Shown here one piece after another: positions 1 to 37,568 of a stretch of 37,568 nt of DNA (its first letter is position 1; each line of letters starts with the position of its first letter). The stretch spans positions 1 to 37,568 of the forward strand of contig JAJFKP010000060.1 of NCBI GenBank assembly GCA_021773135.1, read 5' to 3'. This stretch comes from Woeseiaceae bacterium (lineage in GTDB: Bacteria > Pseudomonadota > Gammaproteobacteria > Steroidobacterales > Woeseiaceae). A program made the translations under genes and the position numbers. The notes beneath the pieces were generated by a model. It saw only the letters and a program-made list of their open reading frames with translations. It was not told the origin of the DNA and did not search any database.

Positions 1-1
1 C

Positions 2-292
2 AGCGCGGATGTGTGGGAACTGGTGGAAACCGCGCCGGTTTTGTTTCTTTTTGCCACGGTCATCATCATCGTGCACCTGGCCATACTCTTCGGTGTGGGC
101 CTGTTGTTCAGGCTCGACCTGGCTGAATTGGCCATGGCATCGGCGGTTTGTATCGGGGGGCCATCGAGCGCCCCGGCGCTTGCGTCGGCGAAGGGCTGGC
201 GTGATTTGTTGATCCCCGGCGTTCTTGTCGGTTCTTTAGGATACGCGATTGGCAGTTTTGTTGGCGTATCCGTAACCACGTGGCTGAGCTAG
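2..292 (+). CDS. DUF819 family membrane protein, C-terminal part (5' end outside window)
   Basis: The reading frame is already open at the window edge, so this is the last 96 or so residues of a longer gene; the first ATG at position 11 is probably internal. Three hydrophobic stretches are visible (a V/I/L/F-rich helix at about residues 12-35, one around VCIGG, and a final one around LVGSLGYAIG). The segment IGGPSSAPALASAKGW followed by LLIPGVLVGSLGYAIG is the typical end of DUF819 (YjcL-like) integral membrane proteins, a family of unknown function. The stop codon overlaps the stop of the convergent hydrolase gene in the shared tetranucleotide CTAG. Family assignment is from recalled motif similarity only; nothing here shows a substrate. 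Confidence 0.7.
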   Translation, partial: SADVWELVETAPVLFLFATVIIIVHLAILFGVGLLFRLDLAELAMASAVCIGGPSSAPALASAKGWRDLLIPGVLVGSLGYAIGSFVGVSVTTWLS

Positions 293-1362
293 TCGGCGGA
301 TGACAATCCCGCGCCCCAGGAAGCCAGGAGGTCTACGTACTCTGGACGAAATCCGGCGGTAAAGATACCGGTAAGCCCGAAGAAGGAGTGCCCGGCATCG
401 TCGATTATGAAAACCTCGATGTCTTTTCCCGCGGTAGCGCGAAACGTTTCCAGGAACTCTACGCTTTGCGTAGTCGGGATATTGACGTCCAACTCGCCAA
501 AAACGTATTGCATCGGCACGTCTATTCGCCTGAGGAATGGTTGCGGGTCGTAGGCGTAATTGGCGGCAAAACCGGCATAGCGCGATTCTTCATATTCGGC
601 AACTTTACCTGGCAGCACCTGGTCGGCGATGGGCACGGATGCACGCAGTTCGGATAGTATTGCGTTAATGGCGTTCCGCTCCGCCGAAAAGGCTTTTTCA
701 GCGTCATTACCAGCCTCGATATAGTAGCGCCATCGACGCTCGGTGATAGCCTCGAGTGCCGCAAGATCCGCCTCGGCGATACCGGCTTCCAGAAATTCAT
801 TGCGAACTTCCCAGAGTACGGTAGTAATCCAGGGAAGTGGTGGTCCCGCGCGATTGAATATCGATGCAACCTTGCCGGTCCTGTGGGCAACTTCGGGAGT
901 AAACCATCCACCCTCGCTGTTTCCGTGCAGCGCAATGCGTCCAGCGTCGATATCAGGCCGAGTCGACAGGAAATCGACAGCGGCTATCGCGTCGTTAATA
1001 AAGTCTTTGTACAACGCCTTTTCAAAATCACCGTCGCTCATGCCGACGCCGCGCTTGTCATACAACAACACCGCTACCCCATTGCGAACCAGCGTGTTGG
1101 CAGTGAGGTGATAGGAAGGATCGGACGTCACGTCAGGTCCGGAACCATGCAGCATGACGACAGCGGGGAACGCGCCCGTCGCTTCGGGCTTGATTAGCGT
1201 CCCCCGGATCATTACACCGCCACTGTCGAATTCAACGATTTCTGTCGGGTGCCAGAAGATTTGAAAACGCAGGTAGTTGAACAGCACGATACCGACACAT
1301 AATACAAATGCTGTGAGGAGCGTTCGCAGCACCGGCCTGACAAATTGTCCTTTCACCGCCAT
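289..1362 (-). CDS. Membrane-anchored alpha/beta hydrolase
   Basis: This is a serine hydrolase of the alpha/beta fold (COG1073-like dipeptidyl-peptidase/esterase type). From the ATG at 1362 the protein has 357 residues. An N-terminal hydrophobic segment (about residues 10-28) probably acts as signal anchor, placing the catalytic domain in the periplasm. The oxyanion-region motif LHGSGPD, the nucleophile elbow HGNSEGG (Ser at about residue 149), a candidate acid in GELDVN and the catalytic His in DAGHSFFG are all present. A TTG start at 1452 would add 30 residues; its purine-rich GAGGAGG lies only 2 nt away, too close for a normal ribosome site, so I prefer 1362. The gene is convergent with the DUF819 gene and divergent from the symporter. 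The substrate cannot be inferred. Confidence 0.8.
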   Translation of the reverse strand: MAVKGQFVRPVLRTLLTAFVLCVGIVLFNYLRFQIFWHPTEIVEFDSGGVMIRGTLIKPEATGAFPAVVMLHGSGPDVTSDPSYHLTANTLVRNGVAVLLYDKRGVGMSDGDFEKALYKDFINDAIAAVDFLSTRPDIDAGRIALHGNSEGGWFTPEVAHRTGKVASIFNRAGPPLPWITTVLWEVRNEFLEAGIAEADLAALEAITERRWRYYIEAGNDAEKAFSAERNAINAILSELRASVPIADQVLPGKVAEYEESRYAGFAANYAYDPQPFLRRIDVPMQYVFGELDVNIPTTQSVEFLETFRATAGKDIEVFIIDDAGHSFFGLTGIFTAGFRPEYVDLLASWGAGLSSAD

Positions 1363-1532
1363 GACATTACCCCCCGGATTTCGTTTTCCATCGCAGGTGC
1401 ACTGATATTCGATGCTTTCAACTGACCAATCGTTTGATTGACTATCGTCCAATCCTCCTCACCAGCCTACGCGTATTCCTGTAATATCGGCGACCAATGC
1501 CGAATAACAACAAGATGATCTAGGAAATTCTT

Positions 1533-3002
1533 ATGCAAGAAGCCGTGGATTTTATTGGTGGTTGGGTCTGGAGTTACTGGCTGATCGGACTGTGTCTCGG
1601 TGCAGGCCTGCTGTTTTCGTTTCTGACCCGCTTCCTGCAGGTGCGTCATTTTCGGCACATGATCGAGCTGCTTTTCTCCAGCAAGGAATCGGAAAAAGGT
1701 ATTTCGTCATTTCAGGCACTTGCCGTTTCTTTGTCAGGGCGAGTTGGTACCGGCAATATTGCGGGCACTGCAGCAGCCATCGGTTTCGGCGGACCCAGTG
1801 CCGTGTTCTGGATGTGGGTCGTGGCATTCCTGGGTGCCTCAACGGCTTTCGTGGAGGCGACGCTCGGGCAAATATATAAAGAGGAAGACGAGGGGCAGTA
1901 TCGAGGTGGCCCCGCTTTTTATATAGAAAAGGCGATGGGCCAGAAATGGTACGGCTGGGTTTTTGCAGTCACGACCATCGTCGCCACCGGTCTGCTCCTT
2001 CCGACGGTGCAAGCCAACGCCATCAGCACATCGGCTGAAATCGCATTTGGCACCAACGGCATGATCGAAACATTTCTCGGCAGCATCAGCACTACCAAAC
2101 TCACGGCCGCCGTAATTGTCGTCGCTATTTTCGGCTTTATTATTTTTGGTGGCGTCAAACGGATCGCGCACGTAACCCAAATCGTGGTGCCGTTTATGGC
2201 TATCGGCTATATCGCCATCGCCGTCGGCATCATTCTTATGAACGTAGGCGAACTACCGCGGGTTCTTGGCTTGATCTTCGGCGACATTTTTTCGCCAATG
2301 GCGGGTTTCGGCGCCGCAATAGGCTGGGGCGTAAAACGCGGCGTTTATTCGAATGAGGCCGGTCAGGGCACGGCACCGCACGCGGCTGCGGCGGCAGAGG
2401 TCCAGCACCCCGCACAGCAGGGACTCGTCCAGGCTTTTTCCGTGTACGTCGATACCTTGTTCGTCTGTTCCGCCACGGCGTTCATGATTCTGATTACCGG
2501 GGCCTATAATGTTGTTGGCGGCGACGGAGGATTTATCGTCCAGAACCTTCCCGCGGCAACCGATCCGAACAGCCCGGCGTTTACGCAAATGGCGGTACAG
2601 AGCGTTTTCCCTGACTTTGGCAAACACTTCGTTGCACTCGCGTTGTTCTTCTTCGCGTTTACAACTGTCCTCGCCTATTACTACATAGCAGAGACCAATA
2701 TCGCGTACCTGCGTCGCTTTTTCAAAGTCCCCGGCGAATTGATCATTCTGAAAATCATCATGATCGGCGCGGTGTTTTACGGCGCAGTGAGGACAGCAAG
2801 CCTTGCCTGGGGCCTGGGTGATATTGGCGTCGGTCTGATGGCCTGGCTGAACATTGTCGCGATTCTGATTTTGTTCTTTATGAGCAAACCCGCATTGAAA
2901 GCGCTGAGCGACTACGAAAAACAGAGAAATGCCGGCGTAACCGATTACGTGTTCGACCCGGAAGCGCTCGGCATCAAGAACGCAGACTTCTGGAAAAAAT
3001 AA
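1533..3002 (+). CDS. Alanine/glycine:cation symporter family (AGCS) protein
   Basis: A 489-residue inner-membrane transporter of the AGCS family, which takes up alanine, glycine or related small amino acids with Na+ (or H+). The characteristic motif LSGRVGTGNIAGTAAAIGFGGP (residues about 68-89) is complete, as are the EATLGQIYKE and YRGGPAFYIEKAMG segments and the GVKRGVYSNEAGQGTAPHAAAAA loop region; about ten hydrophobic helices can be counted. The length is normal for the family (450-540). An AGGA sequence lies a few bases upstream of the ATG. The next gene, an SDR, begins 30 bases after the stop in the same direction, so the two could share a transcript, though their functions are not obviously linked. 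Alanine versus glycine specificity cannot be read from the sequence. Confidence 0.95.
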   Translation: MQEAVDFIGGWVWSYWLIGLCLGAGLLFSFLTRFLQVRHFRHMIELLFSSKESEKGISSFQALAVSLSGRVGTGNIAGTAAAIGFGGPSAVFWMWVVAFLGASTAFVEATLGQIYKEEDEGQYRGGPAFYIEKAMGQKWYGWVFAVTTIVATGLLLPTVQANAISTSAEIAFGTNGMIETFLGSISTTKLTAAVIVVAIFGFIIFGGVKRIAHVTQIVVPFMAIGYIAIAVGIILMNVGELPRVLGLIFGDIFSPMAGFGAAIGWGVKRGVYSNEAGQGTAPHAAAAAEVQHPAQQGLVQAFSVYVDTLFVCSATAFMILITGAYNVVGGDGGFIVQNLPAATDPNSPAFTQMAVQSVFPDFGKHFVALALFFFAFTTVLAYYYIAETNIAYLRRFFKVPGELIILKIIMIGAVFYGAVRTASLAWGLGDIGVGLMAWLNIVAILILFFMSKPALKALSDYEKQRNAGVTDYVFDPEALGIKNADFWKK

Positions 3003-3032
3003 ACTGCATAAATCTTTCCGTTGGAGAAGGCT

Positions 3033-3998
3033 ATGAATCGCGTCGCCACCCTGGTCACGTTAATTGTTGTAAGTCTTTCATTCGTATCCGGGACGACTCT
3101 TGCCCGTCAGGGCGAACCGGCAAATCAGAAAGCCGTTTTGGTGACCGGGGCCAGCACCGGCATCGGCCGCAATATTGCTGAGGCGCTGGCCGCCGAAGGG
3201 CACTTTGTTTACGCAGGTGCAAGAAAGCAATCCGATATCGATGCACTCAGCGCTATCGAGAATATCCAGGGAATTCGCCTGGACGTTACGGTCCAGGAAG
3301 AGATCGATGCCGCGGTCGACACGATTACCAAGGAAGGTCGCGGTCTCTATGGCCTGGTAAACAACGCGGGCGTGGCGGTGCTGGCGCCGCTTATCGAAGT
3401 CGACGAAGTAGATATGCAGTTCCAGATGGACGTAAACCTCTTCGGTCCCTATCGCGTAACAAAAGCGTTTGCGCCGTTGATCATCGAGAGTAAGGGCCGC
3501 ATCACAACCACTGGCTCTATCTCGGGCATCCTTTCCGGGGCCCTGTTTGGCCCTTACAGCATGAGCAAACATGCTATTGAGGCCTACACCGATTCGTTGG
3601 CCGGCGAGATGCGAAAGTTCGATGTCGAAGTCAGCGTCGTAGAACCGGGCAATTACAACTCCGCCATCTACGACACCCTGTTACGCCGCATGCAGCAACG
3701 CAAGCAAACTGCCGCCGGCTCGCTCTATGAAGAGGAGCTGGCTCGCTTTCTGAACAACGCCAGTAACCGCCCGCAAGACAAGGAACCGGATGAGGTCTCC
3801 GCAGCCGTTCTCGATGCGCTGTTTGCGGACAAGCCAAAGCGACGCTACATGGTGGTACCGGTTGAGCGCCAGGCAGAAGTTACGATCAGGAAAGCTATCG
3901 AGGAACTTGTGCAGCTGAACGAACGGCATATGTACAGCTATGATCGGGATGCGCTGATCGACATGCTGGACGATGCGCTGGCGTCAGCGAACGAGTAG
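3033..3998 (+). CDS. SDR family oxidoreductase with N-terminal signal-like segment
   Basis: A classical short-chain dehydrogenase/reductase (321 residues). The Rossmann nucleotide motif TGASTGIG is at residues 38-45, NNAG at 110-113, and the catalytic Ser (GSISG, about 162-164), Tyr175 and Lys179 (YSMSK) are all in place, so it should be an active NAD(P)-dependent enzyme. The first 24 residues form a hydrophobic, signal-peptide-like stretch ending TTLA, unusual for an SDR because NAD(P) is cytoplasmic; it may instead be a membrane anchor. The ATG at 3033 follows GGAGAAGG at good spacing, whereas the TTG four codons upstream lies within that ribosome site. It lies downstream of the AGCS gene and converges on ntrX. 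The substrate is unknown. Confidence 0.88.
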   Translation: MNRVATLVTLIVVSLSFVSGTTLARQGEPANQKAVLVTGASTGIGRNIAEALAAEGHFVYAGARKQSDIDALSAIENIQGIRLDVTVQEEIDAAVDTITKEGRGLYGLVNNAGVAVLAPLIEVDEVDMQFQMDVNLFGPYRVTKAFAPLIIESKGRITTTGSISGILSGALFGPYSMSKHAIEAYTDSLAGEMRKFDVEVSVVEPGNYNSAIYDTLLRRMQQRKQTAAGSLYEEELARFLNNASNRPQDKEPDEVSAAVLDALFADKPKRRYMVVPVERQAEVTIRKAIEELVQLNERHMYSYDRDALIDMLDDALASANE

Positions 3999-4014
3999 CG
4001 CCACCCCGCATCGC

Positions 4015-5388
4015 CTAGTCGCCACCCGATGAGCTGGCTGCCTTGAAATCGACGCCCAGCGAACGCAGTTTGCGGTATAGATGCGTACGCTCCATTCCCA
4101 CGCGTTGCGCCAGCCGCCCAACCTTGCCGTCACACAGCACCAGCTGCTGCTGCAGGTAGGCACGCTCGAATTGTTCACGCGCCTCCCTTAGCGGCAACGA
4201 TAGCAAGTCCTGTTTAACTAAAGGCTCATCGGCAATTGAAGTCGAACTGATTTCATTCTCTACTTCCTCGAGCGTTATCTCATCGTCAGATTCTGTCATC
4301 AGCAGGCGCCGCACCAGGTTCTTCAACTCACGAACATTGTCCGGCCAGGGATAGTTTCTTAGGCGATTCTGGGCGGCAACGCTAAATCGGCGAAACGTGA
4401 GGCCCTCTGAATCGACGAGCTTGTCAACGTAGTAACTTAAGAGAGCCGGAACGTCTTCGGCATACTCTCGCAACGGCGGTACCCGGGCCGTGAGCGTGTT
4501 CAGATTCGAAACCAGCTCCCGCCGTAGCGCCCCTGTTTCCATAGCTCTTTCATAATCCGCATTTACCGTCGCCAGGATGCGCGCCTGCAGCTTTACGGGT
4601 TCCCTGCCACCGGATCGCAGCAGCTCACCCCGCTCGAGCACGCTCATGATCAGCTTCTGCGCCTGATCGCAAAGGTCGGTCAGTTCATCGATGATCAACG
4701 TGCCGTTTCTCGCCCGTTCAAAATAGCCGCTTCGGATATCACCGTCCGATTCGCTGCCGAGCAGCTGCTCTTCGGCATTGTTGTCGGTTATGGATGCCGC
4801 CAGTAGCGTAACCAATGGCCCGTCTGAATGTGAGCTCATGCTGTGGATATAGCGGGCGAACGCGCTGCGGCCGGTACCGGGTTCACCGCTGAAAAGTACC
4901 GGTGAATCGTATTTGGCGAATTGCTGCACTTTCTCCCGCAGCCCTTTCATCAACGGGCTGCGTCCGATGGGCGCCAGCAGCGAGGGCAGCATGCCCCTGC
5001 CGGCACCGGCCTGCTTCTTCGATGAATCTATTGCACGTTCGACAGTTCGCAGAAGCTTTGCCAATGACAATGGCTTCTCAACGAAGTCGAATGCACCGAG
5101 GCGGGTCGCCTCGACGGCCGTATCGACCGTGCCGTGACCGGACATCATAACCACCGGACAATCAAGATCGCCGGGTTCCGACCACTCACGCAACAGACTG
5201 ATGCCATCCGTTCCGGGCATCCAGATGTCGAGCAGAACCAGGTCGAAATTCCCGTCGCTTCGCGCAATGCGCGCCTCACCTGCATCACCTGCGACGGTTA
5301 CCGCATACCCTTCGTCAGACAAAATTTCGTCAATAAGCTCCCTGATATCGGCCTCATCATCGACGACCAGCACATTTGCCGCACTCAT
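4015..5388 (-). CDS. ntrX: NtrX-like response regulator lacking the sigma-54 contact loop
   Basis: A 457-residue NtrC-family regulator and partner of the upstream NtrY kinase (the genes overlap by ATGA). Order of domains: receiver (residues 5-120, acidic pocket D10-D11-E12, phospho-acceptor D54 in LLDIWMP, S83, K105), AAA+ (about 140-380) and a Fis-type helix-turn-helix (about 415-445, GRLAQRVGMERTHLYRKL). The AAA+ module is degenerate: the Walker A reads GEPGTGRS (168-175), with Arg where the phosphate-binding Lys is expected; the GAFTGA loop that contacts sigma-54 is replaced by a non-matching stretch at about 211-222 (GSESDGDIRSGY); Walker B is TLIIDE (230-235). NtrX proteins without GAFTGA are known, and are thought to act as sigma-54-independent regulators. 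DNA binding and phosphorylation therefore look intact, sigma-54 activation not. trkA, often next in related genomes, is absent. Confidence 0.88.
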   Translation of the reverse strand: MSAANVLVVDDEADIRELIDEILSDEGYAVTVAGDAGEARIARSDGNFDLVLLDIWMPGTDGISLLREWSEPGDLDCPVVMMSGHGTVDTAVEATRLGAFDFVEKPLSLAKLLRTVERAIDSSKKQAGAGRGMLPSLLAPIGRSPLMKGLREKVQQFAKYDSPVLFSGEPGTGRSAFARYIHSMSSHSDGPLVTLLAASITDNNAEEQLLGSESDGDIRSGYFERARNGTLIIDELTDLCDQAQKLIMSVLERGELLRSGGREPVKLQARILATVNADYERAMETGALRRELVSNLNTLTARVPPLREYAEDVPALLSYYVDKLVDSEGLTFRRFSVAAQNRLRNYPWPDNVRELKNLVRRLLMTESDDEITLEEVENEISSTSIADEPLVKQDLLSLPLREAREQFERAYLQQQLVLCDGKVGRLAQRVGMERTHLYRKLRSLGVDFKAASSSGGD

Positions 5389-7616
5389 GCTTGTTCCCTC
5401 CGTTTCTCTGTACGACCTGGCACTTTCGCAATCATTTGACTGCGCGCCGCCTCAGTTAAAGGCAGTCTTATCGTTATCACTGCGCCACCCTCTTCGCTGT
5501 TCTTTGCATCGATTGTTCCCGCATGTTCCTCAACCAGTTTTTTGACGATAGCAAGACCAAGACCCGTTCCTTTCGGTTTCGTTGTAACGTAGGGCTCGAA
5601 TATTTGCTTGACTGAATCACTGTGAAAGCCAGGACCATTGTCTGCAACGATTAACTCCACAACGTCAATTCCGTGCACCTCCGCCGCATTGACGATAACG
5701 TCTATGTGCCCATTTTCGTTATGCTCGAGGGCTTCGATCGCATTGCGAATCAGGTTGTGCAGAATCTGGCGAACGCGACCGGCGTCCGCCTCAATGTCGG
5801 GAAGATCCGTATCGGTGCTAAACGCAATGTTGATGTCGCTTTCCTGAGCGCGATATAGATCGACGACCTCATACACGAGGTTCTCGATGCTGAAACGATT
5901 AACGTCGATATCCGGCGCCCGCGCGTAGTCGCTGAATGCGTTGACCATTTCCTTCATCGCCTCGACCTGCTGCACAATCGTGTGGGTTGCGCGATCCAGA
6001 ATTTGCGCTTCCTCAGGATCCAGGGTCGGCAGGTATTTCCTGCGCATGCGTTCTGCTGACAATTGAATCGGTGTCAGCGGATTCTTGATTTCGTGCGCCA
6101 GGCGCCGGGCAACCTCGCCCCACGCAGCGTCACGCTGCGCCTGCAAGAGGCCTGTTATGTCATCGAACACAACGACATAGCCGGCGGCGTGGTCCTCATC
6201 TCCCGGGAGGGTCGTACAAGCGCACGTGAGCACCCGTCGACCGACTTCACCGCGCAACACGATCTGCTCCCGCCATTCAGTCTCGCCGGCCTGCAGATGG
6301 ACTTGGGCGACGTCAACAAACTGCTCGAGCAACGGCTGGCCTTTTGCGACGTCGGGAAGGTACTCGCCCACTCGATTTTCCAGGTCGACGTTCAATATAC
6401 CGCCCGATGCCGCGTTGGCGTTGCGAATTCGCAGGTCGGATTCCAGCGCGACGACACCGGTCGACAACCGGTCCAGTATTACCGCAAGATTCGCACGTTC
6501 CGCCTCGACGAGCGCCTGACTCAGGCTGGCTTCGCGGCGTGCCGACGACAGGTGCTGTGTCATGTCATTAAAAGAACTGATCAGGAATCCAATCTCGTCG
6601 CGGGACGGGGTAGGCAAGCGCGTATCAAAATCGCCCTCTGCAACCGCCCGGGTACCGGCGACCAGGTCCTGGATCGGCGCTACCAGCCGGCGGGAAAGGA
6701 CGAAGGCCCCATAAATGGAAGCCAGCAGCGAAAGCATCAGCACTACGGTCAGCGTCAACGAAGAGTTTTGCTTGAGATCTTCGCGGAAAAACACCGCCCG
6801 TCGATAATCGTTGTAGGACGAGTCAACGCTGTCCGCCATTACTCCGATGCGATCGGGCACACGATAGAGCGCCTGTATGACGCCGTTAATACTCGAACTG
6901 CTCGAATTGCCGAAAGGTACGGCGGTCCTGATTTCGTACCCGCCCGACTCCTTTGGTTCGAGGCCGACATACGGACGACCCTGGCGAATTTGCAAAACAA
7001 CTTCATCGGTAAGCGGTGTCGGCAAACTCCCGGCACTCTGATCCGAGCTGGTCGCAAGGATGTGGCTGTTGCGCGCGTAAATTGAAATTTCCCCCGCGCC
7101 ACTTTCACGCCTGAGCATGCTCAATTCAAAAATCAGCTGACGAGGATTAACATCTTGCAGCCGGTCTGCAATTTTTACCGTTGTAGACAGATGATCTCGC
7201 ATCTGCATCGCGAGCGCCGCCTGGCTTAATGCCAGCGCATCATCGAGCCCTTCCTCCACGTCCGCGCTAAACCAGCTGTCGATCCCGGTGTTGATAAACT
7301 GGATGGAAAAATAGAACAACACTACCAATGGCAAAACGGCCAGGCCAACGAACATGCCGACCATCCGCGCTTTCAGTTTTGCGCCGGGTACGTTTTTTCG
7401 ATAGTCCTGAAACAGCTTCGCCAGGTTGCCGACCATCAGTGCAAACAGCACGACCACGCCGGCAACATTAATGATCAGGATTACAATCTGCAGCGATTCA
7501 AAGTCGTCGGTATTTTGTGGCGTCCAGCTCAGCAAAAATAGCGCGACCGCCGCCAGGCCGACGCCGATGACGCCGACCGCGGTGATTGCCGCCCTTTTTA
7601 TCGTGCGAGAGTCCAT
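5385..7616 (-). CDS. ntrY: NtrY-like transmembrane sensor histidine kinase
   Basis: A 743-residue membrane histidine kinase pairing with NtrX. Transmembrane helices are seen at about residues 10-31, 42-68, 84-108 and 286-308; residues 109-285 form an extracytoplasmic sensor region. These are followed by a HAMP linker (about 309-362), a PAS-like domain (about 370-490), the HisKA helix with phospho-acceptor His508 (AHEIKNPLTPIQLS), and an ATPase domain with N box (NLIRNAIEAL, about 621-630), G1 (ADNGPGF) and G2 (GTGLGLAI). All catalytic boxes are intact, so the kinase should be active even though its partner is degenerate as an ATPase. Family knowledge links NtrYX to nitrogen, redox and envelope responses. 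The start overlaps the 3' end of the DUF4390 gene by 19 bases, indicating translational coupling within the fmt-rsmB-ntrYX operon. Confidence 0.92.
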   Translation of the reverse strand: MDSRTIKRAAITAVGVIGVGLAAVALFLLSWTPQNTDDFESLQIVILIINVAGVVVLFALMVGNLAKLFQDYRKNVPGAKLKARMVGMFVGLAVLPLVVLFYFSIQFINTGIDSWFSADVEEGLDDALALSQAALAMQMRDHLSTTVKIADRLQDVNPRQLIFELSMLRRESGAGEISIYARNSHILATSSDQSAGSLPTPLTDEVVLQIRQGRPYVGLEPKESGGYEIRTAVPFGNSSSSSINGVIQALYRVPDRIGVMADSVDSSYNDYRRAVFFREDLKQNSSLTLTVVLMLSLLASIYGAFVLSRRLVAPIQDLVAGTRAVAEGDFDTRLPTPSRDEIGFLISSFNDMTQHLSSARREASLSQALVEAERANLAVILDRLSTGVVALESDLRIRNANAASGGILNVDLENRVGEYLPDVAKGQPLLEQFVDVAQVHLQAGETEWREQIVLRGEVGRRVLTCACTTLPGDEDHAAGYVVVFDDITGLLQAQRDAAWGEVARRLAHEIKNPLTPIQLSAERMRRKYLPTLDPEEAQILDRATHTIVQQVEAMKEMVNAFSDYARAPDIDVNRFSIENLVYEVVDLYRAQESDINIAFSTDTDLPDIEADAGRVRQILHNLIRNAIEALEHNENGHIDVIVNAAEVHGIDVVELIVADNGPGFHSDSVKQIFEPYVTTKPKGTGLGLAIVKKLVEEHAGTIDAKNSEEGGAVITIRLPLTEAARSQMIAKVPGRTEKRREQA

Positions 7617-8191
7617 TCGTACCAGTCACTCTCCAGTTGCCATTGGCTGCGCCAGAAAAACAGCAGTCGCAGTGAAGCAGGATATTGGCGGCTGCTCAGA
7701 CGCGCTCTTAATCGCAACCGGTAGCGGCCATCCTCTTCGAGCACGGCGTCGTCGATCACGGGCAGACCCTGAATCCGCCCCAGGTTGTTGAGCGCCGAGT
7801 ACAGTGTCGCGAATGAATCCTGATCGCCACTGTTCAGGCTACGCACGATGTAACGCTGGCTGAGCGGCCGGTATTCCAGCTCGTAGGTAAAATTTAAAGC
7901 GGCATCGAGCGCGTCGAGCCATAGACCGCGGATGCGTATCACCTCGAAATCAAGTTCGATTGTCAGTGGCACGCCGCTGTTCAGCGCTTCCAGCGCGTCA
8001 TCGCTCAGGATGAGTTGGAGCCGCGCCTCAAGTTCGTGCACACCTTCGTTTAACCGCGTCGAGGCAGAGCGAATATCAAAAAAACCCTGGCGCTCGGGAA
8101 TCTGTTGCGCCGTGGCCGCGCCAATGGTCAGCATGCCGACGCAATAAGTCAGCATGATCGCCGCGAATCCAAAAGTCTTTTTTCTTTCCAT
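7598..8191 (-). CDS. DUF4390 domain-containing secreted protein
   Basis: A 197-residue protein with a signal peptide (residues 1-28, ending ATAQQ) and a beta-rich domain rich in SARLNEGVHEL and EVIRIRGLWLD-type segments. It matches DUF4390, a family of unknown function found almost only between rsmB and ntrY in gammaproteobacteria, as here. It begins just 7 bases after the rsmB stop and overlaps ntrY by 19 bases, so the three are translated from one message. The repeated genomic pairing with NtrY and the export signal suggest (inference only) that it acts in the periplasm near the NtrY sensor region. It contains no recognisable catalytic motif. Confidence 0.85.
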   Translation of the reverse strand: MERKKTFGFAAIMLTYCVGMLTIGAATAQQIPERQGFFDIRSASTRLNEGVHELEARLQLILSDDALEALNSGVPLTIELDFEVIRIRGLWLDALDAALNFTYELEYRPLSQRYIVRSLNSGDQDSFATLYSALNNLGRIQGLPVIDDAVLEEDGRYRLRLRARLSSRQYPASLRLLFFWRSQWQLESDWYEWTLAR

Positions 8192-8198
8192 CGTGGTT

Positions 8199-9509
8199 TC
8201 AGGACACCTTGTTCAGGCAGGCAAAGTAGAAGCCGTCCAGCCCGTGCTTACCGGGCAAGACCTGAAATCCCGGTGCCTTTTCGGTCATTAGATCGCGGAT
8301 GTTGTAATCATGCAACACTCGGTTCTCCCCGGCATCCTCGTGGGCCGCAATAAACGGCCCCACTACGCCATCGTTTTCGGCAGTCAGTACTGAGCAGGTA
8401 ACGTACAGAAGACGGCCGCCGGGCTTGAGCAGGGGCCACAGGCTCTCCAGAATTCCCCGCTGCAGTTCAGCGAGCGCGCCAATATCTGTCTCGCGCCGCA
8501 ATAATTTGATATCCGGATGGCGACGGATGACACCCGTTGCGGAACAGGGTGCATCGACCAGAATCCGGTCAAACTGCGCACCATCCCACCACTCACCTGC
8601 ATTGGATGCGTCGGCGGCCAACAAGGTTGCATCGAATTTTAGGCGGGCCAGTGTTTCACGCACCAGGCCGAGTCGCTCGGCGTCAGCATCGATAGCGGTG
8701 AGATCCGCAGACCCGGCCAATAATTCCAGCAGATGCCCTGTCTTGCCGCCCGGCGCGGCGCAGGCGTCAAGCACCCGCTGCCCCCCATCGCTCAGCAACC
8801 AGGGCGCCGCCAGCTGCGCCGCGGCATCCTGAACTGAAACCTGTCCATCCGGAAATCCTGGCAACGCATCAACCGGCTGCGGGCTCTCGAGCCGTAACGC
8901 CTGAGGAAGCCCTTTCATGGTTGACCCTGCGACTGCGTGACGCGCCTGGTACGCCGCCGCCGTTGCGTGTTCGGCGTTCACGCGCAACCACATCGGCGCA
9001 CGCTCGTTATTCGCTGTAAGAACTTGTTGCCAGTGGTCCGGCCAGTCCTGACGAATTCGATCAATCAGCCACTGCGGGTGATTAAATGTTACTTCTTCAG
9101 ACTGCGGCAGTTCCCGCGATGTTTTGCTGCGCAAGAAATTTCGCAGTATGCCGTTGACCAATCCCGCCAGTTTAGGGCGGCGCAATACGCGAGCCGCCTC
9201 AACGGTCGCCGATACCGCAGCATGATCCGGCACGCGCGTGTCGCTCAGCTGGAAAATGCCAATCGTCAGCAACGACTCGATGACACGATCGCGTTTCTTT
9301 AGCGGCTTTTCCAGTCGTGCATTGAGCTCAGCACGCAACTGCCAATGATGCCTGATGCAGCCGTAGCAAAGCATGCGCAGCATAGGGCGATCTGCGAGGC
9401 TGACCTGCGGCTCGCTTTGGGCCAGCGCCCGGTCAAGCGAACGCCCGTCACTGATAACCGCGTCGATGACCGTCGCCGCTTCGGCTCTGAGTCGGGCTCC
9501 CGATTGCAT
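8199..9509 (-). CDS. rsmB: 16S rRNA (cytosine-967 C5)-methyltransferase
   Basis: RsmB methylates C967 of 16S rRNA using S-adenosylmethionine. The 436-residue protein (E. coli RsmB 429) has an N-terminal NusB-like helical domain (about residues 1-140, RAEAATVIDAVISDGRSL through LAGLVNGILRNFLR), then the methyltransferase domain with the SAM motif LDACAAPGGKTGHLL (247-261). The two catalytic cysteines are in DAPCSATGV (Cys322) and VTCSVL (Cys372). It lies 15 bases downstream of fmt in the classic def-fmt-rsmB order. The ATG at 9509 has a weak ribosome site; coupling to fmt probably helps. Function is well supported by motifs and context. Confidence 0.96.
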   Translation of the reverse strand: MQSGARLRAEAATVIDAVISDGRSLDRALAQSEPQVSLADRPMLRMLCYGCIRHHWQLRAELNARLEKPLKKRDRVIESLLTIGIFQLSDTRVPDHAAVSATVEAARVLRRPKLAGLVNGILRNFLRSKTSRELPQSEEVTFNHPQWLIDRIRQDWPDHWQQVLTANNERAPMWLRVNAEHATAAAYQARHAVAGSTMKGLPQALRLESPQPVDALPGFPDGQVSVQDAAAQLAAPWLLSDGGQRVLDACAAPGGKTGHLLELLAGSADLTAIDADAERLGLVRETLARLKFDATLLAADASNAGEWWDGAQFDRILVDAPCSATGVIRRHPDIKLLRRETDIGALAELQRGILESLWPLLKPGGRLLYVTCSVLTAENDGVVGPFIAAHEDAGENRVLHDYNIRDLMTEKAPGFQVLPGKHGLDGFYFACLNKVS

Positions 9510-9524
9510 AATCGATACGTCGGC

Positions 9525-10457
9525 TCAGGCGAACCGAACACCAGCAAGGCGACTTTGGGCAGCATACTCGCGACCGCTCACTCGTTTTCGACCCGGTCGC
9601 TGCACCTCAGTGAGGCGAATACCGCCGCGTCCGCAAGCAACATCGATTCCGGCCTTGCTGGTATGGATGACCTGGCCGCACTGGCCGTCAAGGTCCGGTA
9701 GCAATTCGCCCCGCCAGCATTTGATCGATTCGCCGTTTGACTCGAAGAAAGCACCCGGAACCGGGTTATAGGCCCTGATTTGTCGCAGAATTTCCGTTGC
9801 GTCGGCGCCCCAGTCAATGGCGGCATCGGCTTTGCTGATTTTTGCCGCGTACGTTGCGTCCGCCTCAATCTGTGGCAGGGCTTCCAGTTCTCCCTCAAGA
9901 AGCGCCTCCATATTGCGTACCAACAGCTCGCCACCTAAAGTTGCCAATCGATCGTGAAGTTCGCCCGCTGTTTCGTCGTTGCCAATTGGTAGCGCACCTC
10001 GCGCATACACCGGACCCGTGTCCAGGCCAGCTTCCATCTGCATCAGGCAAACACCGGTCTCTTTGTCACCGTTTAGAATTGCCTGCTGAACCGGCGCGGC
10101 GCCGCGCCAGCGTGGCAGCAGCGATGCGTGCACGTTGACGCAACCACGTTGCGGTATATCCAGTAAAGCCTGCGGCAGGATGAGTCCATAGGCCGCAACC
10201 ACCATCAGCGCAGGTTTCAGTGCAACAATGTCGGCGACAACGTTTGCATCCCGCAGAGTTTCGGGTTGCCAGACGTCGATATCGACAGACTGTGCGTACA
10301 ACTTGACCGGGCTCGCAGTTAGCCGCTTGCCTCGACCAGCGCGCCTGTCCGGCTGCGTTAACACCGCTGCGGGTGCGTAACCGCTTTCCACAAGCGCCTG
10401 CAACGACACCTGCGCGAAGTCGGGTGTCCCAGCGAACAGAATTGTTGCCGCGCTCAT
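9525..10457 (-). CDS. fmt: Methionyl-tRNA formyltransferase
   Basis: Fmt formylates the initiator Met-tRNA from 10-formyl-tetrahydrofolate in the cytoplasm. The 310-residue protein (E. coli 315) has the N-terminal FAGTPDFA segment, the catalytic triad region N108-x-H110 (NVHASLLPRWRGAAP) and D146 (GLDTGPVY), plus the C-terminal OB-like domain with the usual YNPVPGAFF and IKCWRGELL segments. It follows def after a 34-base gap and precedes rsmB by 15 bases, the standard cluster linking formylation and deformylation. The C-terminus is a little shorter than in E. coli but no domain is missing. Confidence 0.97.
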   Translation of the reverse strand: MSAATILFAGTPDFAQVSLQALVESGYAPAAVLTQPDRRAGRGKRLTASPVKLYAQSVDIDVWQPETLRDANVVADIVALKPALMVVAAYGLILPQALLDIPQRGCVNVHASLLPRWRGAAPVQQAILNGDKETGVCLMQMEAGLDTGPVYARGALPIGNDETAGELHDRLATLGGELLVRNMEALLEGELEALPQIEADATYAAKISKADAAIDWGADATEILRQIRAYNPVPGAFFESNGESIKCWRGELLPDLDGQCGQVIHTSKAGIDVACGRGGIRLTEVQRPGRKRVSGREYAAQSRLAGVRFA

Positions 10458-10491
10458 CGTTGTCCAGTCAGTTCAGGAGGTTAGTGCTTGG

Positions 10492-11016
10492 TCAGACAGC
10501 GGCAACCCGGTCTTCCACTCGGTGCTTGCGATCTTTCAATAAACGCTTGCGGATACGCTGGCGTTTCGCTTCGGACAGGTAATCGACAAACAGCTTGCCA
10601 TCCAGATGGTCAATCTCATGTTGAATACATACCGCGAGCAATCCGTCGAAGGACGCCTCAACTTCTTCGCCGTCCCGGTTCTGGAAGCGAACCCGAACCT
10701 GCTCCGCCCTTTCCACCGACTCGTAATAGCCGGGCACGGAAAGACAGCCCTCTTCTGACACCTCGACACCGTCGCGTTCAAGGATGACCGGATTGATCAG
10801 CACCCAGGGCTCGTTTTTTTCACTCGACACGTCGGCAACGAGGAATCGCCGGTGTACGTCGACCTGTGTCGCTGCCAGTCCGATGCCCGGTGCCGCATAC
10901 ATGGTTTCGAACATGTCGTCGATCAGCGTACCTAGTGCAGCATCAACTTTCTCCACCGGAACAGCTTTTTTGCGCAGCCGCGGGTCTGGGAATTCAAGTA
11001 TTTTAAGTTTTGCCAT
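10492..11016 (-). CDS. def: Peptide deformylase
   Basis: Def removes the N-formyl group from nascent proteins, reversing the mark added through Fmt encoded next door. The 174-residue protein has all three family motifs: GIGLAATQ (44-51), EGCLSVPG (89-96, metal ligand Cys91) and HEIDHLDG (133-140, His133 and His137 with catalytic Glu134). The ATG at 11016 gives the conserved start [15 protein letters not shown]; an in-frame ATG at 11094 would add 26 unconserved residues. It is the first gene of the minus-strand operon and is divergent from the LysM lipoprotein gene; the AT-rich 222-base gap between them must hold both promoters. Confidence 0.97.
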
Positions 11017-11238
11017 GGGCTCGGTCTTAATTTCGTGTGGTTTCCTACAAAATGCGTCTAAATTTTTGACTTTATTGAATAAGATAGCGGACAATGCCGC
11101 CTACATCCCGGCTGTCAGACCCTGTTTTGGCTCGGAATTGTGACGTAATTGGCGGACCTGACGGCGCCGACACGACATATTATAGCAACGCCTGCCTCCG
11201 GGCAGACACCGACTACTATGATGGAGCACCCGTCGACT

Positions 11239-12465
11239 ATGTCTCCTGACACTAAAAGCGTGAAAACCGGTCTCAGACTGACCGTCATTGCACTTGCCGT
11301 AAGCATGGCTGGCTGCAGCACTATGAGCAATCTGAACCCGTTTGGTGGAGACGACAACGAGGCGCCGCCCCCGGTTGCCAGTTCATCGTCAACCGCCCCG
11401 AGCCGCTCCACTTCTTTTGATCCGGGCGCGAGCAACGCGTCTGTTCGAGCGATGCAGAATGAACCCGTTTTGCAGCAGCTCAGCGAACCAATTCCGCTGG
11501 CATCGGGCGCGCCCGATGAATACGTGGTCCAGGTAGGTGACACCCTCTGGGATATTGCGAGCACTTTTCTGCGCGATCCCTGGTACTGGCCGGAAGTCTG
11601 GTACGTCAACCCGCAGGTGCAGAACCCGCACCTGATCTATCCAGGCGACGTGCTCGCTCTGGTCACAATAGATGGCCAGACGCGAATCACGAACGTGCGT
11701 GGTTCTACTTATCGGCTCTCGCCGCAGGCAAGAATTTCGCCGCTGAGTGAGTCGATTTCCAGCATCCCGTACGAGGAAATTTCTGCCTTCCTGTCCAGGG
11801 GTCTTGTTCTTGAAAAAGACCAGGCCGAGCGGCTGCCGTACATTCTTGCGACACGCGGCGATCATATGATCGCGAGTGCCGGCAATGAAGTTTACATCCG
11901 CGGTGGCCAGCCGGCACAGAACGGCACCCGTTACAGCGTCGTGCATGTCGCTGACGAGCTGGTTGACCCGGACGATGGCGATGTCATCGGCTTCCAGGGT
12001 ATTTACGTTGGTGAAGGCGCCCTGTCTCGCGGCGGCGACCCGGCAACAGTTGCACTGACGGACACTAATCGCGAAGCGCTCAGCGGCGATCGACTGATTC
12101 CCGAGTCCGTGGACATTCCGCTTAACTTCTTTCCTAAAGCACCGGACATCGATGTGGAAGGCCGCATCATTTCCGTCATCGATGGCGTCTCGCTGATTGG
12201 TCAGTACCAGGTTGTGGTGATGAACCGCGGCGCGCGCAACGGCCTGGCGCCGGGCGACGTTCTGACCGTCTACCAGGCCGGCGAGGTAGTAACCGATCGC
12301 TTCAGCGGCAACTCATTTGTCCGCGGTGGCGAAAAGGTCACGCTACCGGACGAAGCGGCCGGCACGATCATGGTCTTCAAGGTTTATGATCGCATCGGCT
12401 ACGGTCTGGTGATGGAAGCAACCAGCGATATTCACGTTCTGGATGCTGTGCGTAATCCCCTGTAA
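11239..12465 (+). CDS. LysM peptidoglycan-binding lipoprotein
   Basis: A 408-residue exported protein. The N-terminus (TGLRLTVIALAVSMAGCSTM) is a lipoprotein signal with the modified cysteine in MAGC. A low-complexity Ser/Pro/Ala linker follows, then one LysM domain at about residues 93-142 (YVVQVGDTLWDIASTFL, PEVWYVNPQV, LIYPGDVLAL). The remaining 260 residues form a conserved region rich in YIRGG, GARNGLAPGDVLTVY and VFKVYDRIGYGLVMEA segments. Homologues lie next to dprA and def in many gammaproteobacteria (COG1652). It probably binds peptidoglycan from the envelope side; the catalytic role, if any, is unknown. I chose the ATG at 11239 because it gives a compact lipoprotein signal; upstream in-frame starts at 11149 and 11218 are possible. 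A strong terminator follows. Confidence 0.88.
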   Translation: MSPDTKSVKTGLRLTVIALAVSMAGCSTMSNLNPFGGDDNEAPPPVASSSSTAPSRSTSFDPGASNASVRAMQNEPVLQQLSEPIPLASGAPDEYVVQVGDTLWDIASTFLRDPWYWPEVWYVNPQVQNPHLIYPGDVLALVTIDGQTRITNVRGSTYRLSPQARISPLSESISSIPYEEISAFLSRGLVLEKDQAERLPYILATRGDHMIASAGNEVYIRGGQPAQNGTRYSVVHVADELVDPDDGDVIGFQGIYVGEGALSRGGDPATVALTDTNREALSGDRLIPESVDIPLNFFPKAPDIDVEGRIISVIDGVSLIGQYQVVVMNRGARNGLAPGDVLTVYQAGEVVTDRFSGNSFVRGGEKVTLPDEAAGTIMVFKVYDRIGYGLVMEATSDIHVLDAVRNPL

Positions 12466-12492
12466 TTAGGAACCTCACGAGTTACATCAAAG

Positions 12493-12518
12493 GCCCGCAC
12501 CCGGTGCGGGCTTTTTTT
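12493..12518 (+). terminator. Rho-independent terminator after the LysM gene
   Basis: An 8-bp perfect stem (GCCCGCAC / GTGCGGGC) with a 3-base loop is followed by seven T residues. It lies 27 bases after the LysM stop codon and separates that gene from dprA. Confidence 0.92.
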
Positions 12519-12634
12519 GTGGTTATTGCGAAACGACTGACTCGTGTTCGCGGCGTGATGTCACACCTATAACTGTATGACGCCAGCAAATTAGTCTTAC
12601 CGAAGCCGGACGCTCCGGATTACAATTCCAGTTC

Positions 12635-13594
12635 TTGCAAACGGCCAGGGTTGATTTGGGAACGGATGTGACAGTCAGTGACGAAGAACTCGAATGGGCC
12701 GATAAACCCGATCACCATATTTTAGAATCTACGTCCGGCGACTATCCTGAGCTCCTAGCGCAAATTCCCAACGCTCCGCAACGACTATTTGTCATTGGCA
12801 GCCTCGATGTGTTGCACCTGCCGTCGCTGGCTATTGTCGGCAGCAGGAACCCTACGCGTGGCGGTCGGGATAACGCTTACGAGTTTGCCCGACACCTGGG
12901 ACACGCAGGCTTCAGCATTGTCAGTGGGCTCGCGCAGGGCATTGATGCGGCCGCGCATCAGGGCGCATTGGCAGCAGGCGCACCGACCGTCGCTTTTCTC
13001 GGCCACGGGATTGACCAGGTGTATCCCGCAAGCAATCGTCAACTCGCACAGCTTATTGCTGCAAGCGGCGCACTTTGTAGCGAGTTTCCATTCGGTACAC
13101 AGCCGCGCAGAGAGCATTTTCCACAACGTAATCGCCTGATCAGCGGACTCAGTTTGGGAATATTGGTCGTAGAAGCGGCAAGACGCAGCGGATCTCTAAT
13201 CAGCGCTCGCCTGGCTGGTGAACAGGGGCGGGAGATTTTTGCCATTCCCGGCTCAATACATAATCCGATGTCGCGTGGCTGTCATCAATTGATCCGGCAA
13301 GGTGCCAAACTGGTTGAAGATGCTGCTGACATAGTGTCGGAACTTGGACCGCTTGTTAACCATATGTTGCAAACTACTGATGTGAAAGAGAGTCCACAGC
13401 TGACCCAATTTAACAAAGATGGGGACTACCGGATCCTGCTCGATGCACTCGGTTACGATCCGGCGACGACGGATGAATTGGTCAAAACATCGGGTTTGAC
13501 GATCGACCAGGTTTCCTCCATGCTTCTTATTCTGGAGCTTGAGGGGGAAATCGAGGCGCAAAACGGCGGCCGATACTCAAGACTGCAAACATAA
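12635..13594 (+). CDS. dprA: DNA-processing protein DprA, short form
   Basis: DprA (Smf) loads RecA onto incoming single-stranded DNA in natural transformation. The Rossmann-like core is intact: SLAIVGSRNPTRGG, SGLAQGIDAAAHQGAL, LGHGIDQVYPASNRQL, EFPFGTQPRREHFPQRNRLISGLS and VVEAARRSGSLISARLA, followed by GREIFAIPGSIHNPMSRGCHQLIRQGA. A C-terminal winged-helix (DML1-like) domain is present at about residues 255-319. The protein is 319 residues, shorter than the usual 360-380: the N-terminal SAM-like helical domain is missing. The frame has no ATG upstream and meets a TAG at 12593, so translation must start at a TTG (12635), a GTG (about 12668) or another rare codon. Either the domain was lost or a frameshift lies just upstream. 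It is followed by smg after 33 bases. Confidence 0.88.
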   Translation: MQTARVDLGTDVTVSDEELEWADKPDHHILESTSGDYPELLAQIPNAPQRLFVIGSLDVLHLPSLAIVGSRNPTRGGRDNAYEFARHLGHAGFSIVSGLAQGIDAAAHQGALAAGAPTVAFLGHGIDQVYPASNRQLAQLIAASGALCSEFPFGTQPRREHFPQRNRLISGLSLGILVVEAARRSGSLISARLAGEQGREIFAIPGSIHNPMSRGCHQLIRQGAKLVEDAADIVSELGPLVNHMLQTTDVKESPQLTQFNKDGDYRILLDALGYDPATTDELVKTSGLTIDQVSSMLLILELEGEIEAQNGGRYSRLQT

Positions 13595-13627
13595 CTGGAT
13601 CAAGCGCCCTAAGGAGAAGCTCCAGGC

Positions 13628-14104
13628 ATGAAAGAGAATGTACTCGACGTACTGATGTACCTGTTCGAAACATACATCGACGCTGAGGAAGAGCCAGAAG
13701 CAGACCAAAATGAACTCCGCGACGAACTGTCTCGCGCCGGATTTGGTGACTCTGAGATTGACCGTGCGCTCGATTGGCTGGATGGTTTAACCGAGAACCA
13801 CGAGGCTCTGTACACCAATCCGCAAACTGCGCACGGCACGCGCATTTATAATGAAATTGAGACCGAGCGCCTCGACGTAGGCTGCCGCGGTTTCATCTCC
13901 TACCTCGAGCAGATCGGAATCCTGTCACCGACCCAGCGCGAACTCCTCGTTGATCGACTCCTCGCACTGGAAACTCCGGACATCGATGTCGAGCAGATAA
14001 AGTGGGTCGTACTAATGGTTTTGTTCAGTCAGCCCGGCCAGGAACTGGCCTATGCTCGCATGGAAGACCTGGTGTTTGACGAGGGCGAAACAACGCTGCA
14101 TTGA
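13628..14104 (+). CDS. smg: Smg/DUF494 family protein
   Basis: A 158-residue acidic, largely helical cytoplasmic protein, matching the Smg (DUF494) family in length and in segments such as ENVLDVLMYLFETY near the start and VLMVLFSQPGQELAYARMEDLV near the end. Smg is found between dprA and topA in many beta- and gammaproteobacteria; its role is not established. The ATG is preceded by AAGGAGAAG at an acceptable distance. It probably shares a transcript with dprA, 33 bases upstream. There is no recognisable catalytic or DNA-binding motif. Confidence 0.93.
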   Translation: MKENVLDVLMYLFETYIDAEEEPEADQNELRDELSRAGFGDSEIDRALDWLDGLTENHEALYTNPQTAHGTRIYNEIETERLDVGCRGFISYLEQIGILSPTQRELLVDRLLALETPDIDVEQIKWVVLMVLFSQPGQELAYARMEDLVFDEGETTLH

Positions 14105-14183
14105 TCGCCCGTTATTCAGCCTGATCCGCATCCGTAACACCTCATTTCAGTGACCCAATGCACGGCGTGTAATCACGCAGTTC

Positions 14184-14210
14184 TTGACAGGCCGCTCGTA
14201 AAGCTGTAAT
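14184..14210 (+). promoter_or_regulatory. Candidate sigma-70 promoter for topA
   Basis: A perfect -35 hexamer TTGACA (14184-14189) is followed after 15 bases by TGTAAT (14205-14210, five of six matches to TATAAT); a 17-base spacing would give the poorer TAATTC. It sits 67 bases upstream of the topA ATG. The suboptimal spacing would be expected to make promoter strength depend on supercoiling, which fits autoregulation of topoisomerase I, but this is inference. Confidence 0.4.
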
Positions 14211-14212
14211 TC

Positions 14213-14237
14213 AACCGCGGCGAAGCATCGCGGTTTT
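14213..14237 (+). other. Hairpin in the smg-topA gap (leader structure or weak terminator)
   Basis: A perfect 7-bp inverted repeat AACCGCG / CGCGGTT encloses a 9-base loop and is followed by a short T-rich run (TTATCTTCT). It lies just downstream of the candidate promoter and 40 bases before topA. It may be a weak terminator for the dprA-smg transcript or an attenuating leader hairpin of topA; the sequence does not decide. Confidence 0.4.
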
Positions 14238-14276
14238 ATCTTCTCCAGCGTCTTATATAAGGAACGGTCTCCCGGA

Positions 14277-16751
14277 ATGTCCAAGAATCTTGTCATCGTC
14301 GAATCACCTGCTAAGGCTACGACCATTAGCAAATACCTCGGCAAAGATTTTGACGTCCTCGCCTCCTATGGCCATGTTCGCGACCTTGTCCCCAAGGAGG
14401 GCGCGGTGGATCCCGAGCAGGGTTTCGCCATGAAGTACCAGATCATTGAGCGCAATGAGAAGCATGTTAAGGCGATTATCAAGGCGCTCAAGAAAGCCGA
14501 TGCCCTATATCTTGCGACTGACCCTGATCGGGAGGGCGAAGCAATTTCATGGCACCTGATCGAACTTCTGAAGGAGCGCAAGGCGCTCGGCGCGCGGGCC
14601 GTTCACCGCGTTGTGTTTCATGAAATCACCAAGGCTGCGGTCAACGATGCGATAGCAAACCCGCGCGAGGTTTCCACTGAACTGGTCAGCGCCCAGCAGG
14701 CGCGCAGAGCGCTTGACTATCTCGTTGGCTTTAATCTGTCTCCGCTGCTGTGGAAAAAGGTGCAGCGAGGTTTGTCAGCAGGACGCGTTCAAAGCCCGGC
14801 GTTACGGATGATCGTAGAGCGCGAACTGGAGATCGAGGCCTTCAAGGCCCGGGAATACTGGTCGATCGAAGCCGACGTCAGCAAGGATAAACAGCCGTTC
14901 TTTTCGCGACTTGTGCGCTACAAAGGCGAGAAAGTCGAGCAGTTCAGTTTCGAGAATGAAGACGCCGCTCGTGAGGTTGAAAAAACCATCACTGATGCGG
15001 CTGGTGGAAAACTGACGACCGTCAAAGTCGACAAGAAACAACGTCGACGCAATCCGGCTGCGCCATTCACTACGTCCACCTTGCAGCAGGAGGCCTCGCG
15101 CAAGCTTGGCTTCAATACGCAGTGGACCATGCGGGTTGCGCAGAAGCTTTATGAGGGCATCGAGTTGCCTGACGTCGGTAACGTCGGCCTGATCACCTAT
15201 ATGCGTACCGATTCCGTGACCCTGGCGAGCGTCGCTGTCGACGAGATTCGCGAGACAATCAAGGAACGCTACGGGGCTGACAATGTTCCCGACGAACCGC
15301 GCACCTTCAAAACGCGGTCGAAAAATGCGCAGGAAGCACATGAAGCCATCAGGCCTACATCGGTCGCTTACACACCAGAGTCGTTGAAAGGCAAGCTCGA
15401 CGAAGAACAGCTTAAGCTCTATACGCTGATCTGGCGGCGCACCATGGCCTGCCAGATGGTGCCTGCTGTTTTCGATACCGTTGCACTGGAATTCTCACCC
15501 GGCGCTGCGGACACCGCGTCTGCCAGTGATCAGCATCGTTTCCGCGCCAACGGCTCCGTTCTCGTGGAGCCCGGCTTCATGGCTGTTTATCACGAAGGTA
15601 AAGACGATGCCAAAGATGACGATGGCGATCGTTTGCTGCCCGAGGTAGCAGAAGGGGACGTCATCAATCTCGATGTCCTGCGCCCTGAACAGCATTTCAC
15701 GGAACCACCGCCGCGTTTCACCGAAGCAAGCCTGGTGAAGACACTGGAAGAGTACGGCATCGGCAGACCGTCTACCTACGCCAATATCATCGCTACGCTG
15801 AAGAACCGCGAGTATGTCGAGATGGATGCCAAGCGCTTCCTGCCGACCGACATCGGCCGAATCGTCATTGGTTTCCTGACCGAGCATTTCACCCAGTACG
15901 TTGACTACGACTTCACGGCGCGACTTGAAGATGACCTTGACGCCATTTCCCTTGGCGAGAAGGATCTTGTGCCATTGCTTGAGGGATTCTGGAAACCTTT
16001 CCACGAGCTCGTCGAGGACAAGGACCAGAGCGTCACCCGCGAACAGGTCGCGCAGGCCCGTGAACTGGGGACTGACCCGAAAAGCGGCAAGCCGGTGACC
16101 GTCCGTATGGGGCGGTACGGGCCTTTTGTGCAAATCGGCACCAAGGACGACGAGGAAAAGCCGAAGTTTGCAGGCCTGCGGCCAGGCCAGAAGATGAACG
16201 ACATCGATCTCGCCACCGCCATGGAGCTGTTCAAATTGCCGCGCAAACTGGGGCAAACGGCGGATGGCCTGGAAGTTTCGGCCAGCATTGGGCGATTTGG
16301 TCCCTACGTTCGTTACGGCGACAAGTATGTCTCCATACGTGATGAGGACCCTTACACAATTGAGTTGCCGCGGGCACTGGAACTGATTGAAGAAAAGAAA
16401 ATAGCGGACGCCAACCGCATCATTCAGGACTTTGAAGCCGAAGGCATCCAGGTGCTGAACGGGCGTTACGGACCGTATGTCACGAACAAGGAAAAGAATG
16501 CCCGTGTGCCGAAGGATCGGGAGCCGAAATCATTGACGCTCGAAGAATGCAAAGAGCTGCTTGCCAACGCACCGGTGCGCGACAAACGAGGCAAAAAGAA
16601 AGCGGCGAAAAAGAAAACGGAAAGCAAGACGGCTGCCAAGAAAAAGGTGACCAAGAAGAAGGCCAGGAAAAAAGCCAAAAAGAAAGCAAAGAAGAAAATG
16701 GCAAAAAAGAAGGCTGCCAAGAAGAAGCCTGCCGGCCCCGGCGAGTCCTGA
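14277..16751 (+). CDS. topA: DNA topoisomerase I with lysine-rich C-terminal tail
   Basis: A type IA topoisomerase (824 residues) that relaxes negative supercoils. The Toprim domain opens with NLVIVESPAKA and has DPDREGEA (82-89); SAGRVQSPALR (168-178) and the active-site Tyr308 (GLITYMRTDS) are intact. The C-terminal part does not have the Cys4 zinc ribbons of E. coli TopA. Instead it carries three short repeats of the MGRYGPFVQIG type (about residues 611, 671 and 729), followed by a tail of about 45 residues made almost wholly of Lys and Ala (about 771-815). Such basic tails are known from actinobacterial and some proteobacterial enzymes, where they bind DNA and aid processivity. tsaC starts 19 bases downstream in the same operon. 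Confidence 0.97.
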   Translation: MSKNLVIVESPAKATTISKYLGKDFDVLASYGHVRDLVPKEGAVDPEQGFAMKYQIIERNEKHVKAIIKALKKADALYLATDPDREGEAISWHLIELLKERKALGARAVHRVVFHEITKAAVNDAIANPREVSTELVSAQQARRALDYLVGFNLSPLLWKKVQRGLSAGRVQSPALRMIVERELEIEAFKAREYWSIEADVSKDKQPFFSRLVRYKGEKVEQFSFENEDAAREVEKTITDAAGGKLTTVKVDKKQRRRNPAAPFTTSTLQQEASRKLGFNTQWTMRVAQKLYEGIELPDVGNVGLITYMRTDSVTLASVAVDEIRETIKERYGADNVPDEPRTFKTRSKNAQEAHEAIRPTSVAYTPESLKGKLDEEQLKLYTLIWRRTMACQMVPAVFDTVALEFSPGAADTASASDQHRFRANGSVLVEPGFMAVYHEGKDDAKDDDGDRLLPEVAEGDVINLDVLRPEQHFTEPPPRFTEASLVKTLEEYGIGRPSTYANIIATLKNREYVEMDAKRFLPTDIGRIVIGFLTEHFTQYVDYDFTARLEDDLDAISLGEKDLVPLLEGFWKPFHELVEDKDQSVTREQVAQARELGTDPKSGKPVTVRMGRYGPFVQIGTKDDEEKPKFAGLRPGQKMNDIDLATAMELFKLPRKLGQTADGLEVSASIGRFGPYVRYGDKYVSIRDEDPYTIELPRALELIEEKKIADANRIIQDFEAEGIQVLNGRYGPYVTNKEKNARVPKDREPKSLTLEECKELLANAPVRDKRGKKKAAKKKTESKTAAKKKVTKKKARKKAKKKAKKKMAKKKAAKKKPAGPGES

Positions 16752-16770
16752 CGAGACCGGCCTTAAGGAT

Positions 16771-17319
16771 ATGGCCAGCGCGCAGAACATTCGGCACGCT
16801 TCCCGGGTCCTCCATGGTGGTGGTGTCATCGCTTACCCGACCGAGGGCGTTTACGGACTCGGCTGTTTGCCTGGCGACTATGCTGCGGTCAGCAGGATTC
16901 TCGAAATGAAATCCCGTAGTGAAGCGCAGGGGCTGATCCTGATCGGTGCCAACGCCGAGCAGCTATCGGTATGGGCAGAGCTGCCCGATTCATTACTGAC
17001 GTCATCCGAAGAGAATCCCGTAACCTGGATTGTGCCAGCGACCGATGCCGTGCCCGACTGGATTCGCGGCGATAACACGGGCGTCGCGGTACGAATAACC
17101 GCGCACCCGGTGGCAGGCGCTTTGTGTGCGGCGTCAGGTTCATGCCTGGTATCGACCAGCGCCAACCTGTCAGGGCTTGAGCCTGCGCGCAACATGTTCG
17201 TTCTGCGCAAGCAGTTTGGTGCTTTAGTAGACTACGTCGTGCCGGGCAGTTGCGGGCCCGCTGCCGGCGCATCGGAGATCAGGGATTCGAGAACTGGAAA
17301 CATTGTGAGATCCGCATGA
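16771..17319 (+). CDS. tsaC: L-threonylcarbamoyladenylate synthase (TsaC/Sua5/YrdC family)
   Basis: TsaC makes threonylcarbamoyl-AMP from threonine, bicarbonate and ATP, the first step of t6A37 synthesis in tRNAs that read ANN codons. The 182-residue protein is the short TsaC form without the Sua5 domain. Segments [16 protein letters not shown], the [14 protein letters not shown] strand, [17 protein letters not shown] and [10 protein letters not shown] follow the YrdC fold in order; the usual KxR signature is represented by KSRS. It lies 19 bases after topA, and its TGA overlaps the hemF ATG in ATGA, so it is translationally coupled to hemF. This topA/dprA-tsaC-hemF order is common in gammaproteobacteria. 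Confidence 0.94.
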
Positions 17320-18230
17320 GTGACACCAATATTAACGCTGTCGAAGAATATCTTCGTGCACTGCAAATGCGCATCTGCTCATCGTTGGAAGATGCAGATG
17401 GCAAAGCCAGGTTTCGGCACGATCGCTGGGACCGGCCGGGCGGGGGTGGCGGCGAAAGCAGAATATTGAGCGATGGAAATATTTTCGAACAGGCAGGTGT
17501 CGGTTTTTCTCACGTGTTCGGTGACCAGATGCCGCCGTCGGCAACGCAAACCCGACCTGAACTTGCCGGTAAGAGTTTTCAGGCAATGGGTGTCTCCCTG
17601 GTTTTGCATCCATACAACCCCTACATCCCGACGACGCATGCCAACTTCCGTTTCTTTTCTACCGACAGCGATGACGATCAATCAATATGGTGGTTCGGAG
17701 GTGGTTTCGATCTGACGCCCTACTACCCGTTCCACGAAGACGTCGTTCACTGGCATCAGGCCGCCAAAGATGCGTGCGACCCGTTTGGTGCGGACGTCTA
17801 CCCTGAATACAAGCAATGGTGCGACGAATATTTCTACCTGAAGCATCGCTCGGAAACCCGCGGCGTCGGCGGGCTGTTTTTTGACGACCTCAATAAGCCG
17901 GGGTTTGAGCAGTCTTTTGCACTAACGCAATCGATAGCGGACCGGTTCCTGCCTGCCTACCTGCCGATCGTATCCGCCCGAAAGAAGCACAAGTTCGGCG
18001 AACGGCAGAGAGAGTTTCAGCTTTACCGCCGCGGCCGGTACGTCGAATTCAACCTCATCTACGACCGAGGCACGTTGTTCGGGCTGCAATCCGGCGGCAG
18101 AACAGAATCCATCCTGATGTCACTGCCGCCTCGGGTTCGCTGGGAGTATGCATGGCAGCCGGAGGCAGGTTCCCCGGAGGCCGATCTTTACGACAATTAC
18201 CTGCAAGCCCGGGACTGGCTGGGCGGATGA
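17316..18230 (+). CDS. hemF: Oxygen-dependent coproporphyrinogen III oxidase
   Basis: HemF oxidatively decarboxylates coproporphyrinogen III to protoporphyrinogen IX with O2, a late step of heme synthesis; its presence implies an aerobic life style. The 304-residue protein (E. coli 299) has the conserved [10 protein letters not shown]-type loop, the [21 protein letters not shown] strand region, [35 protein letters not shown] and [31 protein letters not shown]. The start at 17316 gives an ATGA overlap with tsaC; a longer frame from 17250 merely overlaps tsaC and is not conserved. Another heme gene, hemB, lies about 9 kb downstream. Confidence 0.97.
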
Positions 18231-18560
18231 TTTGATCGCGGGTAAAGACATGCCCACGGTTCGTGCAATTTCCAACAACCCCCGTCTTTTTCCACGCGGT
18301 CGTGATTAGGTCGAGCTCGACAGGTGGTGCGGGCCCGGCGAGCCGCGAACAGTGTGCTGTCGCAGCACTGGCGAGCGCACTATCAGTCGCAACAGGCCTT
18401 TCTGGCACCTGACCCGGCTAATATGCTAAGTTCTTTATAAACCGGGCGTTACACCGGGTTCTTGAACTAAAATCAACAGGATACGTGCTGAGAGGGCGCG
18501 CCGTAATCCTTAAGCCAGTAGCATCGTTGCCAAGCTAAGGTGCGATGTTGGTAATCCCTT
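18231..18560 (+). other. 330-base gap before the S8 protease gene; possible structured leader
   Basis: No credible gene is seen. The 3' half (18420-18560) contains a bulged stem pairing CCTTAAGC with GCTAAGG, and an overlapping alternative pairing CATCG with CGATG (about 18521-18548), that together could form mutually exclusive structures just before the ATG. The sequence does not match any riboswitch consensus I know. The gap probably holds the protease promoter; no hexamer pair stands out. Confidence 0.35.
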
Positions 18561-21500
18561 ATGCAGCTATTGCGACTGATCGTATTTGTCCCGATCCTAT
18601 TTAGCGGCGCCGCAGGCGCCGAGGCTGAGTCGCGTTTGCGTGATGGCGGCGCACCGCTGGGAATTCAGCTGGCCGGCATTGATAACGCTGCATCCGCAAC
18701 GAAGGTCTATATCGTGCAGCTGGCAACGCAGTCGGCTGCTGAGTTTCACGCCAAATCCCTGTCTGGCTTCTCCGGCAAACCTGCGTTGGGTGGCATGACG
18801 TCAGCCCGGCGTTTCGACAAGAGCAATGCCGAGGTGCAAGGCCATCTGAACAAACTGGCAACCGAACAGGCGAACGTACTCGCGAAACTGGGTGGCAACG
18901 TCCAACCGCTATATAACTACCAGTATGCATTGAACGGCTTTGCCGCCACGCTATCCGCCGCCCAAGCAAACAAGCTCGAGCACATGGGTGAGGTGCTGCA
19001 CGTCTGGGAGGACGAAGTTCGCCCGCTGACCACAGGCAGCAGCGCCTCGTTCCTGGGCCTGTTCGATGCGGACGTTGGACTGCGGGGTGCACCAGGCCTT
19101 GATGGCGAAGGCATCGTCATTGGCGTGATCGATAGCGGCATCGCACCGGAACACCCGGCGCTTCAGGACACCCGGGAAGCGGACCGCCCGCAGCTTTGTC
19201 GCAGTGCCTGGGGCGAAGGTACCCTGCTTGGCAGGTGGCTTTGCAAACGATTCAGACAAATGGAAGACGTGCAGGTATTCGAAGCGCCGGAGAATTGGAA
19301 CGGCGTTTGCGAAACCGGACCGGAATTCACCGAACAGAACTGCAACAACAAGATGATCGGCGCCCGTACATTCGTTGACGGGGCGCTGGCATCCGGGCCG
19401 ATTGACGCGGGCGAAATTTTTTCTGCACGTGATGTCGACGGGCACGGCACGCACATTGCAACGACCGCTGCCGGAAACAGTGTTAAAGCATCAATTTTCG
19501 GCACCTTTCTGAGCTCCGTTGAGGGCATCGCGCCCAAAGCTCGAATTGCGACCTACAAGGCATGCTGGTTACGGCCAGGTACAACCCGGGCCAGCTGCAA
19601 TACGTCCGATCTTGCCAATGCCATTGACATGGCGGTAGCCGACGGCGTTGACCTGATCAACTACTCGGTGGGCAACTCAATGTTTACGGTGACATCACCC
19701 GACGACATTGCGCTGCTGGCCGCCGCAAAAGCCGGTGTCCTGGCGTCCGTCGCAGCCGGCAACGATGGCCCGAATTTTCAAACGGTAGGTTCACCGTCCG
19801 GTAATCCCGCGGTCATCACAGTTGCCGCGTCCACCCGCACCGGTGAGCATTCCGTAGAAGCGATCATGGTTGACGCACCGGCGTCCGTCGCCGGCAAATA
19901 CGCCAGCAGAGAGGCGTCGTTCACGCCGCCGCTGATTGATAGCGACCCGATTGAAAGCCAGCTGATCCTGGTTGACGACGGCGATACCAGTTTGCCCGAC
20001 GGCGGCACGGGCAACCTGATGGACGCGTGCCAGGCGCTCACCAACAGCGATGAGATATCCGGCAACATCGCATTTATAGAACGTGGTGGTTGCGATTTCG
20101 ACCTCAAGATCATGCACGCGGAAGACGCGGGCGCAGCTGCGGTGATCGTTTTCAATATTTCAGGTGACCCCATCGTCATGGTTGGAGACAGCGGGTCAAT
20201 CGGCATACCCGCAGTCATGATTGGCTCTGCCGATGCCGACCTGCTGCTTGGTGAGCTCGATGCGGATGAAGTGATCGATGTTGTACTCGACAAAAGTTTC
20301 TTTTTGTCGATCGCGGAGTCCGGCAACGTCATGGCCGGTTTTTCCTCGCGCGGGCCGGGACCGAACCAGGACATCCTGAAGCCGGATGTGACGGCGCCGG
20401 GGGTCAACATACTCGCGGGCAACACGCCGGATGCGGCCAATACGGTGGCGGGAGAATTTTTTGCCTTCCTGAGCGGTACATCCATGTCGGCGCCGCATGT
20501 CACCGGCGTTGCAGCACTGCTCAAACAGGCGCATCCCGACTGGAGCCCTGCAGCAATCAAGTCTGCCCTGATGACAACCGCGCGTCAGGACTTAACGCTG
20601 CCGGACGATTCCGCAGCAATACCGTTCGATTTTGGCAGCGGCCATATCGTGCCGAACGATGCGAATGACCCTGGGCTTGTGTTCGATATTTCCGACGCTG
20701 AATACGATGCCTATTCCTGCGGAATCGCCTCGCCCGGTGTATCCCAGGCCCGCTGCGACGAGCTCGCGGCTGCAGGCATGTCGTTCGACTCTGTCGATCT
20801 CAATCAACCGTCGATATCGGTTTCGCGACTGACCAGCGGCAAGACCATCTCGCGCACGGTCACGAACGTCACCGATACGTCTGAAACCTATACAGCGGAA
20901 ATCGAGCTGCCGCCCGGTATCGATGTGCAGGTATCGCCTGCGAGCCTTACGGTTGGCGCGGGCCAAACTGCGACATTTGACGTCACTTTGAACTTTGTCA
21001 GTGGGCCACCGGATATCTATCGCTTCGGCAGCCTCACCTGGGTTAGCGATAAACATCGGGTTCGTAGTGTCATCGCGGCGCAGCCGCTATCGGTCGATGC
21101 ACCCGGAGAAATTTTCTCCTTCGGCGGCAGTGGCAGCGAAACGTTTGCGGTGGAGTTTGGTTATACCGGCTCGTATGAGGCCCGCGTACATGGATTGCGC
21201 CAGGCGATTATCATCGATGACGACAACAATATCGGCAATCCTGCTTTCGTTGCGCAGGACCCGGACAAGACGTTTACCTTCGGAACAAGCACGGGAGTGA
21301 CGGCACATCTGATCGATGTTCCTGCCGGCGAAGCCTTCTTGCGGTTCGCAATGTTCGATGAGCTTACGGACGGCGACGACGATCTCGATCTGTACGTTTA
21401 CTATTGCCCCGACGGTATCAACTGCTCGAAGGTTGGAGAAAGCGGCGGCGAGACGTCACGAGAACAGGTCGACATTTTCATGCCAGCTGGCGGCACCTAT

Positions 21501-21764
21501 GCACTGTTTGTGCATGGTTTCGAAACGGATAATGTCGCGGGCGGACCTGGCGCAGTCTACACCGCACTCGGCTGGTCTTTCGGTCTGAATGAAGATCTTG
21601 GCAACATGACGGTCACGGGCCCTACTGTCGCGACTGCCGGAACCGCGCAGGATGTCACGGTAAACTGGAACGGACTGTCTGCGGATACCATTTACCTGGG
21701 CGGCATTTCCCACAACACGCCCGATGGTCTCGTCTCACTGACCCTGATCAACATCGCGAATTAA
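18561..21764 (+). CDS. Secreted subtilisin-like serine protease (S8) with PA and Fn3-like domains
   Basis: A 1067-residue exported protease. Order: signal peptide (residues 1-22, ending AGAEA); inhibitor-I9-like propeptide (about 48-150, from VYIVQLATQ); S8 catalytic domain with Asp191 (GVIDSGIAPEHP), His295 (DVDGHGTHIA), oxyanion Asn (AAGNDGPN) and Ser641 (LSGTSMSAPHVTG); a protease-associated (PA) insertion at about 465-566 inside the catalytic domain; an Fn3-like beta domain (about 755-840, TISRTVTNVTDTSETY); and a C-terminal beta domain rich in Asp that resembles prepeptidase C-terminal modules (about 850-1025, DDLDLYVYYCPDG). No membrane anchor or sorting tail is seen. It likely degrades extracellular protein, fitting the amino-acid symporter and oligopeptidase nearby. 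The stop lies 6 bases from the convergent esterase stop. Confidence 0.93.
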   Translation: MQLLRLIVFVPILFSGAAGAEAESRLRDGGAPLGIQLAGIDNAASATKVYIVQLATQSAAEFHAKSLSGFSGKPALGGMTSARRFDKSNAEVQGHLNKLATEQANVLAKLGGNVQPLYNYQYALNGFAATLSAAQANKLEHMGEVLHVWEDEVRPLTTGSSASFLGLFDADVGLRGAPGLDGEGIVIGVIDSGIAPEHPALQDTREADRPQLCRSAWGEGTLLGRWLCKRFRQMEDVQVFEAPENWNGVCETGPEFTEQNCNNKMIGARTFVDGALASGPIDAGEIFSARDVDGHGTHIATTAAGNSVKASIFGTFLSSVEGIAPKARIATYKACWLRPGTTRASCNTSDLANAIDMAVADGVDLINYSVGNSMFTVTSPDDIALLAAAKAGVLASVAAGNDGPNFQTVGSPSGNPAVITVAASTRTGEHSVEAIMVDAPASVAGKYASREASFTPPLIDSDPIESQLILVDDGDTSLPDGGTGNLMDACQALTNSDEISGNIAFIERGGCDFDLKIMHAEDAGAAAVIVFNISGDPIVMVGDSGSIGIPAVMIGSADADLLLGELDADEVIDVVLDKSFFLSIAESGNVMAGFSSRGPGPNQDILKPDVTAPGVNILAGNTPDAANTVAGEFFAFLSGTSMSAPHVTGVAALLKQAHPDWSPAAIKSALMTTARQDLTLPDDSAAIPFDFGSGHIVPNDANDPGLVFDISDAEYDAYSCGIASPGVSQARCDELAAAGMSFDSVDLNQPSISVSRLTSGKTISRTVTNVTDTSETYTAEIELPPGIDVQVSPASLTVGAGQTATFDVTLNFVSGPPDIYRFGSLTWVSDKHRVRSVIAAQPLSVDAPGEIFSFGGSGSETFAVEFGYTGSYEARVHGLRQAIIIDDDNNIGNPAFVAQDPDKTFTFGTSTGVTAHLIDVPAGEAFLRFAMFDELTDGDDDLDLYVYYCPDGINCSKVGESGGETSREQVDIFMPAGGTYALFVHGFETDNVAGGPGAVYTALGWSFGLNEDLGNMTVTGPTVATAGTAQDVTVNWNGLSADTIYLGGISHNTPDGLVSLTLINIAN

Positions 21765-21770
21765 GCGCCG

Positions 21771-22598
21771 CTAGTCCGTCGGAAATAACCAGCGCATGCC
21801 CTGGCGAAACGATGCGGGCGGCGCTGACATGTGCGTGTGTCCCTCCAGGCTGACAACTTGCAGCTCCCAGGGCCTGTCTGCCGCCGCAGTCCAGTGTGCG
21901 ATCCACCGTTGCAGCGGTTCCTTGAAGGCTGGTTCATCCAGTGAGCCTGAGCCGATAAACAGACTGGAGCGTGCGTTCGCAGTGGGACCGTCGTCATGCG
22001 ACTGCAGAAAAAACGGGAGATTGCGGTGCATGGCCGGGTTACTCGCAATATGTCCCCAGAACAAACCGGGCTTGGTAAGCGCCGTGTAAATTGCGAACTG
22101 ACCACCAATAGATTGGCCGAAAATCACGCGGCGATTCGAATCTGATCGATACCGGCTCTCAACGAATGGCAGCAGTTCGTCACTTAAATATGCCTGGAAA
22201 GCCCCTGCCCCTCCCCAGTATTCGCGCTCGCTTGACGGCGCTGTGTAGTCAGTGCTTCTGAAGTTCCCTGATTCGAAATCATCGTTTCCGTATGAGATGC
22301 CGACGATGATTGCGTCCGGAATCTCCCGGCCGAAATTCAGATAACGGTAATAAGGCGTCAGCATGGGAAACAGGTTTCCGCCGTCCAGGAGATAAATGGT
22401 TGGATAGTCATGCGCCGATTCTGCATAACCATCCGGCAACATCACGAAAATATGGAAGTCGCGTCCAATCACTTTCGACTGGCTCAGGTGATAGCGAACA
22501 TCGCCGAGGCCCTGCAGAAAATCTGTCTCTACGGCGGATGCCGGTAAGGCAATGAGCAGAACGCAAAGCAATGCGATTCTATTTCCTGACGTGCGCAT
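21771..22598 (-). CDS. Secreted alpha/beta hydrolase (esterase D-like, COG2819)
   Basis: A 275-residue hydrolase with a signal peptide (residues 1-22, LLCVLLIALPASA). The putative esterase (PF00756-like) core shows VMLPDGYAES, YPTIYLLDGGNLF, the nucleophile elbow FGQSIGGQFA (Ser at about residue 166), SNPAMHRN and the late His in LEGHTHMSAP. Relatives include siderophore esterases (IroE/Fes-like) and S-formylglutathione hydrolase-like enzymes; nothing around it points to siderophores, so I would not assign a substrate. It is convergent with the S8 protease (6-base gap) and divergent from the aldolase gene. Confidence 0.87.
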   Translation of the reverse strand: MRTSGNRIALLCVLLIALPASAVETDFLQGLGDVRYHLSQSKVIGRDFHIFVMLPDGYAESAHDYPTIYLLDGGNLFPMLTPYYRYLNFGREIPDAIIVGISYGNDDFESGNFRSTDYTAPSSEREYWGGAGAFQAYLSDELLPFVESRYRSDSNRRVIFGQSIGGQFAIYTALTKPGLFWGHIASNPAMHRNLPFFLQSHDDGPTANARSSLFIGSGSLDEPAFKEPLQRWIAHWTAAADRPWELQVVSLEGHTHMSAPPASFRQGMRWLFPTD

Positions 22599-22639
22599 GC
22601 TGAGTTGGTGTCCTATAAGCGGTAAAGGTTCCGCAGCGG

Positions 22640-22674
22640 TTGAAGTTCAGCCGGTCAAATTCGTTATACTGAAC
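22640..22674 (+). promoter_or_regulatory. Candidate promoter with overlapping inverted repeat before the aldolase gene
   Basis: TATACT (22665-22670) is a good -10; TTGAAG (22640-22645) lies 19 bases upstream as a possible -35. The perfect inverted repeat GTTCAG (22645-22650) / CTGAAC (22669-22674), 18 bases apart, flanks the -10 and looks like an operator for a dimeric repressor. The site lies in the 110-base gap shared with the divergent esterase gene. Purely by eye. Confidence 0.4.
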
Positions 22675-22708
22675 AATCGCAGAGCAGAAATCCAAAGGAA
22701 TTTGACCG

Positions 22709-23620
22709 GTGACGGATGATCGACTTTCCGGGGTACTAAGCCCCGTTGTTACGCCTTTCAAGGACAACCTGGACCCCGATCCCGAGCGACTGATCAAGCA
22801 ATGCCAATGGTTGCTTTCGCAAAATGTCGGGCTCGCTGTGTTCGGCACCAACAGCGAAGCTAATTCACTTTCTGTCGACGAAAAAATCCTGTTGCTCAAC
22901 CAATTGGCCGCCGGCGGCGTGGACACGGGTCGCATGATGCCCGGTACAGGCTGCTGTGCGTTGACCGACTCCGTTAAGCTGACTGCGCATGCCGCGAAGC
23001 TCGGCTGTGCCGGTACACTCATGTTGCCGCCTTTCTATTACAAGGGCGTCAGCGATGAAGGCATCTTTGCGAGTTTTGCGGAAGTGATTGAGCGCGTTGG
23101 GGATGAATCGTTGCGCATCTATCTTTATCACATACCACCTATCGCGCAGGTCGGTTTTTCAGTCGACCTGATCGAGCGCCTGGTGACCCGCTTCCCCAGG
23201 ACGATTGTGGGTATAAAGGACAGTTCGGGCGACTGGGACAATACCGCCTCCATGCTCGAGCGAAAATGGGACGACTTCAGAGTGTTCGTTGGCAGTGAAA
23301 GCTTTCTGCTGGCAAATATGCGTAACGGGGGTGCCGGCTGTATTTCAGCCACGGCGAACGTCAACCCGGCGGCAATTGATCGGCTTTTTAAGAGTTGGCA
23401 GAACGATGACGCCGAGCAACAGCAGCAGGCGCTCGACGATATTCGCAATACCGTTATGGCATACCCGATGATTCCAGCATTAAAGGCAACGGTGGCCGAT
23501 TTTTCCGGCGACGGGCAATGGCGCACAGTACGCCCACCATTACTGCCGCTGAATGAGGAAAAAAGCGTCGCCCTGGCCAAGGCACTTCGTGGAAAGAATT
23601 TTGCAATGCCGGGTCTTTAA
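22709..23620 (+). CDS. Dihydrodipicolinate synthase/N-acetylneuraminate lyase superfamily aldolase
   Basis: A 303-residue (beta/alpha)8 class I aldolase. The Schiff-base Lys170 (IVGIKDSSG) and catalytic Tyr140 (IYLYHIPP) are present, so it should bind a 2-keto acid such as pyruvate. The motif that is GTTGE in DapA reads GTNSEA here (residues 46-51), replacing the second Thr of the DapA proton relay; this argues against lysine synthesis. It is not next to lysine genes. It could be a sugar-acid, hydroxyproline or aromatic-catabolic aldolase/dehydratase. A GTG start at 22709 has AAAGGAA at ideal spacing. Its TAA overlaps the stop of the convergent membrane-protein gene. Specific reaction unknown. 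Confidence 0.88.
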   Translation: MTDDRLSGVLSPVVTPFKDNLDPDPERLIKQCQWLLSQNVGLAVFGTNSEANSLSVDEKILLLNQLAAGGVDTGRMMPGTGCCALTDSVKLTAHAAKLGCAGTLMLPPFYYKGVSDEGIFASFAEVIERVGDESLRIYLYHIPPIAQVGFSVDLIERLVTRFPRTIVGIKDSSGDWDNTASMLERKWDDFRVFVGSESFLLANMRNGGAGCISATANVNPAAIDRLFKSWQNDDAEQQQQALDDIRNTVMAYPMIPALKATVADFSGDGQWRTVRPPLLPLNEEKSVALAKALRGKNFAMPGL

Positions 23621-24051
23621 CCTAGCCAACCAGCATTTTTTGCATCGGCGGCCACCTTCAACAGGTAGGCACCGATAACCAGAATGGCCGCAGCCGCCCC
23701 AACACCCGCCACGCCGAAAACTTCCATGCCATTGGACAAGCCATATGCATGAATATTCTGTACCACGACAGCGGCCAGCGAAAGGGCCAGCACCAGGGGC
23801 GCGATCGACTGCTTTAGCAACAGCAGGAGGCAACCGATGACGCCCGCATTGACGGCGATTGCAAATGCCGCCGATGCCCACGCCGGCCGGGTCTCAAGGA
23901 ATGCTCGCTGCGGCTCTGCCAGCTCTGCAAGCACTTCAGGACTCATGGTCATCTGTGAAATATAGGCGAGCAGGCCGACCACATTCCACGCCAGTCCAAC
24001 GCCGGCGATCCAGTAAAAAGACTTGGGTGGTTTGCTGCTGCCGTCAGACAC
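23617..24051 (-). CDS. Small four-helix membrane protein, unknown function
   Basis: I do not recognise a characterised family. From the GTG at 24051 the protein has 144 residues with four hydrophobic segments: around FYWIAGVGLAWNVVGLLAYI, ASAAFAIAVNAGVIGCLLLLL, IAPLVLALSLAAVVVQNI and VAGVGAAAAILVIGAYLL. Short basic and acidic loops separate them. The GTG has GAGGGGAA seven bases upstream, a better ribosome site than that of the ATG at 24117, which would add 22 polar residues. Similar small proteins, loosely annotated as sugar transporters, exist in marine bacteria, but I would not assign a function. It is convergent with the aldolase gene, with overlapping stop codons. The 288 bases upstream, to the tag stop, show no gene. 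Confidence 0.75.
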   Translation of the reverse strand: MSDGSSKPPKSFYWIAGVGLAWNVVGLLAYISQMTMSPEVLAELAEPQRAFLETRPAWASAAFAIAVNAGVIGCLLLLLKQSIAPLVLALSLAAVVVQNIHAYGLSNGMEVFGVAGVGAAAAILVIGAYLLKVAADAKNAGWLG

Positions 24052-24339
24052 CTGATGTTCCCCTCGGTTTGTGTTCGTTTTTAGTGGGGCCAGGGAGACA
24101 GTTTCTGCGCGAATCATCGTAAAATCAAGGGTTCAATCGTGGCTGAATGTCACCGATTCACAGCAAACGAATAGTGACTGATGGCGCCATCGCCGTGCGA
24201 AGTTCGCGACACGGGACGTTTGCGATGCACCGGCCCGCTGCACGAGCAGACGACTACCTTTGCAGTGTAAATTAACGAATGTCACCGACGATCAACAGCG
24301 CGAACTGCTGGCGCCGCTGCAGCCGCAACCACAATGTGG

Positions 24340-24930
24340 TTATCGTTTCGCCAGCGCGGCGCATTGCTTGTGCCGAAAACAGGAGACTTCATGGTCGTTG
24401 ACCATGCCGGTTGCCTGCATGTGCGCGTAAATGATCGTTGAACCAACAAATTTAAAGCCGCGTTTCTTGAGGTCTTTGCTCAATGCATCGGACTCCGGGG
24501 ATGTTGCTGGAATGTCCGAATCTTTTTGCAACCTGTTTTGTATTGGCTTTCCACCTACAAATTCCCAGATGTAATTACAAAAGCCATCGAACTCTTCCTG
24601 AACCTGCAGAAACAACTTCGCATTTGTCACGGCTGAGTTCACCTTCAGCTTGTTTCTGACAATGGCTGGATCGAGCAAAATCCTGTCTATGCGTTTCTGA
24701 GTGAAACGGGCAACCTTGGCGGGATCGAATTCGGCAAAGTTCTTTCTGTAACCTTCCCGCTTGTTGAGGATCGTTGACCAGCTGAGACCGGCCTGGGCGC
24801 CTTCGAGAAGCAGGAATTCGAACTGGGTCCGGTCGTCCCAAACGGGGACGCCCCACTCTTCATCGTGATATCGGATGTAGTCGAGACTCGAATCGCCTGC
24901 CCATGCGCATCTTTTTATTTTTTTTGACAT
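24340..24930 (-). CDS. tag: DNA-3-methyladenine glycosylase I
   Basis: Tag removes 3-methyladenine from alkylated DNA, starting base excision repair. From the ATG at 24930 the protein has 196 residues (E. coli 187). It shows RCAWAG near the start, YHDEEWGVPVWDD, FEFLLLEGAQAGLSWSTIL, the RNKLKVNSAVTNA helix and GFKFVGSTIIYAHMQATGMVNDH. The structural zinc ligands of the family appear conserved: Cys in RCAW, His in YHDEEW, and His and Cys in NDHEVSC. An in-frame ATG at 25053 would add 41 poorly conserved, arginine-rich residues and reach into the intergenic repeats, so I reject it. Confidence 0.95.
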   Translation of the reverse strand: MSKKIKRCAWAGDSSLDYIRYHDEEWGVPVWDDRTQFEFLLLEGAQAGLSWSTILNKREGYRKNFAEFDPAKVARFTQKRIDRILLDPAIVRNKLKVNSAVTNAKLFLQVQEEFDGFCNYIWEFVGGKPIQNRLQKDSDIPATSPESDALSKDLKKRGFKFVGSTIIYAHMQATGMVNDHEVSCFRHKQCAALAKR

Positions 24931-25071
24931 TGTTCTCATCGTTGGCTGATCAGGTGTGATTCTAGCAATGCTGTGGCGTACTGGACGACGCGATTTTCTC
25001 CGCAATGCTGGCACTTTCGAGCAAAAGGTGGCGCAGTCCGCCCGCGGCAGCAAGAACCACTCATTGCTGGG

Positions 25072-25239
25072 TGCGGATTGATCGCGAACATCCCTGTTCG
25101 CGACCTTCGCTGAGCGAAGGCGCTGCCGCGTCCCGATTCGCTTCCTGCGAATCGGTGATCTTTAGTAAATCTCTCCGCTAGAACGTTGACCCTTTGCGGG
25201 CCGTGCCAATAGAATCATCATGCCAATAAAAAAGGGCCC
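25072..25239. repeat. Intergenic hairpin repeat, copy 1
   Basis: First copy of a 168-base element whose second copy starts exactly 252 bases later. Bases 25072-25167 are identical in both copies (96 of 96); the next 26 or so bases have diverged; a final segment of about 46 bases (TTGCGGGCCGTGCC to AAAAAAGGGCCC) is again nearly identical. The core holds three tandem hairpins: CGCGAAC / GTTCGCG (25083-25102), CCTTCGC / GCGAAGG (25104-25120) and CCGATTCGC / GCGAATCGG (25133-25155). All arms share a TTCGC/GCGAA theme. The hairpin module is bounded by two TGATC pentamers (25079-25083 and 25156-25160). Confidence 0.9.
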
Positions 25240-25277
25240 CAATCCGCCCCCGGTATCAAAAAATAAAAACCGACCGG

Positions 25278-25323
25278 TGCGGATTGATCTTTAGTAAATA
25301 ACTCAGTTAGCACGCTGATCCGC
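25278..25323. repeat. Hairpin-less ('empty') copy of the intergenic repeat
   Basis: Reads TGCGGATTGATC directly joined to TTTAGTAAAT, exactly the flanks of the three-hairpin module in copies 1 and 2 with the 77-base module (one TGATC plus the hairpins) missing. The following 30 bases still resemble the post-module part of copy 1 (about two thirds identical by eye), and then copy 2 begins directly, so this is a 46-base unit in tandem with copy 2. Confidence 0.75.
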
Positions 25324-25491
25324 TGCGGATTGATCGCGAACATCCCTGTTCGCGACCTTCGCTGAGCGAAGGCGCTGCCGCGTCCCGATTCGCTTCCTGC
25401 GAATCGGTGATCTTTAGTACACCACTCCGCCAGGGCAGCGAACCATTGCGGGCCGTGCCAATAGAATCATAATGCCAATAAAAAAGGGCCC
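25324..25491. repeat. Intergenic hairpin repeat, copy 2
   Basis: Second copy of the 168-base element, offset by 252 from the first. The identical core is 25324-25419; hairpins are at 25335-25354, 25356-25372 and 25385-25407. Its end supplies the A-run and the first arm of the terminator of the Cys-repeat gene (25480-25507). No ORF or transposase is associated with it. Confidence 0.9.
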
Positions 25492-25507
25492 GCATTTCTG
25501 CGGGCCC
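25480..25507 (-). terminator. Rho-independent terminator of the Cys-repeat (HvfA-like) gene
   Basis: A perfect 9-bp stem GGGCCCGCA / TGCGGGCCC (25486-25494 and 25499-25507) with a 4-base loop. On the minus strand it is followed by six U residues (the A-run at 25480-25485). It lies 28 bases beyond the stop codon of the Cys-repeat gene. Copy 1 of the intergenic repeat has the same left arm but lacks the matching right arm. Confidence 0.92.
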
Positions 25508-25535
25508 CTCTTATTTCTAAGCAATTGCCAGGCAG

Positions 25536-26126
25536 TTACTCTTTGTCACCACCACATTTGCCTTCGCCGCACTTGCCTTCTGCTTCTTCCTTGTCACCGC
25601 CACAGGAACCTTCTGCTTCCTTGTCACCGCCACAAGAGCCTTCTGCTTCCTTGTCACCGCCACAGGAACCTTCTGCTTCCTTGTCACCGCCACAAGAGCC
25701 TTCTGCTTCCTTGTCACCGCCACAGGAACCTTCAGCTTCCTTGTCACCGCCACAGGAACCTTCTGCTTCCTTGTCACCGCCACAGGAGCCTTCAGCTTCC
25801 TTGTCGCCGCCACAGGAACCTTCTGCTTCCTTGTCACCGCCACAGGAACCTTCAGCTTCCTTGTCACCGCCACAAGAGCCTTCAGCTTCCTTGTCACCAC
25901 CACAAGAACCTTCTGCATCTGAGGCTTCTTTGTCGCCGCCACATTTGCCTTCGCCACAGCTACCCTCAGCTTCCTGAGCGCCAAGCAGGTAACCTGCACC
26001 AAGCGTGGTTACTGAGAACGGGCTTACGCCTGTGTCAGCATTAGCGGTCGCTGAAAACGCGAACGCACCAGCGACTGCGGCACTAACTGCTACTGCTACG
26101 GGTTTCAATACTTGCTTTTCAGACAT
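25536..26126 (-). CDS. HvfA-like secreted Cys-repeat RiPP metallophore precursor, 15 EGxCG motifs
   Basis: A 196-residue exported peptide precursor. Residues 1-30 are a signal peptide (basic start, Ala/Val-rich core, cleavage after ATANA). Then comes a short leader [19 protein letters not shown], which resembles the NPFxxxxLxxGY leader of HvfA proteins. The rest is [10 protein letters not shown], a spacer, eleven units of [10 protein letters not shown], and [14 protein letters not shown]: 15 cysteines, each within EG[S/K]CG. In Haemophilus HvfA the EGKCG cysteines are converted by the DUF692 enzyme HvfB with HvfC to oxazolone/thioamide pairs that bind copper. Here most motifs have Ser before Cys, and no hvfB/hvfC lies in the window. 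The ATG has a GGAG ribosome site. It lies downstream of an ECF sigma/anti-sigma pair. Family match rests on motif and leader; modification is inference. Alternative: an unmodified metal-binding thiol buffer. Confidence 0.8.
25591..25920 (-). repeat. Eleven 30-bp tandem repeats encoding EGSCGGDKE[A/E]
   Basis: Eleven contiguous 30-base units inside the Cys-repeat gene. Base differences between units are confined to a handful of positions (third bases of Ala, Gly, Ser and Gly codons) and are synonymous within the EGSCGGDKE core; only residues at the array edge change. The first four units alternate between two variants (GGTTCC and GGCTCT for Gly-Ser), implying an older 60-base dimer duplication. 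Copy number is likely to vary between strains. Confidence 0.95.
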
Positions 26127-26150
26127 TTCAATCTCCTACCTTCGATTTCA

Positions 26151-26193
26151 AATGCCCAAGCGGGCATTGATAAATTGCCCTTATATGCGGGCA
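26151..26193 (-). promoter_or_regulatory. Paired inverted repeats in the leader of the Cys-repeat gene
   Basis: In the 85-base gap between the anti-sigma stop and the Cys-repeat ATG, AATGCCC / GGGCATT (26151-26168, 7-bp stem, 4-base loop) and TGCCC / GGGCA (26176-26193) are found. The octamer GCGGGCAT occurs twice, 27 bases apart. These could be an operator for a metal or redox regulator, or leader hairpins that set the ratio of precursor to anti-sigma transcript. No strong sigma-70 promoter is seen; TATAAG is a possible weak -10. Confidence 0.4.
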
Positions 26194-26211
26194 TGTATAT
26201 TCAGTGTATGG

Positions 26212-26958
26212 CTAAATGCTCCACTCCACTGAGTTTATAATTCTTTGTTCTAACTCGGTCAGTGGTTCGTCGCGTTCGCCGATGATCGCGATACTGCCAT
26301 TCCCCACTGGCAGGATGACGCCGTTCACCCCTTTTCCGTCAAGCGTCATCGCACCTTCAATCATCTCCTCCGGCATCAGTAGCAGCGTAATGGGGCCTTT
26401 CTCACCCTGGATAACCAGGTGCGGAATGGTCCTGCCGTTGATGACACAACTCTGTGCGTAAGTTACGAGACCCACACTGCGGTCCATAGTTCCGATTGAC
26501 GGGTTAACCACATTCGAGAACCGCTCATCCGAGACAGCAACGTTCGTCACTTGTAGCGCGTTTGGCTCATGATCGAGGTGCGCTAAAACCTGGTCCGCCA
26601 AAGGCAGGCTGTTCAGCTGGCTTGAACTGATCATCCGAACGCCAACGAATGCCGCCAAAACGACCGTCGCCGCAATGCCTATCCAGGTCGGTGCCGAAAA
26701 CCGCCTCTTGCCGCCAAACGGCAGGTCGACCACGTTATCGTCCTTGAGCTCTGGTAACTCAGGCACGCTAAGATCGGGCACGCTGATCGCCAGCGCTGCA
26801 GCGATCCTGTCGTTGAATGCCTGCATCTCCTGTGTGAATGCCGCACAGGATGCACAGGCAGCAACGTGCTCCGCGCCACCCTCAACCGCAGTTGTCGGAT
26901 CCGCTGCCAATAATTCTTTGTAATTGTCACAGTTCATAAATTTATCAGAGGTCGTCAT
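26212..26958 (-). CDS. Zinc-finger anti-sigma factor, DUF3379-like
   Basis: A 248-residue single-pass membrane protein. The cytoplasmic N-terminus carries a ZAS-type zinc-binding motif, His31-x3-Cys35-x2-Cys38 (HVAACASC), with Cys10 as a likely fourth ligand. A transmembrane helix is at about residues 89-110 (TWIGIAATVVLAAFVGV), and a periplasmic domain of about 135 residues follows, containing a single Cys (YAQSCVING) and a LVIQGEKGPITLLLMPEE segment typical of the DUF3379 family. It overlaps the preceding ECF sigma gene by ATGA, the usual sigma/anti-sigma arrangement, and precedes the Cys-repeat gene by 85 bases. It presumably holds the sigma factor at the membrane until a periplasmic or redox signal, perhaps metal stress, releases it. 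Confidence 0.88.
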   Translation of the reverse strand: MTTSDKFMNCDNYKELLAADPTTAVEGGAEHVAACASCAAFTQEMQAFNDRIAAALAISVPDLSVPELPELKDDNVVDLPFGGKRRFSAPTWIGIAATVVLAAFVGVRMISSSQLNSLPLADQVLAHLDHEPNALQVTNVAVSDERFSNVVNPSIGTMDRSVGLVTYAQSCVINGRTIPHLVIQGEKGPITLLLMPEEMIEGAMTLDGKGVNGVILPVGNGSIAIIGERDEPLTELEQRIINSVEWSI

Positions 26959-27470
26959 GTCGCAGCCTCCTTTTCCACTTCATCCTTAAGTTTGATGCGC
27001 GCCCGGTGCAATCTTGTTAATACCGCACCCTGTTGCATGCCCATCAGTTCCGCTATCTCTTTGGTGCTGTGGCCCATCAGGACCTGCAGCACCAATGGCT
27101 CACGATAATCGTCCTCGAGCCTGAAAATCGCCTGTCGCAGCTCTTCGAGTTGCGAGTCATCCGTCTCAGCCAGCATTGCCGACTGCGCCGGACTCAGGTT
27201 GTCTATGTCGACTGTCTCCAGCCTCTTCCTTTCGAAATACCTTGCGTTCTCTCTGCGAACGATCGTTAGCAACCATGGCTTCGCCGCTGTATCTTCTCTA
27301 AGCGCGTCCAGCGATTTCCAGGCCCGTAGAAGCGCCTCCTGGACAACTTCCTCTGCAATGCCCGGATCGCGGCATAACCACGCTGCGTACCGGTACATAT
27401 CGGTGTGAAATACCGTTACTACCCGGTCAAAACGCCTGTGGCGCTCACGACTGACATCATTGCTATTCAT
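26955..27470 (-). CDS. ECF-type sigma-70 family RNA polymerase sigma factor
   Basis: A 171-residue extracytoplasmic-function sigma factor with only regions 2 and 4. Region 2 (about residues 18-85) has FHTDMYRYAAWLCRDPGIAEEVVQEALLRAW-type helices and KPWLLTIVRRENARYF; region 4 (about 110-165) has YREPLVLQVLMGHSTKEIAELM and GAVLTRLHRARIKLK, the promoter -35 recognition helix. It overlaps the anti-sigma gene (ATGA) and is divergent from hemB. Sigma factors of this class usually control their own operon, so the Cys-repeat gene is a likely target; the promoter motif could not be identified by eye. Confidence 0.93.
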   Translation of the reverse strand: MNSNDVSRERHRRFDRVVTVFHTDMYRYAAWLCRDPGIAEEVVQEALLRAWKSLDALREDTAAKPWLLTIVRRENARYFERKRLETVDIDNLSPAQSAMLAETDDSQLEELRQAIFRLEDDYREPLVLQVLMGHSTKEIAELMGMQQGAVLTRLHRARIKLKDEVEKEAAT

Positions 27471-27537
27471 ACGAGGTGACCCGCTTCCCTGACAATTTAT
27501 TACTCTTCGCGTGCTTTTTTGTGATTCAGGCGTGGAA

Positions 27538-27557
27538 TCCCTGCCGAAATACAGGGA
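27538..27557. promoter_or_regulatory. Inverted repeat in the ECF sigma/hemB divergent gap
   Basis: TCCCTG (27538-27543) and CAGGGA (27552-27557) form a 6-bp inverted repeat with an 8-base centre in the 119-base gap between the two start codons. It may be an operator shared by the sigma operon and hemB. No further evidence. Confidence 0.3.
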
Positions 27558-27580
27558 AAATCCAGAACGTACTTATGTAA

Positions 27581-28597
<1,017 letters not shown>

Positions 28598-28601
28598 ACC
28601 G

Positions 28602-29438
28602 ATGACAGATAATAGTCCCGACCGCTACGGAGTTATGGGATACCCGGTTTCCCACAGTCGTTCGCCTGTGATTCACCGACTGTTCGCACTACAGACCAAG
28701 CAAAACCTGCAATACGAATTACTCCAGGTGGCCCCCGAGCAGCTGGAGACAGCCGTGCAGCAATTCGGACGGACCGGTGGCAGGGGCCTGAACATCACGG
28801 TACCGCACAAGAGCGAAGTGGTGCGCCTCGTTAGCGATATGAGTGATCGCGCCCGAAGTGCAGGCGCCGTCAATACTCTCATTTTCGAGGACGGAGAAAT
28901 CTTCGGCGACAACACCGACGGTGTCGGCCTGATGTCCGATTTACAAATTAACCTTGGGCTGGAACTCAAAGACTCGAGAATCCTGATCCTTGGCGCCGGC
29001 GGCGCGACCAGGGGTATCGTTGCGCCGCTGCTTGCGGCTGAACCCAGAGAACTCGTCATCGCGAACCGTACGCTGTCGAAAGCAAGCGCTCTTGCTGATC
29101 ATTTTTCCAGTGAGGGCCCGGTCGGCGCCTGTCGCTTTGGCGATGTTCGATCGATGCCTGTGTACGACCTGATAATCAACGCGACATCCGCCGGTCTGAA
29201 AGGCGAAATACCACCGTACCCTGAGGAAGCCATTCAGCCACCAACCGTGTGTTATGACCTGTCCTACGGCCTGACCGCCACGCCTTTTTCCCGTTGGGCC
29301 CGCAAACACGGTGCGGCTCAGTCCGTCATGGGCTGGGGCATGCTGGTCGAACAGGCCGCCGAGTCATTCAAGCTTTGGCGCGGCGTGCGCCCAGATACCG
29401 AGCCGGTATTAAGGCAGCTGACCATCAGCGCGACCTAG
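28602..29438 (+). CDS. aroE: Shikimate dehydrogenase (NADP+)
   Basis: AroE reduces 3-dehydroshikimate to shikimate with NADPH in aromatic amino-acid synthesis. The 278-residue protein (E. coli 272) has the substrate site GYPVSHSRSPVIHRLF, NITVPHKSEV (with the catalytic Lys), AGAVNTL and GDNTDGVGL (catalytic Asp). The NADP-binding GAGGATRGI loop, the NRT segment after the second strand, and the C-terminal GMLVEQAAESFKLW helix are also present. The ATG at 28602 is 4 bases after the hemB stop; a longer frame from 28563 overlaps hemB and adds no conserved residues. Confidence 0.96.
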   Translation: MTDNSPDRYGVMGYPVSHSRSPVIHRLFALQTKQNLQYELLQVAPEQLETAVQQFGRTGGRGLNITVPHKSEVVRLVSDMSDRARSAGAVNTLIFEDGEIFGDNTDGVGLMSDLQINLGLELKDSRILILGAGGATRGIVAPLLAAEPRELVIANRTLSKASALADHFSSEGPVGACRFGDVRSMPVYDLIINATSAGLKGEIPPYPEEAIQPPTVCYDLSYGLTATPFSRWARKHGAAQSVMGWGMLVEQAAESFKLWRGVRPDTEPVLRQLTISAT

Positions 29439-29512
29439 CAAGACGGCTGGTCCGTCGCGGGCAAGGCCCAATGCGCCCGCAGCGCCCAAGCATGATTTTC
29501 TGCTCGCCCCGC

Positions 29513-29559
29513 ATTGATCTTTAGCGCCAGCCGGGAATGTATTCTGCGACTGCAGTCGC
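29513..29559. repeat. Distant fragment of the intergenic repeat plus a 14-base palindrome
   Basis: ATTGATCTTTAG (29513-29524) matches exactly the junction of the hairpin-less repeat unit at 25283-25294. It is followed 21 bases later by the perfect palindrome GCGACTGCAGTCGC (29546-29559). Both lie in the 228-base gap between the convergent aroE and gor genes; no gene or strong terminator is seen there. Confidence 0.45.
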
Positions 29560-29666
29560 TTGCACAACAAGTTCGATCGCCGTAAGAGCGGTTTTTTTCG
29601 CACATGCACTTACTGGTGTTGAACCGGACCGGATGTCCAGGCTCGACGAGTCGCGATTGCTTGCCC

Positions 29667-31013
29667 TCAGCGCATCGTAACCAGCTCTTCCGAACTGGTC
29701 GGGTGGATTGCAACCGTATCGTCGAAGTGTTGCTTCGTTGCACCCATGCGTATCGCTACTGCGAATCCCTGCATCATTTCATCGACGCCATCACCAATCA
29801 GGTGACATCCCACTATGCGCTCGTCTTCACCGACTACGATCAGTTTCATTGCTGTCGCGACTTTGTCGTCACTGAACGCATACATCATTGGGTTAAATCT
29901 TGTTGCGTAAATTTTCACCGCATCGCCATGTTGTGCGCGCGCTTCGTCTTCTGTCAGTCCGACAGTACCGATTGTAGGATGCGAGAATATGACGGTCGGA
30001 ATCGTGTGATACTCCAGCCTCCTGTCCGTCATTCCGTTATACAGTCGATCTGCGAGTCTCCGACCGGCTGCAATGGCAACCGGGGTGAGCGCATCACGAC
30101 CAGTCACATCTCCCAGCGCAAATACGTTGTCGATGTTCGTCTTCTGATAGTCATCTGTCGGGATGAATCCTTTAGCGTCGGATTCGACACCGGCAGCAGA
30201 CGCATTGAGAGAGCCAACGTTCGGTGCCCGTCCCACTGCCCAAATCACCGCGTCGAAGCCGCTGAATTCGCGGCCGTCCTCAGCCAGCAGGCGAATGCCA
30301 TCAGCGGTGCGTTCAAGCGATCGGGGAACCGCTCCGGTTTCGAGCACGATGCCGCTGTCCTGCATCGCAGATTCGAGCTCCGTTCGCAGCATCTTGTCGA
30401 AGCTCCGCAAGACGCCTTCCTTGCGAACCAGTATGGTCGTGTCTGATCCCAGGGCATTGAAAACGCCGCCCAGTTCGACTGCAACATAGCCACTCCCCAC
30501 AATCGCGACTTTCTGCGGCCGTTCGGCGAGCTCGAAGAATCCATCAGAGGTGATGCCCAGCTCGGCGCCCGGCACATCCGGCACGACAGGATATCCGCCG
30601 GTGGCGATAACGATTCGCTCTGCGGTATAGGCCGTGCCATCGACGTCGACGGTCGTGGCGTCGATGAATTTGCCAAACCCTGCCAGGTAGGCAACGTCCC
30701 GCTTGTCCAGGTTGCTCTCGTAAATTCCATTCAGGCGTTTGATATAAGCATCGCGCCGGCTTTTCAATGCAGACCAGTCGTGACCCTGCAAGGAGACATC
30801 AAAGCCGAAGTCTCTTGCAAGGTGCATCTGGTGTGCGTGATGTGCCGCGTACCACATGATTTTTTTGGGCACGCAGCCAACATTGACACAGGTACCGCCC
30901 AACGGGCCCGACTCTACTACCGCTGCCTTCATTCCGTATTCGGCCGCACGCTGGGCGTGCGCAAGACCGCCGCTGCCGCCGCCGATAACGATCAGATCAA
31001 ATTTTTCAGTCAC
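29667..31013 (-). CDS. gor: Glutathione-disulfide reductase
   Basis: A 448-residue FAD-dependent pyridine-nucleotide disulfide oxidoreductase that regenerates GSH with NADPH. FAD-binding GGGSGG is at 11-16; the redox-active disulfide is Cys42/Cys47 in [13 protein letters not shown]. The NADPH-binding domain has [12 protein letters not shown], followed by arginine-containing [12 protein letters not shown] consistent with NADP preference. FALGDVTGR and the dimer-interface catalytic His in [12 protein letters not shown] complete the enzyme. It is convergent with aroE and divergent from prlC. Together with the GST and HCCA-isomerase-like genes downstream it points to a glutathione-based thiol system in this organism. 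Confidence 0.96.
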
Positions 31014-31097
31014 GCAGTCGTCCTTCTTGTCATTTCAGTCGCCTGTTCGCGGCGCTGTGATACCATTCTGCCGCCGCCCGCACATCGTCTGGATTGC

Positions 31098-33122
31098 ATG
31101 TCAAACCCGTTACTCGACACCTCTGGTCTGCCGAATTTTGATGCGATAAAGCCGCAGCACGCCGTCCCGGCGCTGTCGGAGCTTATCGCAGCACATCGGC
31201 AAAAGCTTGACCAAATTCTCGCCGACTCAAATGCCCGCGATGCCGCCTCATTGATTCAACCAATGGAGGAGATGAGCCATGAACTGAGTCGCGTATGGTC
31301 CCCGGTCAGTCATCTGCAAAGCGTTCTCGATGACGCGGCCTGGCGCGATGCTTACAACGAGTCGCTGCCGTTATTGACCGAACATGGCACCGAATTATCA
31401 CAGAACAAGAATCTGCAGGAAGCGTATCAGCAGGTTGCTGATTCGCTGCCGCCCGATGCGGAGCCCGCATTGCGGACTCTGCTCGAACAGGAACTCAGGG
31501 ATTTTCGGCTCGCCGGAGTCGCGCTGCCGGAAGAGCAGAAAGCGCGATTTCGTGCGCTTGCCCAGGAAATGGCCGCCCTGCAGGCCAGGTTTGAACAGAA
31601 CCTGCAGGATGCCAGCGACAGCTGGCACTTTTTAGCCACCGACCCCGAGCAGGTTGCCGGCATACCGGAATCGGTGTTGCAGCGCGCCGCAGACGACGCG
31701 AAATTGCAGGACGCCGCCGGCTGGCGTTTCAATCTCGACTACCCGACCTACCACGCGGTGATGACGCATGCTCACAGTCGCGATCTGCGTAAGACCTTCT
31801 ATCGCGCGTGGGCAACGCGGGCTTCCGACCAGGGCGACAATGCGGAGTGGGATAACAGTGAGAACATTGAGCGAATTATGTCGCTCCGGCATGAGGCAGC
31901 GGGGCTCGTGGGCTTCGACAACTACGCAGACTATTCACTGGCGACTAAAATGGCGGGCTCTGTCGAGGAGGTCATACAATTTCTCACCGACCTGGCACAG
32001 AAATCTGCCAACACGGCAAAGAGCGAACTGGATGAAATTCAGGCTATCGCGGATGCGCCGCTGGAGGCATGGGATACGGCCTATTTCCTCGAGAAACTCA
32101 AACAGGAACGATTTGCCATTTCCGACGAGGCGCTGAGGCAATATTTTCCGTTTGCGATCGTCAAGCAAGGCATGTTCGAGCTCACGGAGAAACTATACGG
32201 CATCTCGGTCGTGGAGAATGCCGCTGTGAGTGGCTGGCATGACACCGTTCGATACTACGAAATCCGCGATGCGGACGGCAAGAAACTGGGCAGCTTTTAC
32301 ACCGACCTTTTTGCGCGCAATGGCAAACGTGGCGGCGCATGGATGGATGAATGTGTCGTCAGAAAAAATATTGCGGGGAATGATACGTTGCCGGTGGGCT
32401 ACCTCGTATGCAACTTTCCGCCGCTGGACGCAAACGGCGTCTCTTTGCTGACGCATAATGATGTCGTCACTTTGTTTCACGAATTCGGGCACATGCTGCA
32501 TCACCTGCTGACGCGAATGGATTACCCGTCGATCGCCGGCATAAACGGTGTTCCGTGGGACGCTGTAGAACTGCCGAGTCAGTTCATGGAAAATTTTGCC
32601 TGGGCCTATGACGTTTTAAAGCACTGCTCAGCACACTACGAAACCGGTGAACCGTTACCTGAAGAAATGTTCCAAAAGCTAGACGCGAGCCGGCATTTCG
32701 GAGAAGCATTGGCTATGCTGCGGCAGATTGAGTTTGCTTTATTCGATTTTCGTCTGCATGCCGGATACGATCCCGAGCTTGGCGCGCAGGCGCTGGCGAC
32801 ACTCGATACCGTTCGTGCCGAGGTGTCGCTGATCAAACACCCGGACTACAACCGACTACCACACGCTTTTTCGCACATCTTCGCTGGCGGCTATGCGGCC
32901 GGTTACTACAGCTACAAGTGGGCCGAAGTGCTTGCTGCTGACGCATTCGCTGCATTCGAAGACACCAACATATTTGACCGTGACATTGCGGCACGCTTCC
33001 GCGAGGAAATTCTTGAGATCGGCGGCAGTCGCGACTTTATGGAAGCCTATGTCGCGTTTCGAGGCCGCAAGCCGACGTTGGACGCGCTTTTGCGGCAAAG
33101 CGGCATAGGCAAAGCCGCGTGA
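31098..33122 (+). CDS. prlC: Oligopeptidase A (M3 family zinc metallopeptidase)
   Basis: A 674-residue cytoplasmic peptidase that degrades oligopeptides and cleaved signal peptides. The zinc site HEFGHMLHH (HExxH) is complete, with the downstream Glu expected in the ENFAWAYD region. GGYAAGYYSYKWAEVLAADAF is the typical C-terminal family segment. The frame is open back to 30780, but the conserved protein starts MSNPLLDTSGLPNFDAIKP at 31098; the earlier part overlaps gor on the other strand and is unconserved. The ribosome site is weak. Its TGA overlaps the GTG of xth. Confidence 0.95.
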   Translation: MSNPLLDTSGLPNFDAIKPQHAVPALSELIAAHRQKLDQILADSNARDAASLIQPMEEMSHELSRVWSPVSHLQSVLDDAAWRDAYNESLPLLTEHGTELSQNKNLQEAYQQVADSLPPDAEPALRTLLEQELRDFRLAGVALPEEQKARFRALAQEMAALQARFEQNLQDASDSWHFLATDPEQVAGIPESVLQRAADDAKLQDAAGWRFNLDYPTYHAVMTHAHSRDLRKTFYRAWATRASDQGDNAEWDNSENIERIMSLRHEAAGLVGFDNYADYSLATKMAGSVEEVIQFLTDLAQKSANTAKSELDEIQAIADAPLEAWDTAYFLEKLKQERFAISDEALRQYFPFAIVKQGMFELTEKLYGISVVENAAVSGWHDTVRYYEIRDADGKKLGSFYTDLFARNGKRGGAWMDECVVRKNIAGNDTLPVGYLVCNFPPLDANGVSLLTHNDVVTLFHEFGHMLHHLLTRMDYPSIAGINGVPWDAVELPSQFMENFAWAYDVLKHCSAHYETGEPLPEEMFQKLDASRHFGEALAMLRQIEFALFDFRLHAGYDPELGAQALATLDTVRAEVSLIKHPDYNRLPHAFSHIFAGGYAAGYYSYKWAEVLAADAFAAFEDTNIFDRDIAARFREEILEIGGSRDFMEAYVAFRGRKPTLDALLRQSGIGKAA

Positions 33123-33886
33123 AGATTGCGACGTGGAATGTGAATTCGCTGAACGTACGCTTACCGCATGTCCTCGAATGGCTGCAAAGCGCCGATCCGG
33201 ACGTACTGGTATTGCAGGAGATCAAGCAACCAACTGAGGCGCTTGACACGGAGCGCTTCGCCGCAGCCGGCTACCAAGCGGTCGCCAGCGGCCAGAAAAC
33301 CTACAACGGCGTAGCGGTAGTCAGCCGCGCGAACGCGGCAGATATTGTGACCGATTTCCCGGGATTCGAAGACCCGCAGCGCCGCATTCTCGCCGCAACC
33401 ATCGATGATATTCGGGTCATCAATTTGTATGTCCCCAACGGCAACAGCGTCGGTTCGGAGAAATACGAGTACAAGCTCAATTGGCTCGCAGCGCTTTATT
33501 CATTCCTTAAAGAAGAGCTTGGCAAACACGACCAACTCATCGTGCTGGGCGACTTCAACATCGCACCCGACGATCGGGACGTGCATAACCCGGAACAGTG
33601 GGGTGAGGGCATTCTGTGCAGTCCGCCAGAACGCGCGGCGCTGCAGGCACTAATCGGGCTTGGCCTGTCCGACGTTTTCCGCCAGTTCGAGCAGCCGGAG
33701 AAGACGTTTAGCTGGTGGGATTATCGAGCCGCGGGTTTTCGCCGCAACGCCGGCCTGCGTATCGATCTTATCCTGGCGAGCAAGGCGCTGGCTGAGCGTT
33801 GCACAGCAAGCACTATCGACCGTGAACCGCGCACATGGGAGCGTCCGTCGGACCACGCTCCCGTGCTCGCAGAATTCGAGCTTTGA
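33119..33886 (+). CDS. xth: Exodeoxyribonuclease III
   Basis: A 255-residue AP endonuclease/3'-5' exonuclease of the Mg-dependent EEP family, acting in base excision repair. Landmarks are KIATWNVNSLNVRLPHVLEWL, VLQEIKQP (catalytic Glu), YKLNWLAALY, the LGDFNIAPDDRDVHNP active site, LRIDLILAS and the final catalytic His in PSDHAPVLAEFEL. It starts with GTG within the prlC stop (GTGA), so it is translationally coupled to prlC. The Tag glycosylase encoded 9 kb away generates abasic sites that this enzyme would process. Confidence 0.95.
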   Translation: MKIATWNVNSLNVRLPHVLEWLQSADPDVLVLQEIKQPTEALDTERFAAAGYQAVASGQKTYNGVAVVSRANAADIVTDFPGFEDPQRRILAATIDDIRVINLYVPNGNSVGSEKYEYKLNWLAALYSFLKEELGKHDQLIVLGDFNIAPDDRDVHNPEQWGEGILCSPPERAALQALIGLGLSDVFRQFEQPEKTFSWWDYRAAGFRRNAGLRIDLILASKALAERCTASTIDREPRTWERPSDHAPVLAEFEL

Positions 33887-34012
33887 TGTTACATATTCAT
33901 GGAACCACGTCACTTTTCAGCGCGAGTAAATGGTTCCAGATCAGGCAACGAACTGCTGAACGGACTAACAAATGAGCTGCATTCGGCTAAGCTACGCAGG
34001 ACAGATCGAGGC

Positions 34013-35122
34013 ATGAAAAACGCTGCAGAACTTACTGAACGACGGCCGTCGTTTGCCTCATCAAAAATAACTAAAAACAAGAAATTGATGAATCAGGACC
34101 GGCGCAACGACTATGACGTAACCAACACTGTGCAGGTCAGTAACTCTGCTGCGGTGCGAGATGCGGTGTGCGCGTTATTTACCAACACTTTTCCCGGCGC
34201 TTCTTTCGACAAGCTGTGGCTGGCTTTCTACGACTTCGACCGCCTTTTCGGGGGGCAGTTTCCGGGCTACCTGGGCTGCGACACGACCTATCACGATCGA
34301 CAGCACTCGCTCGACATGACGCTCGCGTTTGCCCGCCTTGTTGCGGGTTACGAGCGCAGCGTCGACCCGGCAGAACGCCTGGGGGCGCATCGCGCGCAGA
34401 TGGCGATCGTCACTTCACTGTTCCACGACTCGGGATATATCCGGCACAAGGAACGCGATAAGGAATTCACCAACGGTGCCGAGTTTACGCTTTATCACGT
34501 ATCGAGAAGTGCCGACTTCCTGCGGCGTTATCTTCCGGAACTCGGCATGGCCAAAGATGTTGCGGTCGCCAGCATGATCGTGCATTACACCGGCTATGAG
34601 CTTGATCTCGATAAAATCGAGCTGGACGACCCGCGCGACGCAATCTGCGGCCACCTCATTGGTACCGCTGATCTGGTGGCTCAAATGGCGGATCGCTGTT
34701 ACCTGGAGAAATGCCGGGACCGGCTTTATAAAGAATTTGTCGTAGGCGGCATCGCGGTGGAGCACGCCTCGCCGGGTGAGTATATGGTGCGCTACGAATC
34801 GGGCATCGACCTGCTGCGAAAAACACCGGGCTTTTACCAGGCGGCGACGAAAGATCGCCTGCAAAAGAAATTCAATCGCGCTTACCGGTATGTCGAAGTG
34901 TTGTTTGACGGTCAGAATCCGTACGTCGATGCCATACGGGCCAACCTGACTCACCTGGTCAGGGTGCTGAAGACCGACAACTGGGAGCTGCTGCGCCGAG
35001 AACCCCCTTATTTCGTCGGCACACAGGATGCCGTCGAGAGCATGGACCTTGTCGCGGACAGAATGTTGGCAGCGGTACCGCGAGAGCACGGATCTTTGCC
35101 GACCGATTTGCTGCCAGCGTAA
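34013..35122 (+). CDS. HD-domain metal-dependent phosphohydrolase, unknown substrate
   Basis: A protein of about 369 residues. It has an HD-type metal site: YHDRQHS (His94 and His98 from this start) and SLFHDSGY (His138-Asp139), and later a conserved SMIVHYTGYELDLD segment with another His. This spacing is like that of HD-type nucleotide or cyclic-nucleotide phosphohydrolases, but no GYP motif is present, so it is not a typical c-di-GMP HD-GYP enzyme. The C-terminal 130 residues are not recognised. Starts at 33899, 34013 and 34088 are all in frame; none has a strong ribosome site and the conserved region begins only after 34088. It follows xth after 126 bases. Confidence 0.72.
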   Translation: MKNAAELTERRPSFASSKITKNKKLMNQDRRNDYDVTNTVQVSNSAAVRDAVCALFTNTFPGASFDKLWLAFYDFDRLFGGQFPGYLGCDTTYHDRQHSLDMTLAFARLVAGYERSVDPAERLGAHRAQMAIVTSLFHDSGYIRHKERDKEFTNGAEFTLYHVSRSADFLRRYLPELGMAKDVAVASMIVHYTGYELDLDKIELDDPRDAICGHLIGTADLVAQMADRCYLEKCRDRLYKEFVVGGIAVEHASPGEYMVRYESGIDLLRKTPGFYQAATKDRLQKKFNRAYRYVEVLFDGQNPYVDAIRANLTHLVRVLKTDNWELLRREPPYFVGTQDAVESMDLVADRMLAAVPREHGSLPTDLLPA

Positions 35123-35138
35123 TTCACCGAAACGGGCC

Positions 35139-35714
35139 TCAGGCGTTCAGCGCCTGCTGCACGAATTCGAAACGGTCATTGCCAAAAAACATTTCATCAC
35201 CGACGTACAGGGTTGGCGCGCCGAACGCGCCTCTGTGAATCGCTTCATCCGTGTTTTCGCGCAGCCGATCCTTGATCCTGCCCGACGCGATCTCCGTTAA
35301 AGTCTCCTCCACAGGCAAACCGGCATTGGCTGCGATCTCAGATAACACGCTAGAATCGCTCAGGTCCTGTTCGTGTGCCCACAGCGCATCGAACAGCGGC
35401 TGGTGCACGGCCTCGAAAACACCCCGCTCCTGGGCGACCAATGCGAGTCGCAGCGCATTGACCGTATTCTGTGGAAATACCGGGTTCATCTTGTAGGGGA
35501 TTTGGTAGCGTGCCGCCCACCGGCTTACGTCCCTGAACAGATACTCTCTTTTCGCCTTAACCGTCAGCGGCGGACTGTTGCCAGTTGCCTTCAAAACGGC
35601 CCCGAGATACATGGGCCGATACACGACCTCCGCATCCAGGGTTTTCAGCTGGCTGTTGGCAAGATAAGAATAGAGACTGACGTAGTCATAGAAAAATTCG
35701 ACACTGCGCGTCAT
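35139..35714 (-). CDS. 2-hydroxychromene-2-carboxylate isomerase-like (GST kappa/DsbA fold)
   Basis: A 191-residue thioredoxin-fold protein of the HCCA isomerase/GST kappa group. The N-terminal FFYDYVSLYSYLA has the Ser (residue 13) that replaces the DsbA cysteine and activates glutathione; GAFGAPTLYVGDEMFFGNDR near the C-terminus is the cis-Pro and GSH-binding region. HCCA isomerases act in naphthalene breakdown, but many homologues are general glutathione enzymes; no aromatic-degradation genes are nearby. It overlaps the GST gene by 4 bases and ends that three-gene cluster. Confidence 0.88.
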   Translation of the reverse strand: MTRSVEFFYDYVSLYSYLANSQLKTLDAEVVYRPMYLGAVLKATGNSPPLTVKAKREYLFRDVSRWAARYQIPYKMNPVFPQNTVNALRLALVAQERGVFEAVHQPLFDALWAHEQDLSDSSVLSEIAANAGLPVEETLTEIASGRIKDRLRENTDEAIHRGAFGAPTLYVGDEMFFGNDRFEFVQQALNA

Positions 35715-36328
35715 TTTTTCACCATCGGTATGAACCCTGGTCGGCGACGGATGCGCTTGATCCAGTCGACGACGCCCGAATACGGTGACACGTCAAAGCC
35801 ACCTTCATCGGCCACGTGGGTATACGCGAACAGCGCAATGTCTGCGATGGTAAACCTGTCACCGGCAAAGTAGTCACTCTTCGATAGTTTTTGGTCCATA
35901 ACCTGCAAAGCGCTTTCACCGCCCGCTTTCTTTTGTTGTAAATCCGACTGCTTGGCGGGCGGATTCCCCAGGTACTTGATGATAAATCGCGATGTAGCGA
36001 TGTAGGGTTCGTGACTGTACTGTTCAAAAAACATCCACTGCAGAATGTTGGCTCGATCCCAGGCATCGCCACCAAAAAACTCGCTGCCATCTGCCAGATA
36101 GCAAAGGATCGCGTTCGACTCTGCCAGGTGCCTGCCATCAGGCAACTCCAGCAGCGGGATTCTGCCATTCGGATTCCTGGTCAAGAACTCCGGTGTGCGC
36201 GTATCGCCGGCGAGAATATCGACCTCGATCCAGTCGAAACTGATGTTCATCTCTGCACATAGCAATTGCAACTTGTAGCAATTACCGGAGCGCCCATCCC
36301 CATAGATTTTCAACTTGTCCTTGCTCAA
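35711..36328 (-). CDS. Glutathione S-transferase family protein
   Basis: A 205-residue GST. The N-terminal thioredoxin-like domain has SGNCYKLQLLC (likely catalytic Ser14), NPNGRIPLLEL (cis-Pro) and the GSH-contact AESNAILCYLAD; the helical C-terminal domain contains YFAGDRFTIADIALFAYTHVA, the N-capping-box motif of GSTs. It starts inside the stop of the membrane-protein gene (4-base overlap) and overlaps the isomerase-like gene by 4 bases, indicating one transcript and coupled translation. The substrate is unknown. Confidence 0.92.
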   Translation of the reverse strand: MSKDKLKIYGDGRSGNCYKLQLLCAEMNISFDWIEVDILAGDTRTPEFLTRNPNGRIPLLELPDGRHLAESNAILCYLADGSEFFGGDAWDRANILQWMFFEQYSHEPYIATSRFIIKYLGNPPAKQSDLQQKKAGGESALQVMDQKLSKSDYFAGDRFTIADIALFAYTHVADEGGFDVSPYSGVVDWIKRIRRRPGFIPMVKK

Positions 36329-36855
36329 CGTTTATCCCTCTCGACCGCACGCAATCCAACCACTTCGTGACGCTTCAGGCGCCGATTAGCGAAGAAGGCA
36401 GCAACCCCACAGGCGCTAAAGGCGTAAATGTGGTCGATCGGACTGATCGTGTCGCGAAAGAACACCCGCATCGAGTCACCAGACAAGCCGCTCAGGATTT
36501 GCACGGGATTTGCACCCAGATATTGCCCCGTCTTCAGGATGCCTATCATAAGGTTACCCGCATACGCGGCAATGCCCGTGACCACCAGGGCGACAATCGG
36601 AAACCGCCAGTCCAGGCCGCGACCGAAGCGCTGCACCGCCACGCCGATCAGTGCCCCGATGGGTACCGTGAACCAGGGAAAGACCTTGCCGGTGTTAATC
36701 GAGAACAACGCCCACATCCAGCACAGCATCAGCGCCACGGCCGTGCTGCCAGCAACGCCGCGCGCTATGGACTGCTGTGCCAGAAGGCGGTGGCCGTCCG
36801 CAGGCGGCAGCTTGTCAGCCGGCTTGCGGGTGTGTTTTTGCTTCAGTCGAAACAT
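36325..36855 (-). CDS. Small polytopic membrane protein, unknown function
   Basis: A 176-residue protein I do not recognise. A basic N-terminal stretch (residues 1-30) precedes four hydrophobic segments: around GSTAVALMLCWMWALF, FTVPIGALIGVAV, FPIVALVVTGIAAYAGNLMIG and YAFSACGVAAFFA, with an Arg/Lys-rich cytoplasmic tail. It is the first gene of the cluster with the GST and the isomerase-like gene (4-base overlap with GST). Its promoter must lie in the 114-base gap shared with the divergent lipoprotein gene. Confidence 0.75.
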   Translation of the reverse strand: MFRLKQKHTRKPADKLPPADGHRLLAQQSIARGVAGSTAVALMLCWMWALFSINTGKVFPWFTVPIGALIGVAVQRFGRGLDWRFPIVALVVTGIAAYAGNLMIGILKTGQYLGANPVQILSGLSGDSMRVFFRDTISPIDHIYAFSACGVAAFFANRRLKRHEVVGLRAVERDKR

Positions 36856-36969
36856 CGATACCTGTCGATCTGTACGGGTTCGGGCGCAGTATAGTACAGC
36901 AGAATACGAGATCTGGGTTCTCCCACGCGGAACGGGCGGATGGTATATTTTTGGCCACGTAGGATCACA

Positions 36970-37568
36970 ATGGAATCTATCGTGCGGCTTAATCTGTTCA
37001 CCTTGCTGGCAGCGGCACTGCTAATGACTGCCTGTGCAACCACACCGCAAAACGCATCGACCATCATCAGGACGATGCCGCCGGTTGCCGCGGAATACCA
37101 GGGCTTCACAAATTTGCTGGTGATCAGCGTTGCCGGCGACTTCCAGTCGCGGCAGTTATTTGAACGGCGTTTCGTCGATGTTACGGCGGACAGGGGCGGA
37201 AAGGCGACCGGCTACCACACGGTGATAGGCAGGAGGCCTCTTCTCACTCGCGATGCCCTGGATGTCGTTTTAAAATCGCGTGGCTTCGACGCGATTCTGC
37301 TGGTACGCGAGAAAGGCCAGGAGCGCGAAGCGCTCGCTCCCGGACGGCCGATCGGACGCGATTTCGACCTGTTTGGCTATGACTATGCCGAGCTGAACAG
37401 TGGCGACAGCATCAGGCAATCAGCGGCCATCACTTTCATTGCCGAACTTTATTCCGTTGCAGAACGGAAAAAAATCTGGTCGCTGGAGTCTCTCAGCTTT
37501 GACAAGGCGACGGCCACGGACCTAATCGATGAGCAGGCCGTGACAATTTCCCGGCAAGTCTTTACAGA
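36970..37568 (+). CDS. Putative lipoprotein, unknown function (3' end outside window)
   Basis: The frame from the ATG at 36970 stays open for 199 codons to the window edge. The ATG has AGGA five bases upstream. The N-terminus is a lipoprotein signal (hydrophobic LFTLLAAALLMTAC, with Cys at residue 24), followed by a Thr/Ala-rich linker and an alpha/beta-looking domain containing EYQGFTNLLVISVAGDFQS and LDVVLKSRGFDAILLVREK. It resembles small outer-membrane lipoproteins with a TolB-N/DUF4136-like appearance, but I cannot name a family. It is divergent from the membrane protein-GST cluster. Confidence 0.75.
   Translation, partial: MESIVRLNLFTLLAAALLMTACATTPQNASTIIRTMPPVAAEYQGFTNLLVISVAGDFQSRQLFERRFVDVTADRGGKATGYHTVIGRRPLLTRDALDVVLKSRGFDAILLVREKGQEREALAPGRPIGRDFDLFGYDYAELNSGDSIRQSAAITFIAELYSVAERKKIWSLESLSFDKATATDLIDEQAVTISRQVFT

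Follow-up and report, generated by a model that had tools for sequence, protein, structure and literature searches.

Introduction

The described peptides that most resemble the product of the locus reported here carry a repeated five-residue Cys motif, as is the case for HvfA of Haemophilus influenzae and for fontiphorin (statements on published systems refer, here and below, to the available portions of the papers cited). The modification of the HvfA cysteines was first reported as an oxazolone/thioamide pair and is now assigned to a 5-thiooxazole by two groups, in such a way that the structure adopted in an earlier note on this DNA is outdated, while the change of -4 Da per Cys that it expected is the same for both (PMC12668002, PMC13419390). 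MNIO-DUF2063 clusters are found in around half of the Pseudomonadota reference genomes (PMC12668002). The fontiphorin enzymes FonBC modified a substrate with two motifs and not one with a single motif, and took Ala, Arg and Thr in place of the motif's Lys, Ser not being among the tested variants named in the portion available; Arg15, Arg16 and Phe250 of FonB were tied to EGKCG substrates (PMC12668002). Many precursors are unlinked to MNIO genes, and the Buf_EGKCG/oxazolin survey already reported stand-alone genes, with precursors of 31–506 residues and up to 58 Cys (PMC12452194).

With respect to regulation, the closest case is the sigF/nrsF pair of Caulobacter, where a shared element precedes sigF-nrsF and two DUF2282-DUF692-DUF2063 operons, and where sigF was not strongly autoregulated under metal stress (PMC3511200).

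Here we analyze a gene from a Woeseiaceae bacterium (assembly GCA_021773135.1), located in a stretch of 37,568 nucleotides of contig JAJFKP010000060.1 that is called the window throughout. The earlier note had described the gene as encoding a HvfA-like precursor with an expanded repeat; beyond this, we found that no maturase is encoded at the precursor locus, that a full HvfBCX set is present elsewhere in the genome, and that an ECF sigma/DUF3379 pair lies upstream. The gene most likely encodes the precursor of a secreted copper-binding peptide with fifteen repeated Cys sites, beside its own stress switch, and this precursor is probably finished chemically by enzymes encoded elsewhere in the genome.

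Results

The precursor and its repeats

The features of the locus are collected in Table 1. A recount of the open reading frame, which starts with ATG, confirmed both the position that the earlier note gave for the precursor and its count of motifs, with all 15 cysteines within EG[S/K]CG, 12 of them as EGSCG and 3 as EGKCG (site number as assembled). Eleven units follow one another at a spacing of 10 residues as claimed, but only ten of them are perfect, the eleventh ending in EE. Tandem Repeats Finder described the same repeat as 30 bp in 11.0 copies with 92% matches. The DNA of the ten perfect units differs only at synonymous third positions, with 5 of the 10 codons varying, and thus drift in the DNA has left the peptide repeat unchanged. 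Chance or an assembly artefact as such was ruled out as the origin of the repeat frame, since orthologues occupy the same position in many genomes. The number of sites is not unusual either, as 16 were found in one precursor of genome G040 and 15 in that of locus L278.

Table 1. Features of the precursor locus in the window, ordered by position.
Feature	Position	Strand	Basis or remark
Likely terminator of the precursor mRNA	25486..25507	(-)	Stem; minus-strand T run read by eye
HvfA-family (captophorin, EGKCG type) precursor, 196 aa, 15 Cys	25536..26126	(-)	NF050137, 34.7 bits (cut-off 19.5)
Eleven EGSCGGDKE[A/E] units, 10-residue spacing	25584..25913	(-)	Sequence and Tandem Repeats Finder
Conserved 14-residue leader after the signal	25983..26024	(-)	Alignment of 16 chosen family precursors
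Putative Sec-type signal peptide, residues ~1–30	26037..26126	(-)	Sequence; signal and boundary judged by eye
Hairpin ATGCCCGCTTGGGCAT, just 5' of the precursor ribosome-binding site	26152..26167	(-)	GCCC...GGGC stem, family alignment
DUF3379 protein, putative membrane anti-sigma factor	26212..26958	(-)	PF11859, 104.9 bits (cut-off 33.2)
ECF sigma factor	26955..27470	(-)	NF009170, 203.1 bits (cut-off 197); 4-base overlap with the DUF3379 gene
GTAATAA-N15-GGTC promoter-like element before sigma	27478..27503	(-)	Also before the hvfBCX operon, contig C53

The assignment to the HvfA family held in the model search, although with a restriction, as the NCBIfam repeat model of the family (NF050137) was passed and the strict HvfA equivalog (NF050188) was failed, with 22.5 bits against a cut-off of 95. 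A Pfam search up to E = 1 matched nothing in the precursor, hence no DUF2282 domain, and the identity as a bufferin (Buf1, DUF2282) was rejected. On these sequence matches, EGKCG-type captophorin precursor would be the safe label. The N-terminus looks like a signal peptide by eye, in agreement with the earlier note, and in the leader behind it P36, F37, L42, Y46 and L48 are invariant among the 16 aligned precursors. The AlphaFold2 model of the precursor (pLDDT 43) shows no confident structure. A search of a plasmid collection gave one partial match.

Around the gene, the stem GCCC...GGGC of the upstream hairpin was read by eye in 19 of 19 aligned family members, and the intergenic stretch that holds it in the window folds with z = -1.3 against shuffles. 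Downstream, the terminator scan reported the terminator stem of Table 1 solely on the plus strand, and gave 3 terminator-like sites against 2.0 in shuffles. An intergenic repeat of 168 nt lies between the precursor and the gene designated tag, in two direct copies (25072-25239 and 25324-25491) that are 93% identical and contain a 44-nt sub-repeat three times, the second copy overlapping the stem of the likely terminator. A separate A/G-rich tandem repeat of 27 bp, AAGAAAAAGGC-like, is located at 16611-16727.

A conserved block with an ECF sigma factor and a DUF3379 protein

The precursor belongs to a conserved block composed of hemB (divergent), the ECF sigma factor, DUF3379, the precursor and tag, which was found in its own family and, within the order, in seven further families (f3, f4, f5, f9, f11, f14 and f16), with hemB or tag sometimes outside the stretch. 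The repeat model matched 27 of 60 genomes, and 29 precursor stretches were taken from 26 of them; the sigma factor and/or DUF3379 stood beside the precursor in 23 of these 29 stretches, the others being L040, L056, L060, L062, L064 and L065. Looking downstream of DUF3379 revealed precursors that had escaped the repeat model in G001, G003, G007, G008, G013, G019, G023 and G044, and in all 8 of 8 additional genomes the order and orientation were the same. Among named genomes, 68 sigma loci were detected, of which 20 reached an identity of at least 72% (12 overlapping the genomes labelled G and 8 additional), several from Woeseia or Woeseiaceae genomes; the precursor was present in 18 of these 20, and the other two were cut by contig ends. 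As a side observation, one genome with the standard locus encodes a further precursor, L040 (G016:C233:1900-2565), which has another leader and doublets of EGSCG/EGACG, and whose stretch gave no match to sigma, DUF3379 or MNIO.

The two upstream genes have the layout of an anti-sigma pair, in which a sigma factor with regions 2 and 4 is followed by a gene whose product combines an N-terminal domain with a single long hydrophobic helix and an outer domain. The AlphaFold2 model of the DUF3379 protein (mean pLDDT 88) consists of an N-terminal helical part, a long helix at residues 91–117, which from sequence and model would be the membrane helix, and a beta-rich outer part. Near the N end there is an Hx3Cx2C motif, whose H, C and C are kept in 39, 38 and 38 of 44 aligned homologues, and in the outer part H127, H130, C171 and H180 are kept in 39, 24, 42 and 40 of them. 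A metal site in this protein would be a fair guess, not a result. A Foldseek search with the model found no solved fold at E <=0.001; the matches to RseB, at E 0.04 to 0.2 and probability 0.91-0.97, were too weak to use, and a copper-sensor fold was rejected.

DUF3379 was detected above its cut-off in 34 of 276 Gammaproteobacteria genomes. Up to 17 kb around it were taken for 32 of the 34 (all except our own genome and G021); nine of these regions hold an MNIO, one more a bufferin precursor and one more an EGKCG precursor, and the remaining 21 hold none of these. Around 0.2 MNIO would be expected at random in the 32 regions, under assumed values for genome size and MNIO number. At the level of whole genomes the co-occurrence across the class is only modest, with matches to the HvfB model at any score in 26 of 34 genomes with DUF3379 versus 139 of 242 without it (p 0.04), and matches over the cut-off in 19 of 34 versus 70 of 242 (p 0.003).

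Probable maturation enzymes on another contig

The genome (64 contigs, 99.67% complete) contains two MNIO genes among those found, neither of them on the precursor contig. On contig C53 an MNIO (HvfB), a DUF2063 partner (HvfC) and a DoxX protein (HvfX) form an operon in which all three exceed their equivalog cut-offs, with 411.6, 303.9 and 233.4 bits against 360, 142 and 80, respectively. No EGxCG precursor was found in the 18 kb around this hvfBCX operon, and model NF050137 had no second match in the genome beyond the precursor gene. The MNIO on contig C35 exceeds the cut-off for BufB but stays below that for HvfB, and its operon, of bufferin type, includes a DUF2282 precursor and a DUF2063 partner.

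At the places presumed to contact the substrate, the C53 enzyme has GLRR and ERDF and the C35 enzyme GLRG and EWDV, the equation of these columns with FonB residues resting on motif context, as the alignment does not contain FonB. In this alignment of 53 MNIOs, 50 from the 60 genomes and 3 from elsewhere in the class, Arg-Arg is present in 43 of 43 HvfB-type enzymes and in 0 of 10 others, and ERDF (Asp-Phe) in the 42 of 42 HvfB-type sequences that cover the site.

Among the 60 genomes, our own included, a precursor profile detected the precursor in 38, all of them with an HvfB-type MNIO, while 4 had the enzyme only (G004, G009 and G010, 72-82% complete, and G053, 96%) and 18 neither (Fisher 8e-12, a value uncorrected for kinship, which inflates it together with the incompleteness of MAGs and the small size of six g5 genomes). 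The most telling case for the assignment in trans is G018, where hemB, sigma, DUF3379 and tag are in place, and where there is no precursor at that site or elsewhere, no MNIO and no promoter-like element (see below) before sigma; G058, with sigma and DUF3379, likewise shows no MNIO, precursor or element. In G050 and G179, from other families, the precursor adjoins an HvfB-type MNIO, and the G179 precursor has EGSCG throughout.

The enzyme of contig C35, being the only other MNIO found in the genome and having a DUF2063 partner, might be thought to modify the precursor instead. This is highly improbable, as it adjoins a DUF2282 precursor of its own, passes the model of another type, has neither the Arg-Arg/Asp-Phe signature nor the element shared by sigma and hvfBCX, and 32 of the 38 precursor-bearing genomes are without an MNIO of another type among those found.

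A promoter-like element shared by both loci

The pattern GTAATA[A/T]-N14-16-GGTC was found near the start of 29 of 36 sigma genes and 32 of 43 HvfB-type MNIO genes (26 of 27 inside the family and 6 of 16 outside), and of 0 of 10 other MNIO genes. The spacer was 15 in all 62 occurrences, even though 14 to 16 were allowed, and the reversed pattern gave 0 matches in the same sigma and HvfB-type stretches. The sigma genes without the element were L047, L207, L147, L136, L143, L139 and L215; in the last of these the open reading frame starts too early, and the element is present at the start defined by homologues. In the 20 close loci from named genomes, the distance from the start of the element to the sigma match is 33 bases in every case.

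At the scale of genomes the pattern is less selective. The exact form GTAATAAN15GGTC gave 123 matches in the 60 genomes against 66 for the reversed control; in our own genome the loose pattern (spacer 14-16) gave 10 against 9, two of the ten being the sigma and hvfBCX operons, and the N15 pattern gave 5 against 2. The other three N15 matches precede a stand-alone DoxX gene, a 65-aa frame and a 374-aa frame; the first of them (L228, C52:45193, GTAATAA-N15-GGTC) concerns a family that accompanies captophorin operons, and it may be due to chance. Separate from the element and further upstream, the gap between hemB and sigma contains a second strongly conserved block at 27500-27560, TTTTCCCTGTATTT..GG....GTTTCCACG, which might belong to hemB.

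These data bear on whether the sigma/DUF3379 pair could be a neighbour with another purpose, the precursor being expressed on its own, for which one could invoke the 85 bp gap ahead of the precursor and the 21 of 32 class-wide DUF3379 regions that hold neither MNIO nor bufferin or EGxCG precursor. We consider this quite unlikely, given that gene order and orientation are kept in the three sets of loci described above, that the element is common to sigma and hvfBCX, and that the other 11 of the 32 regions do hold such genes, with MNIOs well above the number expected by chance; no sigma-70-like promoter was found in 25400-27620, although only 1.1 were expected. Co-regulation of the precursor with its presumed enzymes by the ECF/DUF3379 switch thus stands as the preferred reading.

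Ser and Lys sites

The earlier note had taken the Ser that replaces Lys before Cys in 12 motifs as the mark of a distinct variant. The count is right, but the interpretation had to be abandoned, since Ser before Cys is family-wide, with Ser at 227 and Lys at 53 of 303 Cys-Gly sites in 32 family precursors. In 15 other precursors from the order and class, Lys was found at 102 and Ser at 18 of 120 sites. The residue varies with spacing, in such a way that sites with a neighbour 5 residues away comprise 148 Lys and 92 Ser, versus 7 Lys and 153 Ser for single sites (47 precursors, other residues left out); no p value is offered for this difference, because repeats arise as copies of one another and the precursors share ancestry. 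Most EGSCG motifs of our precursor are single.

This bias, together with the preference of FonBC for the two-motif substrate (PMC12668002), would fit a product in which only a few EGKCG-containing doublets near both ends are converted and the single EGSCG sites remain free thiols, that is, a disordered metallothionein-like chain with few thiooxazoles. Such an outcome appears unlikely, since the all-EGSCG precursor of G179 adjoins an HvfB-type enzyme, several g11 precursors are nearly all EGSCG, in doublets and singles, FonBC tolerated other residues at the Lys position (PMC12668002), and the repeats are not independent observations. In the reading that we favour, conversion would extend to the EGSCG sites.

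Discussion

The locus most likely encodes an EGKCG-type captophorin precursor that is modified in trans and co-regulated by an ECF/DUF3379 switch. In the model that we propose, the precursor would be the third gene of an ECF sigma/DUF3379/precursor operon. The outer part of DUF3379 would meet a signal, in such a way that sigma is freed; the signal might most likely be excess copper or another thiophilic metal, a guess that derives from the conserved His and Cys of DUF3379. The freed sigma factor would then transcribe its own operon and, in trans, hvfBCX on C53, both from GTAATA[A/T]-N15-GGTC, and HvfB/HvfC would modify the precursor cysteines before export through Sec. The product, an exported RiPP binding copper via Cys converted to 5-thiooxazoles, would be a chain in the periplasm that is disordered for the most part and offers as many as 15 sites for soft metals. 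Taken as a whole, from the operon and the trans-acting hvfBCX to the shared promoter and the thiooxazole copper peptide, we regard this model as likely.

A further-reaching proposal, to which we would give about even chances, is that DUF3379 acts as a periplasmic metal- or thiol-sensing anti-sigma factor, the counterpart of NrsF, and forms with the ECF sigma factor a dedicated regulon that ties the precursor locus to the unlinked hvfBCX through GTAATA[A/T]-N15-GGTC, and that the precursor of this lineage has two kinds of sites, Lys-rich doublets and single Ser motifs, which possibly differ in processing or in metal affinity.

The locus makes the switch of a stand-alone precursor and the enzyme that serves it directly testable, as it brings together a defined element, a defined enzyme set and DUF3379, a protein family without assigned function. 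The precursor is also a natural substrate of single EGSCG motifs, and bears on the need of one studied enzyme for two neighbouring motifs; the single Ser motifs pose a chemical question because FonBC modified the double and not the single substrate and accepted Ala, Arg and Thr (PMC12668002). In the literature searched, whose reach excluded most subscription papers, we found no mention of EGSCG or of DUF3379, and nothing on Woeseia together with HvfA.

Compared with known systems, the locus shares with Haemophilus influenzae HvfA/oxazolin (PMC13419390) EG[x]CG repeats, HvfB/HvfC/HvfX equivalogs in the genome and, as judged by eye, a signal peptide, but its sites number 15, against 6 in HvfA, and are for the most part EGSCG at a spacing of 10, it falls below the HvfA equivalog cut-off, and its precursor stands behind an ECF sigma/DUF3379 pair with hvfBCX on another contig, whereas hvfA lies beside hvfBCX. 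With fontiphorin and the EGKCG captophorins (PMC12668002), and with MmrA of Microbulbifer (PMC12538549), it has in common the repeated motif, the MNIO contact signature and the DUF2063 partner; fontiphorin is encoded in a compact fonABC cluster with seven EGKCG sites, and MmrA has five to eight Cys. The repeats in the survey have 17 residues with two motifs and a predicted beta-helix (PMC12452194), in contrast to 10 residues, one motif and the low-confidence model obtained here, and the anti-sigma factor named in the available portion of that survey is NrsF, for Buf1, and not DUF3379.

The resemblance to Caulobacter sigF/nrsF lies in an ECF sigma factor paired with a membrane negative regulator that has conserved outer Cys, and in the shared element. 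However, NrsF (DUF1109 in that paper) belongs to another family, the element is GTAACC-N16-CGAA, the inducers are chromium and cadmium, and the precursors are bufferin-type and beside their MNIO, whereas here the precursor is EGKCG-type and the MNIO unlinked (PMC3511200). Repeat expansion and stand-alone precursors (PMC12452194) are thus already known, as are the sigma-driven MNIO operons of Caulobacter; what the present comparison of sequences adds is a coherent split system together with a new candidate switch, DUF3379.
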